Below, piece by piece: positions 1-64,000 of a stretch of DNA of 64,000 nucleotides. The stretch's first letter is position 1. Every line of letters begins with the position of its first letter. The notes beneath the pieces are model-generated. The model was not told the origin of the DNA, ran no database searches, and saw only the letters and a list, made by a program, of their open reading frames with translations. Origin of the DNA: Methanomicrobiales archaeon HGW-Methanomicrobiales-3 (GTDB lineage Archaea; Halobacteriota; Methanomicrobia; Methanomicrobiales; Methanospirillaceae); assembly GCA_002839605.1 (NCBI GenBank), contig PGYK01000001.1:186001-250000 (forward strand). Direction: 5' to 3'. Made by a program: the position numbers and the translations under genes.

Positions 1-22
1 CTCCGCAAACGGAGCCATCCCA

Positions 23-646
23 TTGCTCACTGAAATCCTCTCAACGCTGGCGCTCGGCTTTCTCATCGGCCTGACCGGAGCCCTCGCTCCCGGCCCGACG
101 CTGGTTGCCACCATCAACGCCTCCCTTGCCGGGAACTGGACGGCCGGTCTCAAGGTCTCGCTTGGGCATATCATCATCGAGACAGGGATCTTCTTTTTGA
201 TCATCCTCGGTCTTGCCAGCATTGCCGCACCCTATACCACGGCGATTGCCGTCATCGGGGGGATCGCGCTCATCCTCTTCGGGGTCATGACCATCAAAGG
301 CAGCCGGGCTGCAACCCTCTCCGCTGCCCCGGCGCAGGTGGCTGCCAGCCCGTACCTGGCCGGGTTTCTTACAAGCGCTGCCAACCCCTACTTCTGGATC
401 TGGTGGCTCTCGGTGGGAAGCGCCCTCCTCATCTCGTCCCTTGAAGGCGGGCTCATCCTCGCCGTGGCCTTCATGGCCGGCCACTGGGGTGCAGATACCG
501 CGTGGTTCACCTTCGTCTCCACCAGTGTTGCGAGGGGCAAAACGATCCTGTCGGATGCAACCTACCATCACATCATGGCAGCCTGCGGGGTTTTCCTCAT
601 CATCTTTGGCCTGTACTATCTCGCTGGCCCCCTCCTCTCCCGCTGA
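23..646 (+). CDS. LysE/RhtB-family amino-acid exporter
   Basis: The 207-residue product is strongly hydrophobic with about six membrane segments. Near residues 21-25 it has the LAPGP signature that opens LysE/RhtB exporters, and FLTSAANPYFWIWW at about 115-128 matches the family's second conserved block. Members export amino acids or other small metabolites across the cytoplasmic membrane; the substrate cannot be read from sequence. The start is TTG at 23, preceded by GGAG at 11-14. The frame stays open to the window edge, so a start further upstream cannot be excluded, but the family alignment supports this one. The next gene starts 65 bases downstream on the same strand. Confidence 0.85.
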   Translation: MLTEILSTLALGFLIGLTGALAPGPTLVATINASLAGNWTAGLKVSLGHIIIETGIFFLIILGLASIAAPYTTAIAVIGGIALILFGVMTIKGSRAATLSAAPAQVAASPYLAGFLTSAANPYFWIWWLSVGSALLISSLEGGLILAVAFMAGHWGADTAWFTFVSTSVARGKTILSDATYHHIMAACGVFLIIFGLYYLAGPLLSR

Positions 647-711
647 AGCGAATCCCGCATGGTTAATGTGGAGGGGATCCAACACTATACCAGAACTATC
701 AGGACGATCTC

Positions 712-1662
712 ATGGCCGATCCCGCACCACCCCGCGAACCACCCACTCTCATCTCGCAGTTCCGCTCAAGCGACCACTGGGCAGTCTCGCTTGCCCGCGA
801 TCTTCTCTGGGTTGTTGCGGTGGTTGGCAGCATCGCCCTTCTCCTCTGGCTTGCATGCGGCACCTGGCCCGCCGTTGTCACCATCGAGTCCGGCAGCATG
901 ATCCCCAACATGAACATCGGGGACCTTGTGGTGGTGGTCGAGAAGGACCGGTTCGGGGAACTCCAGACCTGGGATGACGGCAAAGCGTCCGGGTACCAGA
1001 AGTTCGGGGACTACGGGGACGTGATCATCTACCGGCCGAACGGGGTCACGGACATGTGGGCGTCGGTGGGGCTCCTCCCGCTCTCAAAGCAGCACCCGAT
1101 CATCCACCGGGCCATAACGTGGGTTGATGCGGGCGAGCCCGTGCCCTCCTACATCAACATTTACCGGGGGGCGATCACCCCCGCGGGATACCTCCCTGTC
1201 ACGGTCAGCGGCGAGACTGCGGATGGGTTTAGTATTCTTACCGTCACCGGGAATACGGGGATCCTTCCCAACGAGACCCGGACAACCCGCGATGTGACCT
1301 GGCAGACGCCGCTTGGAACGTATGTCCTGCCCGCAGACAGCCTGGTGAAAGATTACGGGTATGTCCGCGACACGGAGACCATCGCAACCCATGGCGGGTA
1401 CATCACGAAGGGCGACAACAACAACTTCAGCGACCAGGGCTACCTGACCATTGACGGTATCGGGAGCGTTGAACCGGTCGAGAAGGACTGGGTCATCGGA
1501 AAAGCCCTCTTCACGGTCCCGTATGTCGGGCTCCTTCCGCTCCACATCGGGCCGGTCATCGTCATCGTGATCATCATCATGATGCTCCACGAGCTCTACC
1601 TTCGCAGGAAAGAGGAAGCAGCGATGGCAAAGCCGCAGAAGAAAGGGAAAAAACAGCGGTGA
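712..1662 (+). CDS. Archaeal/ER-type signal peptidase I (S26B)
   Basis: This membrane protease probably removes signal peptides from secreted proteins. A membrane segment lies at about residues 31-50, followed by the nucleophile box ESGSM with Ser62, the HRAI box with His132, and a GDNNNFSD box with Asp235 and Asp241. A His in place of the bacterial Lys general base is the hallmark of archaeal and ER signal peptidases. About 100 residues separate the His and Asp boxes, a long periplasm-facing insert; a second hydrophobic segment (about 276-298) and a Lys-rich tail close the 316-residue protein. Many archaeal homologues are shorter, around 150-200 residues. The stop overlaps the first in-frame GTG of the next gene. 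Confidence 0.85.
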   Translation: MADPAPPREPPTLISQFRSSDHWAVSLARDLLWVVAVVGSIALLLWLACGTWPAVVTIESGSMIPNMNIGDLVVVVEKDRFGELQTWDDGKASGYQKFGDYGDVIIYRPNGVTDMWASVGLLPLSKQHPIIHRAITWVDAGEPVPSYINIYRGAITPAGYLPVTVSGETADGFSILTVTGNTGILPNETRTTRDVTWQTPLGTYVLPADSLVKDYGYVRDTETIATHGGYITKGDNNNFSDQGYLTIDGIGSVEPVEKDWVIGKALFTVPYVGLLPLHIGPVIVIVIIIMMLHELYLRRKEEAAMAKPQKKGKKQR

Positions 1663-1673
1663 GGAAGATGACG

Positions 1674-2780
1674 ATGGCAGACGTATCAATACTGGTATCC
1701 GACGTGCTGGAAGGCCACCGGTTAGACGAGCGGGAAGCAACCCGTCTCCTGAAGGCAAAAGGGCGCGACACCCTCCGGATCGTTGCGGCAGCCGACGAGA
1801 TGCGGGAGCGCCGGGTCGGCGACGTGGTCACGTATGTGCGCAACCAGAACCTGCACGTGACCAACATCTGCAAGAACCTCTGCGGGTTCTGCGGGTTTGG
1901 CCGGAAGGCAACCGACGAGGGGGCGTACTGCCACGAGAAGGCAGGGATCCAGGAGCAGGCCCGGCTCGCGTACGAGCGCAACGTGACCGAGATCTGCCTG
2001 CTCTCGGGTGTCCACCCGGGCTTCTCGCTCGACACCTACATCGACATCATGCACTGGATCCACGAGGTGGCGCCCGGTGTCCACATCCATGCATTCAGCC
2101 CGGATGAAGTAGCCCATGCGGCTCACCGCGGGAAGATGACCACACCGGAAGTTATTGCCCGGCTTAAGGACGAGGGGCTTGGGACAATCCAGGGGACGGC
2201 TGCGGAGATTCTCGTGGATTCTGTCAGAAATGTCATCTGTCCCCGAAAGGTGCCGACCGCCGACTGGGTCCGGATCATCAAAGTGGCGCACACATCCGGC
2301 CTCCGGTCAACGGCCACCATCATGTACGGATCGTACGAGACGGCTGAAGACCAGGTGGAGCACCTCGGGATCCTGCGGGGGATCCAGGACGAGACAAAAG
2401 GGTTCACCGAACTGGTTACGCTCCCGTTTGTCCACACCAACACCCCGCTCTACCAGCAGGGGCTTGCCCGGGCCGGGCCGACGGGGCGGGAAGATCTCCT
2501 GATGCTCGCGGTCTCCCGGCTTTTCCTTGACAACTTTGCCAACATCCAGGTGGCGTGGGGCAAGGTGGGCCTCAAGATGACCCAGCTCGCCCTCCTTTCA
2601 GGAGCAAATGATCTGGCGGGCACCATGTTCACGGACGATGTGACGGGCGATGCCGGTGCATCCGGCTCGGATTACCTCGACCCGAAGGATATGGAGCGGA
2701 TCGTCTCCGATATCGGCCGGAACCTCCGGCAGCGGACCACGCTGTACGACCTTGTGACGGAAACGAACGTGAAGGTGTAA
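1674..2780 (+). CDS. cofH: F0 synthase subunit CofH, copy 1
   Basis: CofH is the radical-SAM half of F0 synthase. It couples 5-amino-6-(ribitylamino)uracil to a tyrosine-derived 4-hydroxybenzyl group, giving the deazaflavin precursor of coenzyme F420. The CX3CX2C cluster motif is at C66, C70 and C73 in NICKNLCGFCGF, inside the N-terminal half of the TIM barrel; further family blocks are VHIHAFSPDE and TATIMYGSYE. The GAGG at 1661-1664 is about nine bases before ATG 1674, which is preferred over GTG 1659 and ATG 1668. The 368-residue length is usual. A second cofH lies at 4210; cofG is not in the window. Only three bases separate it from the downstream transporter gene. Confidence 0.9.
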   Translation: MADVSILVSDVLEGHRLDEREATRLLKAKGRDTLRIVAAADEMRERRVGDVVTYVRNQNLHVTNICKNLCGFCGFGRKATDEGAYCHEKAGIQEQARLAYERNVTEICLLSGVHPGFSLDTYIDIMHWIHEVAPGVHIHAFSPDEVAHAAHRGKMTTPEVIARLKDEGLGTIQGTAAEILVDSVRNVICPRKVPTADWVRIIKVAHTSGLRSTATIMYGSYETAEDQVEHLGILRGIQDETKGFTELVTLPFVHTNTPLYQQGLARAGPTGREDLLMLAVSRLFLDNFANIQVAWGKVGLKMTQLALLSGANDLAGTMFTDDVTGDAGASGSDYLDPKDMERIVSDIGRNLRQRTTLYDLVTETNVKV

Positions 2781-2783
2781 TCC

Positions 2784-3734
2784 ATGGCAACCCAGGGCGG
2801 CTCGAAGATCGCAGTCATTGCAGCCATTGCAGGAAACCTCATCATCGCGATCACCAAGTTCATCGCCGCTGCCATCACCGGTTCGTCGGCCATGATCTCC
2901 GAAGGTATCCATTCGGTTGTCGACACCGGAAACGGCCTGCTCGTCCTGCTCGGCATGCGGCAGGCACAGAAGCAGGCCGACGAGACCCACCCGTTCGGGT
3001 ATGGCAAGTCGCTCTATTACTGGACGCACATCGTCGCGGTCTCGATCTTCGGGATAGGCGGCGGCATGTCGCTCTACGAAGGGATCGCCCATATACGCCA
3101 CGTGGCACCGGGGACTCCGATGGGCGACCCGACGGCGGCGTACCTCGTTCTCGGCATCGCGCTCCTGGTCGAGGGCGGATCGTTCTCGGTTGCGATCCGG
3201 CAGTTCCTGCAGGCCAAGGGGGAGATGGGTGCATGGGAGTACATCCGCCACTCCAAGGACCCGAGCCTGTACACGGTTGTCCTCGAAGACAGCGCGGCGA
3301 TGCTCGGCCTAGTTTTTGCATTCCTCGGGATCTTTTTAGGCCACCTCCTCAACAACCCCTATCTCGACGGCCTTGCCTCGATTGCTATCGGCCTGCTCCT
3401 GATGAGCGTTGCCGGTGTTCTCGCATCGCGGACCATGGGCCTGCTGCTCGGGGAGGGGGTCTCTCCTGACGAACTCCGGGACATCTGGACCCGCGTGGAG
3501 TCTGACCCGGCTGTCGAACGGGCCGGGCTCATCCTGACCATGTACATGGGCCCGCACGACCTCCTCGTAAATATGGGTGTCTGCTTTGTTCCGGGCACCA
3601 CGGCAGAGGAGATGCACGGGGCGATCCGGCGTATCGAAGCCGACCTGAAGGGTGCTTACCCGGAGATCAACCGGGTCTATATCGAGGCCGAGTCGCTTCC
3701 CGCCGAAGGGGCGCCGGCTTCGTGCCGGTTGTGA
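2784..3734 (+). CDS. Cation diffusion facilitator metal transporter
   Basis: A 316-residue CDF-family protein that would export a divalent metal such as Zn, Fe or Mn in exchange for protons. It has about six membrane segments; the transmembrane metal-site motif HSVVD is at residues 43-47. The fifth-segment block reads LEDSAAM rather than the HxxxD of zinc-selective members, as in the SLC30A9-like branch, so the metal is uncertain. The C-terminal domain (about 210-305) is a cytoplasmic ferredoxin-like fold. It starts three bases after cofH and is probably co-transcribed, although no functional link to F420 is evident. A T-rich stretch at 3770-3775 may end transcription. Confidence 0.88.
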   Translation: MATQGGSKIAVIAAIAGNLIIAITKFIAAAITGSSAMISEGIHSVVDTGNGLLVLLGMRQAQKQADETHPFGYGKSLYYWTHIVAVSIFGIGGGMSLYEGIAHIRHVAPGTPMGDPTAAYLVLGIALLVEGGSFSVAIRQFLQAKGEMGAWEYIRHSKDPSLYTVVLEDSAAMLGLVFAFLGIFLGHLLNNPYLDGLASIAIGLLLMSVAGVLASRTMGLLLGEGVSPDELRDIWTRVESDPAVERAGLILTMYMGPHDLLVNMGVCFVPGTTAEEMHGAIRRIEADLKGAYPEINRVYIEAESLPAEGAPASCRL

Positions 3735-3797
3735 TCAGGACAACGCCGCGATAGAGATACGGGATTTTTTCGTATCGTCTTAAAAAAGGATTGGGTA

Positions 3798-4097
3798 TCA
3801 GAGCAGTTCCAGCGCCTGCCGGCCGGTCATGCCGTTCTTGATCCCGCGGCCCATTGCGGCGCGGTTCGCTTCCTTGACAACTCCCTTCATGAGATCATCG
3901 ATATCCTCGATGGATGGTCCAAGGGACGGGCGGACTTTTGCCGCGGGATAACTGAATGAATCAAGGGCTGATACGTCAAATGCGCCGCACCCGACAAGGC
4001 CCACGTCCGTTTTCACCGCCACAAGATTTGCCGGACCGAGCGGGATGATGAACCCTTCTGCTGTTTTTCTGGTCAGCCTGACTTCTGCCTGCTTCAT
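3798..4097 (-). CDS. DUF1805 (YunC-like) protein
   Basis: A 99-residue single-domain protein of the DUF1805 family, typified by Bacillus YunC; function unknown. The diagnostic layout is visible: an N-terminal beta-rich part ending in GLVGCGAFDV (about residues 53-62), then AAKVRP, an IEDIDDLMKG helix and the C-terminal block GRGIKNGMTGRQALELL. It is convergent with the metal transporter and divergent from the second cofH copy, with which it shares the AT-rich gap 4098-4209. No signal peptide or membrane segment is present. Confidence 0.8.
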   Translation of the reverse strand: MKQAEVRLTRKTAEGFIIPLGPANLVAVKTDVGLVGCGAFDVSALDSFSYPAAKVRPSLGPSIEDIDDLMKGVVKEANRAAMGRGIKNGMTGRQALELL

Positions 4098-4164
4098 AGC
4101 GCTCCAGTAGAGATGGTTGATGTACTGGAATAAGAATTATGCGGCAGAAATTCGATAGCTTTAC

Positions 4165-4173
4165 TTTATTTAA
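4165..4173 (+). promoter_or_regulatory. TATA box for cofH copy 2
   Basis: TTTATTTAA lies in the AT-rich gap between the DUF1805 gene and cofH copy 2. Its centre is about 41 bases before ATG 4210, which predicts a start of transcription near 4195 and a short leader that includes the AAGGTG at 4199-4204. Confidence 0.45.
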
Positions 4174-4209
4174 GGAGCCACACTGGTCAGCACAGTGCGA
4201 AGGTGTAGC

Positions 4210-5298
<1,089 letters not shown>

Positions 5299-5330
5299 CG
5301 GGGGCGTCGGCTCCCAAAATGGAGGAACCT

Positions 5331-5786
5331 ATGCGGAGGAAAGACCGGGAAATACCCGACCGTGCCGAGATCGACCGCCTCCTCATGGAGGCCCCGGTCT
5401 GCCGCCTGGCACTTGCCGCGGGCGATGAACCGTACCTTGTCCCGCTGAGTTTTGGGTATGACGGGAAGGCCCTGTACCTCCACTCAGCGCCGGAGGGAAA
5501 GAAGATCGCCATGATCCGAAAGAATCCCCGGTGCTGCTTTGAGCTGGACCGGTACGACGGGATCGTGAAGGGGGATCGCCCCTGCTCATGGGGGATGCGC
5601 TATGCGAGTGTCATCGGTTTTGGCCGGGCGGAGATCCTTGAGGATCCGGCTGAGAAGGCGTACGGGCTTTCCTGCATCATGCGCCACTATGATAGCGGAA
5701 CGCACGAGTTCTCCGATAATGAAATGAAGAGCGTCACGGTCATCAGGATTCTGATTGAATCGATGACTGGAAAAAAGAAGGAATAA
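5331..5786 (+). CDS. Pyridoxamine 5'-phosphate oxidase-like FMN-binding protein
   Basis: A 151-residue split-barrel protein of the NimA / PPOX-like group, which bind FMN or F420 and usually reduce small substrates; the reaction is unknown here. Typical features are the N-terminal helix EIDRLLMEAPVCRLAL, the strand YLVPLSFGYDGKALYLHSAPEGKKI, and the later VIGFGRAEI. GGAGG at 5321-5325 sits five bases before ATG 5331, which fixes the start although the frame is open upstream into cofH. It follows cofH copy 2 by 32 bases on the same strand, so co-transcription and use of a deazaflavin are attractive but unproven. Confidence 0.82.
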   Translation: MRRKDREIPDRAEIDRLLMEAPVCRLALAAGDEPYLVPLSFGYDGKALYLHSAPEGKKIAMIRKNPRCCFELDRYDGIVKGDRPCSWGMRYASVIGFGRAEILEDPAEKAYGLSCIMRHYDSGTHEFSDNEMKSVTVIRILIESMTGKKKE

Positions 5787-5794
5787 ACGAAAAA

Positions 5795-6349
5795 TTACGT
5801 GTGCCGGCTCTTGACCAGCCGGACGATCTTATCGGCAGTCTTCTGCGCTTTGGTGAGGGCGTCTGTATCCTTGAGGATGTCCCCTTCGTGATACCCGGTT
5901 CCCTTCACCGATCCGAGGGACGAGAACTCGTGGGTTGAGAGGAACCCCTCAAGGGTCTGGATGGTCCGGCTCGCACCTTTGTTTGCGTGGACAGCAACAG
6001 CAACCCCTTTCCTCCCGGCCAGTTTCCGGTCATGGTACAGGGAATAGGTGCGGTCGATAAAGTTCTTGACATGGCCGCAGACATCGAAGTAGTACGTGGG
6101 TGAACCGATGATGAGCACATCGGCATCCATGACCTTCCTGATGACATCGTTCCAGTCATCGTTCTCGATCACGCACCATTTCTTCTCCTTGCACTTCTCG
6201 CACCCGAGACAGGGATGGATCTTCTTACCGGCCAGCGAGATAAACTCCGTCTCAATCCCGTGACCTTCGCAGTGTTTGAGGACCTCCCGTACCAGGAGTG
6301 CCGTGTTCCCGTCCTTCCGCATGCTTCCCGAGATACCCAGAACCTTCAT
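5795..6349 (-). CDS. Iron-sulfur flavoprotein (Isf-like) NAD(P)H-dependent reductase
   Basis: A 184-residue flavodoxin-fold protein. The FMN phosphate loop is GISGSMRKDGNT near residues 5-16, and a compact cysteine motif C47, C50, C53, C59 (CX2CX2CX5C) matches the 4Fe-4S motif of Isf from Methanosarcina. Isf proteins transfer electrons and have been linked to reduction of oxygen and peroxide. SPTYYFDV and FIDR are the usual later flavodoxin blocks. Its start codon overlaps the stop of the GIY-YIG gene by four bases, so it is the last gene of a three-gene minus-strand unit. Three more Isf-like genes lie at 45.9-50.5 kb. Confidence 0.85.
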   Translation of the reverse strand: MKVLGISGSMRKDGNTALLVREVLKHCEGHGIETEFISLAGKKIHPCLGCEKCKEKKWCVIENDDWNDVIRKVMDADVLIIGSPTYYFDVCGHVKNFIDRTYSLYHDRKLAGRKGVAVAVHANKGASRTIQTLEGFLSTHEFSSLGSVKGTGYHEGDILKDTDALTKAQKTADKIVRLVKSRHT

Positions 6350-6804
6350 ATGATATCGTTACCGTCTTTTTGGTTCTTGATGGTTTTGGTTTGCGGCACC
6401 AGCTGGAGGCAGCGGAACACCTCTTTCATCTCCAGAAGCGGGTCGGTCTTCCGGTAAAAGAGGTGCGACGGGCAGGCACAGTCGCTGCACCCGAAGCCGG
6501 AGACGTCCTCGCCCCCGAGAGCAGAGGCAACCAGGCACTCCAGCCGGAGGGATGTTCTGGCAAAGACCGCGTACCGGAGCGGGAAGGCATCGCTCGTGAG
6601 CAGGTAATCCACGTGCCATTTCGGGCGCTTGTCCTTCGCCTCGGAAAGGGCGATATGCCGGTTCAGCCGGGAAAGCCCCCCGCTCCCGAGCGCCGAACCT
6701 ACATAGATATGCCAGCCGTTCCGGAACGCGATCTCCCCCAGCGCCCCGATCCTGAGCGTCCAGGCCGGGTTGTGGAAGACCAGACAGTAGATTCCCTTAT
6801 CCAT
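6346..6804 (-). CDS. GIY-YIG / DUF123 family protein
   Basis: A 152-residue protein of the archaeal DUF123 group within the GIY-YIG nuclease superfamily. KGIYCLVFHN near the start and WHIYVGSALG at about 31-40 correspond to the GIY and YIG strands, followed by GLSRLNRHI with the conserved Arg and His. HVDYLL and C-rich CSDCACPSHLF are characteristic of this group. Such proteins are candidate structure-specific nucleases, though few have been tested. It overlaps the gene upstream by eight bases and the one downstream by four, so all three are probably translated from one message. Confidence 0.82.
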   Translation of the reverse strand: MDKGIYCLVFHNPAWTLRIGALGEIAFRNGWHIYVGSALGSGGLSRLNRHIALSEAKDKRPKWHVDYLLTSDAFPLRYAVFARTSLRLECLVASALGGEDVSGFGCSDCACPSHLFYRKTDPLLEMKEVFRCLQLVPQTKTIKNQKDGNDII

Positions 6805-7399
6805 AGCCGCTCTTCATCAGACCCAGTGCTGCCGCAATGGCCCGGCTGCCGTTCTCCTCGGTTGGCTCCCCGTGGCCGGCAAAGAGGCCGTCGACATCGA
6901 GTGCCGCAAGGCGTTCGAGCGACCGGGCGAGATCGGTCCTGCTCCCGCCGGGGAAATCGTACCGCCCGAAGTAGCCGTCGGCAAAGACGGTATCCCCGCT
7001 GATGAGCACCCGGTCTTTCTCGGCATAGAGGCAGATGCAGCCCTGCGTGTGGCCCGGGGTGTGGAGCACGACAAAATCCCCGATGGTATCCCCTTCTGCA
7101 AGCGTGAAGTCGGGAAGGATTCCCGGGGATCGTGCCCCAAAATTCATCGAGAGACTGAGGGCATCGTCAAGGAGCCCGCGGGCATCGGTCTTGTGGATGC
7201 CAACCTTTGCCCTGCACATGTGCGCGATCTCTTTTACCCGTGCGATATGGTCGAAGTGGCAGTGGGTGAGAACAATCGTATCGATCTGTTCTTTGTATGG
7301 CGCCACTGCCATGGGCATGACCCCGGCGTCCACGAGGATGTTTCCGGCAATATAGGAGTTCGCCCATGCTCCCCCGCTGTATAACCACTCGACCTGCAT
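6797..7399 (-). CDS. Metallo-beta-lactamase-fold hydrolase (glyoxalase II-like)
   Basis: A 200-residue MBL-fold enzyme. All metal ligands are present: THCHFDH (H46, H48, D50, H51), H117 in HTPGHTQG, D136 in SGDTVFAD and H176 in AGHGEP. This is the dinuclear pattern of the glyoxalase II / hydroxyacylglutathione hydrolase-like branch; the true substrate in a methanogen is unknown. ATG 7399 gives the standard N-terminus (YSGGAWANSY); the frame stays open upstream, but only into antisense thiC. It heads the unit containing the GIY-YIG and Isf-like genes and is divergent from thiC, with only 25 bases between the two start codons. Confidence 0.85.
   Translation of the reverse strand: MQVEWLYSGGAWANSYIAGNILVDAGVMPMAVAPYKEQIDTIVLTHCHFDHIARVKEIAHMCRAKVGIHKTDARGLLDDALSLSMNFGARSPGILPDFTLAEGDTIGDFVVLHTPGHTQGCICLYAEKDRVLISGDTVFADGYFGRYDFPGGSRTDLARSLERLAALDVDGLFAGHGEPTEENGSRAIAAALGLMKSGYG
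7378..7385 (+). promoter_or_regulatory. TATA box and ribosome-binding site for thiC
   Basis: TGTATAAC is centred about 26 bases before position 7408. That start of transcription would leave a 17-base leader containing AAGGAG (7410-7415), nine bases before ATG 7425. The box lies inside the coding sequence of the divergent hydrolase gene. There is no room for a thiamine riboswitch. Confidence 0.45.
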
Positions 7400-7424
7400 G
7401 CACAATAATAAGGAGCCGGAACAG

Positions 7425-8747
7425 ATGTTTCTTATGGATTTGCTCATCCGCAGGTGCCGGAACGGGATCCCAAAGGAACTGGGAGCCGTGGCGAAAGCGG
7501 AAGGAATGGAGCCGGAGCGGCTGGCCCGCCTCATCGGAAGCGGCAGGGTTGTTGTCCCGATGAACCCGAATCGGAAGCACCATCCCTGCGCCATCGGGAA
7601 GGGATGCACGGTCAAGGTGAACGTGAACATCGGGACCTCGGGCAGCCGGTGCGATCCCGCCCTTGAAGAGAAGAAGGGAAAGGCGGCGCTCGCAAACGGT
7701 GCCGATGCGTTGATGGACCTCTCCACGGGAGGTGACCTTGTCGCTATCCGGAAGAAGATCCTCAGACTGGATACCACGGTCGGGACGGTGCCCGTGTACG
7801 AGGCGGTGCGCCGGGCAGGGAACGCCGGCGACGTGACCGCGGACCTGCTCTTTTCCGTGATCCGCGAGCACTGCAAACAGGGCGTGGATTTCTTGACCCT
7901 CCACTGTGGGGTGAACCGTCAGGCACTTTCGGCCCTCAAAGCCGATCCCCGCATGATGGGCGTGGTGAGCCGGGGCGGGTCGTTCCACTGCGCGATGATG
8001 ATGCAGCGGGAGGAGGAGAACCCGCTCTATGCCGAATATGACTACCTGCTGGAGATCCTCGCGGAATACGATGTCACCATAAGCCTCGGGGACGGGATGC
8101 GGCCCGGCTGCCTGCAGGACGCGGAGAAGCTGGCAAAGTCGGTCGAGTACATGACGCTCGGGACCCTCGCGAAACGGGCGCAGGAAGCCGGTGTCCAGCG
8201 GATGATCGAGGGGCCGGGTCACATGCCGCTCGACCAGGTGGGCTACAATGTGCGGATGATAAAAGAGATCACCGACCATGCCCCGCTCTATCTCCTTGGC
8301 CCGCTGGTCACCGATATTGCGCCGGGCTACGACCACGTGGTTGCCGCCATCGGGGGCGCAACGGCGTGTCTCAATGGCGCGGACTTCCTCTGCATGGTCT
8401 CGCCGAGCGAGCACCTCGCCCTTCCTGACGTGGATGACATCATCGAAGGCACGAGGGTTGCGAAGATCGCGGCGCACGTCGGGGACACCGTCCGGAAGCA
8501 CGAGGGCTGGCGGATGGATCGCGAGGTGCAGATGGCAGAGGCCCGGCACGATCTTGACTGGGACGAGCAGTTCCGGCTTGCTTTGTATGGAGACCATGCA
8601 AAGAAGATCCACGAGCGTGACGGCGAGACGGATACCTGCTCGATGTGCGGGGATCTGTGTGCGGTGAAGATGGTGAACGAGCTGTTCGGGACCGGCGGGA
8701 AGAAGAAGGGGAAGAAAGCCGCCCAAAAGAAGGGGAACGGGAAGTAA
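7425..8747 (+). CDS. thiC: Phosphomethylpyrimidine synthase ThiC
   Basis: ThiC is the radical SAM enzyme that rearranges aminoimidazole ribotide into hydroxymethylpyrimidine phosphate for thiamine. The 440-residue protein carries the standard blocks: NPNRKHHPCAIGKG, NIGTSG, RGGSFHC, SLGDGMRPGC, IEGPGHMPLDQ and LGPLVTDIAPGYDH. The cluster-binding CX2CX4C is at the C-terminus (CSMCGDLC), followed by a Lys-rich tail. ATG 7425 is chosen because AAGGAG is nine bases upstream and a TATA box lies at 7378-7385; ATG 7398 is in frame but has no ribosome-binding site. A decayed copy of its 3' end lies at 9624. Confidence 0.93.
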   Translation: MFLMDLLIRRCRNGIPKELGAVAKAEGMEPERLARLIGSGRVVVPMNPNRKHHPCAIGKGCTVKVNVNIGTSGSRCDPALEEKKGKAALANGADALMDLSTGGDLVAIRKKILRLDTTVGTVPVYEAVRRAGNAGDVTADLLFSVIREHCKQGVDFLTLHCGVNRQALSALKADPRMMGVVSRGGSFHCAMMMQREEENPLYAEYDYLLEILAEYDVTISLGDGMRPGCLQDAEKLAKSVEYMTLGTLAKRAQEAGVQRMIEGPGHMPLDQVGYNVRMIKEITDHAPLYLLGPLVTDIAPGYDHVVAAIGGATACLNGADFLCMVSPSEHLALPDVDDIIEGTRVAKIAAHVGDTVRKHEGWRMDREVQMAEARHDLDWDEQFRLALYGDHAKKIHERDGETDTCSMCGDLCAVKMVNELFGTGGKKKGKKAAQKKGNGK

Positions 8748-8800
8748 CCCTCCTGCCAATTCATTTGTAAAAACAGCCCGCCTTTCTTCACCCCCTCAAA

Positions 8801-8809
8801 AAATATAAC
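8801..8809 (+). promoter_or_regulatory. TATA box for the mntA-hepT pair
   Basis: AAATATAAC in a short AT-rich stretch just after thiC predicts a start of transcription near 8830, about 20 bases before ATG 8851. This would give the toxin-antitoxin pair its own promoter, separate from thiC. Confidence 0.4.
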
Positions 8810-8850
8810 CTCCGGCATTCCTATCATCCTACTAAGAGTGAAGTATCCCC

Positions 8851-9171
8851 ATGCAGAGGAACAGTCCGTCTCAAACAAGGCGATCGGTAGACGAGATCCG
8901 GCAGGATCTCCGGTCACACCTGCCGGAACTCCAGGCCCGGTATGGTGTTACATACCTTGGGATCTTCGGCTCCTTTGTCCGGGGCGAGCAGACGAAGACG
9001 AGCGATGTGGACCTCCTGGTGGAGTTTGACCGCCCGGGAACCCTTCTGGATTTCATCCATCTCCAGAATGATCTCGTGGATCTCCTGGGCGTTCGGGTTG
9101 ACCTTGTGGAGAAGAGCGGACTCAAACCGGCGATCAAACCTCACGTGCTCGCAGAAGTAGTGCCCGTATGA
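8851..9171 (+). CDS. mntA: Minimal nucleotidyltransferase, MntA antitoxin
   Basis: A 106-residue minimal nucleotidyltransferase. The catalytic signature GSFVRGE (G40, S41) is followed by the metal-binding DVD at D52 and D54. In characterised MntA/HepT pairs this enzyme AMPylates the HEPN toxin and so neutralises it (type VII toxin-antitoxin). The ORF overlaps the HepT gene by four bases (ATGA), as expected for a coupled pair. An in-frame start a few codons upstream is possible but lacks support. It sits between intact thiC and a broken thiC 3' end, suggesting that the pair arrived by insertion. Confidence 0.87.
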   Translation: MQRNSPSQTRRSVDEIRQDLRSHLPELQARYGVTYLGIFGSFVRGEQTKTSDVDLLVEFDRPGTLLDFIHLQNDLVDLLGVRVDLVEKSGLKPAIKPHVLAEVVPV

Positions 9172-9506
9172 CCAGTCCAAGAGAGAAACGAAGTGCAGAG
9201 GAATATCTTTCCGATATACGGGATGCGATTCATTCCGCCCGCGAATTCTCAAAGGGCGTAACTTTCGAAGAGTTCCAGAATAACCGGGAGAAACAGTTTG
9301 CCATCATTCATGCCCTTGAGATCATCGGAGAAGCGGCAAAGCAGGTGCCGGTATCGGTACGGGATGAATACCCGGATATCCCCTGGAGGGACATCGCCGG
9401 AATGCGTGACCGGCTCATCCACGGCTACTTCTCCGTGAATCTTGAACGGTTATGGAATACCGTTTTGGAAGATCTCCCTCGTCTTGAGGCAGCTCTAAAA
9501 AAGTGA
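9168..9506 (+). CDS. hepT: HEPN-domain toxin HepT (DUF86)
   Basis: A 112-residue all-helical DUF86/HepT protein. The HEPN active site RX4HXY is intact (R80, H85, Y87 in RDRLIHGYF), so an RNase-type toxin activity is expected. Tyr87 is the residue corresponding to the AMPylation target in known HepT proteins. IIHALEIIGEAAKQV at about 46-60 is the usual conserved helix. It is translationally coupled to mntA. Its GC content is lower than that of thiC upstream, consistent with transfer. Confidence 0.88.
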   Translation: MTSPREKRSAEEYLSDIRDAIHSAREFSKGVTFEEFQNNREKQFAIIHALEIIGEAAKQVPVSVRDEYPDIPWRDIAGMRDRLIHGYFSVNLERLWNTVLEDLPRLEAALKK

Positions 9507-9623
9507 GTTGTGAATCAGATTGAACCGGATTACGACGACAACCCCTTTTATCCATCTGTTGAAGTGCACGAAAATAGACAAAATCGTGCAGTATGATGTA
9601 ATGAATGCACGGAATCGGTAAGG

Positions 9624-9759
9624 ATGCCCGGAAAATCCACGACGGGACGGCGAGACGGATACCTGCCCGGTGTGCGGGGATCTGTGTGCGGTGAAGATCG
9701 TAAACGAGCTGTTCGGAACCGGCGGGAGGAAGGCTAAGGGGAAGAAGGAGATCCACTAA
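9624..9759 (+). pseudogene. Remnant of a second thiC 3' end
   Basis: This stretch closely matches the last part of thiC (8596-8718). It reads GETDTCPVCGDLC, then AVKIVNELFGTGG and a Lys-rich tail ending in TAA at 9757. A base is missing near 9645 relative to thiC, and nothing recognisable as thiC lies upstream, so it is not a gene. Differences from the intact copy (CPVC for CSMC, IVNEL for MVNEL) are scattered and the tail differs, so this is not a recent duplication. It may be what remains of a paralogous thiC, or a target-site duplication from the event that brought in mntA-hepT. Confidence 0.75.
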
Positions 9760-9789
9760 TTTTTATCTTTTTTATGTCGGATTGATAGA

Positions 9790-9980
9790 AGGAATTGAAG
9801 ACGCTCTCGGGGCTCCGCCCCGCCGCTGGGGCAACCCCGCTGAGCGATAACGACGTATTACCTGCATATCCAGATGTGCAGAATCTTTTCTCGTATAAAA
9901 ACCGGTAATTGAAGCCGCCGCGGGGCGCCCTCCGGGGCGGCGGCACATCTCCTCATACGGGGAGAGGGGTATCAGTCCCA
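9790..9980. repeat. GC-hairpin interspersed repeat, copy A
   Basis: This gap element holds a 5' hairpin (GGGGCTCCGCCCC), a block reading CCGCTGGGGCAACCCCGC, then GCGATAACGACGTATTACC, and a 3' module TTGAAGCCGCCGCGGGG with a GC hairpin (GCCGCCGCGGGG pairing near CCGGGGCGGCGGC). The same order of modules recurs at 56284-56482, partly at 56522-56640, and in reverse at 22185-22320. It has no credible coding frame. The rest of 9981-10115 shows nothing identifiable. Confidence 0.7.
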
Positions 9981-10115
9981 TCGTTGCGGTGGTCGCATGC
10001 GAAAACCGATACGGTCTCAGCAGATCTCCTCCCTCTTTCCCCCGAAACGGTGGACCCCGGGCAGATCAAAACGGAGAGGGATTCCGGCCGGGACCGACAT
10101 ATCGTTTTCCCGGCC

Positions 10116-10541
10116 TCACTTCCCGGCCAGACTCCCCGCGACCTGCTCCATCGTGACCGGCAGGGTCTTTGCAAAAGGCACCTCCCAGCCGAAGAGGACC
10201 GCGTCAATGACAGCAGTCCCCCGGATGGTGACCTGCACGCCGCCTTTTGTAACAAACGCGGCAAGTGCCCCGATGAGAGCGGCATTCTCTGACCGGACCG
10301 GAACGCGGAGCAGGGTGCTGCCCCGGGCCGCGATCTTCACCCGCCCGGTATTGCCGCTCGCGAGCTGCCGGCCGGCGTTTGCGGAACTGCACAGCACGAA
10401 AAACGGCAGTTCCCGGAGGGTGATGCCGAGAGGATTCCGGTTCTCCACCCGGATCATCACGTCGAGATCAATCGAGGAGAGGGTGACCTTCCGGAGCCGG
10501 ACCTCTTCCAAGGTGATGACCGGGTTGCTCAGCACGGGCAT
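10116..10541 (-). CDS. LEA14-like (LEA type 2) protein
   Basis: A 141-residue single-domain protein of the LEA_2 / water-stress-and-hypersensitive-response family, an immunoglobulin-like beta sandwich found in many archaea. Recognisable pieces are LRKVTLSSIDLDVMIRVENRNPLGI (about 16-40), with the family's VxNPN-like turn, and VQVTIRGTAVID near 102-113. Unlike many archaeal relatives it has no N-terminal lipobox or membrane anchor, so it is probably cytoplasmic. The role is unknown; stress protection is inferred only from the family name. Confidence 0.75.
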   Translation of the reverse strand: MPVLSNPVITLEEVRLRKVTLSSIDLDVMIRVENRNPLGITLRELPFFVLCSSANAGRQLASGNTGRVKIAARGSTLLRVPVRSENAALIGALAAFVTKGGVQVTIRGTAVIDAVLFGWEVPFAKTLPVTMEQVAGSLAGK

Positions 10542-10591
10542 AGGAGAAACATATGCCCACCCATCCTATAAGGATGGGTGATGCGCCGGGC

Positions 10592-10891
10592 CTATGGGCG
10601 GCTCCGGAGTTCTTTTTCCGCTGTTGCAAGCGCCGCTGCGGCCTGCTCGTCCGTCATCTCCGGGTTCTTGAACCGGGTAAACCGTTCGCAGACCAGCTCG
10701 GGACATTTCCCGCAGTGGGGGAGTTTCTTCATGGTTGTGCAACATTCGTAAATCGGGCACTGGTCGATATTCACAAATGCTGTCCAGAATGGTTTTCCCT
10801 TCGTCTCTTCGCAGCCGGGACAGTCCGTCTTGTGGTGGTCGCAGTCGCTGCACGAGAACCCGCATACGGTCTCAATCTTCTTCTTTGCCAT
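10592..10891 (-). CDS. DUF3795 cysteine-rich protein
   Basis: A 99-residue cysteine-rich protein matching the DUF3795 pattern: CGFSCSDCDHHKTDCPGC near the start, CPIYECC in the middle and CGKCPELVCERF towards the C-terminus. The paired cysteines suggest zinc or iron-sulfur binding. The function is not known. ATG 10891 is preferred because AGGTG lies just upstream and the domain begins immediately after it; an earlier in-frame ATG at 10918 is less likely. The C-terminal part is a charged helix. Confidence 0.75.
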   Translation of the reverse strand: MAKKKIETVCGFSCSDCDHHKTDCPGCEETKGKPFWTAFVNIDQCPIYECCTTMKKLPHCGKCPELVCERFTRFKNPEMTDEQAAAALATAEKELRSRP

Positions 10892-10972
10892 ACACACCTG
10901 TCCCTGCCAGACCCGCATAAAGATGCAGGATACGGGGCGTGAAAGTGTTGTGTGCGAAATTAGGAGGCAGGG

Positions 10973-12592
10973 TTACAGGAACGTGAGCGGGTGGAGCTCG
11001 GGCCCGGTACTTTTTCCTGCCTTGATCTGTTTGATCAGGGAGAGTTCCTGTTTCAGCCCGAGCTCTTTGCTGAACCGCTCCGCCTGGTCGAGTTTGTCGG
11101 CAGTCACCGCGTACTTGTCTGAAAAGATCTCCGGGGCCGCATGGTAAAGGAGCGCCTCGGCAACAAACGTCTGGACGATCCCCTGGCGGGACGAGATCTG
11201 GCAGTAGATCTCAAAGGCATTGGCAAAGTTCGTGTCAAGGTTTTTCGGAAGGGGTTTTTCACATCGCTCAAACGCGATCCGGGCCACCTCGCACTCCCCG
11301 ACAAGGCTGTTGGCAAACCAGTTGATGTTCCGGATCCGCTGGGATGCGGCCTTTGCCTCATCATAGAACCGGTCCGCCTCGGAAAGAAGGTTTTGTGCCT
11401 CGCCCGCAGGTGCACCAACAGCCCGGGCCCGCACCAGTTCCCCCCGCTCGGGAAGGAGCATGGCCTGACCTCGTGGCATTGCCGTGCCGTACACCTGTTC
11501 CGCTTCGGAATACCGGGCCTCTGCCTCGTCAAACCTGCCCTGGATCCGGAATACGGATCCGGTCCGGCGCAGGATATCTGCCCGGAGCTCCTGCACATCG
11601 GGATTCTTCCCGTCAGGATCGGCGGTCACGCAGAGGTCGAGCGCCTGCCGGAACCGTGACGGAGCATAGGGGGTTTCAAGCTCCCCGAGCACCAGTTCCA
11701 CCTCCCCCGTGCCAAAGAGGCTTCTGGCTTTTGAGACCGGTCCTGCCCCCTTCAACCGGCCGTCATTGAGAAATGCCTCTTGTGCTGCCGGAAAATTGTT
11801 GAGGTGGAGAAGGATATGCCCCTCCGAGATGCGGGATTCGGCAAGGATGGAGGAAAGGTCAAGTCCCTGCTCCACAGCAAGGGCGGTTCCGCGCCGTAAC
11901 GCATCATACGCCTCCTCGTACCGGTCGAGCGTATGGAAGAAGTCCGCGAACCAGAAGAAGAACCGGACCTCGCGCTCCTTATCGGGAGCGGTTGCCACGA
12001 ACCGGAGAAAGTCGCGGGCAACAAGGCCGTCAATATCGCTTGCCGGGACCTTGCCCTCATAGATATCCTCGTAGATCCCTTCCAGGTAATCGCCGACAGC
12101 CGTCTTGTTTCCCAGCAGTTTTTGGAAGGCTGCGTACGCATCCCCGATCTGGTGGCTCCGTTCGGTGCGTTCACCAACGGCAGCGATGTATCGCGGCTGG
12201 GGGACAGAGGCATCCCCTGCTGCTGCCATCTGCGAGAGCTCGTGGAGGAGGATGGTTAAGTCAAGGAGACCTTCTGCCGGCCGGTCCCTGCACCGCATAA
12301 GGATGTACTGGTTGAAGATCCACGGGCGGCGGATGTAATAGTACGGGTTCGTCCGCTCGCTGCCGGCCCGGGCAAGGATGCCCCGGGCGATCAGGACATC
12401 GAGGCGTTTGCGGAGGGCAGACTCGGTGATGTTCTTCTCTTCCGGCCCCCCGTCCCGGGTATTGACGATTTCAAGGATCTGGCGGAGGTGAAGCGGACCG
12501 TCATACAGGGAGAGCAGGGTCTGCCTGCCTGCGGCAGAGAGGTTTGGCTCGTCCTGGACCATCCGCTGAAACATTGCCCGGTCAGGATACAT
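10973..12592 (-). CDS. Winged-helix protein with TPR repeats
   Basis: A 539-residue cytoplasmic protein that I cannot assign to a named family. Residues about 1-100 look like a winged helix-turn-helix: LSAAGRQTLLSLY, then LRQILEIVN, ALRKRLDVLIARGILARAG, and a wing ending YYYIRRPWIF. The remainder is alpha-helical with TPR-like helix pairs (for example YEEAYDALRRGTALA and GRFDEAEARYSEAEQVYG). DNA binding with a TPR sensing or dimerising part is a reasonable inference. The promoter shows a TATA element within the palindrome GGTAT-AAAAA-ATACC at 12618-12632, which could be a self-regulated operator. Confidence 0.65.
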   Translation of the reverse strand: MYPDRAMFQRMVQDEPNLSAAGRQTLLSLYDGPLHLRQILEIVNTRDGGPEEKNITESALRKRLDVLIARGILARAGSERTNPYYYIRRPWIFNQYILMRCRDRPAEGLLDLTILLHELSQMAAAGDASVPQPRYIAAVGERTERSHQIGDAYAAFQKLLGNKTAVGDYLEGIYEDIYEGKVPASDIDGLVARDFLRFVATAPDKEREVRFFFWFADFFHTLDRYEEAYDALRRGTALAVEQGLDLSSILAESRISEGHILLHLNNFPAAQEAFLNDGRLKGAGPVSKARSLFGTGEVELVLGELETPYAPSRFRQALDLCVTADPDGKNPDVQELRADILRRTGSVFRIQGRFDEAEARYSEAEQVYGTAMPRGQAMLLPERGELVRARAVGAPAGEAQNLLSEADRFYDEAKAASQRIRNINWFANSLVGECEVARIAFERCEKPLPKNLDTNFANAFEIYCQISSRQGIVQTFVAEALLYHAAPEIFSDKYAVTADKLDQAERFSKELGLKQELSLIKQIKAGKSTGPELHPLTFL

Positions 12593-12708
12593 GGAATATC
12601 TTTAGTCTCTGGCTGGTGGTATAAAAAATACCGCATTTCCCTTTTACTGAATCCCCTCATGTTCCGGTTCTGGAAAATTACCCCGCGGATTTTTCCAGAA
12701 TCCGGCCC

Positions 12709-12716
12709 CTTATATC
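12709..12716 (+). promoter_or_regulatory. TATA box before the small gene at 12773
   Basis: CTTATATC is followed 26 bases on by a plausible start of transcription near 12738, giving a leader of about 35 bases that includes GGAG before ATG 12773. It is the main support that this short reading frame is expressed. Confidence 0.4.
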
Positions 12717-12772
12717 TCCCTGCACCAATCTCAAAATCAGGCCCGGAACGAACCGGGCTGGAGCGATGTGCC

Positions 12773-12946
12773 ATGACAAAACCAGCGTTCCGCAACGGGT
12801 TTGCAACAGATGAGGAATTTTTCCGCTATCATCTCGGGCGCCACGGGATAGACCGGTCCCTTTCCGGGTTATGGCAGATCTTTCACGAGTTGCCTGCCGG
12901 ACCGGTGCCGGTCCCGCGAGAGCCCTTCCTCCAACACCTTGAATGA
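12773..12946 (+). CDS. Small protein of unknown function (57 residues)
   Basis: A 57-residue frame starting MTKPAFRNGFATDEEFF and ending EPFLQHLE. I do not recognise it. Support for a gene is a TATA box at 12709, a GGAG about nine bases upstream of the ATG, GC-rich third codon positions and a globular-looking helical composition (YHLGRHGIDRSLSGLW). It lies divergently from the winged-helix/TPR gene. After it, 12947-13083 contains GC-rich inverted sequence (CCCCGGGG and CCCCGG) that may end transcription. Confidence 0.45.
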   Translation: MTKPAFRNGFATDEEFFRYHLGRHGIDRSLSGLWQIFHELPAGPVPVPREPFLQHLE

Positions 12947-13083
12947 GACCGTCATACACAAGAGCCTTCTCCGGATGGAGTCCCCGGGGCTTGCGGGGAA
13001 CCCCGGTTGTCCCCCTATCCTTTTTTCCTGCCCCGTCCGACCACAAAGCACTCTAATCCCCTCATACCAAGTTTCTGAGCATC

Positions 13084-13830
13084 ATGTCATTACCACCGTT
13101 TTTTTACCAGGTATTCGAGTCCCTCCCCCGGCAGGGTCCGGGCAGCGTGGAAGTCACAACAAAGGCGTTCTCGTACCTTCCTCCCCTCCCAAAGGACGCA
13201 GCAATCCTTGATGTCGGCTGCGGCTCCGGTACCCAGACGCGGGATCTTGCCCGGCTCACGGACAGGACGATCACCGCGGTCGACAACCACCAGCCATTCC
13301 TCGACGCCATCGATGCATGGGCGGCAGGAACCGGGCTGTCCGGCCGGGTCAGGACGGTCTGTGCTTCGATGGACGCGCTGCCGTTTGAAAAGGAATCGTT
13401 CGATCTCATCTGGTCCGAAGGGGCCATCTTCATCATCGGGTTCGAGCAGGGTCTTGCGGCATGGAAGCCGTTTTTGAAGAAGGGCGGGCACATGGTCGTC
13501 TCCGATGCGGCATGGTTTGAGCCAAACCCCCCCGAAGAGCTCATGCAGTGGTGGAAGACGGAGGGGTATATCCCGGCGACCGAAGAGGAGCTGGCGGAGC
13601 GGGTCAGAAAGGCCGGGCTCCGGCTTGTCGCAAGCTTCCGCCTGCCGGAAGAAGGCTGGTGGGAGAACTATTATGTGCCGATGCTTGCCCGGATCGCGGA
13701 GCTCCGGAAGGACTACGGAAACGATCCTGCTGCTGTCGGCATCATGGACCTGCTGGAGCACGAGGCAGAGACGTACCGGAAATACAAGCGGTGGTACGGG
13801 TACACCTTCTTCGTGATGCAGAAGCCGTAA
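13084..13830 (+). CDS. Class I SAM-dependent methyltransferase
   Basis: A 248-residue methyltransferase. Motif I is ILDVGCGSGTQTRDLA at about residues 41-56, the acidic motif II is ITAVDNHQPF, the adenine-contact region is CASMDALPFEKESFDLIWSEGA, and the post-motif III strand is FLKKGGHMVVSD. The fold resembles the UbiE/Methyltransf_25 group. The C-terminal half (WWENYYVPM, LEHEAETYRKYKRWYGYTFFVMQKP) is typical of small-molecule methyltransferases of unknown substrate. It stands alone with about 135 bases on either side. A poly-T at 13849-13855 after the stop may be a terminator. Confidence 0.82.
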   Translation: MSLPPFFYQVFESLPRQGPGSVEVTTKAFSYLPPLPKDAAILDVGCGSGTQTRDLARLTDRTITAVDNHQPFLDAIDAWAAGTGLSGRVRTVCASMDALPFEKESFDLIWSEGAIFIIGFEQGLAAWKPFLKKGGHMVVSDAAWFEPNPPEELMQWWKTEGYIPATEEELAERVRKAGLRLVASFRLPEEGWWENYYVPMLARIAELRKDYGNDPAAVGIMDLLEHEAETYRKYKRWYGYTFFVMQKP

Positions 13831-13978
13831 CCGGAAGAGCCGGCGCTTTTTTTGGTTGTGCTCTTTGCGGTAAGGGAAGGATCCATCCCCCTATCCCCTT
13901 TCAAACGTACAATTACGGCACTCCCGTTCTGCTGACCACTATCATTAAAATTCATAAGAAACCCTCCGGTACATACCC

Positions 13979-14692
13979 ATGACCACGAACATTGACCGGC
14001 GATTGCAGATCCTGGCAACCTCCCTGAACGCAGATTTCTATGGCATAGCGGATCTCACCCCTGCCCGCGATTCCATCCATGCGCAGGGCGGGGAGCGGGT
14101 GAGCAGGTACCCGCGGGGGGTCGTCATCGGGATGCGGCTGCAGGAGAGTCTCGTGGAACTCCTCCCCGACGGCGATAAAGCGGGAGCGATCCTGTACAAG
14201 CACAGCAGCTACGATGTGGTCAATGCTGCGCTGGACCAGATCGCGCTCCGGGTGGCGAACATGCTCCAGCGTGCAGGGTATGCGGCGTTTCCTGTTCCCG
14301 CATCGAAACGGACGGATGACGAGCACATCAGCGGGATCTTTTCCCAGAAGCTTGCCGCGCACCTGGCCGGCCTTGGCTGGATCGGGAAGAGCTGCCTGCT
14401 CATCACGCCGACGTACGGGCCCCGGGTGCGGTGGGTGACCGTGCTCACGGATGCGCCGCTTGAGCCGACCGGGTCCCCGCTGGAACCGCGATGCGGAAAG
14501 TGTACGGAGTGTATCGATATCTGCCCGGCCCATGCGTTCACCGGAAAGATGTTCTCGCCCGATGAACCCCGCGAGGCCCGGTTCGATGCGGCAGCCTGCG
14601 ACCGTTATCATACGGAGCAGGAAACAAAACAGGGCGTTGCCGTGTGCGGGTTGTGTTTATGGGTCTGCCCGCACGGGCGGAAGGGAAAATAG
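13979..14692 (+). CDS. QueG-like protein with two 4Fe-4S clusters
   Basis: A 237-residue protein whose C-terminal part binds two 4Fe-4S clusters: C172, C175, C178, C182 (CGKCTECIDICP) and C223, C226, C230 with C207 as likely partner. AHLAGLGWIGKSCLLITP at about 127-144 is the block shared with epoxyqueuosine reductase and reductive dehalogenase-type enzymes. QueG itself is about 350 residues, so this is a shorter relative and need not act on queuosine; archaea generally do not make queuosine. A TATA-like ATTAAAATT near 13945 suggests a nearly leaderless transcript. Confidence 0.78.
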   Translation: MTTNIDRRLQILATSLNADFYGIADLTPARDSIHAQGGERVSRYPRGVVIGMRLQESLVELLPDGDKAGAILYKHSSYDVVNAALDQIALRVANMLQRAGYAAFPVPASKRTDDEHISGIFSQKLAAHLAGLGWIGKSCLLITPTYGPRVRWVTVLTDAPLEPTGSPLEPRCGKCTECIDICPAHAFTGKMFSPDEPREARFDAAACDRYHTEQETKQGVAVCGLCLWVCPHGRKGK

Positions 14693-14744
14693 CCGGAAGC
14701 ATCCCCGCACTGATGGACCGGATCGACCGGGCAGGAGGGCCGGA

Positions 14745-16787
14745 TCACGGGGCCGACAGGAGATACTGGTCAAGCCAGGCGAGTTCCTCCTGCACTTTCC
14801 GGTTCTGCGTCGCCACCGTCGTCATATGGTGCGGCTGGTTTTGGAAGAGCAGGAACCGGATCGGTGCCGGGCTCCCCTCCTTGTATGCCCGGTACGTGAC
14901 CCACGCACCCGCCGGGTCAACCTGGATATCATCGGTCCCGATCATCATCAGGAGCGGGGTTCTCCTTTTCTCTGCCCGGAACACCGGTGAGATGTTTACA
15001 TATGCCTCCGGGTCCTCGTACGGGCTCTTCGCATAGTACATCTTGTTCATCACGATGCCGTTCGTGTTGGCCACCTGCGAGAAATCATCGGCGCTTCCGG
15101 CACCGGATACCGCAGCCCGGATCGTGGGGTCTTTGACAATCAGGGCAAGCGACAGGATTCCCCCGTTCGACCAGCCGGTAACCCCGACCTCGGAACGATT
15201 GATGATGCCCCGGGCCGCGAGATGATTGACACCGGTCTGAAGATCCTCGACCGGCAGGTCATAGTAGTGCCCGTTCTCGATGGACCGGGCAAAGTCCAGG
15301 CCGAAGTTCGTGCTGCCATGGTAGTTGACCGAGAGCGTGACTGCCCCGTTGTCCGTGATGAGATGGTAGGGAAACTCCCAGGTATCGCGCCAGCTGTCGA
15401 AGTCCGCATAGTCCGGCCCGCCATGGATGACGAGGACGAGCGGGTACTTGTTCCCGGCCACGTACCCCGGCGGGTACCGGACAACCCCAAAGACAGTCTC
15501 ACCCCGGGCCCCGTTCCATGAGGTGACTTCGGATGAGCCCAGGTCCTGTGCCACAAGGTCCGGGTTGAGCCGGGTCAGCTGGACCGGGTTCGTGATGGTG
15601 TTCCCATCAATACCTGCCCGGAAAAGCTGCGGGGGAGAGGATGCGGAGTTGCGGTTGTAGACGATGGATGAGCCGGCCCGGTCGCTTTCGATGGCAAAGA
15701 TGTTTCCCTGGTCCTTCCCGTCCATGAGGGATACCTGCCAGATGGTGCTGGTTTTTACTGCCCTCACAAGTTTCGGGTTTGTCCCGTCAGCAAGGAGGAG
15801 ATATGCCCCGCCATTGAACGGGTTCACCTCGATATCCTCATTGAAGATATCGACGAAGAGGCCCCGGTCCCATCCGAGCGGGACATCCTCCAGCGTGCGG
15901 GTTGCCGGGGTGTATGCCTGGAGGTACGCGGCGTCCTCGACCGGGTACCGCAGCCCGCCGTTTGCGAACCGCTCGATATAGACGATGGTGCTGTCCGGTG
16001 ACCACGCGAACTGGTTGGTGTCCTGGTACCCCTCAATGGACGTGAAGAGTTCCTGCTCCTGCCCGGTCCGCGTGTCGAAGAGAACGTACCGGAACGGGGC
16101 ACCGGCCTGCCACGACTCAGGGTCCGGCGCCGCCTTGAACAGGACATACTTCCCGTCCGGAGAGGGCGCCCAGATGGTGATAACGTCATGGTTTGCCGTG
16201 AGCGGGGATAGTGTCCCGTCCCGGAGCGCGTAGGTCTTCAGGATGACCGGATCCGGGGCCTCATCTGCGACGATGACATCGCTGCTGTCCGGATCCACAC
16301 CGGCCGGTGCCCCGGTAAAGATTAGCCGGTCATTCCCAAGGAAGGCAAAATCTCCGGCAAGTTCTTCGGAGGTATTGTCCAGCCGTTTTGCCCGGGTGTC
16401 ATGGACGTGGGTATGGTACAGCGAGACGGGCCCGCCCGCCCGCGGCATTGCCGCGTAGACTACCGTGTTCCCGTCCGGTGCAAGGGCATAGGCCGTGACC
16501 GATTCACCGGGACCAGAAAGAGGTCGTTCGGTTGCTGCCCGCACATCGATATACATCAGGGTGCCGTTGTTCTGCGGGGGGGTCAGGTCGGATCCCGTGG
16601 ACCGGATATACAGGAGGTTCCCCCCGTCATACGAGAGGGTGAAATGGCCGGGTGTCTCCATTGCAAGGATATCGGATGGCACAAGGGTGGGTGTGCCTGC
16701 TGCCGCCATCAAGGGGACAAGGGCGATTACCAGGATCAGGAACAAGAGAATTCTTTTTAATGCATCGGATCGTTGTGCGCTGGTCAT
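14745..16787 (-). CDS. Secreted S9-family peptidase (prolyl oligopeptidase-like)
   Basis: A 680-residue extracytoplasmic serine peptidase. An N-terminal signal peptide (R11 then LLFLILVIALVPLMAAAG) is followed by a beta-propeller-like region of about 400 residues with repeated WSPDS / SPDGKYVLFKA motifs, and a C-terminal alpha/beta hydrolase domain. The catalytic triad can be seen: Ser540 in GWSNGG, Asp619 or 620 in GTDDIQVD, and His653 or 654 in QPHHM. Members cleave short peptides, often after Pro or acyl-aminoacyl residues. It may let the cell use exported peptides; specificity is unknown. It is divergent from the hydrolase gene at 17013. Confidence 0.88.
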   Translation of the reverse strand: MTSAQRSDALKRILLFLILVIALVPLMAAAGTPTLVPSDILAMETPGHFTLSYDGGNLLYIRSTGSDLTPPQNNGTLMYIDVRAATERPLSGPGESVTAYALAPDGNTVVYAAMPRAGGPVSLYHTHVHDTRAKRLDNTSEELAGDFAFLGNDRLIFTGAPAGVDPDSSDVIVADEAPDPVILKTYALRDGTLSPLTANHDVITIWAPSPDGKYVLFKAAPDPESWQAGAPFRYVLFDTRTGQEQELFTSIEGYQDTNQFAWSPDSTIVYIERFANGGLRYPVEDAAYLQAYTPATRTLEDVPLGWDRGLFVDIFNEDIEVNPFNGGAYLLLADGTNPKLVRAVKTSTIWQVSLMDGKDQGNIFAIESDRAGSSIVYNRNSASSPPQLFRAGIDGNTITNPVQLTRLNPDLVAQDLGSSEVTSWNGARGETVFGVVRYPPGYVAGNKYPLVLVIHGGPDYADFDSWRDTWEFPYHLITDNGAVTLSVNYHGSTNFGLDFARSIENGHYYDLPVEDLQTGVNHLAARGIINRSEVGVTGWSNGGILSLALIVKDPTIRAAVSGAGSADDFSQVANTNGIVMNKMYYAKSPYEDPEAYVNISPVFRAEKRRTPLLMMIGTDDIQVDPAGAWVTYRAYKEGSPAPIRFLLFQNQPHHMTTVATQNRKVQEELAWLDQYLLSAP

Positions 16788-17012
16788 GGGACTATCATCT
16801 ATGACCCTTCATGTTCTCCGGGTTGATAATAACGTATCGCCTTCACGAAAGGGCTGGTGCAGGTCCGAAGGCTGGAGCCGCCCGATACCCGGGCCCCCCT
16901 GCCGCCATCCTTACTCCCTGCACCGAATGAGCCCGCGTAAACTATTTTAGCAAAAACCAGCCAAGGGATGACAGACGCGAAAAAACCAAAAGGACAAGCC
17001 GAGTGCCGGATC

Positions 17013-17858
17013 ATGACAAACCCGATTCAATTCCTCGCCATTACTGCCATCCTCCTCCTGTGCTGTACTGCCGGGTGCCTCTTTGCTCCCCCCGCTGCAT
17101 CACCCGGCCAGGCACCGCCGGCACCCGGGTACCCTGCCCTGTCTATTGAGGCAACACCCGTCCAGTATGCCGATGCCAACGGCGTGCGGCTCGCGTACCG
17201 CGAGTTCGGGAGCGGCGAGCCCCTGCTGGTCATCGTCGGGTTCGGGGCAACCATGGAGCAGGCCAACAACACCGCCATCAGTGTGCTTGCCGCGAACTAT
17301 CATGTCTACCTGTACGATCACCGGGGCATGGGGCACAGCAGTGCCGGGGATGAAACCCCCACGATCCCCCTGTTTGCGGACGATGCCGCGTCCCTGGTAT
17401 CAGCGCTCGGCCACGAGAGCATGCACGTGTATGGCACCTCTATGGGGTCCTTCATCGCCCAGGAACTTGCCCTGAACCATCCCGGCCGGGTCCGCCGGAT
17501 GATCCTGGACTCCAGTGCGTACAGCATCCAGGTTCCGGAAACCCGGTACCTGAAGGACTACCTTGAAACGGTCGCTGCCGACCCTGCATCCCCGCCCGGC
17601 CTGCGGGACGAGGCACGGGCCATGCTTGCGTGGAACGGGACATGGGACCGGCTGCCCGGTCTGCACAAGGACGTCCTGCTGGTGGTTGGGACCGCAGATA
17701 CCATAACGCCGGCGGTCCTCTCGTACCGGATGGCCGGGCAGATCAACGGCTCCTGGCTGGTCCGGTTCGAGGGGCTCCCGCACGCCGGCGGCGATCTTGC
17801 GCCGGTCACGTATGGCGAGACTGCTGTGCACTTCCTCAAGATGGACGCTTCCCGGTAA
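17013..17858 (+). CDS. Lipoprotein alpha/beta hydrolase
   Basis: A 281-residue exported alpha/beta hydrolase. Starting at ATG 17013 gives a clean lipoprotein signal: hydrophobic residues 6-19 and the lipobox CTAGC with Cys22. An upstream in-frame ATG at 16968 would add a charged extension and is less likely, since a TATA-like CTATTTTA at 16941-16948 places the start of transcription near 16970. The triad is Ser143 (YGTSMGS), Asp229 (VGTADTITP) and His257 (LPHAGG); YDHRGMGHSS is the usual pre-nucleophile block. Its closest type is the esterase/haloperoxidase-like family; the substrate is unknown. Confidence 0.82.
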   Translation: MTNPIQFLAITAILLLCCTAGCLFAPPAASPGQAPPAPGYPALSIEATPVQYADANGVRLAYREFGSGEPLLVIVGFGATMEQANNTAISVLAANYHVYLYDHRGMGHSSAGDETPTIPLFADDAASLVSALGHESMHVYGTSMGSFIAQELALNHPGRVRRMILDSSAYSIQVPETRYLKDYLETVAADPASPPGLRDEARAMLAWNGTWDRLPGLHKDVLLVVGTADTITPAVLSYRMAGQINGSWLVRFEGLPHAGGDLAPVTYGETAVHFLKMDASR

Positions 17859-17966
17859 TTCACTCTCTTTTATCCGGTCACGGAAGAGCGGATAGTGCCG
17901 GGCCCCGGTAGTACTCCTGCTGGAAGCAGGCTGGTTAAAAAGATCGGAAAAAGAGTCCGGGCAGAG

Positions 17967-18368
17967 TTATTTTCCCGCCAGTTTCAGTATCCTTACTGCC
18001 AGCCACGCCGCATTCTCGCCATTGTCCACGCCCACGCAGGCAACCGGCACCCCTTTTGGCATCTGGGCGATCGACAGGAGCGAGTCCATCCCGTTGAGCG
18101 TCCCGCTGACCGGCACCCCGATGACGGGCTTGTCGGATCGCGACGCGATCACGCCCGGCAGCGCAGCGGAAAGCCCCGCGATTGCGATGTAGACCTTGCA
18201 GGTGCTCGCCCTGATATACGCGTCCAGCTTGTCGGGATCCCGGTGCGCCGAGATTATCTGGGCGTCATAGGATATCCCGTTCTCGTCAAGGACTTTTTTC
18301 ACCTTGTCGGTGATCTTCGCATCAGACGCGGATCCCGAGATGATAGCTACGTCAGCCATGCCTGCCAT
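17967..18368 (-). CDS. purE: Phosphoribosylaminoimidazole carboxylase PurE
   Basis: PurE catalyses the carboxylation step of purine synthesis at aminoimidazole ribotide, either rearranging N5-CAIR or using CO2 directly. The 133-residue protein has the phosphate-binding ISGSASD near the N-terminus, SAHRDPD at about 40-46 with the catalytic His, [13 protein letters not shown] and PVIGVPV. It is shorter than bacterial PurE (about 160-170). No purK is present here. The start may be ATG 18368 or 18359. It is divergent from the aminotransferase gene with 46 bases between the start codons. Confidence 0.9.
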
Positions 18369-18373
18369 CCAAA

Positions 18374-18403
18374 CATATATTGTCCTTATTTAGATATACT
18401 ATT
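18374..18403. promoter_or_regulatory. Overlapping divergent promoters, purE and aminotransferase
   Basis: The 46-base gap between purE and the aminotransferase gene holds AT-rich elements for both directions. On the plus strand CTTATTTAG (18385-18393) is about 26 bases before ATG 18415, giving a leaderless message. On the minus strand ATAGTATATC (about 18403-18394) sits the same distance before ATG 18368. The elements nearly touch, so occupancy of one may exclude the other. Confidence 0.4.
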
Positions 18404-18414
18404 GGCAGATCTCC

Positions 18415-20003
<1,589 letters not shown>

Positions 20004-20047
20004 TCCAAGGGTAATAATTTATGACCCACAAAACGAGATGATAGACT

Positions 20048-20467
20048 ATGTGTGACACCAACCCCATAAAACTCGGATTCGTTGTTGCGGAGTTCAACCG
20101 CGACATCACCTACATGATGGAGATCGAAGGCCGCGAACACGCCGCATTCCTTGGCGCGGAAGTGACCGACTGCATCTACGTGCCCGGCGCGTACGACATG
20201 CCGCTTGCCATCAAGAAGATGCTGACCGGCGGAAAAGTCGATGCCGTGGTCACCATCGGCTGCGTTATCGAGGGCAACACCCAGCACGACGAGATCGTGG
20301 TGCAGCACGCGGCCCGGAAGATCATCGACCTCTCCTTAGAGTTCGGCAAGCCGGTTACGCTCGGCATCTCCGGGCCCGGTATGACCCGTCTTGAAGCCAA
20401 CGAGCGGATCGATTACGCCAAACGTGCGGTTGAGTCCGCCATCAAGCTCGTCAAACGGTTGAAATGA
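20048..20467 (+). CDS. ribH: 6,7-dimethyl-8-ribityllumazine synthase RibH
   Basis: A 139-residue lumazine synthase, which condenses 5-amino-6-(ribitylamino)uracil with 3,4-dihydroxy-2-butanone 4-phosphate. Clear family blocks are VAEFNRDIT near residue 13, [15 protein letters not shown] at about 44-58, the phosphate-binding [14 protein letters not shown] with catalytic His, and [15 protein letters not shown]. Archaeal RibH often forms 60-mer capsids; oligomer state cannot be read here. Its stop overlaps the following aminotransferase start (ATGA). Confidence 0.93.
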
Positions 20468-21597
20468 AGCCTCTGTCGGAGAAGATCGCCGCTGTCACGG
20501 AGTCGGCGACGATTGCCATCTCCAACAAGGCAAAGAAGATGCAGCGGGAAGGCACCGATGTCATCAGCCTCTCGATAGGCGAGCCTGACTTTGCCACCCC
20601 GCAGCATATCACGGATGCCTGCATCGCGGCAATGCAACGGGGCGAGACGCATTACGCGCCGAGCAGCGGTATCCCCGAACTGACAACTGCCATCGCGGAG
20701 AAGATCGAGCGGGAGAACCATTTCCCCTGCACCCCCGGCCAGGTGATCGTTGCCTGCGGGGCGAAGAACTCGATCTATGAGGCGATGGAGGCGGTGCTGA
20801 ACCCGGGCGACGAGGCGATCCTTCTCACCCCGGCCTGGGTCAGCTACGAGCCCTGCATCCATATCGCCGGCGGGAAGACCGTGAAGCACGCGGTTGACCA
20901 GAAGACCTTCCAGCTCGACGACTCGCTGCTGGAGAAGGTGAACAGGAAGTCCAAGATGATCGTGGTCAACACGCCGTCGAACCCGTCCGGCGCGGTGCTT
21001 GACAAAAAGTCCCTGCAGCTCGTGGCCGATCTCTGCACCGACAACGACCTGTACTGCCTCTCGGACGAGATCTACGAGAAGCTGATCTACGGGAAAGAGC
21101 ACATCTCGCTCGCGTCCATCGGCGACATGGCGGAGCGGACGATCACCATCAACGGGTTCTCGAAGGCGTATGCCATGACCGGCTGGCGGCTCGGGTACGC
21201 GGTGGCCCCCCCGGCGATCATCAGGGAGATGTCCAAGGTGCAGCAGCACTCGATCAGCCAGGTGGCGACCTTTGCGATGTGGGGCGGGGTTGCGGCACTC
21301 ACGGGCGACCAGCAGTGCGTTGAGGCGATGCGGCAGGAGTTCGACGCTCGGCGCAAGTACATCATCCCCGCGCTGAACGCGATGGGCTACGAGACGGCGC
21401 CCGCGGACGGGGCGTTCTATGCCTTCGTGAAGGTTGCGGGCGACGATATGGACGTTGCCTCGCGCTGGCTTGACAAGGGCCACGTTGCCGCGACGCCGGG
21501 GAGTGCGTTCGATGCGCCGGGGTGGGTCCGGTTGTCGTACGCTACGTCGATGGAGCGGCTCGTGGAGGCGATGGAGAGGATTAGGGGAGTTGGGTGA
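20464..21597 (+). CDS. Class I aminotransferase, aspartate aminotransferase-like
   Basis: A 377-residue PLP enzyme of class I. It shows SIGEPDF near 38-43, the Asn/Pro block NTPSNPSG at about 169-176, [11 protein letters not shown] with the pyridine Asp, and the Schiff-base Lys234 in [16 protein letters not shown]. This is the aspartate / aromatic aminotransferase I-gamma branch, so aspartate and several other amino acids are possible substrates. Translation is coupled to ribH. Why two aminotransferases bracket the riboflavin genes is unclear; the grouping may simply be a housekeeping operon. Positions 21598-21724 hold a lower-GC gap leading to the accessory pocket. Confidence 0.88.
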
Positions 21598-21724
21598 AAA
21601 TCCTTTTTCGTGCTCCTTTTTCGGTGAGATTATTTATTCCGGCCACGAAGGATTTGCGGTTTTTTCACCCCACGGAATGATCGATCACAATTTTGATTAT
21701 TCAGAACGCGTATAGATATGTATC

Positions 21725-21874
21725 ATGCCGGTTCTTGTCAAGCCCCGCAAAAAGTCGTGTTCCAAAGCTGATTTTGATGAACAGGACCTGCGGGATATTG
21801 CCGAAGCTCAGGAAGACATTAAAAAAGGACGTGTTTCCACGACCGAAGAGCTCCGGGCAAAGCTTGGGATATAA
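21725..21874 (+). CDS. RelB-like antitoxin (49 residues)
   Basis: A short frame just before the RelE-like toxin, coding for 49 residues: MPVLVKPRKKSCSKADF, then an acidic helix DEQDLRDIAEAQEDIKKG and a C-terminal TTEELRAKLGI. The C-terminal helix followed by an LGI end is common in small antitoxins of the RelB / prevent-host type. Its TAA at 21872 directly abuts the toxin TTG start. An AT-rich region upstream (21680-21720) can hold a promoter. Base composition is clearly lower in GC than the biosynthetic operon to its left. Confidence 0.7.
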   Translation: MPVLVKPRKKSCSKADFDEQDLRDIAEAQEDIKKGRVSTTEELRAKLGI

Positions 21875-22129
21875 TTGACGTACACTCTTTTTTGGACTCG
21901 CAGATCTGAAAAAGATCTTGCGAAATTATCCGCGGATCAGGCAGATCGCATTGTTACCAAGATCGAATCCATTGCTGATGATCCCCATCGCACGGCGGAG
22001 CCCTGTGAAGGATATCCATGGTATCACCAGCGTGTCGGAAAATATCGCGCAGTTCTCACAATTGACGATACTGACCTGAAAATCTGGGTTCTCAAAGTGG
22101 GTTTACGAAAGAATGTGTATGACCGGTGA
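21875..22129 (+). CDS. RelE/ParE-family toxin
   Basis: An 84-residue RelE/ParE superfamily protein. The N-terminal TYTLFWTRRSEKDLAKL, the helix ADQADRIVTKIESI, and the C-terminal YRAVLTIDDTDLKIWVLKVGLRKNVYDR (catalytic-type basic residues followed by Tyr) match the mRNA-interferase fold. The start is TTG immediately after the antitoxin stop, indicating tight coupling. Whether it is active is unknown. Repeat-rich intergenic DNA begins directly downstream. Confidence 0.83.
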   Translation: MTYTLFWTRRSEKDLAKLSADQADRIVTKIESIADDPHRTAEPCEGYPWYHQRVGKYRAVLTIDDTDLKIWVLKVGLRKNVYDR

Positions 22130-22184
22130 TTCCCCCGCAGGGTGGGGTCGATGATTTCTCTGGTTTTTTTAACAATCGCATGGA

Positions 22185-22320
22185 GCGACGGGAGCCATCC
22201 CTGCCCCCGAGGGGGCGGGGGCGCATGCGATGGTGACATATCCGGTTCCGGTAATCCATCGCCATCGCAACCGGGGGCGCCACAGCGGCGGGGCTTCAGC
22301 CCCAGGAGCGTCATCATACA
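22185..22320. repeat. GC-hairpin interspersed repeat, copy D (reverse)
   Basis: Read on the minus strand, this element gives GACGCTCCTGGGGC, a hairpin CTGGGGCTGAAGCCCC, CGCCGCTGTGGCGCCCCCGG, TTGCGATGG, and finally a GC hairpin (GCCCCCGCCCCCTCGGGGGC). The same blocks in the same order occur in the copies at 9790-9980 and 56284-56482. It is inverted relative to those and lacks the GACGTATTACC core. Confidence 0.6.
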
Positions 22321-22343
22321 CGAATGTAAAATCGTTCAAACCA

Positions 22344-22692
22344 TTTTCAATCAAAGTCCAATCGATCCGGATCGGTTTTTCGATCGCGATCACGATCGCG
22401 TTTGAAATCTCAAAATCAAACCCTGCCGGAAAATTTCCAATCAAAGTCCGCTGAAAAAATTTCAATCAGGGTGTGATTGCGAAATGTTAAGCTCATCCTC
22501 AGCAGCACCAAGACGGCCCCCACGACGACAACGCGGACGTGGCACCGGTTTTTCCATCAAAGGTCGCCTGAGAATTTTCAATCAAAGTCTGCTGAAAATT
22601 TTTCAATCACGATCCGGTTGAAAATTGAAAATCAAAGTTCGATCGATCCGGATCGGTTTTTCGATCGCGATCGTGATCGCGTTTGAAATTTT
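22344..22692. repeat. AT-rich repeat cluster with a 60-bp duplicated core
   Basis: The 60-base segment at 22349-22408 recurs at 22630-22689 with four differences. Both begin AATCAAAGT, contain CGATCCGGATCGG and CGATCGCGATC palindromes, and end GCGTTTGAAAT. Between and around them is a degenerate shorter unit close to TTTTCAATCAAAGTC-GCTGAAAA (near 22434, 22550, 22574 and 22597). A diverged single copy lies at 48049-48108. There is no convincing gene; the short open frames all end at the same repeated position, which is a property of the repeat. Confidence 0.75.
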
Positions 22693-22818
22693 CCGGGCAG
22701 GGTCCGGTTGAAACCGGGATTCGAAGGATAGGAACCAGGCTCCCCCTAAACCACCCCTCCCGGACCCCCGCATCCGGTTAAAACCCCCCGCTGTATCCCG
22801 ATTGTTGGGGACTTTGTC

Positions 22819-23005
22819 CACCTGTTATGGTGCTATTAGCGTTTTCCAAAATCTCCGGCGTGAGAAAAACCCATCCGGGCGAATTGCGGGCAGGAATCCG
22901 GGCTCATTGTATCGTTTTTCTCCGATTAAGGTACTTTTCCGGACCATGAAAAAAGGGGCCCGGAAAAAGTCTGTAATGCGGGCTCCGATTGCCAATCCGG
23001 TCCAG
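22819..23005. repeat. Long interspersed repeat, copy 1
   Basis: A 187-base segment that matches the reverse complement of about 58005-58195 over its whole length, with no length change and roughly four-fifths of bases shared. Conserved stretches include CCATCCGGGCGA, CATTGTATCGTTTTT and AAGGTACTTTTCCGGACC. Both copies keep one frame open (LRRE, PSGR, GRNPG, LYRF, KVLFRT), but differences fall on all codon positions and mostly change the residue. So a protein is unlikely. The intervening DNA at 23006-23113 is proline-codon-rich low-complexity sequence with nothing identifiable. Confidence 0.65.
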
Positions 23006-23113
23006 ATTTAAGAAGCAGGCTCCTGCCCCTCCCGACCCTTTTCTGGGTGTGATCTATCGTCGGAGAAATGGGGGTGGCAGCAGCCCCCCCTCCTTCGGAC
23101 ATCCCCCCAAGTC

Positions 23114-23351
23114 CCCCTCCCCCGCCGTATCAGAATCCGGCCTCGTATCGTGGCCTGTTACACGAGTTTTGCCTCACCTCCCCTTTTAACAGAGGCAATG
23201 ATTCGGAAAAACGCGGTAATTGTTCCGGAATAATTCAGGGTTTTACGACGGGAATTGGTGAGGCAATGTGTAGCAACGTTACAGCGGCATCCGGCCGGGC
23301 GAAGTCGGGAAGTGCAAAGCCCCGGGGTCCGGGAGGGGGGATTCCGGGGCC
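23114..23351. repeat. Long direct repeat, left copy
   Basis: A 238-base sequence repeated at 24772-25007 in the same orientation with about nine in ten bases identical. It starts CCCCTCCCCCGCCGTATCA and ends in a G-rich run before TTCCGGGGCC. The best-preserved part is AGAGGCAATGATTCG, GGTTTTACGACGGGAATTGG and TGTAGCAACGTTACAGC. The two copies bracket the ATPase gene at 23451. No reading frame is conserved between them. Confidence 0.8.
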
Positions 23352-23440
23352 GGAGGTCATGGGGTTGTCGGCCACCCCCTTTATGGCTGCCGGCATACTT
23401 ACTAACTGCCAGTGAAAACATTTATCGAATATTACTAACT

Positions 23441-23450
23441 ACTAATTAGT
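23441..23450 (+). promoter_or_regulatory. Perfect palindrome touching the ATPase start codon
   Basis: ACTAATTAGT is a perfect 10-base palindrome directly before ATG 23451, preceded by ATTACTAACT (23431-23440), a partial repeat. With an AT-rich TATA-like stretch at about 23420-23430 the message would be leaderless or nearly so, and a protein bound here would cover the start of transcription. Confidence 0.4.
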
Positions 23451-24719
23451 ATGATATCACGGGAGCTGCTGCGCCACATCGTGATCCAGCAGAAGGCACG
23501 GATTGAGAAACCCGGGGATTTCATCGAGCGGACCCTGTTTGGCAGGATCATGGCGGCCATGGATGACGACCGGATCCTGATCCTTTCCGGCATTCGGCGC
23601 TGCGGGAAATCCACACTCCTCCAGGCGATCAAAAATTCCCGGCCCGGTTGCTGCTATGCAAACTTCGAGGACGAACGTCTGCTCTCGTTCCGGGCAGAGG
23701 ACTTTTTTATGCTGGACGAGATCCTCCACGAGGTTTATGGGACATGCAGCACGTACTTCTTTGATGAGATCCAGAACGTGGAGAAGTTCGAGACCTTCGT
23801 GCGGCGTCTTCAGGATGATGGGAAAAAAGTCATTTTGACCGGCTCCAACGCGGCACTGCTCAGCCGGGAGTTCGGGACCCGGCTGACCGGACGGTACAAG
23901 CTCTTTGAAGTGTACCCGTTCTCCTTTCCCGAGTACCTCCTGTTCCGGAAGATCCGGCCTGCAGAGAATGCTCCGTACCTGACAGAAGAGAAAGCCGTCC
24001 TGGTCCGGGAATTCCGGCAGTACATCGGGAACGGGGGAATGCCGGAGTATCTAAAGAACAATGACCCGGATTATCTCCGGACCCTGTACGAGAACATCCT
24101 GTACCGGGACATCATCGCCCGGTTCTCCATCCGAAGGCAGCGGCTGGTCCGGGAGCTGGTCGGGATACTTGCTTCAACCATCACCCTGCCGTTCACGTAC
24201 AATTCATTGAAAAAAACCCTTGGGCTGACTAACGCGATCACGGTCAAGGAATACATCTCGTACCTCAGCGGGGCGTACCTCTACTTTGAGCTTGCCCGGT
24301 TCGATTATTCCGTGAAGAAGCAGCTCGGCGCTCCCCGCAAGATCTACTGCATCGACAACGCAATGAGTACTCTTGCCGGGGTTTCCATCACACCGGACAA
24401 GGGACGGCTTTTAGAAAATATCGTGTACATCGAACTCCGGAGGAGAGGTCAGGAGATCTTTTATTTTTCACAGGAGCGGGAATGTGATTTCATTCTCCGG
24501 GACGCAAGAAGGATCACTGCCGCACTCCAGGTGTGCTGGGAAGTCGGGCAGGAGAACCGGAAGCGGGAGATTGAGGGTCTTCTTGGGGCAATGGTGGAGT
24601 TCGATCTTGCAGACGGAACAATCCTTACGTTTGACCAGGAAGATGAGCTGCACGTGGAGGGGAAAAAAATCATCCTGCTGCCCGTCTGGAAGTGGCTTGT
24701 GACCGGGAATACTCCCTAA
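23451..24719 (+). CDS. AAA ATPase with DUF4143 C-terminal domain
   Basis: A 422-residue protein of the widespread AAA_14/DUF4143 group. Walker A is GIRRCGKST at residues 47-55, Walker B YFFDEIQN has D105 and E106, and the sensor-like LTGSNA follows at about 129-134. The C-terminal DUF4143 part begins near 200 and ends with a nuclease-like strand block (LENIVYIELRRRGQEIFYFSQERECDFI). Such proteins are common in variable parts of archaeal genomes, and their role is unknown. The gene has no same-strand partner and lies exactly between two 237-bp direct repeats. Its N-terminus has no signal peptide. Confidence 0.88.
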   Translation: MISRELLRHIVIQQKARIEKPGDFIERTLFGRIMAAMDDDRILILSGIRRCGKSTLLQAIKNSRPGCCYANFEDERLLSFRAEDFFMLDEILHEVYGTCSTYFFDEIQNVEKFETFVRRLQDDGKKVILTGSNAALLSREFGTRLTGRYKLFEVYPFSFPEYLLFRKIRPAENAPYLTEEKAVLVREFRQYIGNGGMPEYLKNNDPDYLRTLYENILYRDIIARFSIRRQRLVRELVGILASTITLPFTYNSLKKTLGLTNAITVKEYISYLSGAYLYFELARFDYSVKKQLGAPRKIYCIDNAMSTLAGVSITPDKGRLLENIVYIELRRRGQEIFYFSQERECDFILRDARRITAALQVCWEVGQENRKREIEGLLGAMVEFDLADGTILTFDQEDELHVEGKKIILLPVWKWLVTGNTP

Positions 24720-24771
24720 GTACCTCGCCCCCACGATCAGAACACTACTCCGTCGTATCACCCCTCCTTTA

Positions 24772-25007
24772 CCCCTCCCCCGCCGTATCAAAATCCGGCC
24801 GCGTATCGTGCCTCGTTACATGAGTTTTGCCTCACCCCCCATTCTGGCAGAGGCAATGATTCGAAAAAACGCGGTAATTGTTCCGGAACTGATCGGGGTT
24901 TTACGACGGGAATTGGTGAGGTAATGTGTAGCAACGTTACAGCGGCATCCGGCCGGGCGAGGCCGGGAAGTGCAAAGCCCTGCGGCCCGGGAGGGGGGTT
25001 CCGGGCC
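24772..25007. repeat. Long direct repeat, right copy
   Basis: The right-hand partner of 23114-23351: 236 bases, same orientation, starting CCCCTCCCCCGCCGTATCA and ending GGTTCCGGGCC. The 50 bases between the ATPase stop and this repeat (24720-24771) are low-complexity pyrimidine-rich sequence with nothing recognisable. The repeat stops 30 bases before the end of the convergent M23-like gene. Confidence 0.8.
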
Positions 25008-25037
25008 AAAAGAGCAGTGCCGGGAGTAAAAAGGTGG

Positions 25038-26264
25038 TCAGGGGAACCGGACGATCTCGTTATTGTCCGGCAGCATGGTGTGGCGGGGAACCGGCGCCTT
25101 CAAAAACTCAGCAAAGTCTCCCATCTCCGACCAGAGCTGGACCATGGTATATTCTGCCGAGACCTGCCGCAGTTCAGCCCCGGTCTGGTTGACGCTGCCG
25201 ATCGAGTCGAACGAGCGGTACACGTGGGGGTACCCCTCAGCGCCCAGGAACGATGGCGTATCGGTCACGACCTGGAAATGCAGGTGCGGAATGTCGGAGT
25301 TCCCGCTGTTCCCCATCAGGCCGATAACCTGCCCCTCCGTCACGGTATCGCCGGGCTTCACCCGGACCGAGCCGTTGACCATATGGGCATAACACGTGTA
25401 TTTCCTGTTCCCGATATCGACAATCACAAAGTTTCCGGCCGCCGTCGCAAGGGTTGCCGGCGGGGCTGAATAGATAGTCTCGATATCCGGCAGGCCGTCA
25501 AGCGCTGCAATCACGGTCCCGCCGGCCGCTGCATGAATCTCCTTGCCGAACCCGAAATAGTTCCGGGCAAGGGAGGCATCGCCCTTCGCGGGAGCTCCCG
25601 TCTTCTCGTCCAGCAGGATCCAGTCCTGGGCATAGCGCTGGGGAACCCGCGTCGTACCGTTCATCGTGATCTGGGCTGTGAAGTGGTGGGTGAAGGGGGA
25701 TGTCGTCTCCATGGCCATCCATCCCGGTCCGGACATCGGGGCCCCGATGACAACCGGCGCCAGATCCTTCTGCACCGCAACTTCGCCGCCGCTTACCGTT
25801 GTCAGGGGCAAGCCGGTGTCGGACTGGTTCAGGGTGACCCGGTGCACGAGCCGGTCCGGGACCGCATCCGGTGTTGTGGCAAACCAGATCGAGACACGGG
25901 GAGAGGGAACTTTTCCCGTGCCGGTCATCATCTCTTCAGGTGTCGGGGGCGGCACGGCAGCCGGGTGATAGAGCGCTCTCAGCACGTTGCCATCGGCAGT
26001 AAAGAGAGCCGTCCCGGTAGCAGGATCGAGAACCTCCACCCTCTCAACCCCCGGCATCTTTCCATCCGAAGGCGAAAATTCAAGCTCGTAGGCAAACTGC
26101 ACCCCGCTGGCGGCAGGGACGGGGATGGGTGCGAACGGGACGGTCATGGCAAGGACCGGGGAGGCAGGAGCCGGGATGGTTTCATGGGCCGGCTGGGTAC
26201 AGCCGGCGATCACGAGAACTGCGATGACAAGCACTGGAATCAGGAACCGGAAAATTACAGACAT
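25038..26264 (-). CDS. M23-family (LytM-like) lipoprotein, possibly inactive
   Basis: A 408-residue exported lipoprotein with lipobox IAGC at Cys22. The C-terminal part is the M23/LytM fold: PGDTVTEGQVIGLMGNSGNSDIPHLHFQV, with H327 and H329. The first ligand pair, normally HxxxD, reads RYAQD (R210, D214), so the first zinc His is not in its usual place. Peptidoglycan is absent from methanogens of this order, so the target is probably a protein or the domain binds rather than cuts. The middle region (40-200) has no recognised domain. It is convergent with the ATPase gene. Confidence 0.78.
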   Translation of the reverse strand: MSVIFRFLIPVLVIAVLVIAGCTQPAHETIPAPASPVLAMTVPFAPIPVPAASGVQFAYELEFSPSDGKMPGVERVEVLDPATGTALFTADGNVLRALYHPAAVPPPTPEEMMTGTGKVPSPRVSIWFATTPDAVPDRLVHRVTLNQSDTGLPLTTVSGGEVAVQKDLAPVVIGAPMSGPGWMAMETTSPFTHHFTAQITMNGTTRVPQRYAQDWILLDEKTGAPAKGDASLARNYFGFGKEIHAAAGGTVIAALDGLPDIETIYSAPPATLATAAGNFVIVDIGNRKYTCYAHMVNGSVRVKPGDTVTEGQVIGLMGNSGNSDIPHLHFQVVTDTPSFLGAEGYPHVYRSFDSIGSVNQTGAELRQVSAEYTMVQLWSEMGDFAEFLKAPVPRHTMLPDNNEIVRFP

Positions 26265-26672
26265 GGTACGTAAGAGAGTGATGCGTGTGCCGACAGATTA
26301 AAAGGATCCCCGGTCTTCCGGCACGGCGTTTTCCTCCTGCAATTCTGCGGTACTGGTGCAGGATTCGGCCATCCTCCCGGCAGCCTGCGTTGCGCAAGGC
26401 TCCGGAAGATTGGCAAAAGAGATCTCCCAAAATGCGTTGGCCGCTCTTACCGGAGCGTTCGTAATCAGCGTGACATCCGCGTTTCGCTCCATGCTTTTTT
26501 ATGGTGAGTCGGACGACGAAACGTTAAAAAGAGTCTCCAAAACAACGATCAAAGAGAAATTATTTCACAAGAGTAAAAATAGAGAATAAGAAAATTTTTG
26601 ATTGAAAAGTGGAGTCCGGCACACCCGGGTCGCATTCCCCTTCATGAAATGGAAAATACAGTGGAGAATCCC
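26265..26672. other. Intergenic stretch with no confident gene
   Basis: About 400 bases between the M23-like gene and the monooxygenase-like gene. Short open frames exist on both strands (26298-26492 minus, 26356-26589 plus), but they overlap each other, have no ribosome-binding site, and show third-position GC well below the neighbours. The right part (26500-26600) is markedly AT-rich and could hold a promoter for the gene at 26673. Confidence 0.5.
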
Positions 26673-27023
26673 ATGCCATTCACGGAGATTTGTATCTATC
26701 AGGTCAAGCCGCAGAAGGTGGACGAGTTTGAAAAACTCCTGCCTGAAGTGAAAGAATTTTTGGAAAAGCAGGAGGGACTGCTTCTGGTACGGCTGATCAA
26801 ACGGGAATACCATATCGACCTGGAACAGATCAAGGAGGGGCTCCCCCCGAAAAAGATCACCCGTATTGTGAAGAGCGTGAAGTACATGCTCTACTGGGAA
26901 TTTGCCACCAGAGAACAGTACGGAATTGCACAACAAAATCTCTACAATACGTATTGGAAATCTATAGAAAAATGCCTGATCGTGCCCCATGACAAATATC
27001 TGGGAGAAGTGCTGTTTCCATAG
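26673..27023 (+). CDS. Dimeric alpha/beta-barrel (monooxygenase-like) protein
   Basis: A 116-residue protein with the layout of the ABM-like ferredoxin fold: MPFTEICIYQVKPQKVDEFEKLLPEVKEFLEKQEGLLLVRLIKREY (strand, long helix, strand), then LYWEFATREQYGIAQQ. Proteins of this kind form dimeric alpha/beta barrels, and include quinol monooxygenases as well as many of unknown role. The ATG at 26673 has GGAG six bases upstream (26663-26666). GC content and codon use are clearly lower than in surrounding genes, which suggests acquisition. The gap 27024-27252 that follows shows nothing identifiable. Confidence 0.65.
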   Translation: MPFTEICIYQVKPQKVDEFEKLLPEVKEFLEKQEGLLLVRLIKREYHIDLEQIKEGLPPKKITRIVKSVKYMLYWEFATREQYGIAQQNLYNTYWKSIEKCLIVPHDKYLGEVLFP

Positions 27024-27252
27024 ATTGGACAGAGCGCCGGTCTGAATTGTGGCGAGTGGCTCTGGACGAAAAAACCAGACATAACGATACTCTGATCGTA
27101 TGAACTTCCGGAATAATCTATTTTCCACTATGGACAAGGACGATTTGGTCCGGCCCATTCGGCAATACTGTCCCCAGCCGTGGAGTTTGAACCGGTATCC
27201 GTGCCCCATCACCGCTGAGCCCGATAAGGACCGGCCTCCATCTCGGAAATAA

Positions 27253-27603
27253 TTATTCGGAATCCGGGGAGAAGAGTTCTGATACCAGGTTTTGGATCTC
27301 CCGCATTTTTGCGGCATTAACGATACCAATGGTATCGCAAATGAGATCTTTTTCAAGAGCATAGATCCCGTCAGCCTGCACAAAACTGGAATGATCCAGA
27401 GATCCGGTACTGAGATCGGCGTTCGTCAGGCCGACTGCCATCATCTTTGGTTTCCGGGACGTGATCTTCATGACGATGACGTCCCGGGAGATCCGGTTGT
27501 ACCGCGAATTGCTGACAACAAGAGCGGGGCGTACCTTGGACTGGCTCTGGTTGGAATACGAAAAATCCACAAGGATGATGGAGCCCTGTGCCGGTTCAGT
27601 CAT
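27253..27603 (-). CDS. MazF/PemK-type mRNA-interferase toxin
   Basis: A 116-residue MazF/PemK-like protein. Family features are the N-terminal GSIILVDFSYSNQSQSKVRPALVVSNSRYNR (the beta-strand, basic loop and RPALVVS block) and later VIVMKITS, and SFVQADGIYALEKDLI. Such toxins cut single-stranded mRNA. The ATG at 27603 overlaps the antitoxin stop by eight bases. An upstream in-frame start at 27639 would run into the antitoxin gene and is rejected. Lower GC than neighbours. Confidence 0.85.
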   Translation of the reverse strand: MTEPAQGSIILVDFSYSNQSQSKVRPALVVSNSRYNRISRDVIVMKITSRKPKMMAVGLTNADLSTGSLDHSSFVQADGIYALEKDLICDTIGIVNAAKMREIQNLVSELFSPDSE

Positions 27604-27811
27604 GCGCCAGCCTTCGGTGTGCGTGCTCCTTCCACACATCGTCCGGGTTATCGTAATCGATCTCGATCCTGGCTTTCCGGAAGATGATCCTGTCCTGATC
27701 CGAGGTGATCGTCAGGTAATCCCCGTCATTGATACCGAGATCGGACCGGATCTTCTTTGGGAGGGTGATGAGTCCCTTGGACGATACCTTGACCAGTGTC
27801 GTGTCAGGCAT
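27596..27811 (-). CDS. AbrB/MazE-type antitoxin
   Basis: A 71-residue protein with an N-terminal SpoVT/AbrB swapped-hairpin DNA-binding domain: VKVSSKGLITLPKKIRSDLGINDGDYLTITSDQDRIIFRK (about 8-47). The C-terminal DNPDDVWKEHAHRRL is the toxin-binding tail. As with other MazE-like antitoxins it should repress its own operon. It lies upstream of, and overlaps, the MazF-like gene. Upstream, 27812-28014 is AT-rich and then featureless. Confidence 0.87.
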   Translation of the reverse strand: MPDTTLVKVSSKGLITLPKKIRSDLGINDGDYLTITSDQDRIIFRKARIEIDYDNPDDVWKEHAHRRLAHD

Positions 27812-28014
27812 GGGTGTTCACAACTTAGATTATTAGATTCTTAGATTATCAGTATTGCGGGAAAAAATAGTGCGTGGGAAATGGGTTTGGCAGGGGGGTC
27901 GGGCAGGGGCAACCAATCATTCCGAATCGTTTTCGCGGAAATTTTTTTCAAACGGGAAAACAATCCCGGGAAAATGTATGCCGGGATGCACCGCAGGCCG
28001 GCATCACCCGCCAC

Positions 28015-28866
28015 TTACGGTTGAGTCTTCCCCCACCGGATATGCGCAAACGTCGAGTCCCCGGAAATAACAACCTCATCGCCCCGGGATTGGATCAGCG
28101 GGCTCACGTAGTCATCGACAATCCGCACCTGTTCACTGGTTGTTGCCCCGAATCGTCTCCGGAAGAATGCGAGCATCTCCTCCCGGCTCCCGAACCGGTA
28201 CTCCTTTGAGAGCGGCAGCATCGTCACATCAGGATAGATCCCCATCTGGTACAGCACGCCAAAGAGGCAGTCCGCCTTGGGCCCGGAATAATAGGGTGTC
28301 TTGCGAAGCGGGGTCCAGAGATCGGCATACATCTTCTCCCAGAATGGCATATCCACGAACCAGAAGAGGTGGACGGAGCCCGAACAGACGGCATCCATCT
28401 TGGCAAGGGCCGAACGGATGTCGTGCATGGTTAAGGAGAGCGATGCGATCACGATATCGTACGGTGGTGAGAGGTCGCGGGCCGGATCAATCTCCTCCCA
28501 GGTCTTCTGCACGGAGGTGATGTTCCGGATCCCGTCCCGGTCCGCATGCCGTTTCAGCACCTCCACCATACCGGCCCCGGGCTCAACCGCGGTCACTTCC
28601 CGGACGAGCGGGGCAAGCGGCAGGGCGAGCACCCCGGGGCCGGCCCCGATGTCCAGCACCCGGGATCCTTTTGTGAGCGGGAGCGCCGCGATGGTCCGCT
28701 GCACCCGGTCATCGTACCCGCTCCGGGCGTTTGCATCATAGCGCTCCGCATTCTCTTTTTTGTCCCAGTTATGCGAGGTGTCGTCATGCGTCCGTGTCGA
28801 CTCCTGCAGCCGCTGCAGCTCTTTCCAGATCTCGTTCCAGTCAGGATCGCAGGGGGCCGGGCTCAT
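28015..28866 (-). CDS. SAM-dependent methyltransferase
   Basis: A 283-residue class I methyltransferase. Motif I is VLDIGAGPGVLALPLAP at about residues 69-85, motif II VTAVEPGAGMVEVLKRHA, and the post-I region is PPYDIVIASLSLTMHDI with HLFWFVD after it. The N-terminal 60 residues (DWNEIWKELQRLQE, NWDKKENAERYD) are typical of a family in methanogens with unknown substrates, sometimes found near corrinoid or metal-uptake genes. Here it stands alone, 47 bases upstream of the ABC permease's end on the same strand. Confidence 0.82.
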   Translation of the reverse strand: MSPAPCDPDWNEIWKELQRLQESTRTHDDTSHNWDKKENAERYDANARSGYDDRVQRTIAALPLTKGSRVLDIGAGPGVLALPLAPLVREVTAVEPGAGMVEVLKRHADRDGIRNITSVQKTWEEIDPARDLSPPYDIVIASLSLTMHDIRSALAKMDAVCSGSVHLFWFVDMPFWEKMYADLWTPLRKTPYYSGPKADCLFGVLYQMGIYPDVTMLPLSKEYRFGSREEMLAFFRRRFGATTSEQVRIVDDYVSPLIQSRGDEVVISGDSTFAHIRWGKTQP

Positions 28867-28913
28867 AGCATACCGTAGTGTGCCCGGTTAAAAAAAGGTT
28901 CAGGTGAAGTCAC

Positions 28914-30101
28914 TCACTCATGCCGGAGCGCATCGATCGGGTTGAGGTTCGCCGCCCGCCATGCCGGGTAGATGCCGCAGATCAGGCAGATGACGATCCC
29001 AAACACCATGCCGTACACGATGTGGATGAGGCTTGAGGGCACGAACAGGTACTCGGTGGTCTGGAGCATCAGGCTGCTGATGGCATACCCGCCAAGCAGG
29101 CTTAAGATCCCGCCGATGATGCTGCCCACCACCCCGAGGATCATGGCTTCGTACAGGAACATCGACATCACCTCTTTTCGCTGTGCGCCGATGCTCCGCA
29201 TGATCCCGATCTCCTTGATCCGTTCGGTCACCGACATCATCATGATGTTTAAGATCGAGACCCCGGCAACCAGCATCGAGATGCCGCCGATGGCAGAGAC
29301 GAACGTGGTGATCTGGCCAAACGCCTCGAAGATCGACTCCATCACCTTTCTTGTGTCCATCACATCGACCGTCTCGTCCCGCCGGTTCATCTGCTTCTCG
29401 ATAGCCTCTTTTACCGCGGTGATATCGTCAAGGTTCTTGACCTTGATCACTACCTTGTCGTAGTCGTTCCGGGAATAAGCATTGTTGAACCAGTCCTGCG
29501 TGGCAACCACCGCCGAATCTGTGCTGACATCGAAGGCCATTCCCCGCTCTTCGATGATGCCGGTTACCCGCAGGGTTCCCTTGTTGCCATCGGTGCCAAC
29601 CGTGATGCGCGAACCGACTTTCACGTTGTTGTCCTTGGCAAACGTGGATCCCACAAGACAGCCCGAGCTGCTCCGGCTGTAGTCGCCGGATTCCAGGATA
29701 AAAAAGTCCGGCATATCTTCAGGATCGATACCGTAGATCATGGCAACGAGATCGTCTTTTCCCACCCCGAGTTTCAACCGGTCGGTGGTCTGGAGGACAG
29801 GGATGGCGATGTTGGGTGCCGAGACCCGTTTTATCTGCTGGTAGTCCTGCTCGGTGATGACCAGTGCCGATGAACTCCCCCCGCCCCCGCCAAAGCCGCC
29901 CCCGCCTCCCCCCGCGTGGGGGGTGACGATGACGCTGTCGCCGACCGTCCGCAGGCTGTCGGAAACCGAGAGGACCATGCTGTTGCCGAGAATGCCCATG
30001 GATGCGATGGCGACCACACCGATGACGATGCCGAGCATGGCAAGCGATGATCGCAGCAGGTGGATCCGGATATTCCGTTTTGCGATCTCCCAGAAGATCA
30101 T
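28914..30101 (-). CDS. MacB/FtsX-type ABC transporter permease
   Basis: A 395-residue MacB-like permease. One membrane segment near the N-terminus (about 17-40), a large extracellular MacB-PCD domain, and three C-terminal segments make the usual four-helix plan; GGISMLVAGVSILNIMMMSVTERIKEIGIMRSIGAQRKEV is the FtsX-domain signature. An unusual Gly-rich loop of about a dozen glycines lies near residues 62-75, just after the first strand of the outer domain. It overlaps the ATPase gene by four bases and is the last gene of a four-gene operon. Such transporters extrude lipids, peptides or couple to membrane events; the substrate is unknown. Confidence 0.87.
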   Translation of the reverse strand: MIFWEIAKRNIRIHLLRSSLAMLGIVIGVVAIASMGILGNSMVLSVSDSLRTVGDSVIVTPHAGGGGGGFGGGGGSSSALVITEQDYQQIKRVSAPNIAIPVLQTTDRLKLGVGKDDLVAMIYGIDPEDMPDFFILESGDYSRSSSGCLVGSTFAKDNNVKVGSRITVGTDGNKGTLRVTGIIEERGMAFDVSTDSAVVATQDWFNNAYSRNDYDKVVIKVKNLDDITAVKEAIEKQMNRRDETVDVMDTRKVMESIFEAFGQITTFVSAIGGISMLVAGVSILNIMMMSVTERIKEIGIMRSIGAQRKEVMSMFLYEAMILGVVGSIIGGILSLLGGYAISSLMLQTTEYLFVPSSLIHIVYGMVFGIVICLICGIYPAWRAANLNPIDALRHE

Positions 30102-30787
30102 GAAACGATCCTCCCGTCAGCGATACGGATGGTCCGTTTTGAGTATTCAGCGATATTCGGATCGTGGGTGACCATGATGATGGTGGTTCCCTTCCTGTTG
30201 AGATCGGTCATCAGGTCCATGATGCCCGCGCCGGTCTTCGAATCAAGGTTGCCGGTCGGCTCGTCACAGAGAAGGATGTCGGGGTTGTTGATGAGCGCCC
30301 GCGCAACCGCGACCCGCTGCTGCTGGCCGCCGGAGAGTTCGGTTGGCGTGTGGGTGAAGAGTTTGTCATCGAGCTGGACTGCCCGGAGCACCTCGCGGCC
30401 CCGCTCGGGGTCCACCCCTTTGCCGGTCTTGAGCATCATGGGAAACGTGACGTTCTCGATGATGTTTAAGAGCGGGAAGAGGTTGAAGTACTGGAAGATG
30501 AACCCGATGCGGTCACGCCGCAGGCTGGTCAGTTCGGCGTCCGACATGTCCCCGATGCGGGTGCCGCTGATGTAAATATCCCCCGAAGTCGGGGTGTCAA
30601 GACAGCCCATGAGGTTGAGGAGGGTGGATTTTCCCGACCCGGACGGTCCCATGACGGAGATGAACTCGCCCCGGTCCACCCGGAACGAGACCCCGTCCAG
30701 TGCGACAACGTCACCGGCAGGCAGCGGGTACACCTTGACCACGTCCCGGAAGACCATGACGGGCTGGTCATCTTCTGATCCGGTCAC
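30098..30787 (-). CDS. ABC transporter ATP-binding protein (LolD/MacB type)
   Basis: A 229-residue ATPase subunit. Walker A is GPSGSGKST, the Q-loop FQYFNLFP, signature LSGGQQQRVAVARAL, and Walker B ILLCDEPTGNLDS. The last is the hallmark of the LolD/MacB/FtsE branch. GTG 30787 is chosen as start: it overlaps the upstream stop by four bases and AAGGA lies eight bases before it; an ATG ten codons upstream would extend into the previous gene. It pairs with the permease that overlaps its 3' end. Confidence 0.88.
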   Translation of the reverse strand: MTGSEDDQPVMVFRDVVKVYPLPAGDVVALDGVSFRVDRGEFISVMGPSGSGKSTLLNLMGCLDTPTSGDIYISGTRIGDMSDAELTSLRRDRIGFIFQYFNLFPLLNIIENVTFPMMLKTGKGVDPERGREVLRAVQLDDKLFTHTPTELSGGQQQRVAVARALINNPDILLCDEPTGNLDSKTGAGIMDLMTDLNRKGTTIIMVTHDPNIAEYSKRTIRIADGRIVS

Positions 30788-31956
30788 TTCTTGTTCCTTC
30801 GCAGGTAGTACGCCCATCCGCCGATAAAGACCAGCAGGATCACGATTCCTGCCGCAACCGGTACGACCGGAAACCCGCTGCCTGTCGTCTCAATTTTGAG
30901 ACCGGATGCGGAGATCCGCACGTCCCGGATGCTCTCGTAGACATTGCCGTCATCGTCCTTGTAGGTCAGTTTGACGGGAACGGTCTCTGCATCGTCTGCA
31001 CGAAACGTGATCTCGAAGCTCCCGAAGTCGTCGGGCTTGAGGGCACCCACGACATATACCTTGTAGGGATCTTCAGGAACCGCAGGGGAGAGCGCCGTGA
31101 CCATGACGGTGTTGGCGGTCTCGAGGCCCGCGTTGTTCACGTCACCGGTGACATGCCACGTGCCGCCCATGCTGGTTACCTGCACGTTGCTCATGACCGG
31201 CTCTGCGGCTTTCTTGTCGGTACCGAAGACCACGGGCAGTTCCATGGTGACCGAGTGCGGGTTGTCGCCATTGTAATAGTCCAGGGTCAGCTGGACCGGC
31301 GCCTCTTTTGTCGGCGTGATGGAGAATTCTACCGGCACGGTCTGGTGCGGGCTGACCGTCCCGACATAGACCTGCGACGGGGTGAAGTCAGCGCCATCGC
31401 TTGCGAACCTGACGATCACGTTCTCCACTGCGTTGTTCCGCGGGTTTGCTACCTCCAGGTGGATGGTCTTCTTCTTTCCTGCGGTATAGGCATCAGGTTT
31501 GTCTTTTACCGTCAGTAACAAGGGGGTGTTATCGATCTGGAGCATCTCGCGGGCAAAGAGGCTGTCCGCATCGCGGAAGCTTAACGAGAAGACGGGATAG
31601 CAGTACCCATCGGCTCCGTCAGCACTGATGGTGAACGTAAACGTATGGCTTTTGCCCGGGCCGATCTGTGCGGAACTCTGGTGTGTCCCGGCAACAACCC
31701 GGACCTTCCCGGAGGGATCGCTTAAGGTTGCGTGATTCACGACAATCCCGACATCGGTATTGGCGTTTGTTACGGTATAGGAGGCAATGCCCGTATCTCC
31801 CGAGATGAACGTTCCGGGATCGAAGCTCGCGTTGGAAACGTACACCTTCCCGGCGGCGACGATGGACTCCGGTGTTGCATACGCGCCCGCCGGGGCGATA
31901 CATGCTGCGATGAGCAGGATGAGGAGGGAGATGGAAATTCTGTTGATCGTGTGCAT
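30784..31956 (-). CDS. Exported protein with CARDB/NEW3-like domains and membrane anchor
   Basis: A 390-residue protein with signal peptide (LLILLIAACIAPAGAYA), two or three Ig-like beta-sandwich repeats and a C-terminal anchor (VVPVAAGIVILLVFIGGWAYYL followed by basic residues). Phrases such as HLEVANPRNNAVENVIVRF and VTGDVNNAGLETANTVMV match the CARDB / COG1361 type of S-layer-like domain. Located directly between the Yip1 and ATPase genes, it may be an external partner of the ABC transporter, in the manner of adaptor proteins. It starts the base after the Yip1 stop. Confidence 0.75.
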   Translation of the reverse strand: MHTINRISISLLILLIAACIAPAGAYATPESIVAAGKVYVSNASFDPGTFISGDTGIASYTVTNANTDVGIVVNHATLSDPSGKVRVVAGTHQSSAQIGPGKSHTFTFTISADGADGYCYPVFSLSFRDADSLFAREMLQIDNTPLLLTVKDKPDAYTAGKKKTIHLEVANPRNNAVENVIVRFASDGADFTPSQVYVGTVSPHQTVPVEFSITPTKEAPVQLTLDYYNGDNPHSVTMELPVVFGTDKKAAEPVMSNVQVTSMGGTWHVTGDVNNAGLETANTVMVTALSPAVPEDPYKVYVVGALKPDDFGSFEITFRADDAETVPVKLTYKDDDGNVYESIRDVRISASGLKIETTGSGFPVVPVAAGIVILLVFIGGWAYYLRRNKK

Positions 31957-32625
31957 TTACATTGCTCCAAGGCTGTAGATTACGTACACTACGTAGAGGA
32001 TCACCGGGGCGCCCACGCAGATTGCGGCATCCCGCATGGAAAGTTTGCGGGCGTGTTTCATGCCGAAGATCCAGATGTTGGCGCTCCAGAGCATAAAGAC
32101 GATGGCGATAAGCGAGGTGATCTGGGTGAGTTCCAGCATCGCCGGGTCATGCATGAATGCGGCCATTGCGGTTTCAATAATCTCCGGGTCGTCGAGTGCG
32201 GATTTTGTCAGTACCGGCACGGTAATTTTCGGGAGATACTGGATTGCCGCAACAAGGGTGATGAGTGACCCGATGATCTGGGGAAGGTACCCGTATCCCA
32301 CGACTTCGAGTACCCGGTTAAACGATCCCGATCCCTTGAAAAATGTCGAGATGATATAGAATATTCCTGCGGCAACTGCCCAGAAGATGAACGTCCCGAC
32401 AAGCGCCCCGAGAACTGCCGAGATGAGGATGATCGCATCCATACCGGGCATCATGCCTGCCATCATGCGGGCGCTCAGCTCACCCATGAGGTACCCGTAT
32501 GCCGCTGCAAGAATCCCGCCGGTGAGAACGATGAGCGCCGGAATCTTCAGGCTTTCTGGCTCTTGTGCCCCGTGTTCAAAGAATGCATCCGGGCGGAACA
32601 GAATATCGATAAGAGAAGGACTCAT
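31957..32625 (-). CDS. Yip1-family membrane protein
   Basis: A 222-residue membrane protein with five or six hydrophobic segments and the Yip1/YIPF layout: short N-terminal part LIDILFRPDAFFE, then alternating segments ending GAPVILYVVYVIYSLGAM. ATG 32625 is selected; the frame stays open for 56 codons upstream but those have no hydrophobic or coding character and cross the promoter. First gene in the operon with exported protein, ATPase and permease. In methanogens Yip1 proteins are repeatedly found beside ABC exporters; their role is unknown. Confidence 0.75.
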   Translation of the reverse strand: MSPSLIDILFRPDAFFEHGAQEPESLKIPALIVLTGGILAAAYGYLMGELSARMMAGMMPGMDAIILISAVLGALVGTFIFWAVAAGIFYIISTFFKGSGSFNRVLEVVGYGYLPQIIGSLITLVAAIQYLPKITVPVLTKSALDDPEIIETAMAAFMHDPAMLELTQITSLIAIVFMLWSANIWIFGMKHARKLSMRDAAICVGAPVILYVVYVIYSLGAM

Positions 32626-32662
32626 TTCATTTCCCCGATTTTGTTGTACCTGAATAAAGGTG

Positions 32663-32695
32663 GTGTCAACACGTTGGTGTTGACACTTTAAATGG
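32663..32695 (-). promoter_or_regulatory. TATA box and inverted-repeat operator for the Yip1-ABC operon
   Basis: A perfect inverted repeat, GTGTCAACAC and GTGTTGACAC separated by four bases (32663-32686), lies next to TTTAAA at 32687-32692. On the minus strand the TATA element is upstream and the repeat covers the expected start of transcription near 32664. This is the classic position for an archaeal repressor. A second small inverted repeat, GTTGTTG and CAACAAC with a six-base loop, lies at about 32772-32791. Confidence 0.55.
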
Positions 32696-32878
32696 TTTCC
32701 GGGCTTTTCCCGTTGGTGAGCTGGTTGCCCGTCAACACCCCCAAGGTATCGAACCTCACGGGGGTGCCCGGGCTGTTGTTGCTCAGCCAACAACCGTCAT
32801 GTACAGATGCCCTCTGGATACTATAAAGGTATTTGCATGAAAATGAACGGGGATGACCAAAAGAAAAAAAGATATGCC

Positions 32879-33679
32879 TTATTCAGCGTCCTGTGCCTCA
32901 GAGAGCGCTTCCTGCGCCTTCTCCACCATGTTCTGCGCAGCGGTGATCTTTGGCCGGACGGTTCCGTACTCCTTTTTGTCAAATGAGGCCTGGGCTTCCT
33001 TATAGAGCGCCTCTGCCCGGTCGATCCTGCCTTTTGCCTTCACAACATTGGTGCCCTCGCTCTGTGCCATGTCGACCTCTTCCTGCACGGCAAGCACCTG
33101 CCCGTACAGGTCTTCGAGCTGCTCGCGATACTCTTCGGCCTTCTCGTTGTCCTCGGCGATCTTCTGCCGTCCGCGTTCGCGGGCTTCGGACTTTGCCTCC
33201 TCCTGCCCCTCGATAATGTTCTGCAGCTCGTCCTCAACTTCCTGTATGGTCTCGGCAAGGATCGTGGCAAACCGGGTCCGTTCCTGCTTGGACTCCTCGT
33301 ACCCGTCATAGGCTCCGTATGCCCCGCCGGCTGCTGCTCCCCCGAGAGCTCCGGCAAGTGCATCGCCCAGCCCCTCGTCCCGGCGCAGGACGCTGCCAAG
33401 GATGCTGCCAAGGCCGGCACCGGCGACTGCACCCGCAACACCTTTTGAGATCTCCTTCTTGTGGCGCTCGACCGTGTAGCTCACCTTGACGTTCTCGTTC
33501 TCGATCGCGATGTCCAGCTTTCCCTCTTCGTCGATGTGCCTGACATGCATCGTGGCGGTCGCAGGATTCATGACCTGGTGGGTGATCTCGGTGCCCTTGA
33601 GGGCGAGGTGGGACATCAGGCGTTCGGTAAAATCCTGGTACAGGGACGATACACCCTGACTGTAATAGATGAAGACCAT
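32879..33679 (-). CDS. Glycine-zipper and coiled-coil protein of unknown function
   Basis: A 266-residue protein I cannot name. Residues about 1-75 are a mixed alpha/beta region; 78-125 is a glycine-zipper segment (GVAGAVAGAGLGSILGSVL and GALGGAAAGGAYGAY) that could insert into or span a membrane; 130-266 is a highly charged coiled coil (EVEDELQNIIEGQEEAKSEAR). No signal peptide is present. It lies upstream of the Yip1 operon on the same strand but is separated from it by that operon's promoter. A stress or membrane-associated role is possible only by analogy with glycine-zipper proteins. Confidence 0.6.
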   Translation of the reverse strand: MVFIYYSQGVSSLYQDFTERLMSHLALKGTEITHQVMNPATATMHVRHIDEEGKLDIAIENENVKVSYTVERHKKEISKGVAGAVAGAGLGSILGSVLRRDEGLGDALAGALGGAAAGGAYGAYDGYEESKQERTRFATILAETIQEVEDELQNIIEGQEEAKSEARERGRQKIAEDNEKAEEYREQLEDLYGQVLAVQEEVDMAQSEGTNVVKAKGRIDRAEALYKEAQASFDKKEYGTVRPKITAAQNMVEKAQEALSEAQDAE

Positions 33680-33792
33680 GGGGTTGCTCCTAACAGTACA
33701 GGAGTTGTTCGTGGATATATGTTTGATTTTTGCCCTGCCTCACGGGAAAATGTCTAATAAAAGACACGATTAAACAAATGTGTTCCACAATG

Positions 33793-33800
33793 TATATATT
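33793..33800 (+). promoter_or_regulatory. TATA box for trpB2
   Basis: TATATATT is centred about 26 bases before ATG 33822, so the transcript is predicted to be leaderless. This supports ATG 33822 over the in-frame upstream ATG at 33780, which precedes the TATA box. Confidence 0.6.
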
Positions 33801-33821
33801 TGTACAAACCAAGTACTGGGT

Positions 33822-35180
33822 ATGAAGACCAAGATCCTCCTCGATGAGGAGCAGATACCCAAAAAGTGGTACAACGTGCAGGCGGACATGCCCTCGCCGC
33901 TCGATCCGCCACTCCACCCCAAGACGCAGAAACCGGTCGGACCGCAGGACCTTGCAGCCATCTTCCCGATGGAACTGATCAAACAGGAAGTGACGACCGA
34001 CCGGTATGTTGACATTCCTGAAGAGGTCCGGGATGTGCTCCGGCTCTGGAGGCCCTCGCCCCTGTACCGCGCCCACCGGCTCGAAAAGTTCCTCAAAACC
34101 CCGGCAAAGATCTACTACAAGTGGGAAGGGGTGAGCCCCGCCGGGAGCCACAAGGCCAACACCTCCATCCCGCAGGCATACTACAATAAGCAGGCCGGCA
34201 TTGAGCGGATCGCAACCGAGACCGGCGCCGGCCAGTGGGGCTCGGCGCTCGCGTTCGCCACCATGCTCTATGATCTCGAGTGCACGGTCTACATGGTCGG
34301 GTCGAGCTACCACCAGAAGCCCTACCGGAAGTCCATGATGAACGTCTGGGGTGCGGAATGTATCCCGAGCCCGAGCACGCGGACGAACTCCGGCAGGGCT
34401 GTCCTTGAAAAGGACCCGGAGACCCCGGGGGCGCTGGGGATTGCAATATCCGAGGCAGTCGAAGACGCAGCAACGCACGCCAACACCAACTACGCGCTCG
34501 GCTCGGTGCTGAACCATGTCTGCCTCCACCAGACGATCATCGGGCAGGAGTGCCGCGAGCAGCTCGCCATGGTCGAGGACTACCCGGACGTTGTTATCGG
34601 GTGCGTTGGCGGCGGATCGAACTTTGCCGGGATCGCGTTCCCGTTCGCGGGCGACAAGCTGACCGGAAAACACAAGGATGTTGATATCATCGGTGTCGAA
34701 CCCGCGTCCTGTCCAACGCTCACGAAAGGGGCGTTTATGTACGACTACGGCGATGTCGCGGGATTAACCCCGCTCCTGATGATGTACACGCTCGGCCACG
34801 ACTTCGTCCCGCCGTCCATCCATGCCGGCGGCCTGCGGTACCACGGGGACTCTCCCATCGTCTCGCGGCTCGTCCATGACGGGGTCATGCGGGCGGTCTC
34901 CCTCCACCAGAGCGAGGCCTTCGAGGCCGGCCAGACGTTTGCACGGACCGAGGGGATCATCATCGCGCCCGAGACCTCGCATGCCGTGAAAGTTGCCATT
35001 GACGAGGCGCTGAAGTGCAAAAAGACCGGCGAAGAGAAGACCATCCTCTTCAACTGCTCGGGGCACGGGAACTTCGACATGTCGGCTTACGACGCCTTCC
35101 ACGCAGGCAGACTGGTGGACTACGAGTATCCTGACGAGCTCATCCGCGAAGCCATTGGCCGGATACCCAGTATTCAATAA
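33822..35180 (+). CDS. trpB2: Tryptophan synthase beta chain, TrpB2 type
   Basis: A 452-residue TrpB2, the long form of the beta subunit found in many archaea, which joins indole and serine using PLP. PLP Lys111 is in [22 protein letters not shown] follows, and the phosphate loop is [15 protein letters not shown]. The long N-terminal region ([23 protein letters not shown]) distinguishes TrpB2 from TrpB1. No trpA is nearby, in keeping with TrpB2, which works poorly with TrpA and may act as an indole salvage enzyme or serine deaminase. Start chosen by the TATA box 26 bases upstream. Confidence 0.9.
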
Positions 35181-35201
35181 TTCACCAGTCCATCTCTTTT
35201 T

Positions 35202-36632
35202 ATGAAACGTGTCGGGCTCATCGTCAATCCGGTTGCCGGGATGGGCGGCCCGGTGGGTCTCAAGGGCACCGACGGGAATGTCGAGGAGGCACGGCGGCGG
35301 GGGGCAGTCCCCCGTGCACAGGATCGTGCCGGCATTACGCTCGGGCTGCTTGCCGATGAATCGGACATTTACTGGATCACCTGTTCCGGCAGCATGGGGG
35401 GAGATGTCCTTTCCCGCGCCGGCATCGGGAAGTATGAGGCCGTGTATACCCCGGACACCGAGAGCACGAGCCGCGACACGATGGAGGCGGCAGGCCGGAT
35501 TCGTGATGCCGGTGCAGATCTCATCCTCTTCTGCGGGGGGGACGGGACGGCCCGGGATATCTTCTCCGTAGTTGGCCGTACTATTCCGATCCTGGGGATC
35601 CCTGCGGGTGTCAAGATGTACTCAGCGGTCTTTGCCGTTGACCCGCAGGTGGCAGCAGAGCTGGTGCGGGAGTTCGATACGGCCCGGGTCCGGGATTCTG
35701 AGGTGATGGACGTTGACGAGGAGGCGTACCGGCACAATAGCTTACAGACCCGGCTGTTCGGGATTGCCCGGACGCCCGCGGCACCGGGCAGGGTGCAGGC
35801 CTCAAAACAGGTATACGAAGAGGCTGATGAGGAACGGGCAAAAGCCGCGATTGCGCAATTCATCGACGAGATCCTCCTGCCGGGGACGCTCTATATCATC
35901 GGGGCCGGCACAACAACCGAAGCCCTGGCCCGGAGGCTGGGAACGAAAAAGACGCTCCTTGGGGTGGACGCAATCCGGAACCGGCGGCTTGTTGCTGCCG
36001 ACTGCGATGAGAAGAAACTCCTCGCTCTTGCGGAAAAATACCCGGATACCCGGATCATCATCAGCCCTATCGGTGCCCAGGGGTTCATTCTCGGCCGGGG
36101 CAACCAGCAGATCAGTGCAGCGCTCATAAAAAAGATCGGGCTGAAGAAGATAATCGTCATCGCAACCCCGCACAAGCTTGCAGAACTTCCGTTCCTGTAT
36201 GTGGATTCCGGTGACCCGGCCCTTGACGCTGAGTTCGGGGATACCATCCAGGTTATCTCAGGATACCGGATTGCCCAGCGGAAGAAGATCCGCCACGAAA
36301 AAAAAGGGTTAGTCGGTTGCCGGTGCCTGCGGGGGCTTCAGGAGCGCCCATGCGATGACAAGGCCGATGAGGGCAAGGGCGAGCACGTACGGGAAGACCC
36401 CGAGGTACGAGCCTGTCGAGGTCTTGATGAACCCGGCCAGCTGCGGCCCGGCAATGGCTCCCGCACCGTAGGCGAGGAAGACCACGCCATAGCATCGCGG
36501 GTAATCGGAGGTACCGAAGTAACAGCCGGTACTTGCCGGGGCGATGGCGAGCCACCCCCCGAGCGAGCCCCAGAGGATGACGAACGCGATGATGTACATC
36601 AGTTCGCCCGGGAACTGCCAGAGGAGCAGTGA
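35202..36632 (+). CDS. ATP-NAD kinase family protein with read-through C-terminus
   Basis: A member of the ATP-NAD/AcoX kinase family (COG3199 type). GGDGTARDI at 112-120 is the NAD-kinase nucleotide motif, GIPAGVKMYSAVFA follows, and the second domain contains GAGTTTEALARRLG and SPIGAQGFILGRGNQQIS. Homologues of this type end soon after SGYRIAQRK, near residue 360-370. Here the frame continues another hundred residues through the 3' end of the convergent transporter gene, in Arg/Gly/Asp-rich sequence without coding character. Removing one A from the eight-A run at 36298-36305 would give a TAG at once (residue 370). The natural product probably ends at about 36311. Confidence 0.75.
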   Translation: MKRVGLIVNPVAGMGGPVGLKGTDGNVEEARRRGAVPRAQDRAGITLGLLADESDIYWITCSGSMGGDVLSRAGIGKYEAVYTPDTESTSRDTMEAAGRIRDAGADLILFCGGDGTARDIFSVVGRTIPILGIPAGVKMYSAVFAVDPQVAAELVREFDTARVRDSEVMDVDEEAYRHNSLQTRLFGIARTPAAPGRVQASKQVYEEADEERAKAAIAQFIDEILLPGTLYIIGAGTTTEALARRLGTKKTLLGVDAIRNRRLVAADCDEKKLLALAEKYPDTRIIISPIGAQGFILGRGNQQISAALIKKIGLKKIIVIATPHKLAELPFLYVDSGDPALDAEFGDTIQVISGYRIAQRKKIRHEKKGLVGCRCLRGLQERPCDDKADEGKGEHVREDPEVRACRGLDEPGQLRPGNGSRTVGEEDHAIASRVIGGTEVTAGTCRGDGEPPPERAPEDDERDDVHQFARELPEEQ

Positions 36633-37574
36633 GGCTCCCGCTATCAGGATGAAGGAGAACATTGCGGCGTTTCTCGGGCTGAACCGGTCCGTTATTGCGC
36701 CAAAGACCGGCCGGCCAAACCCGTTGAAGACGGCAAAGACCCCGACAAGCATGACGGCAAGCCCCGCCTCGACCCCGATGTCAGTGCCGACCGGTTTTGC
36801 AATGGAGATGGCCATCAGCCCCGCAAGGCACCCGATGAAGTAGCAGAGCCAGAGGCCGACGAACGAGGGTGATCTGAGCATCTGGTCCCGCCGGAACTCG
36901 CAGGTCACTGCCTGGCCGGCAACCGGTGCCGGGGCAGTCCAGCCGCGGGGTGTCCACCCGGCAGTCGGGAACTTCAGCGGCAGGGCTAAGAGGATGATCA
37001 GGATAACGAACGCCACCCCGAAGATCCGGAATGTGTTCATGACCCCGTACGTTCCGATGAGCCACCCGGCGATGTTTGCCGTGAAGAAAGCCGAGAACCC
37101 GAAGCCGAGGACCGTGAGCCCGACGGCAAGACCCCGGCGGTCAGGGAACCACCGGGCCGCAACCGCGACCGGGACGCCGTACGCGATCCCGACGCCGATG
37201 CCCCCGATGATCCCGTACACCACGTACAGCATCGGAACCGATGTGGCAAAGGAGGCAAGCAGCCAGCCAAGGCCGGTCATCACGCCGCCAACGATGGTCA
37301 CGTTACGGGGCCCGTACTTTTCGATGTACTTTCCCGTGAACGGCATGGCCACGGCAAAGAATGCCAAAAAGACCGAGAACGGCAGCAGGATGTCGCCTGC
37401 GGTCACGGTCTGTCCCAGTTCCGTGGTAAAGTAGGTGGTCAGGGGTGCGACAAAGACGCTCCAGGAGTAGATGGTTCCAAGGCAGAGGTTGATGATGAGT
37501 CCCAGCAGGACGAGCATCCACCGGCCTTTTTCAGGGTCCATTCCCAGGATTGTTGCTGTTGTGTTTTCGCTCAT
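36309..37574 (-). CDS. MFS transporter, oxalate/formate antiporter (OFA) family
   Basis: A 421-residue, twelve-segment major facilitator of the OFA group. NLCLGTIYSWSVFVAPL in the first segment is the OFA signature; YGPRNVTIVGGVMTGLGWLLAS and ARWFPDRRGLAVGLTVLGFG are the segment 2-3 and 4-5 motifs. Family members move oxalate, formate, lactate or related monocarboxylates. It lies 56 bases behind the acetyl-CoA synthetase gene on the same strand, so acetate is a plausible substrate. An AT-rich TTTTTTAAAAAAT at about 37598-37610 may give it its own nearly leaderless promoter. Confidence 0.87.
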   Translation of the reverse strand: MSENTTATILGMDPEKGRWMLVLLGLIINLCLGTIYSWSVFVAPLTTYFTTELGQTVTAGDILLPFSVFLAFFAVAMPFTGKYIEKYGPRNVTIVGGVMTGLGWLLASFATSVPMLYVVYGIIGGIGVGIAYGVPVAVAARWFPDRRGLAVGLTVLGFGFSAFFTANIAGWLIGTYGVMNTFRIFGVAFVILIILLALPLKFPTAGWTPRGWTAPAPVAGQAVTCEFRRDQMLRSPSFVGLWLCYFIGCLAGLMAISIAKPVGTDIGVEAGLAVMLVGVFAVFNGFGRPVFGAITDRFSPRNAAMFSFILIAGASLLLWQFPGELMYIIAFVILWGSLGGWLAIAPASTGCYFGTSDYPRCYGVVFLAYGAGAIAGPQLAGFIKTSTGSYLGVFPYVLALALIGLVIAWALLKPPQAPATD

Positions 37575-37630
37575 GATGGTGCCTTTTTTCCTGTTCTATT
37601 TTTTAAAAAATCCGGGGGGATTTTGAAGGA

Positions 37631-39523
37631 TTACTCCTCCAGGGTCGATATGTCGCCCGGGTCGATTCCCATCTCCTGGGCTTTTAAGACCCGGCGCATG
37701 ATCTTGCCGCTCCGCGTCTTGGGCAGTTTCTCCACGAAATCGATCTCGTGGGGCATGGCGATCGGCCCGATGGTGGTCCGGACATGGTGAAGCAGATCCT
37801 GCCTGAGTTTGTCGCTTGGCTGGTGACCCATGATCAGGATGACGAACGCCTTGATGGTGTTCCCCTTCACCGGATCCGGCTTTCCGATAACCGCAGCCTC
37901 GGCAACCGCTTTGTGGGAGACAAGCGCGCTCTCCACCTCCGCGGTGCCGATGTTGTGGCCGGCAACGAGGATGATGTCGTCAGCCCGCCCGAGGATCATG
38001 ATGTACCCGTCCTTGCCTTTGACCGCCAGGTCGCCAACCGCATAGACGCCGTCGATGGTGTACCAGTATTTGCGGTAGCGCTCATCGTCCTTGTACACGG
38101 TGCGCAGCATGGATGGCCAGGGCTGCCTGACGACTAAGAGCCCGCCTGTTCCCGGCTTGACGGAGTTGCCGTTCTTGTCCACAACATCCGCCTCGACGCC
38201 GGGGATCGGTTTTCCGGCAAAACCGGGGCGCATGGGTTCACCGATCATGGTCGTGATCATGTGCATGCCGGTCTCGGTCTGCCACCAGGTGTCGAGGATC
38301 GGGGTCTTTGATTTCCCGATAACCTTGTAATACCACTCGAACGCCTCCGGGTTGAGGGGCTCGCCGACCGACCCGATGATCCGCAGGGAGCTCAAGTCAT
38401 ATTTGTTGGGCCAGCTCTCGCCCATCTTCATGAACATCCGGATGGCGGTCGGTGCCGTATAGAAGATGGTGATCTTCTGCTCCTCGATCAGGTTCCAGAA
38501 GCTGCCCGCATCCGGGTAGTCCGGGACAAGTTCGGAGATGAAGACCGTTGCACCCACGGCAAGCGGGCCGTACACGATGTAACTGTGGCCGGTGATCCAC
38601 CCGGGGTCGGCTGTGCACCAGAAGACATCGTTGTCCTTCATGTCGAAGACGTACTTGCTCGTGTAGTAGGTCCCGACCATGTACCCTCCGCAGGTGTGCA
38701 CGATGCCCTTGGGCTTGCCGGTCGATCCGCTTGTATAAAGGATGAAGAACGGGTCCTCGGAATCCATGACTTCGGGCGGGCAGTCATCGGACATTCCCTC
38801 CATCATCTCGTTGAAGTCAAGCTCTCGCTCGTTGAGATCCACCCTGGGCTCCCGGCGCCGCAGGACAACAACATGCTCCACGGATGGCGCATCGATGATC
38901 GCTTCGTCCACGATGGCTTTGAGCTGGATCGCCTTGCCGCGCCGGATCGAGATGTCCGCGGTGATGACAACCTTTGCCTCAGCGTCCTGGATCCGCATGT
39001 TCAGCGCGGCAGCGCCAAAGCCGCCGAAGACAACGCTGTGGACGGCGCCGATCCGGGCGCAGGCCAGCATTGCTATGAGCTGCTCGGGAACGAGCGGCAT
39101 GTAGATGCAGACGCAATCGCCTTTCTTCACGCCGATATTTTTGAGGGCATTGGCAAAGCGTGCAACCTGGCTTAAGAGATTCTGGTACGTGAAGATCCGC
39201 TCCCTGCCCTCCTCCCCCCGCCAGATCAGGGCAACCTTGTTGCGCCGGTTGTCGTTGACATGCCGGTCAAGGCAGTTTGCCGAAATGTTCAGTTTGGCGT
39301 TCGTGAACCATCTGGCGTAGGGGTAGTTCCACTCCTTGACCTTGTCCCAGGGTTTGATCCAGTCGAGCTCCTTTGCCATCCTCTCCCAGAACCCGTCCGG
39401 ATCTGCCAGAAATTCATCGTACGCTTTCTGGTAATCTCCCATCCATGCATTTTTCCTGTATTCCGGGTCGGGAGTGTAGGTTTTCACATCCTCAACAAGC
39501 CTGACATCGAAGTCTTCCGTCAT
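37631..39523 (-). CDS. acsA: Acetyl-CoA synthetase (AMP-forming)
   Basis: A 630-residue AMP-forming acetyl-CoA synthetase. The P-loop-like A3 motif YTSGSTGKPKG is at 263-273, the Trp-containing acetate pocket region is TWWQTETGMHMITT, and the C-terminal catalytic Lys607 in KTRSGKIMRR is the site that can be controlled by acetylation. It activates acetate to acetyl-CoA at the cost of two phosphate bonds. In a CO2-reducing methanogen this serves carbon assimilation rather than energy. The transporter gene downstream probably brings acetate in. Confidence 0.93.
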   Translation of the reverse strand: MTEDFDVRLVEDVKTYTPDPEYRKNAWMGDYQKAYDEFLADPDGFWERMAKELDWIKPWDKVKEWNYPYARWFTNAKLNISANCLDRHVNDNRRNKVALIWRGEEGRERIFTYQNLLSQVARFANALKNIGVKKGDCVCIYMPLVPEQLIAMLACARIGAVHSVVFGGFGAAALNMRIQDAEAKVVITADISIRRGKAIQLKAIVDEAIIDAPSVEHVVVLRRREPRVDLNERELDFNEMMEGMSDDCPPEVMDSEDPFFILYTSGSTGKPKGIVHTCGGYMVGTYYTSKYVFDMKDNDVFWCTADPGWITGHSYIVYGPLAVGATVFISELVPDYPDAGSFWNLIEEQKITIFYTAPTAIRMFMKMGESWPNKYDLSSLRIIGSVGEPLNPEAFEWYYKVIGKSKTPILDTWWQTETGMHMITTMIGEPMRPGFAGKPIPGVEADVVDKNGNSVKPGTGGLLVVRQPWPSMLRTVYKDDERYRKYWYTIDGVYAVGDLAVKGKDGYIMILGRADDIILVAGHNIGTAEVESALVSHKAVAEAAVIGKPDPVKGNTIKAFVILIMGHQPSDKLRQDLLHHVRTTIGPIAMPHEIDFVEKLPKTRSGKIMRRVLKAQEMGIDPGDISTLEE

Positions 39524-39561
39524 GTCTCACCTATTTATCATTATTAATCATGCATAACATG

Positions 39562-39592
39562 CTATTTAAAAGTATGCCGAACCACGGTTCGA
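39562..39592 (-). promoter_or_regulatory. Promoter and inverted repeat upstream of acsA
   Basis: On the minus strand TTTTAAATAG (about 39571-39562) is a TATA box predicting a start near 39541, leaving a short leader with GGTGAG before ATG 39523. Directly upstream of the box is the inverted repeat CGAACC-AC-GGTTCG (39579-39592), a position suited to an activator. The whole gap 39524-39727 is AT-rich and divergent. Confidence 0.45.
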
Positions 39593-39686
39593 CAATAAAA
39601 GTATTCAAACCCGCGATATGGAAAAAAAGCACTGATCGGGAAGACCAGAGTCTGCCCGGGATCCCGCCTTCAGGGTTCTCACGAAT

Positions 39687-39700
39687 ATAACAAGTGTTAT
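39687..39700. promoter_or_regulatory. Inverted repeat upstream of the ADP-ribosylglycohydrolase gene
   Basis: ATAACA-AG-TGTTAT is a perfect inverted repeat about 28 bases before ATG 39728. It overlaps the TATA-like GAATATAAC, so it could serve as an operator. A second AT-rich element, TTTTAATATA, lies at 39712-39721. Confidence 0.4.
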
Positions 39701-39727
39701 GTATCCGGGTTTTTTAATATAGGATTG

Positions 39728-40636
39728 ATGCTGAAGAAGTTCAAGGGTTGTATGCTGGGTGCGGCAATCGGCGATGCACTGGGGATGCCCCACGAGAGCG
39801 GCGCCCCGAACCTGAAGAAGATGAAATACGGGTACCGGCGCGCTTACAAAAATCACCCGAACGAAGCATTAACCCCTGGACAGTACACTGACGATACCCA
39901 GATCATGCTCCTTGCCGGCACGCTTCTTGCCGATGGGAAGTTCAATGAAGAACGGTATGCGCACTCCCTGCGCGAACTCTGTTTGCGGGGAGCCCTCCGG
40001 TTTCCGGACAGTACGGTGGGGGCATTCTGCGAATCGGCAGAAAAGGAGAACGAACCCCGGAAAGGGGTAAAATCCACAACCTCCGGCTGCCTCCCGATTG
40101 CAGTCCCGTTTGCCCTTGCCTATCCTGACAAGAGCGAGGCCTGCGAGCGGGCAGTCCGGGCATGCAATGTGACCCACACCCACCCGGCAGCCCACGCAGC
40201 AGTCTCAACCCTGACAACCCTCCTCCACCACACCCTTCACGAGACGCCCGATCCCATCGGGCGGGCGCTTGCCAAGGCGCAGGTGGAAGATGAGATTCTC
40301 GGCGGAAAGATAAGGAATGCACTGGTTCTTGAAAAAGAGGGCATGGACACCGAGACCGCGCTTCTCAAGATCGGCCATGACGTCTCCGTCTTCCAGACCC
40401 TCCCCATCGCGTTCTTCTTAATCAGCCGGTACGCCCACCCTCCGGACCTCCTGACGGTCTCTGCCAATACCGGGGGAAATTCCGATACCATCGCGCTCAT
40501 CTGCGGGGCATACCTTGGCGCTGCCAAAGGGATCGACCTGCTCCCCGAGGATCTGCTCGAAAGTCTCGAGGACCGGCAGCGGATCGAACTGCTCGGCCAG
40601 CGGCTTTATGGGATCTGCACCCGCAGGATGCAGTAG
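39728..40636 (+). CDS. ADP-ribosylglycohydrolase family protein
   Basis: A 302-residue ADP-ribosylglycohydrolase (DraG/ARH) protein. It has GCMLGAAIGDALGMPHE at 8-24 and YTDDTQIMLL at about 54-63, where TDD binds one metal, and the C-terminal SANTGGNSDTIALICGAYLGA with the second set of Asp/Thr ligands. These dinuclear enzymes remove ADP-ribose from proteins or small molecules. In methanogens one known role is reversing ADP-ribosylation of nitrogenase reductase, but no nif genes are in this window. ATG 39728 is preferred over TTG 39725. Confidence 0.87.
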   Translation: MLKKFKGCMLGAAIGDALGMPHESGAPNLKKMKYGYRRAYKNHPNEALTPGQYTDDTQIMLLAGTLLADGKFNEERYAHSLRELCLRGALRFPDSTVGAFCESAEKENEPRKGVKSTTSGCLPIAVPFALAYPDKSEACERAVRACNVTHTHPAAHAAVSTLTTLLHHTLHETPDPIGRALAKAQVEDEILGGKIRNALVLEKEGMDTETALLKIGHDVSVFQTLPIAFFLISRYAHPPDLLTVSANTGGNSDTIALICGAYLGAAKGIDLLPEDLLESLEDRQRIELLGQRLYGICTRRMQ

Positions 40637-40637
40637 T

Positions 40638-40648
40638 AATTTTTTTTT
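40638..40648 (+). terminator. Poly-T terminator after the glycohydrolase gene
   Basis: A run of nine T bases just after the stop codon, of the kind that ends transcription in archaea. A GC-rich inverted repeat follows (GGCCCGGCC and GGGCCGGCC, 40654-40678), between this and the argC promoter. Confidence 0.5.
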
Positions 40649-40689
40649 GCTCCCGGCCCGGCCGGTGCAGGGCCGGCCTTTAAAAAGCA

Positions 40690-40697
40690 TTAAATTT
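40690..40697 (+). promoter_or_regulatory. TATA box for the argC operon
   Basis: TTAAATTT is centred about 27 bases before ATG 40721, so transcription should start at or one base before the start codon: a leaderless message for the arginine operon. Confidence 0.55.
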
Positions 40698-40720
40698 TCA
40701 CAACCGGAAAACTCTTCACC

Positions 40721-41707
40721 ATGAAAGTCGCGATTGTCGGGGCATCCGGGTATGCGGGCGGCGAACTCATCCGCCTCCTCGCGTACCATTCCAAAGCAGA
40801 AGTTGTCTGCGCAACCTCCCGCAAGCTTGCCGGGACGCCACTTGATCAGGTCCATCCCCACTTGAAAGGGTTCACGGATCTCGTGTTTACCAATCCGGAG
40901 ACGGATGCCATCGATGCCGATGTTGCATTCCTCGCCGTGCCCCATACCGCCGCGATGACCTATGCCGGAAAACTCCTCTCCCGCGGCATAAAAGTCGTGG
41001 ACCTGAGTGCAGACTATCGTCTGCCAAAAGATGTTTTTGAGAAGGTGTACGGCGTCCCCCACACCGATTACTTCGCCGCACCCTACGGCATCCCCGAGCT
41101 CCACCGCAAGGACTGCATCAATGCAAAATTCGTATCCAATCCCGGGTGTTTCCCCACAGGAGCGACCCTTGCAGCAGCCCCGCTTGCGAAATTCGCCCAT
41201 ACTATCATCTACGACTCAAAGACCGGTGTCAGCGGCGCGGGCGACAACCCTTCGGCAACCACCCATTACCCCAATGTCGGGGATAACGTGGGGCCGTACA
41301 AGCTGACAAGCCACCGGCACCTTGCCGAGATGAAACTGGAGATGGCGGGCCTTGGCTCGAAAGCCAGCGTCTACTTCACCCCCCATCTTGTGCCGGTCAA
41401 CCGTGGCATCCTGACAACCGCCCATATCCTCTTACACGAACCCCTCGGCCAGAAGGAAGTGGAGAAACTCTACCAGGATTTCTACAAAGACGAATACTTT
41501 ATCCGGTTCCAGAAACCGATCCTTGCTGCAGTACGCGGGAGCAATTTCTGTGATATTATGGTGGAGAGCGAGGGAACCCGGGTCGTGGCAGTCTCTGCAA
41601 TTGACAACCTTGTCAAGGGTGCAAGCGGCCAGGCGATCCAGAACATGAACCTGATGTGCGGATTTTCCGAGCAGGATGGCCTGAAAGGCGCCGGGATGCT
41701 CCCCTGA
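40721..41707 (+). CDS. argC: N-acetyl-gamma-glutamyl-phosphate reductase ArgC
   Basis: A 328-residue ArgC. It reduces N-acetylglutamyl phosphate to the semialdehyde with NADPH in arginine synthesis. [18 protein letters not shown] is the nucleotide-binding loop, catalytic Cys143 is in [11 protein letters not shown], and HRHLAEM plus [10 protein letters not shown] are the later conserved blocks including an active-site His. First gene of argC-CBS-argJ-argB. argD and later steps are outside the window. Confidence 0.94.
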
Positions 41708-41717
41708 GGGTACTGCG

Positions 41718-42212
41718 ATGCTCGTTTCAGACGCCATGACAAAGGACCCCGTCACCTGCCCGTCGGACACCCCGCTGCGGGACGCGGTCTCGCTCTTTAA
41801 GAAACACCATATCGGGGGGCTTCCCGTGATGGAAGGACGGGAGCTGGTGGGGATGGTGACGGAATCGGATATCATCGCCCTCCTCGAATCGGAGCGGATC
41901 TCCGATGATCTCTGGCTCCCCTCGCCGTTCGAGATAATCGAGATCCCGATACGGGAGTACATCAACTGGGAGAAGACCAAGCACGCGCTTTCGAACATCG
42001 GGGATATGCCGGTCAAGAAGATCATGACCCACCGGGTCGTGGCCGCTCTTGAAGATATGGACGTCGAAGCTGCTGCCGCCCTGATGCTCCGGGAAGGCAT
42101 CACGCGCCTCCCGGTTCTCCGGGGCAAATCGATAGTCGGGATCATCACCCGGGCGGACATCATCAACGCCATCGGGTCGTCCTATTCAGCAACAAACGGG
42201 GCAGGTGAATAA
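41718..42212 (+). CDS. CBS-domain pair protein in the arginine operon
   Basis: A 164-residue protein made of two CBS motifs (MTKDPVTCPSDTPLRDAVSLFKKHHIGGLPVMEGRELVGMVTESDI at about 6-52, and MTHRVVAALEDMDVEAAAALMLREGITRLPVLRGKSIVGIITRADI at about 104-150), with a linker of about 50 residues. Such pairs bind adenosine nucleotides and act as energy-status sensors. It lies ten bases after argC and ends directly before argJ, so it is part of the operon. Controlling arginine synthesis in response to AMP/ATP is a testable inference. Confidence 0.88.
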   Translation: MLVSDAMTKDPVTCPSDTPLRDAVSLFKKHHIGGLPVMEGRELVGMVTESDIIALLESERISDDLWLPSPFEIIEIPIREYINWEKTKHALSNIGDMPVKKIMTHRVVAALEDMDVEAAAALMLREGITRLPVLRGKSIVGIITRADIINAIGSSYSATNGAGE

Positions 42213-43370
42213 ATGAAATACCAGAGTATCTGTGCAGTTGAGGGCGTCAAAGCCTGGGGAATGAAAGAGGGAAAATATGGGCTTGCCCTGATCGCGGCAG
42301 AGGGCACGGCAGCCGGGGTCTTTACAGAAAATCTCGTGAGGGCAGCCCCGATCGAGCTGATGCGAAAACAGATCAAGGCGGGAAAACTCGAGGCTGTCAT
42401 CGTCAACAGCGGGTGCGCCAACGCGTACACCGGGAAGCAGGGGTATACCGATGCCGTTGCCATGACTGAAATCGCCGGCAATGCCCTGGGAGTCAATCCC
42501 TCCCGCGTAGGAGTGGCGAGTACCGGGGTTATCGGCAGGTATCTTGACCTCCCGCTCATTACCCGGCAGTGTGCCGCGGTTGCACCGAAGCTTACCCGCT
42601 CCAAGGCAGCGGAAGTTGCAGCGGCAAAGGCCATCATGACCACGGACCTTGTCGAGAAGCACGCGCTTGTTGAGCGGGAGGGCTTTGTTGTCGGCGGCAT
42701 CACCAAGGGCAGCGGCATGATCGCCCCGAACATGGGCACCATGCTTGCGTTCATCTACACCGATGCAGAGATCGGGGCAAAAGCCCTCTCCGATGCCCTG
42801 AAACTTGCCACGAAACGCTCGTTCAACCGGGTCGTTGTCGATGGAGACACGAGCACGAACGACATCGCGCTCTGCACGGCGACCGGCGCCGCGGGGAAGG
42901 TGAAGGCTGCGGAGTTCTCATCGGCACTCGAAGAGTGCTGCCGCTCGCTTGCCATGCAGATCGCCGCCGATGGTGAAGGGGCAAGCAAGCTTCTTGAGAT
43001 TGTTGTAAAAGGGGCAAAGAAGGAGGACGATGCGGAGAAGGTTGCCCGCACGGTCATCGAGTCCCCGCTTGTCAAGAGCGCTGTGTATGGCGAGGACCCC
43101 AACTGGGGCAGGGTTGTTGCAGCAGCAGGGCGGGCCGGCGTGAAGTTCGATCCCAATGCCGTATCTCTCGACATCAGTGACGGGAAGAAGAAGTACCCGC
43201 TCGTGAAGAGCGGCGAGATCATGGCCGACCTTGCCGCAGCCAAGAAGGCGATGGGCGGTAAGCGGGTAATTTTTATCCTCGACCTTGCACAGGGAAAGCA
43301 GGAGGCTACCGCATGGGGTTGCGATCTCACCGAACGGTACGTTGAGATCAACGGGAAGTACACAACATGA
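42213..43370 (+). CDS. argJ: Glutamate N-acetyltransferase ArgJ
   Basis: A 385-residue ArgJ, which passes the acetyl group from N-acetylornithine back to glutamate. Self-cleavage and nucleophile Thr176 lies in PNMGTMLAF, preceded by [22 protein letters not shown] and [14 protein letters not shown] are the usual blocks in the C-terminal chain. Whether it is mono- or bifunctional (also using acetyl-CoA) cannot be told. Its start follows the CBS gene without a gap and its stop overlaps argB by four bases. Confidence 0.94.
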
Positions 43371-44236
43371 AGCGCGAAGACGTCTTAATGGAAGCACTGC
43401 CGTACATCCAGCAGTTCCATGGCAAAACGATCGTGATCAAGCTCGGCGGCCACGCGATGGTGGATCCCGTTGTCCTTGAGAACGCAATACGGGATGCGGT
43501 GCTCCTGCACTACGTGGGCATCCGGGTCGTGCTCGTCCACGGCGGCGGTCCTGAGATCAGCGACAAGATGAAGCAGATGGGCAAGGAGTCGGTCTTTGTC
43601 GGGGGCCTCCGGGTTACCGACCAGGAGACCCTCGAGATCGCCCAGATGGTCCTGGTCGGAAAGATCAATGCCGGGATTGTCTCCCTCATCGCCAAATGCG
43701 GCGCACGGGGTGTCGGGCTCTCGGGAAGCGACGGCAACCTCATCCTTGCAAAGAAGATGGAGCGGCAGAAGATCGAGGTCGGGGGTGTCCAGCAGGAGGT
43801 GGATCTCGGCCACGTGGGGGAGATCGAGTCGATCGATCCGGCCCTCCTCAACACCCTGCTCGATACGGGATATATCCCGGTCATCGCCCCCATCGCCATC
43901 GACCGTTCCGGGGGAAACCTGAACATCAATGCCGATACGGCAGCCGGTGATATTGCAATTGCGCTTGGAGCCTACAAGCTCATCAACATGACCGATGTGG
44001 ACGGGGTTATGGATAAGAGCCGGACAACGGTTTTCCGGAGGCTCAGGGTCACTGAGGCGATGGACCTCCAGCGCACCGGTGCCATTGGCGAGGGCATGAT
44101 CCCAAAGGTCAGGTCGGTGATAAAAGCGGTCGGGAACGGGGTCAGCTTCTCGCACATCATCAACGGCAATATCGAGCACAACCTGATCCTCGAACTCTTC
44201 ACCCGCGACGGTGTCGGGACGATGATCTCCCAATGA
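43367..44236 (+). CDS. argB: Acetylglutamate kinase ArgB
   Basis: A 289-residue acetylglutamate kinase that makes N-acetylglutamyl phosphate. The amino-acid-kinase signature KLGGHAM is near residues 25-31, [11 protein letters not shown] binds the phosphates, and [21 protein letters not shown] is the nucleotide-binding block. An N-terminal helix ([16 protein letters not shown]) of the kind seen in arginine-inhibited hexameric enzymes is present, so feedback by arginine is likely. The start overlaps argJ (ATGA). Confidence 0.94.
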
Positions 44237-44297
44237 ACAGATCATTTTTGCATGGATTAATCAGGAAAAAACGTGAAACGTACTCTGGAGCAAGTTT

Positions 44298-44711
44298 ATG
44301 GATAAGACAATACAGACCGCCGGGCTCGCACTGGCGGGAATCCTGATCCTCTTCGCGGTGGTCCTCCTCGTTCCCGGGGTGGGCACCGCGCTCTCCGGCA
44401 CGTCCCCTGCCGGATCGGAGGGTCCAGTCACCGTCTATTTCTTTTACGGTGAGGAATGCCCCCACTGCCACGATGTGATGCCCCTCGTCCTTTCGCTGAA
44501 GGAAAAATACCCGGATGTGGATTTCCAGATCCTTGAGATCTGGCATAATACGGAAAACGCCCGGCTCTTCATGAAAGTGAGCAGGGAGACCGGGACCTCA
44601 CAGAGTGGTGTTCCCCAGGCCATTATCGGGGATGTGGCCCTTGTCGGGGGACGGGATATCCCGGCAAACCTTGAGCAGGTTATCATCACCCATAGAAAAA
44701 ATACCGTTTGA
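44298..44711 (+). CDS. Membrane-anchored thioredoxin-like protein
   Basis: A 137-residue protein with an N-terminal membrane anchor (about 9-30) and a thioredoxin-type domain on the outside. The active site is FYGEECPHCHDV with C54 and C57; cis-Pro is in SGVPQAIIG. It resembles DsbD/TlpA-like or glutaredoxin-like thiol proteins that handle disulfides in exported proteins. It follows argB by 61 bases and is probably transcribed with it, but there is no functional link. A run of nine T at 44781-44789 beyond the gene is a likely terminator. Confidence 0.78.
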   Translation: MDKTIQTAGLALAGILILFAVVLLVPGVGTALSGTSPAGSEGPVTVYFFYGEECPHCHDVMPLVLSLKEKYPDVDFQILEIWHNTENARLFMKVSRETGTSQSGVPQAIIGDVALVGGRDIPANLEQVIITHRKNTV

Positions 44712-44780
44712 GAGCCGGGTAAAGGCGGCCCTCTCATCGAACGCTCCCGTCCACCAAACAATCCCCTGGTGGATGCGGTC

Positions 44781-44789
44781 TTTTTTTTT
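44781..44789 (+). terminator. Poly-T terminator behind the arginine/thioredoxin unit
   Basis: Nine consecutive T bases in the gap between the thioredoxin-like gene and the convergent chorismate mutase gene. It fits the U-rich archaeal terminator for plus-strand transcription. Confidence 0.45.
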
Positions 44790-44843
44790 AATAGTGTCTG
44801 CTGCATCCCCGCATCCTGCGGGACAGGAGAAATGCAGGCCTCT

Positions 44844-45128
44844 TCAGGGCAGGTTTCCCTCTCCGGAGAACCCGCGCTGCCGGTCCTCGCTCATCGAGAT
44901 CAGGATGCGGAATATCTCCTGGACTGCTACCGGGTCGATCTTGCACTCGGTTGCCTGGTTAAAGACTGCCTCCAGCACGTGCGCCGTGCGGTGCTCGTCA
45001 TGGATGGGAAGACCCTGGTGGATCTTGATCTTCACGATCTCCTCTGCCAAGTGCTGCCGTCGTGCGATAAGTTTGATGATATCGGAATCAACCCGGGAAA
45101 TTTCGGACCGGACCGTTTCAAGGGACAT
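44844..45128 (-). CDS. aroQ: Chorismate mutase (AroQ type)
   Basis: A 94-residue stand-alone chorismate mutase, converting chorismate to prephenate for phenylalanine and tyrosine. The all-helical AroQ pattern is clear: LETVRSEISRVDSDIIKLIARRQHLAEEIVKIK, with the two active-site arginines and Lys in the first long helix, then VLEAVFNQATECKIDPVAVQEIFRILISMS. ATG 45128 is picked because the domain begins there and TTTATAAA lies 26 bases upstream; the frame is open further upstream without coding character. Confidence 0.85.
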   Translation of the reverse strand: MSLETVRSEISRVDSDIIKLIARRQHLAEEIVKIKIHQGLPIHDEHRTAHVLEAVFNQATECKIDPVAVQEIFRILISMSEDRQRGFSGEGNLP

Positions 45129-45150
45129 AGCAAGTACATTTCCGGGTTTT

Positions 45151-45158
45151 TTTATAAA
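45151..45158 (-). promoter_or_regulatory. TATA box for chorismate mutase
   Basis: On the minus strand TTTATAAA is centred about 26 bases before ATG 45128, predicting a leaderless transcript and supporting that start codon. Confidence 0.55.
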
Positions 45159-45229
45159 CCTGCTCCCTGCCATGCCGGGATACCAAGACACATAATGCAG
45201 GAGCGCCCTTTACTGATCTGGTAATTTTC

Positions 45230-45880
45230 ATGCTCGAACGGATAACACGGCGGGAAGAAGCGGATCTCTTCGTTGCCTGGATGGCAATTGCAATAGCGTT
45301 TGCCATCATTCAGATCGCTCCTTACGGGATCCTGGGCCCGAAGATCAGCATTGATCCCCTCAGCGCGGCCATCTTTTTTGGCATCGCTCTTGTCACGGTC
45401 GGGATCGGGTTCATCATCCACGAGATGGCCCACAAGTTTACGGCGATTCATTACGGGTACTGGGCCGAATTTAAAAAGGATAATATCATGCTGCTGATTG
45501 CCGTCGTGATGGCGTCGCTTGTGGGTTTTGTCTTTGCCGCGCCGGGCGCAACGGTGATTTACAGCAGGGACGGCCGGATGCTCACGAAAGAAGAGAACGG
45601 GATAATATCCGCTGCCGGGCCTGCGGTGAACCTTGCACTCTGTATCCCGTTTGCCGCCCTCATCCTGGCTGCGGGTGGCATTACCGCCCTCAAGAGCGGG
45701 AGCCTCCTTGCATTTGTCGGCCTTGCCGGCATCCAGATCAACGCGATGCTTGCGACCTTCAACATGCTCCCGGTCAGTGTCCTTGACGGCAAAAAGGTCA
45801 TGGCGTGGAACCTGCCAGCCTTCATCCTCCTGATCGGGGCGTCGGTCCTCATCCTGTTTGGATCTTTCACCCTTCTCTGA
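45230..45880 (+). CDS. Site-2 protease-type membrane metalloprotease (M50)
   Basis: A 216-residue membrane protein with about six hydrophobic segments. The zinc site is HEMAH at 64-68, with the third ligand in NMLPVSVLDG (N178, P181, D186), which is the S2P/M50 pattern. Such enzymes cut substrate proteins within the membrane, or are uncharacterised relatives in archaea. No PDZ or CBS domain is attached. No likely substrate lies beside it. It is convergent with the flavoprotein gene, whose stop lies nine bases away. Confidence 0.85.
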   Translation: MLERITRREEADLFVAWMAIAIAFAIIQIAPYGILGPKISIDPLSAAIFFGIALVTVGIGFIIHEMAHKFTAIHYGYWAEFKKDNIMLLIAVVMASLVGFVFAAPGATVIYSRDGRMLTKEENGIISAAGPAVNLALCIPFAALILAAGGITALKSGSLLAFVGLAGIQINAMLATFNMLPVSVLDGKKVMAWNLPAFILLIGASVLILFGSFTLL

Positions 45881-45889
45881 TTTTTCGCT

Positions 45890-46501
45890 TTAATTACTCT
45901 CGTTACGGATCTTTCCTATGACCCGCACAACTTCCTGCCCTTTATTATATGCCTCCTTCATGGCCGTCGGGTGATTTTTTATTCCCCGGTACTCGTCCAT
46001 GTTGTTGGCGATGATGTTGTCGTAATACTCAAAACCGGTACCGTTGAAGATGGCGGTGATCATCGGAAATGCCCCGTCAAAGACATGGTCCCAGTTCTGG
46101 CCTGCCGTCGAGATGAAGATCCCCTTGTGGCTCCTGATGTGCTCATCAGTAAAAAAGAGGGTCTTTAACACAAACTTCCGCGCCCAGAGGTACTGCCCCC
46201 GGTCAATGAATCCCTTGAGTTCCGCGGTTATGCCCATGGTATAGATGGGCGAAGCGATTGCGATACAGTCTGCTGCAAGAACCTTGTCAAAGAGGGTGAT
46301 GGCATCGTCCTGCACCACACATTCACCGGTCCTGTGGCAGGCATTACACCCGCGGCACGCGTGGTAGTCGAGGTCCTTTAACACCACTTTCTCAACAACC
46401 GCACCCGCATCCTTTGCCCCTTCAAGAAAACTGTCCAGCAGGGTCTCTGTATTGCCGCGCCGGTGCGGGCTTCCCGATATTCCAAGGACAGTGACGGTCA
46501 T
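45890..46501 (-). CDS. Isf-like iron-sulfur flavoprotein
   Basis: A 203-residue flavodoxin-fold protein. The FMN loop is GISGSPHRRGNT at 8-19 and the 4Fe-4S motif is complete: C49, C52, C55, C61 (CX2CX2CX5C in ACRGCNACHRTGEC). Later blocks are ASPIYTMGITAELKGFIDR and STAGQNWDHVF. Known Isf proteins pass electrons from ferredoxin and may detoxify oxygen or peroxide. It is followed on the same strand (upstream) by a second, closely similar gene; the two are 15 bases apart. Confidence 0.86.
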   Translation of the reverse strand: MTVTVLGISGSPHRRGNTETLLDSFLEGAKDAGAVVEKVVLKDLDYHACRGCNACHRTGECVVQDDAITLFDKVLAADCIAIASPIYTMGITAELKGFIDRGQYLWARKFVLKTLFFTDEHIRSHKGIFISTAGQNWDHVFDGAFPMITAIFNGTGFEYYDNIIANNMDEYRGIKNHPTAMKEAYNKGQEVVRVIGKIRNESN

Positions 46502-46516
46502 GAGAACCCCAAAAAA

Positions 46517-47131
46517 TCAGGATGAGAGCCGCCTTTTTAGTTCTGCCACAACCGTTTTTCCGAGTTTCATCGCATCGTCCCGTGCGGTCGGGTGCGTATC
46601 GATTGCCCCTTTCTCATCCACGTTGTTGACCATCAGGTAGCTGATGTCGGCATCCCTGACTTCAATAACATGGAAGAAGCACTTGACCGAGGGGACAGCA
46701 GCGTCAAAGACATGAGGCCAGTCCTGACCTGCGGAGGCAAGAAAGATTCCCATGCGTTTGCCTTTGCGTTCGGGAGGGACAACGGGGAGTTTCAGCACGT
46801 ATTTCCGGGACCGGAAGACCTGCGCCCGGTCGATCAAGGCTTTTGGCTGGGACGCGATCCCCATGCAGAAGATCGGAGAGGAGAGGATGATGCAGTCCGC
46901 TTCGAGCAGTTTGTCGTGCAGGACGTCCATGCCGTCCCGCTGGACACATTTGTTGAGTTTCTCGCAGGCATTGCACCCGTTGCAGGGATGGATATCTGCC
47001 TCGGAGAGGGCTGTCTTCTCGATGGTCACATCCGGATCCTCTACCATCGACCCGAGCACCCAGTCAAGCAGCGTCTCCGAGTTCCCGTGCCGGCGGGGGC
47101 TTCCGGCAATGGCAAGGACTTTGATGGGCAT
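46517..47131 (-). CDS. Isf-like iron-sulfur flavoprotein
   Basis: A 204-residue paralogue of the adjacent gene. FMN loop GSPRRHGNSET, intact cluster cysteines C50, C53, C56 and C62 (PCNGCNACEKLNKC), then SSPIFCMGIASQPKALIDRAQ and ASAGQDWPHVF. ATG 47131 is the start that gives the usual N-terminus; the open frame upstream of it is in the intergenic gap. The pair probably arose by tandem duplication and may form hetero-oligomers, which is inference. Divergent from the TMEM175-like gene. Confidence 0.86.
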   Translation of the reverse strand: MPIKVLAIAGSPRRHGNSETLLDWVLGSMVEDPDVTIEKTALSEADIHPCNGCNACEKLNKCVQRDGMDVLHDKLLEADCIILSSPIFCMGIASQPKALIDRAQVFRSRKYVLKLPVVPPERKGKRMGIFLASAGQDWPHVFDAAVPSVKCFFHVIEVRDADISYLMVNNVDEKGAIDTHPTARDDAMKLGKTVVAELKRRLSS

Positions 47132-47295
47132 AGATCTCTTCTTTGCACGGCAGGGTAAAAAGGGTTGGGTCGGCCGGCCGGTGAAGGAGAAGCCGCCCCG
47201 CTGCGAACCCCCTGCCCCCGCTCCTGCCTGCTGACCGCAAGCAAAACAGAAAAGGAGAAGAATCTCCCTGTGCATACTCTCGTTGCAGCACAGCT

Positions 47296-47997
47296 ATGGA
47301 ACCCATCAGCAAGGTCAACCTCGAGCGGATCACGAACGGCATCTACGCCTTCACGATGACGCTCCTTGTCCGGAACATCCAGTCCCCGCAGCCAAACGCC
47401 GTCATGAGCGATGCGGCAATCGTTGACTATATCGGGACGACCTTATTCTCAATCATCGACTTTATCGGGGCGTTCATCATCCTTGGGATGTTCTGGCTCT
47501 TCTACTTCCAGATGTTCCACCGCATAAAGTCCGTGGACTTCCGGTTCGTCCACCTCCACCTCCTCTCGCTGATGATTGTCGTTTTCGTGCCGTTCACCCA
47601 GAGTTTTGCCGATGACCGGGTCGGGCTGCCGGTCTCGGCGATCCTCTTCCAGTTCAACTACTTCGCGCTTGCCACGCTCCTGACCGTCCAGTGGTACTAT
47701 GCCGCAAACAACCCGGCCCTGATCGAGCCGGGGACGTCCCGGTCCGAGATACTCTTCCTGCACAAAAAGTTCCTCGTCCCGCTCGGGATCTCCCTGCTCG
47801 GAATCGCGCTCGTCCTGAACGACTTGCCATATGTTGACATCCTCTACCTCTTCCCGTTCCTCATCCTCGGGCTCTTCTTCCGGAATCCGCCGGACGGGAC
47901 GAGGTCGGAAGAAGCGCGTACGGATCCTGCCAGCGATGCCAGGGACGATTCCGTCCCTGTTGTTCAAAAGGAAGAGGTGCTGGAAGAGGAGAAGTGA
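47296..47997 (+). CDS. TMEM175-like potassium channel family protein
   Basis: A 233-residue protein with six hydrophobic segments of the TMEM175/DUF1211 family. The first segment reads LERITNGIYAFTMTLLV, which aligns with the family signature RxxxFSDGVFAIAITLLV, but the FSD triplet is ITN here. FSD lines the selectivity region in channels of this family, so conduction or selectivity may be altered. The C-terminal tail (about 195-233) is acidic and probably cytoplasmic. A stretch GGAGA-AGAA-TCTCC lies in the promoter gap. A diverged AT-rich repeat follows the gene. Confidence 0.75.
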   Translation: MEPISKVNLERITNGIYAFTMTLLVRNIQSPQPNAVMSDAAIVDYIGTTLFSIIDFIGAFIILGMFWLFYFQMFHRIKSVDFRFVHLHLLSLMIVVFVPFTQSFADDRVGLPVSAILFQFNYFALATLLTVQWYYAANNPALIEPGTSRSEILFLHKKFLVPLGISLLGIALVLNDLPYVDILYLFPFLILGLFFRNPPDGTRSEEARTDPASDARDDSVPVVQKEEVLEEEK

Positions 47998-48034
47998 GCC
48001 GGGGGCAATAATCAGGGCGGATACTGGTAATCAC

Positions 48035-48108
48035 GGTTCGCTGAAAATTTTCCAATCAGGATTCGATCCGGAGCAATTTTTCATTCTCGAAACGGATCGC
48101 GTTTGAAA
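48035..48108. repeat. AT-rich repeat, diverged copy
   Basis: CGCTGAAAATTTTCCAATCAG is followed by ATTCGATCCGGA, CAATTTTTC and CGGATCGCGTTTGAAA, the same order as the 60-base repeat at 22349 and 22630. It lies just after the TMEM175-like gene and differs at about a third of positions. The rest of the gap to 48195 shows nothing further. Confidence 0.55.
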
Positions 48109-48195
48109 GGCGAAATCAGGAACCCGATCAATCCGGCCCGCTATTCCCATTGCTACCCGAATGCACAGTCGCAAAAAAAAGAGAGTACGATCTTT

Positions 48196-48843
48196 TCAGA
48201 TCTTCTTAAAGCAGAGATACCAGTCCTTGCACTCGTACCCCTCGGTCGGCCGCTTTGCCATTTCTTCGGCAGTCTTCGGCGCCGGGACAACCACCTTGTC
48301 GCCCGGCTGCCAGTTCGCCGGTGTTGCAACCTTGTACTTGTCCGAAGTCTGGAACGCTTTGACCATACGAAGGATCTCGGGCATGTACCTGCCGTTCGAG
48401 AGCGGGTAATAGAGCATTGCCCGCATGATCCCCTTGTCGTCGATGAAGAAGACTGCCCGTACAGCAGCAGTCGAACTCTGGCCCTTGTGGATCATCCCGT
48501 ACAGGTTCGAGACCTTCATCGTCAGGTCTGCGATGATCGGGAAGGGGATCTGGACGCCCATCTTCTCTTTGACCGCATGCACCCAGGCAAGGTGGGCAGA
48601 GACGCTGTCCACCGAGAGCCCGACGAGCTGGACATTGAGTGCCTTGAGCTCGTCATGGATCTCGCTGAACGCAAGGAACTCCGTTGTGCAGACCGGCGTG
48701 AAATCGGCCGGGTGGGAGAAGAGGATCACCCACTTGCCCTTCAGGCTTGAGAGCTTCAGCGGGCCGTGGGTGGTCTCTGCGTCGAAGTCCGGTGCGGGTT
48801 CCCCGATGGTGGGAAACGAGAGACATTCCTGTGGTTCTGTCAT
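48196..48843 (-). CDS. Peroxiredoxin (archaeal Prx6-like)
   Basis: A 215-residue peroxiredoxin. The peroxidatic Cys52 is in HPADFTPVCTTEF, and two cysteines near the C-terminus (C205 and C211 in YECKDWYLCF) match the resolving arrangement of archaeal thioredoxin peroxidases such as that of Aeropyrum. It reduces hydrogen peroxide and organic peroxides, with thiols recycled by a thioredoxin or glutaredoxin system; the reductase fusion at 54856 is a candidate. The AhpD-like gene lies ten bases upstream on the same strand. Confidence 0.92.
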   Translation of the reverse strand: MTEPQECLSFPTIGEPAPDFDAETTHGPLKLSSLKGKWVILFSHPADFTPVCTTEFLAFSEIHDELKALNVQLVGLSVDSVSAHLAWVHAVKEKMGVQIPFPIIADLTMKVSNLYGMIHKGQSSTAAVRAVFFIDDKGIMRAMLYYPLSNGRYMPEILRMVKAFQTSDKYKVATPANWQPGDKVVVPAPKTAEEMAKRPTEGYECKDWYLCFKKI

Positions 48844-48853
48844 GACACGAACC

Positions 48854-49303
48854 TTACTTCATCACGTCGTCTAGCTGTGCCCGGCCGTACACGTAGGCGG
48901 GCATGCCCGAGAGCAGGAACGTGACGCGGAGCGCCTCTTCCACTTCTGCCTTCGTGCAGCCAACGTTCTTTGCCCCTGCAAGCTGTGCCCGTACCGCATG
49001 CTGGTCACGGAGTGCTGCGGCGATCGCAATGGCGATGAGCTTCTTGGTCTTTTTGGTAAGCTTGCCATCGCTCCAGATGTGATCCTCGAATTTCATGACC
49101 AGGTTGAACATCTCGGGCTCTTTTGTGGTCAGGTCTTTAAAGAACTTCGGGACCGAGCCTATCTTCTTCTCAAGGCTTTTGAGATCCTTTGCTTTGGACG
49201 CTGCCACGGCCGGCTTCTTTGCTGCAACCTTCTTTACTGCCGGCTTCTTAACCGGTGCCTTCTTCGCTGCTGGTTTTTTTCCAACTGGTTTTTTCACTGC
49301 CAT
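48854..49303 (-). CDS. AhpD/carboxymuconolactone decarboxylase-like protein with histone-H1-like tail
   Basis: A 149-residue protein. Residues 1-40 are almost only Lys, Ala, Pro and Val (repeats of KKPA/VKK), like a histone H1 tail; residues 42-149 form a carboxymuconolactone decarboxylase fold (KLTKKTKKLIAIAIAAALRDQHAVRAQLAGAKNVGCTKAEVEEAL, then MPAYVYGRAQL). The CXXC pair of true AhpD is missing (RDQHAVRAQ), so disulfide chemistry is doubtful. The tail is likely to bind nucleic acid or another acidic partner. Placed between peroxiredoxin and desulforedoxin genes. Confidence 0.8.
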   Translation of the reverse strand: MAVKKPVGKKPAAKKAPVKKPAVKKVAAKKPAVAASKAKDLKSLEKKIGSVPKFFKDLTTKEPEMFNLVMKFEDHIWSDGKLTKKTKKLIAIAIAAALRDQHAVRAQLAGAKNVGCTKAEVEEALRVTFLLSGMPAYVYGRAQLDDVMK

Positions 49304-49306
49304 AAT

Positions 49307-49432
49307 TTACTCCTCCAGTACCATGGGTTCGCCGCAGCAGATGAGTTCCCCGCCGCCGGCTTCTTTGACCACAACAACGTTACCGCAGATCTCGCACTTG
49401 AAGACCTGCCCCTCTTTTGAAACATTCACCAT
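49307..49432 (-). CDS. Desulforedoxin-like protein (41 residues)
   Basis: A 41-residue desulforedoxin-type protein that binds one iron through four cysteines: C13, C16 and the adjacent pair C32, C33 (KCEICG and LICCGEPM). It is the same fold as the N-terminal domain of desulfoferrodoxin, but the superoxide reductase domain is absent. ATG 49432 has GGAG nine bases upstream (49442-49445); longer versions of the frame lack support. It starts close behind the zinc-ribbon gene and ends three bases before the AhpD-like gene. Probably an electron carrier for oxygen defence. Confidence 0.8.
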
Positions 49433-49543
49433 GTCTTTTTTCTCCATCATCCTGAAATGGTCCTGGTGCATAATCCCGGGGAAAAATTCCCCCCGGGCCC
49501 GGCACCAGCATTCACGACTGCGGTGCAAAAAGAAAATGAGAGA

Positions 49544-49786
49544 TCAGACGTTACTGTCGCCCCGTTTGGGCGGGTTTTTGACATCGTCGGCAGACTTGAT
49601 GTCCGGCCGGATGTGTGTCATGGGGAAGCACTGGTACTCTTCGCAGGCACAGGACGGACATTTGCGGAGATCCTGCTCGCTCGCATCAAGGGTCATCTCT
49701 TTTCCGCAGTCAATGCAGACGTATTTTCCGGGGCCGACCTTCTGTCCTGCGTTGTAGGTTTTCTGTTCGGTCAAAATATTCACCAA
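49544..49786 (-). CDS. Zinc-ribbon / rubredoxin-like small protein
   Basis: An 80-residue protein with a zinc-ribbon core: GPGKYVCIDCGKEMTLDASEQDLRKCPSCACEEY, ligands C24, C27, C43 and C46, plus extra cysteines at 48 and 53. The pattern KYVCxxCG...CPxC is shared by a family of small iron/zinc ribbons found with rubrerythrins and ruberedoxins. Function is unknown. First gene of a minus-strand series with desulforedoxin, AhpD-like protein and peroxiredoxin. The AT-rich 49795-49815 is a plausible promoter. Confidence 0.7.
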   Translation of the reverse strand: MVNILTEQKTYNAGQKVGPGKYVCIDCGKEMTLDASEQDLRKCPSCACEEYQCFPMTHIRPDIKSADDVKNPPKRGDSNV

Positions 49787-49903
49787 CCTTCACTGTACTT
49801 CAAATAATATATATGGGTTGTGTTGGTACACCCGAAAGCAGGCGATGCACGCCAAATCCCCTTCTTGCAAAAGTATAATGCGTAACTTTTCAAATGGAGT
49901 AGT

Positions 49904-50497
49904 ATGGCAGGCACGGTCATCGGAATTTTGGGGAGCCCCCTCCCTGAAGGTAACACGGCAAAACTCCTCAGTCAGGCACTCAAAGGCGCAGCAGACGCCG
50001 GATGCAGCACCGAAACCATTCTCATCAACAACCTCGATTACCAGCCGTGCATGGAGATGCTGTTCTGCAAGGAACACGACACCTGCATCATGGACGATGA
50101 CATGCAGCAGCTGTACGGGAAGATCCAGCATGCCGACAGCGTGATCGTTGCAACGCCCGTGATGACCATGGGTATTCCCGGAAAACTGAAAAGCTTCATC
50201 GACCGGTGCCAGATCTTTTACATGGCAAAGTACGTGAGGAACGAGTCGCTGGTTGCACCTGAAAAGAGAACGGTGCGCCGCGGGCTCTTCATCTGCATCT
50301 CCGGCATGAAGATCCCCGAGGTCTTTGTCGGGTCAAAACTTACCATGAAAGCCTGGTTTGATATCATCGACTGCCAGTACTCAGATGAACTGCTCATCAA
50401 TGATATGGACACCATTCTGGACATCACGACAAGAAAGGATCTCCTGGATGCAGCATATGCAAAGGGCAGGGCAATCGGAGAAAACCTCAATCCCTGA
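49904..50497 (+). CDS. Isf-like flavoprotein with an incomplete cluster motif
   Basis: A 197-residue flavodoxin-fold protein of the Isf-like group: FMN loop GILGSPLPEGNT, TPVMTMGIPGKLKSFIDRC and ISGMKIPEVF. The cluster motif reads C49-M52-C55-C61: the second Cys is Met, in contrast to the three other Isf-like proteins in the window. This leaves three cysteines, so the 4Fe-4S cluster may be absent, three-iron, or completed by another ligand. GGAG at 49896-49899 precedes the ATG by four bases. Divergent from the zinc-ribbon gene. Confidence 0.82.
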   Translation: MAGTVIGILGSPLPEGNTAKLLSQALKGAADAGCSTETILINNLDYQPCMEMLFCKEHDTCIMDDDMQQLYGKIQHADSVIVATPVMTMGIPGKLKSFIDRCQIFYMAKYVRNESLVAPEKRTVRRGLFICISGMKIPEVFVGSKLTMKAWFDIIDCQYSDELLINDMDTILDITTRKDLLDAAYAKGRAIGENLNP

Positions 50498-50536
50498 TCC
50501 CGTTTTTCTCCCAATTAAAAAACCCGGATGCGGGCC

Positions 50537-52033
50537 TCAGGTCCTTGGGTAATCTTCGATGGACCGGAAATTTATCGTGAACCGGGTGCCGCTGGTGCAG
50601 TCGAGGCTGATCTCCCCGTCGAGTTGCCGGACAAGGTTGTTGACCAGCTGCAACCCGAGCGTCGCGGTATTCCGGAAGTCAGTCTCCTTTGGGAAACCCC
50701 GGCCATTGTCCGAGATGACCATCGAGTAATGGTGCGGGCCGGTCTGGGTCATAGTGATGGCGATCTCCCCTTTCTGCCCTTCCGTAAAAGCATGCTTCAT
50801 GGCATTGGAGATGAGCTCGTTGATGATGAGACCGCACGGGATCCCGGTCCCGATATTGAGCGAGAGGTCCGAAGGGGTGATCGAGACGCTGATGGTAATC
50901 CGTGCATCGGAGATCCCGTACGCGTCCCTGAGGTTCCCGATCAAGCCCTCAAGGTACGTGGCAAACGGGATCCGGGCAAGGTCCCCGGACCGGTACAGTC
51001 TCTCGTGGATGAGTGCCATGGACGTCACCCGCGACCGGCTCTCCATGAGGATCCCGCTCGTGAACTCATCGGTGATGGAGATGGACTGGAGATAGAGGAG
51101 GCTTGCGATGATCTGGAGGTTGTTCTTCACCCGGTGGTGGATCTCCTTCAGGAGAATCTCTTTTTCATGGAGTGACGCGAGAATCTTCTCTTCCGCTTTC
51201 CTGCGCTCCGTGATGTCCCGGGCCATCCCGACATAGCCAAATGGCTTCCCATCCCCGTCCCGGATCAGGGACAGCGTGGTCTCCGCCCAGTACGTGGAAC
51301 CATCCTTCAGCCGGAACTCGAGCTCGGTTGTGGCAGAGAGCGGCAGATGAGCCTGGTCCAGCTTCTCTGGCGGGAAATTTTCGGAAAAAAATGTCTCAAA
51401 TGCGGTTCTGGATTCCGGCGTGAGCTGTTCTGCAAAGGGCAGATTGAGCAGCTCCTGACTGGAGAACCCCCGCCTGCGTTCAACGGACGGGCTGATGAAG
51501 GTGAGCCGGAACTTTTTGTCCATGAGCCAGACCGAGTCGCTCATGTTGTCCGTGATCAAGCGGTAGCGTGCCTCGCTTTGCAGGAGAGCCGCCTCTGCCC
51601 GCTTCCGCCGGGTGATATGGTGGATCTGGTTTTTGAGTTCAACAAACTGGGCTTTTGGATCGCCGCCTTTCTGGATATAGAAGTCCGCCCCGTTGTTCAA
51701 AGCCTCGATGACCACCTCTTCGCGTCCTCTGCCGGAGAAGATGATGAACGGCGTGGTATCCCCCGCTTCCCGGAGCATCTTCAAAAAATTGATCCCGTTC
51801 ATGACGGGCATCTCGTAATCCGAGACAATGACATCGTATTTTTTTATTTTTAATGCCGCAAGGGCCTCCTTTGCCGAGGCGCAGGTATCAACACTGAGAT
51901 CATTTTCCCGCTCAAGGAACTGTTTTGATACGTCCCGTAAGACCGGCTCGTCATCGACAAAGAGAACGGTTGTTTCTGAAATGACTAAAAATCCCCTCTT
52001 TTTTCGTGATGAACAGTCATCATCATGGTACAT
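50537..52033 (-). CDS. Receiver-PAS-histidine kinase hybrid
   Basis: A 498-residue soluble signalling protein. A receiver domain (about 21-140) has D27, D28 and phospho-acceptor D72; a PAS domain spans about 155-280 and ends ARDITERRKAEEK; the HisKA_2 dimerisation part has EIHHRVKNNLQ with H299 or H300; and HATPase follows with NELISNAMKHAF and ISDNGRGFPKE, ending near 495. The receiver-first order means it is itself a target of another kinase. ATG 52033 is the only reasonable canonical start that avoids the RadC gene, but has no ribosome-binding site; a GAGGGGA motif further in has no start codon behind it. Confidence 0.83.
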   Translation of the reverse strand: MYHDDDCSSRKKRGFLVISETTVLFVDDEPVLRDVSKQFLERENDLSVDTCASAKEALAALKIKKYDVIVSDYEMPVMNGINFLKMLREAGDTTPFIIFSGRGREEVVIEALNNGADFYIQKGGDPKAQFVELKNQIHHITRRKRAEAALLQSEARYRLITDNMSDSVWLMDKKFRLTFISPSVERRRGFSSQELLNLPFAEQLTPESRTAFETFFSENFPPEKLDQAHLPLSATTELEFRLKDGSTYWAETTLSLIRDGDGKPFGYVGMARDITERRKAEEKILASLHEKEILLKEIHHRVKNNLQIIASLLYLQSISITDEFTSGILMESRSRVTSMALIHERLYRSGDLARIPFATYLEGLIGNLRDAYGISDARITISVSITPSDLSLNIGTGIPCGLIINELISNAMKHAFTEGQKGEIAITMTQTGPHHYSMVISDNGRGFPKETDFRNTATLGLQLVNNLVRQLDGEISLDCTSGTRFTINFRSIEDYPRT

Positions 52034-52079
52034 AAAATTAGCGCACAATCCCTGTGGGTCTGGCAAAAGGTGAGTGGTT

Positions 52080-52745
52080 CTAAAGAAGGCCGCGTTCCCG
52101 CATGCTGAGATGGCCGTTCCGGCTGACAATGATGTGGTCGATGAGCGGGATACCGATGAGTGCCCCCGCTTCCCTGAGCTGCTGCGTTATGGCGATGTCC
52201 TGGCTGCTGGGTTCAAGCGATCCCGAAGGATGGTTGTGCACGCAGATGACGGACGCGGCCCGGTCCGTGATTGCGTCGGCAAAGACCTCCCGCGGGTGGA
52301 CGAGGCTGTGATTTAAGAGACCTACCGTGATGGTCCGGTTGCCGAGCACCTCGCCCGCTCCGTTGAGCGTGATGCAGATGAAGTGCTCCTGCCGCCGGGA
52401 CGCGAGATCGGGAAGGAGCAGAAGAATATCTTCGGGTTTTGTCACCTTCGGCTGCGTCCCCGGCCCGGCATAATACCGCCTGCCCAGTTCAAAACAGGCA
52501 AGCATCTGGGAAGCTTTTGTTGGCCCCACACCTTCAAGCGACGCGAGATCATCGTACCGGATCGGCAGCTTCTGCTCGCCCACCAGCAGGCAGATCTCGC
52601 GGGCAATGGCGCGGACATCGCGGTTCTTTGTTCCCCTCCCGATGATGGCTTCGACCAGTTCCTCGTCCTTTAAAGCCGCCGCCCCTTTGCGGGCGATCTT
52701 CTCCCGCGGCCGGTCGGGAACGGGGAGGTCTTTCATCTTCTTCAT
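52080..52745 (-). CDS. radC: RadC-family JAB-domain protein
   Basis: A 221-residue RadC (YeeS-like) protein. An N-terminal helix-hairpin-helix part (LASLEGVGPTKASQML at about 67-82) precedes the JAB/MPN metalloprotease-like domain with the metal motif HNHPSGSLEPSSQD (H170, H172, D183). Despite the name, a repair role has been withdrawn for bacterial RadC and the function is unresolved. The gene lies upstream of the histidine kinase on the same strand with 46 bases between the stop and the chosen start. Confidence 0.88.
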   Translation of the reverse strand: MKKMKDLPVPDRPREKIARKGAAALKDEELVEAIIGRGTKNRDVRAIAREICLLVGEQKLPIRYDDLASLEGVGPTKASQMLACFELGRRYYAGPGTQPKVTKPEDILLLLPDLASRRQEHFICITLNGAGEVLGNRTITVGLLNHSLVHPREVFADAITDRAASVICVHNHPSGSLEPSSQDIAITQQLREAGALIGIPLIDHIIVSRNGHLSMRERGLL

Positions 52746-52860
52746 GGTACCAGTATCCTTGTGGCAACCCGGGCATGCAGTTTGCGAACAGCAGTGGTTG
52801 GTATTATTTTATAATAAATATACTCAATTGTGTTCCCGGGATCCCGCGTGCCGCATGAAG

Positions 52861-52869
52861 AATATTTAA
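52861..52869 (+). promoter_or_regulatory. TATA box for rubrerythrin
   Basis: AATATTTAA is centred 31 bases before ATG 52896, so the message starts only a few bases before the start codon. This supports ATG 52896 over upstream in-frame codons. Confidence 0.55.
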
Positions 52870-52895
52870 GTCAGCATCCCGCCCATGGTTTTCGT

Positions 52896-53399
52896 ATGGC
52901 TACAATCGAGAACGTAAAAGAGGCGCTGGCCGGAGAATCGCAGGCAAACCGGAAGTACCAGGCGTTTTCTGACAAGGCTGCAGAAGAAGGATTCAAGAGC
53001 GTGGCAACCCTCTTCAAAGCCGCGTCGGAAGCAGAAGCGATCCATGCAAAGAAGCTCTTGAAAGTGCTTGGCGCCATTGACATCACGGCAAAGAATCTCG
53101 AAGCGAGCATCGAGGGGGAGACCCACGAGTTCACCACGATGTACCCGGAGTTCATCAAGGCAGCCGAGACCGAGAAGCGCAGCGATGCGGTGCTCGCATT
53201 CACCCACGCCATGAAAGCAGAAGAGGTCCATGCCGGGCTCTACAAAAAGGCGCTCGCAGCGATCAAGGCGGGCTCTGACCTGTCGCGAGAGAAGGTCTAT
53301 CTCTGCCCGGTCTGCGGGAACATCGAGACGGGCAAACTTCCGGACAAGTGCCCCATCTGCGGGGTTTTCGCCAAGCAGTTCCGGGAAGTCACCCTTTAA
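52896..53399 (+). CDS. rbr: Rubrerythrin
   Basis: A 167-residue rubrerythrin. The ferritin-like four-helix domain carries di-iron ligands (E14 in AGESQANRKY, E47/H50 in EAEAIHAK, E110 and H112 in MKAEEVHAG); the C-terminal rubredoxin domain has C137, C140, C152 and C155 (CPVCG and CPICG). It reduces hydrogen peroxide to water in anaerobes, taking electrons from rubredoxin-type carriers. It fits the oxygen-defence theme of 45.9-56 kb. Its stop overlaps the end of the convergent LamG gene. Confidence 0.93.
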   Translation: MATIENVKEALAGESQANRKYQAFSDKAAEEGFKSVATLFKAASEAEAIHAKKLLKVLGAIDITAKNLEASIEGETHEFTTMYPEFIKAAETEKRSDAVLAFTHAMKAEEVHAGLYKKALAAIKAGSDLSREKVYLCPVCGNIETGKLPDKCPICGVFAKQFREVTL

Positions 53400-54727
53400 T
53401 CTCTTTTTGTCTCAGCGGTTTCTGCTGCCGTTTCTGCGGCTTGCATCTCCCGCCGTTTTACCCGCCGCTGGTGCAGCCAGAAGATCACCAGGATCAGGGC
53501 GATGAGCGTTGCCCAGGATGCCGAGTAGATCACGATGATGGGGTTCAGGAACGGCTCTGTGGGCAGTGGCGGCGGAGGTGGCGGGGCAATGGCCGTAAAC
53601 CGGACGGAAACGGTTGCCGGGAACCGCCCGGTCCCGTCGAAATAACTGATGGCAACCGTTGCGTTCCCGGACGTGATCACGCCGTCAACCGGGGCATTGC
53701 TGGTGTTCGGAAACGCGATTGACCGGTCAATCCTGCCGGTTGCATCACGGATCTCCACGTTCCAGGCATCCGGGTTCATCTGCTGGTTGTGATCGTAGGT
53801 ATTGACCACGAGCGTCGAGTTCGGCTCCATCCGGACGTCCCAGGTGGCGGTCATCTCCGCATCGTCAAATTCAAGGGTCCGGATCACGCTCTCGCCCGGG
53901 CCAAGGGCCAGGTGACCGGAAGGAGCATTGCAGGAGGTCTCAAGCGGTTTTGCCAGCCGGATATTCTCCGGGGGAGCAGACGATTCCTGCGTGCACCGGA
54001 ACCGGTCGTCAATGATCTGGCTGTACGGGATTCCCTGGTCATAGATCCGGATCTCATCCAGCCCGCCATACAGGTAATTGGGGCACGCGGAGTCCGGAGT
54101 ATCGTAATCTCCGGCATGCGCTCCCAGCATCACGTAATTAGGGGCCTCGTACACAACCGGCCCGGTAGCGTTGACCTGGTTGCGGAGGACCCCGTCCAGG
54201 TAGATCTTCGAGCTCTTCCCGTCATAGACCCCGGCGACATGGTGCCATCTCCAGGGGGTGATCCCCTCGTGCTGCACGTTCACTGAGACTTCGCCTTCAT
54301 TTGGCACATGAACGGTCCACCAGAGATCGTTCCCGTCCCCGAACCCGAGGCAGTATCCCCCGTTCTGGCAGGTGGAGACGAGATCCTGCCGGCCAAACGA
54401 GTCCACGAAGAACCAGGCTGAGACGCTGACCCCGTTATCAGGATGATTCGTTGACCGGTACGGGATGCTGACAAAATTTATGGGCCGGTCGAAGATCAGG
54501 GCGCCGCCGCACACCCCGTTCTCCACCCGTGACACGTTAGACAGGGTCCCGGCACTCCCGTGCCCGGAGGCATCGAATGCAACAAGTCCGCTCCCCTCGT
54601 TACAATTCAGGTACATGACCGGTTCGATTGCATCCGTGCCGGCCGGCAGGGCGAGTGTGGAAGTGGAAACGAACAGCAGCACAAAACAGATGATCAGTGC
54701 AGACCGGTTGCGCCACGATGCAGGAAT
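53396..54727 (-). CDS. Exported LamG-domain protein with C-terminal anchor; non-canonical start
   Basis: An exported protein of about 443 residues. A LamG/concanavalin-like domain (GLVAFDASGHGSAGTL, VSAWFFVDSFGRQD, WHHVAGVYDGKSSKIYLDGV, YGGLDEIRIYD) fills the first half; a second beta domain, a Pro-rich stretch (APPPPPPLP), a membrane anchor and a charged tail follow. Starting at the first canonical codon, GTG 54682, would cut the signal peptide in half. AAAGGAGGT at 54745-54737 is followed six bases on by ATC ATT (54730-54725); reading from there gives a full signal peptide (WRNRSALIICFVLLFV). I therefore place the start at ATT 54727, or ATC 54730. Confidence 0.72.
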   Translation of the reverse strand: MPASWRNRSALIICFVLLFVSTSTLALPAGTDAIEPVMYLNCNEGSGLVAFDASGHGSAGTLSNVSRVENGVCGGALIFDRPINFVSIPYRSTNHPDNGVSVSAWFFVDSFGRQDLVSTCQNGGYCLGFGDGNDLWWTVHVPNEGEVSVNVQHEGITPWRWHHVAGVYDGKSSKIYLDGVLRNQVNATGPVVYEAPNYVMLGAHAGDYDTPDSACPNYLYGGLDEIRIYDQGIPYSQIIDDRFRCTQESSAPPENIRLAKPLETSCNAPSGHLALGPGESVIRTLEFDDAEMTATWDVRMEPNSTLVVNTYDHNQQMNPDAWNVEIRDATGRIDRSIAFPNTSNAPVDGVITSGNATVAISYFDGTGRFPATVSVRFTAIAPPPPPPLPTEPFLNPIIVIYSASWATLIALILVIFWLHQRRVKRREMQAAETAAETAETKRD

Positions 54728-54736
54728 GATGGTCAG

Positions 54737-54745
54737 ACCTCCTTT
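54737..54745 (-). promoter_or_regulatory. Perfect Shine-Dalgarno before ATC/ATT start
   Basis: On the minus strand AAAGGAGGT is a full match to the end of 16S rRNA. No ATG, GTG or TTG follows at a workable distance in any frame; only ATC at six bases and ATT at nine, both in frame with the LamG gene. Confidence 0.6.
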
Positions 54746-54822
54746 ACTGCTGTATTGGGGTTTCTTTGTAAAAAGAATGTTGTGCCGGATATTTCACGAT
54801 CCCCGGAATTTACCCCGGCGGC

Positions 54823-54832
54823 ATATTTATAT
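54823..54832 (+). promoter_or_regulatory. TATA box for the glutaredoxin-thioredoxin reductase gene
   Basis: ATATTTATAT is centred about 28 bases before ATG 54856 and predicts a leaderless or nearly leaderless message. It supports ATG 54856 rather than the in-frame upstream codon at 54832. Confidence 0.55.
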
Positions 54833-54855
54833 TGTCCCGGATCCTTTTTGGGATA

Positions 54856-56013
54856 ATGACCCGGGTCACCGTCTATTCAACGCAGAACTGCCCGTACTGC
54901 CGGATGGCAAAAGCGTTCCTCGACAAGTATGCCGTACCGTACGAGAGCCTTGATGTTGGTGCAGATATCGAAGCGGCAAAGAAGATGATCGAACTCTCCG
55001 GCCAGCGCGGGGTGCCGGTCATCGTGGTGGATGACGAGGTCATCGTCGGGTTCGATGCCCAGCGCCTGACCGAGCTCTTCGGGGAGACGGCCACGGACGA
55101 GAGGTACGATGTGCTCATTGTCGGTGCCGGTCCCGCCGGGTTGACGGCTGCGGTTTATTGCGGCCGGAAGATGCTCAATACCATCATCATCAGCGAGAAT
55201 ATCGGGGGGCAGGCGCTTGAGTCGTGGGCGATCGAGAATTACATGGGTTACCGGATGGTCACGGGCGAGGACCTGATGAAGAAGTTCGAGGAGCAGGTCC
55301 GGAACCTCAACCTCCGGCTCGAACTCGACCGGATCACCACCATTACCCGGGAGGGCAGCCTCTTTGTCGGCAAGACGGCTTCCGGCGCCGAAGTGCGGGC
55401 AAAGGCGGTCATCCTCACGCAGGGCAACCGGCCCCGGAAGCTCGGGGTGGCAAACGAGGAGCAGTATCTCGGTCGGGGCCTCTCGATCTGCTCGACCTGC
55501 GACGGCCCGCTCTACAAAGGGAAGAAAGTCGCGGTGGTCGGCGGCGGAAACTCGGCACTCCAGACCGCGATCGAGATGAGCGAGCTTGCAGCATCGGTTG
55601 ACCTGATCGTCCGGAGCACCATCCGGGCCGACCCGGTCTATGTGAAAAAACTCGAGGAGAAGAAGAACATCACGGTTCATACCGGCTCGCACGTCACTGC
55701 CCTTGAAGGGGAGAAGTTCCTCTCGGCAGTGACGATCGAAAACGAGAGCGGCACGGTGCAGAAGCTCGAACTGGACGGGGTCTTCATCGAGATCGGCTGG
55801 CTCCCCAACACCGATATGGTGGCAGACCTCGTCAACCTCAACGGGAAGAAGGAGATCATTGTCGATATCAACGGGAAGACCGGCACCCCGGGAATCTTTG
55901 CGGCAGGCGATGTGACGAATGTCAAGAGCAAGCAGATCATCATTGCATCCGGTGACGGGGCAAAGGCGGCGCTCGAAGCGTACTGGTACCTGCTGAGCGA
56001 GTGGAAGGAATGA
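54856..56013 (+). CDS. Glutaredoxin-thioredoxin reductase fusion
   Basis: A 385-residue fusion. Residues 1-78 are a glutaredoxin domain with CPYC at C12-C15 and the GVPVIVVDD cis-Pro loop; residues 83-385 form a thioredoxin reductase-type flavoprotein with GAGPAG at 90-95, redox CSTC at C212-C215 and the second nucleotide loop VVGGGNS at 227-233. The second dinucleotide loop is followed by VDLIVRSTIRADPVYV without the usual NADPH-specific HRRxxxR, so the electron donor may not be NADPH. The fused glutaredoxin could be the direct substrate and pass electrons to peroxiredoxin or other thiol proteins. Confidence 0.88.
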   Translation: MTRVTVYSTQNCPYCRMAKAFLDKYAVPYESLDVGADIEAAKKMIELSGQRGVPVIVVDDEVIVGFDAQRLTELFGETATDERYDVLIVGAGPAGLTAAVYCGRKMLNTIIISENIGGQALESWAIENYMGYRMVTGEDLMKKFEEQVRNLNLRLELDRITTITREGSLFVGKTASGAEVRAKAVILTQGNRPRKLGVANEEQYLGRGLSICSTCDGPLYKGKKVAVVGGGNSALQTAIEMSELAASVDLIVRSTIRADPVYVKKLEEKKNITVHTGSHVTALEGEKFLSAVTIENESGTVQKLELDGVFIEIGWLPNTDMVADLVNLNGKKEIIVDINGKTGTPGIFAAGDVTNVKSKQIIIASGDGAKAALEAYWYLLSEWKE

Positions 56014-56135
56014 GGGTGGGAGCAGGTTTCATTCTGGAATAATGAATAATTTGCTCTGGTGAAATCATTCCCACAGCGTCCTTTTGTGAAATTACGATAG
56101 TGACCCCCTCTCTCCCCCAGAGGGGGAGGCGCCCC

Positions 56136-56153
56136 AAGGGGGCAAGCCCCCTT
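56136..56153. repeat. Strong GC hairpin after the reductase gene
   Basis: AAGGGGGC and GCCCCCTT separated by two bases make an eight-base-pair stem. It sits in a run of C/G blocks (56103-56170) between the reductase gene and the repeat copies, and may terminate transcription or be a remnant of the same GC-hairpin family. Confidence 0.5.
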
Positions 56154-56283
56154 GACCCCCGTGGCCCCATCGCAACCCAATATAATCCATCGCAGTTTTT
56201 CACCAGAGTAGAATAATGTTGAAAAACCGGGCAGCCCCTGTTCAGTTCCGCCCTGCCTCTTTTATCCTATTAAAGTTAGAAAA

Positions 56284-56482
56284 CCGACAACGCTTTCGGG
56301 GGTTTCACCCCCGCCGCTGTGGCGCCCCCGCTTCGCGATGACGACGTATTACCTTTGTCGTGAACCGTCGGGTCCTGTATTACGTATGATGATTTGGTAG
56401 TTGAAGCCGCCGCGGGAGCGCCCCCGCGGGGGCGGCGGCAGTTATCGTTAGGGGGTATGGGGGCATCAGCCCCCATCATCTG
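56284..56482. repeat. GC-hairpin interspersed repeat, copy B
   Basis: The fullest copy: CGACAACGCTTTCGGGGG, hairpin TTTCACCCC, CCGCCGCTGTGGCGCCCCC, GCTTCGCGATGACGACGTATTACC, then TTGAAGCCGCCGCGGGAG and a long GC hairpin (GCCGCCGCGGG to CGGGGGCGGCGGC), ending in GGGGGTATGGGGGCATCAG. It matches copy A (9790-9980) in order and spacing. Confidence 0.75.
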
Positions 56483-56521
56483 ATCTTTAAACGTGATTTT
56501 TGGAAGAAATCATTTGAGAAT

Positions 56522-56640
56522 GGCGACACTCTTTGGGGGTTTCAGCCCTGCTGCTGTGACCTCCCCGCTACGCGACAATGACGTATTCCCTGCACCTGAT
56601 TTTGTGACCCCCGCACTGCGCCCCGCCCTCCATCGGACTG
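56522..56640. repeat. GC-hairpin interspersed repeat, copy C (partial)
   Basis: A shorter copy directly beside copy B and in the same orientation: GGCGACACTCTTTGGGGG, TTTCAGCCCTGCTGCTGTG, CTACGCGACAATGACGTATTCCC. The 3' GC hairpin module is missing. 56641-56695 shows nothing else. Confidence 0.6.
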
Positions 56641-56695
56641 GTGGCGCAAGTGGGGGGCTGCCCAAATCAATAAAAAAAATCTGGATTTGTCCTTC

Positions 56696-57181
56696 TCATA
56701 TCATCCCCGGGAACGGGTAGAGCCCGTCGATGACCGTGTACAGGTCGCCCGAGGTCATGACAACATCGACTTTGACGCGGTCGGTCTTTGTGGTTCCCAT
56801 CTGGGTGACGCTGGTGCCGATGCCCGGGTCGTCCCTCGTCTGGACATCCGTAACGCAATCGGAGCGGATGAGCGTGACGGTCATGGTCTGGACCATGCCA
56901 AGGCCGAGGCCGCCGTTGAATGTCGTAGTGATGGTCGGGTCTTCCGAGATCGTGTTCCGGTCCACCGTGATGCTCACCGACTCATAGTCCGGCACCATCT
57001 GCGTGGGTCCCGGGGTGAGGGAGCAGGCCGGCGCGGCCGGGATGGGTGTCCCGAGAGGCGTCATCGGTTGTTCGAGCGTTGGTGTCGGGGTTGGAGCCGG
57101 GGCCTGTGGCTGGGTGCAGCCTGCGGCAAGGATGCAGGAGAGGAAAATAACTGCGATTACGAGAATTGTGCGAATCTTCAT
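56696..57181 (-). CDS. Lipoprotein of unknown function
   Basis: A 161-residue lipoprotein: signal peptide (IRTILVIAVIFLSCILAAGC, lipobox Cys22), a Pro/Thr-rich linker (about 24-50) and a beta-rich domain of about 110 residues (ESVSITVDRNTISEDPTI, LGMVQTMTVTLIRSDC, RVKVDVVMTSGDLYTVIDGLYPFPG). The domain resembles archaeal surface proteins that I cannot name. It would be anchored on the outside of the membrane. No partner gene is adjacent; repeat DNA lies on one side and a low-GC gap on the other (57182-57457). Confidence 0.68.
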   Translation of the reverse strand: MKIRTILVIAVIFLSCILAAGCTQPQAPAPTPTPTLEQPMTPLGTPIPAAPACSLTPGPTQMVPDYESVSITVDRNTISEDPTITTTFNGGLGLGMVQTMTVTLIRSDCVTDVQTRDDPGIGTSVTQMGTTKTDRVKVDVVMTSGDLYTVIDGLYPFPGMI

Positions 57182-57457
57182 GGCATTGCATTTCGTGCCG
57201 GGAGATTTAGCCTTGTCCTCCGGTGGTTTTTATGCATACTACAAAGCGTATATAATTTCGTGGATAACGCGTGAAGAAGCATTCCGGTTCCGGCCGGCCC
57301 GGCCGGACAAGGCGCCGGGCAGCCGCTGGCCGGAGCAGGAAAAAAATGCTGGAGATGATTGCATAGACGCACACAATTTATTCACGGAAAAATCCGGCGC
57401 CGCAGGTGAACACCGGCCGCTGTACAAAACTCCGGCCGGAAATTCCGGGGGCCGGCC

Positions 57458-57988
57458 ATGACCCGGGGGCGCCAGCCGCTCATCGCGCTGCGCGAAGCCG
57501 GGGAGATCGCAAGGAAGCGGGGCGAGGTCCGGCACTTTGCGCATGAGCCGGGCATGATCTGCAACTTCGTGATCTACTGCACGGGCCTGACCGCCCATGT
57601 CCGGATCAAACGGGTCAGCCGGCTCCGCTGTCCCGTTGCGGTGATCGAGCGGGAGGCAGCCGATGCCTTAACAACGCTCCGGGCCATTGCGCCCGGGCCC
57701 GGGATCTCCCGCGAACTCTGGGTGTACCTGCCCCGCGGGTCGTTCCGGTTCTTCCGGGTTGAGGAGACCGGGCTCGTTGCGCTCGACCGCGACGGGTCGG
57801 TGATCCACCAGCAGCCAAAACCGGTCGCGGGTGCCGGGCTGCCTGCCCCGGCCCGGCCTGCGACAATGGACGGCCGGCCGCCGGCCCCTGCAACCCCGGC
57901 CGGGCAGGTATCTCCTCCCCCGGACCAGGCATCCCCCACCGGGGTCTCCGTCGGAGAGGATCTCCCGGAAAAGGGTCGGGGCGCCTGA
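57458..57988 (+). CDS. Conserved-looking protein of unknown function
   Basis: A 176-residue protein I do not recognise. The first 110 residues look globular: EAGEIARKRGEVRHFAHEPGMICNFVIYCTGLTAHVRIKRVSRLRCPVAVIEREAADAL, with a strand-helix character that recalls small nuclease-like domains, then YLPRGSFRFFRVEETGLV. The last 55 residues are Pro/Ala-rich and disordered. GC-rich third positions favour a real gene. Its 3' end borders the long repeat at 58005. No ribosome-binding site is obvious. Confidence 0.6.
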   Translation: MTRGRQPLIALREAGEIARKRGEVRHFAHEPGMICNFVIYCTGLTAHVRIKRVSRLRCPVAVIEREAADALTTLRAIAPGPGISRELWVYLPRGSFRFFRVEETGLVALDRDGSVIHQQPKPVAGAGLPAPARPATMDGRPPAPATPAGQVSPPPDQASPTGVSVGEDLPEKGRGA

Positions 57989-58004
57989 GATCCGACCCTC
58001 CAAA

Positions 58005-58195
58005 ATGAGCCCGGATCAGCAATCGGAGCCAGAATTTGGGACTTTATCCGGGCCCCTTTTTCCAGGGTCCGGAAAAGTACCTTATTCAGGCAAAAACGAT
58101 ACAATGGGCCCGGATTTCTGCCCGTAAATCGCCCGGATGGTTTTTCCTCCCGCCGGAGACTGTAAAAAACGCTAATAGAATCAATTAGGTGCAGG
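58005..58195. repeat. Long interspersed repeat, copy 2 (reverse)
   Basis: The reverse complement of this segment matches 22819-23005 over the whole length. Shared stretches include CCATCCGGGCGA, TTGTATCGTTTTT, AAGGTACTTTTCCGGACC and GGGGCCCGG. After it, 58196-58493 is a gap with no gene that I can support; it ends in two A-rich runs (58411-58420 and 58476-58484). Confidence 0.65.
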
Positions 58196-58493
58196 AAGTG
58201 CCCCAAAACCGTGCTGCTGGTGGGGGTTTTGGCCGGTGATCGGGGGTCCGGGGGGCGGAAAAGATCCCGGGTTGCATGAGAAGATGGTCAGATCCGGCCC
58301 GGTCCTGAAATCCTGTGGTTGCCGGCGCCGTGTCTGAAGGAACAGCACGGGTCCGGCATCCGGTAATCGCGTGCGTCAGGTTCATGAGCCTGCGATTCAA
58401 CTATCGCGTCAGTAAAAAAAAAGAGCCGATACCGATATGATTCGTTACGATCTCCCGTCGCGGCGGGACCGGCAGCAAAAAAAAGAGAGATCC

Positions 58494-59957
58494 CTACTTC
58501 TTCCCTTCCTTCTTATCTTTCTCCCGGTACCCGTCCAGCAGCACCGAGACCACATGCTTCACCGGCTTATCCGTGTGGCCGGCTATGTGGAACTCGCAGA
58601 ACGGGCAGGAGGTGATGACGACTTCGGCGCCGGTCTTTTTGATCTCGTCGCCCCGTTTCTTCCCGAGCGCTGCCGCCTCTTCGGGATTTCCGGACCGGAC
58701 GCCGCCGCCCGATCCGCAACAAATGGCCGGCATCTCCACGAGATCAACAACCTGCCGGATCAAATTCCTTGGCTGGTCGCTGACACCCTGGCCCCGCAGC
58801 AGGTGGCAGGGGTCGTGGTAGGTCGCCGTTATCCCGAGTTTCGCCGGCGGCTCGATGCCGTATTTCGTTAAGAGCTCGTTGATGTCGATGACCGTAAACG
58901 GCTTGTCATTCGGGTAATCGTTCTTGAGCGTGGAGCCGCAGCCGGCGCACATCGTGAGCACCGTGTCGATGCCCCGTGACCTGAAAACGTCGATGTTCTT
59001 CTTCATCAGCTCGTCCACGTAATCGAGCTGCCCCGTCCGGATGAGCGGCGAACCGCAGCAGACCTGGTCTTTGGGGACGATGACGCGGATGCCGTTCCTC
59101 CGCAGGACTTCCATCGCGTCAAGTGCGGACTGCTGTTGCCGGAGATTGTACATGCAGCCGGAGAAGAACCCGACCGTTGCCCTGACCGGGCCGTCCGGCT
59201 CGATCACGTCCGGGACCTGTTCGAGGAACGATTCCGCAGTCCGGGGCACGCTCCTTCCGGTCGCCTTCACGAGCGCCGCAACCTCCTGGTGCCGCGGGAA
59301 GGAAAAGCCCCGCTTGTTGGCAAACGACCGGAGCTTCTCGATAGCTTTTCCGGGGATCTCGATATCCTTGGGGCAGACCTTCCAGCAGGCCTGGCAGGAG
59401 GTGCAGGTAAAGAGGCCGTCCCGGACTGCTTCTGAGATCCGGTCGCCGTTGTCCCGGGGGTCGAGGGCAAGGCGCAGCTCCTGCCGCATCGCGGTGGGGC
59501 CGAGGAAACTGGTCACGCTCATCGCGGGGCAGACCGAGACGCAGGCAAGGCACTCGATGCAGTCCCGCAGGGGCTTGATGGCGTCGATGTCCTCCTTTGC
59601 CGGGACAACGGGCTTGTCCTTTGGCATCAGGTGCGCCATCCCGGCAAGGCGCGGGACAAGGTCGGTGATCAGGTCCTTTTTGACCGGCAGGTTCAGTGGC
59701 TCAACCGTCATGGTGTCGGTTGCCTCCTCCATGCAGGCGAGTACCGGCTCCCCGTTCACCAGCACGGCGCAGGAGCCGCACTGGCCCGAGGCGCAGGAAT
59801 ACCGGTACGAGAGCGTGGGGTCGAGGGTGTCGTGGATGGCGTGCAGCACGTTGAGCACCCGGGCGCCGTCGTTCACCTTCACCGTGTAGGTCTCAAGGTG
59901 CGACTCCTTGTCCTTCTCCGGGTCAAAGCGCCGGATCCGGACGGTGAACTCCTTCAT
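58494..59957 (-). CDS. tfrB: Thiol:fumarate reductase iron-sulfur subunit TfrB
   Basis: A 487-residue fusion typical of methanogen TfrB. The N-terminal third resembles the succinate dehydrogenase iron-sulfur subunit, with a 2Fe-2S site C55, C60, C63, C75 (YSCASGQCGSC) and two cluster motifs CIECLACVSVCP and CTSCQACWKVCP; the C-terminal half has two CCG domains (VCCGSPLI...MCAGCG and ICCGSGGG...CPFCEF) like heterodisulfide reductase HdrB. Together with TfrA it reduces fumarate to succinate while oxidising coenzymes M and B to the heterodisulfide. Overlaps tfrA by four bases. Confidence 0.92.
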   Translation of the reverse strand: MKEFTVRIRRFDPEKDKESHLETYTVKVNDGARVLNVLHAIHDTLDPTLSYRYSCASGQCGSCAVLVNGEPVLACMEEATDTMTVEPLNLPVKKDLITDLVPRLAGMAHLMPKDKPVVPAKEDIDAIKPLRDCIECLACVSVCPAMSVTSFLGPTAMRQELRLALDPRDNGDRISEAVRDGLFTCTSCQACWKVCPKDIEIPGKAIEKLRSFANKRGFSFPRHQEVAALVKATGRSVPRTAESFLEQVPDVIEPDGPVRATVGFFSGCMYNLRQQQSALDAMEVLRRNGIRVIVPKDQVCCGSPLIRTGQLDYVDELMKKNIDVFRSRGIDTVLTMCAGCGSTLKNDYPNDKPFTVIDINELLTKYGIEPPAKLGITATYHDPCHLLRGQGVSDQPRNLIRQVVDLVEMPAICCGSGGGVRSGNPEEAAALGKKRGDEIKKTGAEVVITSCPFCEFHIAGHTDKPVKHVVSVLLDGYREKDKKEGKK

Positions 59958-61603
59958 GGTGCATCACCTTTTTGCTCGATCCCCTGCCGCGTCTTGGAGA
60001 TGAAGGTGTGGCCAAATGGCGAGTGTTCGGCATCCCAGGTCTGCCGGATGTCTTTCCTCACATGGGCACCCCGCGATTCCTCGCGGATGAGTGCCGAGCG
60101 GCAGATGAGCGAGGCTGTAAGGCACATGTTCTCGATGGTGCAGCACTCCGCAAGATTGCGGTGCGTCTCTGCCCGGATCGGTTTGTCGGCAAGGACATGT
60201 GCTGCTGCAAGGGCGGTGTTCAGGCCGGTGGCATCCCGGAAGATCCCCGCACCGTCCCACATCGCCTGCTGGAGCATGGACCGGATCCGAGCCGGGTTCT
60301 TCGATCCGTTCCTGAACCGGTCGAGCCGGTCACGCTGGCGCTGCACCTGCGTATCATCGATCTTCTTTTTGCGGACCGGCTCCTTCCCGGCCGCCGCACC
60401 GGCCCGCCTGCCAAAGACCTGCGTCTCGGCAAGGGCATTGCCGCCCAGACGGTTGGCGCCGTGCACCCCGCCCGAGACCTCGCCGCAGGCAAAGAGACCG
60501 GGCAGCGTGGTCCGGCATTCAGGAGTTATCCGGAGCCCGCCCATGATGTGATGAGCGGTGGGGGCAACTTCCATGGGGGTGGTGCGGATGTCCACGCCGA
60601 ACGCGAGGTACTGTTCGAGCATCATGGGGAGCCGGGTCTCGATCTGCTCCCGGGAAAGGTGGGTGACATCGAGGTACACCCCGCCGTTTGGCGTGCCCCT
60701 GCCTTCAAGGATCTCGGTCGCGATGGCCCGGGCCACCACGTCACGGGTCGAGAGTTCCATCCGATCGGGATCGTACTTCTGCATGAACCGCTCGCCGTTG
60801 ATGTTCTTCAGCACGCCGCCCTCGCCCCGGACGGCTTCGGTGATGAGCCGGCCCCGGGCATCGTAGGGATACACTGCGCCGGTCGGGTGGAACTGGACCA
60901 TCTCCATATCGATAAGCTCCGCGCCGGCCCGGTAGCCGATGGCATACCCGTCGCCCGTGCCGCTCGATGAGTTGGTGGAGATATCGTACACTTTCGTGCC
61001 GCCGCCCGTAGCAAGGATGGTGGCATCGGCCGTGATCGCGATGAGCCGTCCCTTCTCGTCAAGCGCCATTGCACCGATCACGCGGCCGTTCTCCGTTAAG
61101 AGGTCGATGACGGTATATTCCTGCAGGAGCGTGAGGCCCTTTTTGTGCTGCGTCTCCGTGAGATACCGGAGCCGGTCGATAAGGGTCATCATCATCTCGT
61201 GGCCGGTCCGGTCGCCGGCATAGCAGGTGCGGGGGAACCGCTGGCCGCCGAACGGGCGCTGGGCGATCTCATCGTTGTCCGTGAAATCGAAGATTGCCCC
61301 CCACTTCACCAGATCGCCCATCCGGAGCGGGGCCTCTTTTGTCAGGATATTTGCAAGTTCCGGGTCGTTTAAGAACGATCCGCCCTTCAGCGTGTCCTCG
61401 TAATGGATCCCGCACGAGTCCTGTTCGCGCAGCACCGCGTTGAACCCGCCCTCTGCCATCGTGGTGCAGCCGCCCTTTCCCACGATGATCTTACTGATGA
61501 GTACAACGTCCCCATACTGCGAAGCCTCGATCGCAGCACGGACTCCTGCACCCCCGCTCCCGATCACCAGCACATGGCAATCCACAACCTCGTCCGCAAG
61601 CAT
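59954..61603 (-). CDS. tfrA: Thiol:fumarate reductase flavoprotein subunit TfrA
   Basis: A 549-residue flavoprotein of the fumarate reductase/succinate dehydrogenase family. FAD loop VIGSGGAGVRAAIEAS lies near 13-28; GGCTTMAEGGFNAVL, QRPFGGQRFPRTCYAGDRTGHEMM (active-site region) and MEMVQFHPTGAVYP follow, and GGVHGANRLGGNALAETQVFG is the C-terminal FAD block. The signature TAHHIMGGL (His/Arg substrate binding) is present. It pairs with TfrB and is soluble, without membrane subunits. First gene of the pair; divergent from aspartate kinase. Confidence 0.92.
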   Translation of the reverse strand: MLADEVVDCHVLVIGSGGAGVRAAIEASQYGDVVLISKIIVGKGGCTTMAEGGFNAVLREQDSCGIHYEDTLKGGSFLNDPELANILTKEAPLRMGDLVKWGAIFDFTDNDEIAQRPFGGQRFPRTCYAGDRTGHEMMMTLIDRLRYLTETQHKKGLTLLQEYTVIDLLTENGRVIGAMALDEKGRLIAITADATILATGGGTKVYDISTNSSSGTGDGYAIGYRAGAELIDMEMVQFHPTGAVYPYDARGRLITEAVRGEGGVLKNINGERFMQKYDPDRMELSTRDVVARAIATEILEGRGTPNGGVYLDVTHLSREQIETRLPMMLEQYLAFGVDIRTTPMEVAPTAHHIMGGLRITPECRTTLPGLFACGEVSGGVHGANRLGGNALAETQVFGRRAGAAAGKEPVRKKKIDDTQVQRQRDRLDRFRNGSKNPARIRSMLQQAMWDGAGIFRDATGLNTALAAAHVLADKPIRAETHRNLAECCTIENMCLTASLICRSALIREESRGAHVRKDIRQTWDAEHSPFGHTFISKTRQGIEQKGDAP

Positions 61604-61629
61604 CTTATTACTCTGTGGATCGTATAGTT

Positions 61630-61640
61630 ACATAAATAAA
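61630..61640. promoter_or_regulatory. Shared TATA element between tfrA and aspartate kinase
   Basis: ACATAAATAAA lies midway between ATG 61603 (minus) and ATG 61667 (plus). Its centre is about 31-33 bases from each. On the minus strand it reads TTTATTTATG, a good TATA box, and on the plus strand ATAAATAAA. One element may serve both genes, giving near-leaderless messages each way. Confidence 0.4.
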
Positions 61641-61666
61641 TGGCACGATGAAGAGTGAGACGTAAA

Positions 61667-63067
61667 ATGAGACTTCTGATGAAATTTGGCGGGACATCAG
61701 TTGCCGATGCCCAGTGTATAAAACGGATTGTCGATATCCTTGAAGAGCACCACAAAAGAGGCGACGAGCTCGCGGTTGTGGTGTCCGCCCAGCGGGGTGT
61801 AACCGATCAGCTCATCGAGGTTGCAAGCTCGCTTGCCACGGCTAAGGACAGTTCTGCCATTGCCCCCCTCATCCAGTCGCTCTCGAAACGGCACATGGTC
61901 ACGCTCGAAGGTGCAGCCCCGGATTATGTCCAGGAGGTTGGCTCGGAACTTGACGAGAAACTCATCAACCTCCAGAACATCCTTCTTGCGATCTATAACC
62001 TGCGGGAACTCACTCCCCGTTCAAAGGACCACATTGTGTCGTATGGCGAGCGGCTCCTTGCCCCGATCCTCGGGGCTGCCCTCCGCCAGCGGGGTCTCGC
62101 TTCGAGCGTCCTGGACGGCTGCGAGGCCGGCATTCTCACCACCCCCCAGCATGGGGAGTCCACGGCGCTCCCCGAGAGCGATGAGCGGATCCAGAAAAAG
62201 ATCGGCGTGCTCTTAAAAAAAGAGATCCCGGTCATCATGGGGTTCATGGGCTGCACCCGCGAGGGGGTCCTCACCACCCTTGGCCGGAGCGGCTCGGATT
62301 ACTCCGCCTCCATCATCGGGGCCGGCATTGATGCCGACGAGATCTGGATCTGGACCGATGTGGACGGCATCATGACCTGCGATCCCCGGATCATCAACGA
62401 TGCAAGGGTCATGCCCTCGCTCTCGTACCTTGAGGTGATGGAACTCTCGTACTTCGGCGCCAAGGTGATGCATCCCCGTTCGATCGAACCGGCGATGAGG
62501 AAGAACATCCTGGTCCGGGTCAAGAACACCTTCAACCCGTCCCATCCGGGTACCATGATCATCCGGAACGGCCAGCGGCACAACCGCGTGGTCAAAGCCC
62601 TCACCTATATCGACAAGGTTGCCGCCATCAACATCAACGGTGCCCAGATGATCGGCCGGCCCGGTGTTGCCAAGGCGATCTTTACCATCCTTGCCGACCA
62701 CGAGGTGAACGTGATGATGATCTCGCAGGGGTCGAGCGAGGCAAACATCTCCCTGATTGTGGACGAGCCGCATCTCACTCCGGCAGTCACCGCGTTATCG
62801 ACGCTCATGAAACAGGGCATTGTACGGGAAGTCTCCCACAACCACGATGTCTGTGCGGTTGCCGTGGTCGGGGCAGGAATGGCAGGCGCTCCCGGGACCG
62901 GTGGCCGCATCTTTACGGCGCTCGGGAAGGCCGGGGTGAACGTGATGATGATCTCGCAGGGGTCGAGCGAGGCGAACATCTCGTTTGTGGTGAGCCAGGA
63001 CGACGGCCCGCGGGCATGCCGGGTGCTCCACGACGAGTTCCGGTTGTCGGAGGAAGACGATGAGTAA
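61667..63067 (+). CDS. lysC: Aspartate kinase
   Basis: A 466-residue aspartate kinase, first step in threonine, methionine and lysine synthesis. KFGGTSVADA near residues 6-15 is the catalytic loop, then YGERLLAPIL, GRSGSDYSASIIGAGIDADEIWIWTDVDGI with the ATP and aspartate residues, and two C-terminal ACT domains (about 310-385 and 390-455) for feedback control. Both ACT domains contain VNVMMISQGSSEANIS, with almost the same DNA. ATG 61667 is preferred over GTG 61655 because of the TATA element. The stop overlaps the purM start by eight bases. Confidence 0.92.
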   Translation: MRLLMKFGGTSVADAQCIKRIVDILEEHHKRGDELAVVVSAQRGVTDQLIEVASSLATAKDSSAIAPLIQSLSKRHMVTLEGAAPDYVQEVGSELDEKLINLQNILLAIYNLRELTPRSKDHIVSYGERLLAPILGAALRQRGLASSVLDGCEAGILTTPQHGESTALPESDERIQKKIGVLLKKEIPVIMGFMGCTREGVLTTLGRSGSDYSASIIGAGIDADEIWIWTDVDGIMTCDPRIINDARVMPSLSYLEVMELSYFGAKVMHPRSIEPAMRKNILVRVKNTFNPSHPGTMIIRNGQRHNRVVKALTYIDKVAAININGAQMIGRPGVAKAIFTILADHEVNVMMISQGSSEANISLIVDEPHLTPAVTALSTLMKQGIVREVSHNHDVCAVAVVGAGMAGAPGTGGRIFTALGKAGVNVMMISQGSSEANISFVVSQDDGPRACRVLHDEFRLSEEDDE

Positions 63068-64000
63068 AACCACGACAAGCACGACGAAGAAGAAGCCCGC
63101 CCGCGCACAGAAGAGCGCCTATGCACAGGCCGGCGTTGACATCAATCTTGAAGCAACGGCTATCAAGTCCCTGATCGGGAACCTGACCTTCCGGCGGAAA
63201 GGGGCGTGTAAGATGATGGGGGCGGTCGGCCACTTTGCCGGCCTCATCGACTTCGGGGATATGGCACTCGCCCTGACCACGGACGGGGTGGGCACCAAGA
63301 TGCTTGTCGCCGACCAGCAGGAGGACTGGAGCACGGTCGGGATCGACTGCATCGCGATGAACGTCAACGACCTGTACGTGATGAACATGGAGCCCATCGC
63401 GTTCGTGGATTACATCGCAACCGACAAGCTCTCGATTGCGAAGATGGCCCAGATCGGTATCGGTCTCAACGAGGGGGCACGGCAGGCGAACATCGATATC
63501 GTGGGCGGCGAGACGGCATCGCTTCGGGGTCTGGTGAACGGCCTCGATCTTGCCGGCGCCTGCCTCGGGATGCAGAAGAAGGAGAAGCTCATCACGGGCG
63601 AGAAGATCGCGCCGGGTGACGTGATCGTCGGTGTCCCCTCAACGGGCGTCCACAGCAACGGCCTCTCGCTTGCCCGCCGCGTTGTCGAGAAGTACGCGGA
63701 CTACGACACGAAGCTGAAGAGCAAAAAGACCCTTGGTGCCGAACTCCTCACCCCGACACGGATCTACAGCGAGGTGCTGAAGGTGACGGCGAAGTGCACG
63801 GTTCACGGCATGTGCCATGTCACGGGCGGCGGGCTTCTGAACTTCAAACGCCTGAGCGGGTACGGGTTTGTCATCGACAACCCGATCAAGCCCCCGGAGA
63901 TCTTCGGCTGGATGCAGAAGGCCGGGGATCTTTCGGACGAGGAGATGTACCGCACCTTCAACATGGGCATGGGCTACGCGTATGTCGTGCCCAAAAAGAG
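63060..64000 (+). CDS. purM: Phosphoribosylformylglycinamidine cyclo-ligase PurM (partial, runs off window)
   Basis: The first 313 codons of PurM, open at the window end. PurM closes the imidazole ring of FGAM with ATP to give aminoimidazole ribotide. SAYAQAGVDI near 19-28, the nucleotide region TTDGVGTK at 68-75, MNVNDL, GETASL and GVHSNGLSLARRVVEKYA, then HVTGGGLLNFKRL are diagnostic. The first 18 residues are an unusual Ser/Thr/Lys-rich extension (MSKTTTSTTKKKPARAQ) not found in bacterial PurM. Starts eight bases before the aspartate kinase stop. PurE is at 17967; with PurM this gives two purine steps far apart. Confidence 0.92.
   Translation, partial: MSKTTTSTTKKKPARAQKSAYAQAGVDINLEATAIKSLIGNLTFRRKGACKMMGAVGHFAGLIDFGDMALALTTDGVGTKMLVADQQEDWSTVGIDCIAMNVNDLYVMNMEPIAFVDYIATDKLSIAKMAQIGIGLNEGARQANIDIVGGETASLRGLVNGLDLAGACLGMQKKEKLITGEKIAPGDVIVGVPSTGVHSNGLSLARRVVEKYADYDTKLKSKKTLGAELLTPTRIYSEVLKVTAKCTVHGMCHVTGGGLLNFKRLSGYGFVIDNPIKPPEIFGWMQKAGDLSDEEMYRTFNMGMGYAYVVPKK

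Follow-up and report, generated by a model that had tools for sequence, protein, structure and literature searches.

Within the window (the whole stretch analysed, 64,000 nucleotides of Methanomicrobiales archaeon HGW-Methanomicrobiales-3), a lone AAA/DUF4143 ATPase gene lies between two copies of a dispersed repeat, REP1. Bracketing by direct repeats is a property of the ATPase family, to which REP1 is not tied, and the pattern suggests that members of this family enter genomes with a duplication of the DNA at the landing site. The best reading is that the repeat marks the target and not the element's own end. That the ATPase of the window arrived as a small unit whose insertion duplicated a long piece of the target, which at this locus was a REP1 copy, we consider an evenly balanced proposition. 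If DUF4143 ATPases insert with long target duplication, their spread would have a testable route needing no transposase, and the duplicated ends would be a genome-wide marker of recent insertions of single-gene defence candidates.

The direct repeat and the ATPase gene

Self-comparison of the window gave two repeat copies on the same strand, W1 (23114..23348, +) and W2 (24772..25005, +), which are spaced 1658 bp apart and align over 235 bp with 89.8% identity (E 9e-87). In a global alignment, 215 of the 237 columns are identical, and mismatches and single-base gaps are scattered among them; because of these gaps, no reading frame is conserved across the copies. The repeat is confirmed as real and chance is ruled out. 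These measurements agree with the original prediction, which described about nine in ten bases common to both copies, the same orientation and no conserved reading frame. Its gap of 52 bases between the ATPase and W2 was also recovered, while the 5' gap, given there as 99 bases, measured 102 bp. A solo copy of another repeat, REP2, was found by repeat comparison to adjoin W1 (22798..23011, −). Further to the left of W1, a 60-bp repeat occurs at 22349-22408 and 22630-22689 (93%), with a diverged third copy far off at 48050-48109. Another long direct repeat of the window, of about 970 bp and 69% identity, pairs 1791-2756 with 4330-5295.

The bracketed ORF (23451..24719, +) carries the domains AAA_14 (E 2e-33) and DUF4143 (E 6e-18) in the family scan. 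The PADLOC model PDC-S01 matches it over 396 residues (E 5.4e-109, model positions 9-408 of 412). In PADLOC, PDC-S01 is a predicted single-gene phage defence system, and this likeness makes the ATPase a candidate single-gene anti-phage defence gene; the PDC-S01 prediction is silent on mobility. Among solved structures, no sequence relative of the ATPase was found. DUF4143 ATPases occurred in 79 of the 106 genomes of the class sample. They are widespread and variable in these archaea. A full-text search by domain name, with subscription journals mostly outside its scope, gave one paper that names the domain a single time and found no description of DUF4143 ATPases inserting with a long target duplication.

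Directly 5' of the start codon lies an A+T-rich stretch that reads like a promoter or operator (23399..23450, +). The same stretch, ACTAAnTnCCAnTGA...ACTAATTAGT-ATG, also precedes the ATPase in orthologs that are 65-74% identical. All members of the closest ortholog group have it, about 50 bp long and immediately upstream of the ATG. What the repeats enclose would therefore be a unit of promoter plus gene, about 1.4 kb. This conserved stretch could suggest that the repeats are control DNA of the ATPase (operators, terminators or insulators), both kept by selection. However, neither repeat includes the conserved stretch, and different orthologs have repeats of unrelated sequence, which makes this explanation very improbable. 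No transposase or integrase was recognised among the ORFs near the ATPase, only part of which were family-scanned; the 64-kb window has no tRNA gene, and no terminal inverted repeats at the ATPase unit stood out in the repeat comparisons.

Bracketing of ATPases across the family

A gene was scored as bracketed, at loci with enough flank only, if copies of a direct repeat of 70 bp or more lay within 700 bp to its left and to its right. The controls were the remaining ORFs of 0.9-1.7 kb at these loci. In Methanoregula, 13 of 47 ATPases (distant ones of the genus as well as close orthologs) were bracketed, versus 2 of 175 control ORFs (odds ratio 33, Fisher p 3e-8). The two bracketed controls are a DDE transposase and, by the look of its sequence, a HEPN/nucleotidyltransferase-type fusion. 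Outside Methanoregula, 40 loci were added from genomes of the order that consist of a single contig or are nearly complete. Here 3/40 ATPases were bracketed versus 1/50 controls, a small excess that is not significant alone. All loci pooled gave 16/87 versus 3/225 (p 2e-7), and these p-values are optimistic (too small) because the loci are related by descent. The bracketed ATPases outside the window come mostly from draft genomes.

The bracketing repeats measure 70-330 bp, are mostly spaced 1.55-1.9 kb apart, and their copies differ by 3-23%. Several of the 65-74% identical orthologs are bracketed at nearly the same spacing as in the window. The repeat is 156 bp at 91% with a spacing of 1698 in G057, 256-261 bp at 77% with a spacing of 1693 in G042, 325 bp at 91% with a spacing of 1697 in G062, and 96 bp at 89% with a spacing of 1666 in G060. 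This bracketing of orthologs in other genomes supports the original view of the ATPase as an inserted unit. With the exception of one pair (L176/L179), the repeats are unrelated between loci, which favours many separate events. Among the orthologs, the G042 and G062 repeats are related to each other, that of G062 being weakly REP2-like, and the G057 repeat is another sequence that is also weakly REP2-like.

At several loci the repeat is a piece of a neighbour gene, the names of which were read off the translated sequence and not taken from family scans. The piece belongs to a thiC-like gene at L205, a permease-like gene at L226, a flavodoxin-like reductase gene at L225 (209 bp at 97%) and a gene of no assigned kind at L224. 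It is the start of an SbcD/Mre11-like gene at L215 and the end of a histidine kinase gene at L183. At L205, L225 and L226, and by sequence reading also at L183, the intact neighbour gene stands beside the ATPase, and a remnant of the gene end stands on the far side. If repeat and ATPase had been duplicated in tandem and the second ATPase then lost, the same final layout of intact gene and remnant would result. No two-copy tandem ATPase locus was noticed among the loci examined, and there are single-copy sites entirely without an ATPase; we regard this history as quite improbable.

REP1, a dispersed repeat family

W1 and W2 belong to a dispersed non-coding family, REP1, with a core of about 160 bp (about 23126-23290 in W1 and 24784-24948 in W2). 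The assembly of the host, a methane-producing, Methanoregula-like archaeon (18 contigs, 2.59 Mb), has at least nine copies, i.e. seven or more beyond W1 and W2, and W1 and W2 are each other's closest copies among REP1. The family occurs in many Methanoregula genomes and one sister genus, and was absent from all other genomes of the order sample at the sensitivity used. Between unrelated sites the similarity has sharp limits. Counted from where a 150-base core starts, these lie about 8-19 bases upstream and 151-155 bases downstream; in the longer form, as in the window, the downstream limit is near +215. The limits of W1 and W2 are roughly these natural ends of REP1. REP1 matched no Rfam family and nothing in the phage and plasmid collections. 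None of four solo copies examined had a clean empty site, and their flanks are rich in other repeats. Stretches like a short G+C-rich dispersed repeat of the window (9809-9863, 56300-56354, 56537-56591) adjoin a solo REP1 and recur in other Methanoregula genomes.

In about a dozen places, 2-4 REP1 copies are clustered on one strand, usually separated by other genes, and such clusters occur without any ATPase. The strongest rival for the window itself is that REP1 is mobile or duplicates itself locally. W1 and W2 would then be one pair among many of this kind at a hot spot, both copies on the same strand, and the ATPase would lie between them by accident. The nine or more genome copies, the clusters, the sharp element ends between unrelated sites and the common strand of all REP1 copies at the syntenic locus in ten relatives are in favour of this explanation. 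It does not account, however, for the unrelated repeats that bracket ATPases at other loci, and do so much more frequently than they bracket other genes, and we consider it a serious but doubtful contender.

The positions of W1 and W2 would also suit a stricter form of the original idea, in which REP1 copies are the dedicated ends of a non-autonomous element with the ATPase as cargo. When the neighbourhoods of about 55 REP1 copies were inspected, an adjacent ATPase was present at the window pair alone, and none of the other ATPases examined lies between REP1 copies; dedicated ends are scarcely credible. Of the mobile cassette proposed originally, one half stands: the ATPase behaves as an inserted unit between long direct repeats without a transposase. 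The other half, the repeat as a shared handle on ATPase movement, is not supported, as the other REP1 copies examined are without ATPases and other bracketed ATPases carry unrelated repeats. Searching the genome and relatives with the repeat did yield further copies, but among those examined none near DUF4143 genes. REP1 thus occurs at sites that have no connection to ATPase genes, which had been named as a ground for rejection; the ATPase bracketing stands nonetheless.

REP1 holds a conserved imperfect palindrome. Its consensus fold is stronger than in column shuffles, and its paired cells outnumber those in the shuffles. A strand-specific RNA was considered and set aside: the two strands differ little in how well they fold, and by our own tally G-U does not exceed A-C once the pairs chosen for G-U are left out. 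The folding data do not tell an RNA from a DNA palindrome. The same-strand clusters also prompted comparison with attC sites of integrons, which was dropped. Many copies are single, no neighbouring integrase was noticed, and the shared strand at the window locus is due to synteny.

The site in relatives

A syntenic stretch was found in ten relatives. The aminotransferase gene on the left (20464..21597, +; family scan), the gene labelled methyltransferase from its sequence on the right (28015..28866, −), or both, anchored it as far as the stretch compared extends, and these two genes delimit a variable region. The ATPase was at this site in none of the ten, and REP1 was there in all ten, with one to three copies, all on the same strand. 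Orthologs of the ATPase occupy other genomic places in G035 and G061.

G069 and G071 have one REP1 beside the M23 peptidase gene that adjoins W2 in the window (25038..26264, −; family scan and locus comparison), and no ATPase. Their alignments run from REP1 into the M23 gene (window 24741-25265 and 24750-25379). The original prediction had called for relatives with a single copy at an empty site; these two have the single copy without the ATPase, next to a left flank that is not conserved. The left side of the locus is variable, and none of the sites was an exact empty one with conservation in both flanks. Because REP1 and its M23 junction are common to G069 and G071, W2 is probably the older copy, and W1 probably came with, or because of, the ATPase.

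The region also holds MazF-like and AbrB-like genes, named from sequence (27253..27811, −). By locus comparison, such a pair lies between direct REP1 copies that are 92-95% identical in G052 (L043:5163-6243) and G066 (L044:5736-7501), at the locus syntenic with that of the window ATPase. REP1 may thus serve different kinds of cargo as a landing site.

Possible route of insertion and known systems

We propose that the unit of promoter and ATPase gene would have been inserted beside a resident REP1 (W2), leaving a second REP1 (W1) on the opposite side. The ATPase family would do likewise at many sites, and the duplicated sequence would be whatever sits at the landing site. A small circular or tandem DNA form could carry the ATPase together with a stretch R homologous to the target, R perhaps having been captured from the ATPase's last site. 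Single-crossover homologous recombination at R, the step we think most likely, would then give R-ATPase-R. Both the circular form and the route of recombination are inferred, as is the direction in which the event ran. No circle or excision product was seen. Such a form and crossover would account for the long repeats, for copies that already differ by 3-23%, for unrelated repeats at different loci, and for repeat ends that are REP1 ends in the window. The rough agreement of the W1 and W2 limits with the REP1 ends is compatible with recombination at REP1 and also with two separate REP1 copies. If a staggered cut were filled in, the copies would be identical at first; this may apply to old insertions.

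The closest known behaviour is that of restriction-modification genes. According to a review (PMC3874152, summarising Nobusato et al. 2000, Gene 259:99, and Furuta et al. 2010, NAR 38:2428), these genes insert with long, variable target duplications in the order of 100 bp and with no linked transposase. By analogy with that account, the ATPases are alike in being a defence-type gene with no linked transposase recognised and with variable direct duplications of about 100 bp; direct duplications of 70-330 bp stand on both sides of the gene in 16 of the 87 ATPase loci. They differ from the insertions described there in being archaeal and in consisting of a single AAA/DUF4143 gene. Their duplications of 70-330 bp differ by 3-23%, and the duplicated flanks are often a neighbour-gene end or a dispersed repeat. 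Integrated archaeal proviruses and plasmids have direct-repeat attachment sites in gene ends (PMC4158269), and they are similar in that the end of a gene recurs beyond the insert. In contrast to them, the ATPase insert is one gene with no integrase seen, the window has no tRNA gene, and the repeats are long and imperfect.

The p141 gene and a second repeat

REP1 normally lies just 3' of an uncharacterised gene of about 141 aa, "p141", in many cases on the same strand. By our own tally, it was downstream in 24 of 29 closer p141 relatives (L081-L109), down to about 43% protein identity. Pfam, NCBIfam and PHROGs gave weak single-member matches at most, and no p141 was found in viral contigs. The REP1/p141 module is a separate finding, which accounts for the nature of the repeat and not for the bracketing of ATPases.

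The predicted structure of p141 (pLDDT 80) resembles Hjc-type Holliday junction resolvases of the PD-(D/E)xK kind. The best-matching chain was Hjc 1gef, at a middling Z of 8.4 over 101 residues; other Hjc chains gave Z 7.8-6.9, and Foldseek E-values for Hjc were about 0.04 or worse. In the columns of a 31-sequence p141 alignment, the third strand has no invariant E-x-K, the usual motif of the active site. The Hjc family PF01870 had no match in 21 genomes of the genus, and the controls M. jannaschii, H. volcanii and S. acidocaldarius were all matched.

Bacterial REP elements with RAYT proteins (PMC2817692) are comparable to REP1 and p141 in being a palindromic dispersed repeat family with a cognate protein gene and many solo copies. 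However, REP1 is about 160 bp and of low copy number, and the p141 model is Hjc-like and not of the IS200-type transposase fold. A broader, speculative proposal would see in the DUF4143 ATPase genes of archaea mobile units reduced to a single gene. Their forms of about 1.6 kb would hold a captured stretch of the last site and recombine at any homologous copy, with dispersed repeats such as REP1 as landing pads. The REP1/p141 modules would represent, in archaea, a new family that pairs a repeat with a protein in the manner of REP/RAYT. We regard this proposal as unlikely when taken as a whole.

The pairing of p141 with a repeat has at least two subfamilies, REP1 and REP2, each with solo copies elsewhere. 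In the window, sequence comparison identified a divergent p141 paralog (57458..57988, +), and repeat comparison placed a REP2 copy directly 3' of it (57994..58213, +). REP2 stands to this paralog as REP1 does to p141 in the window, G066, G045 and G037. Pairs of a p141-type gene and its cognate downstream repeat were also seen at L065:5466-6148, L066:5438-6121 and other loci.
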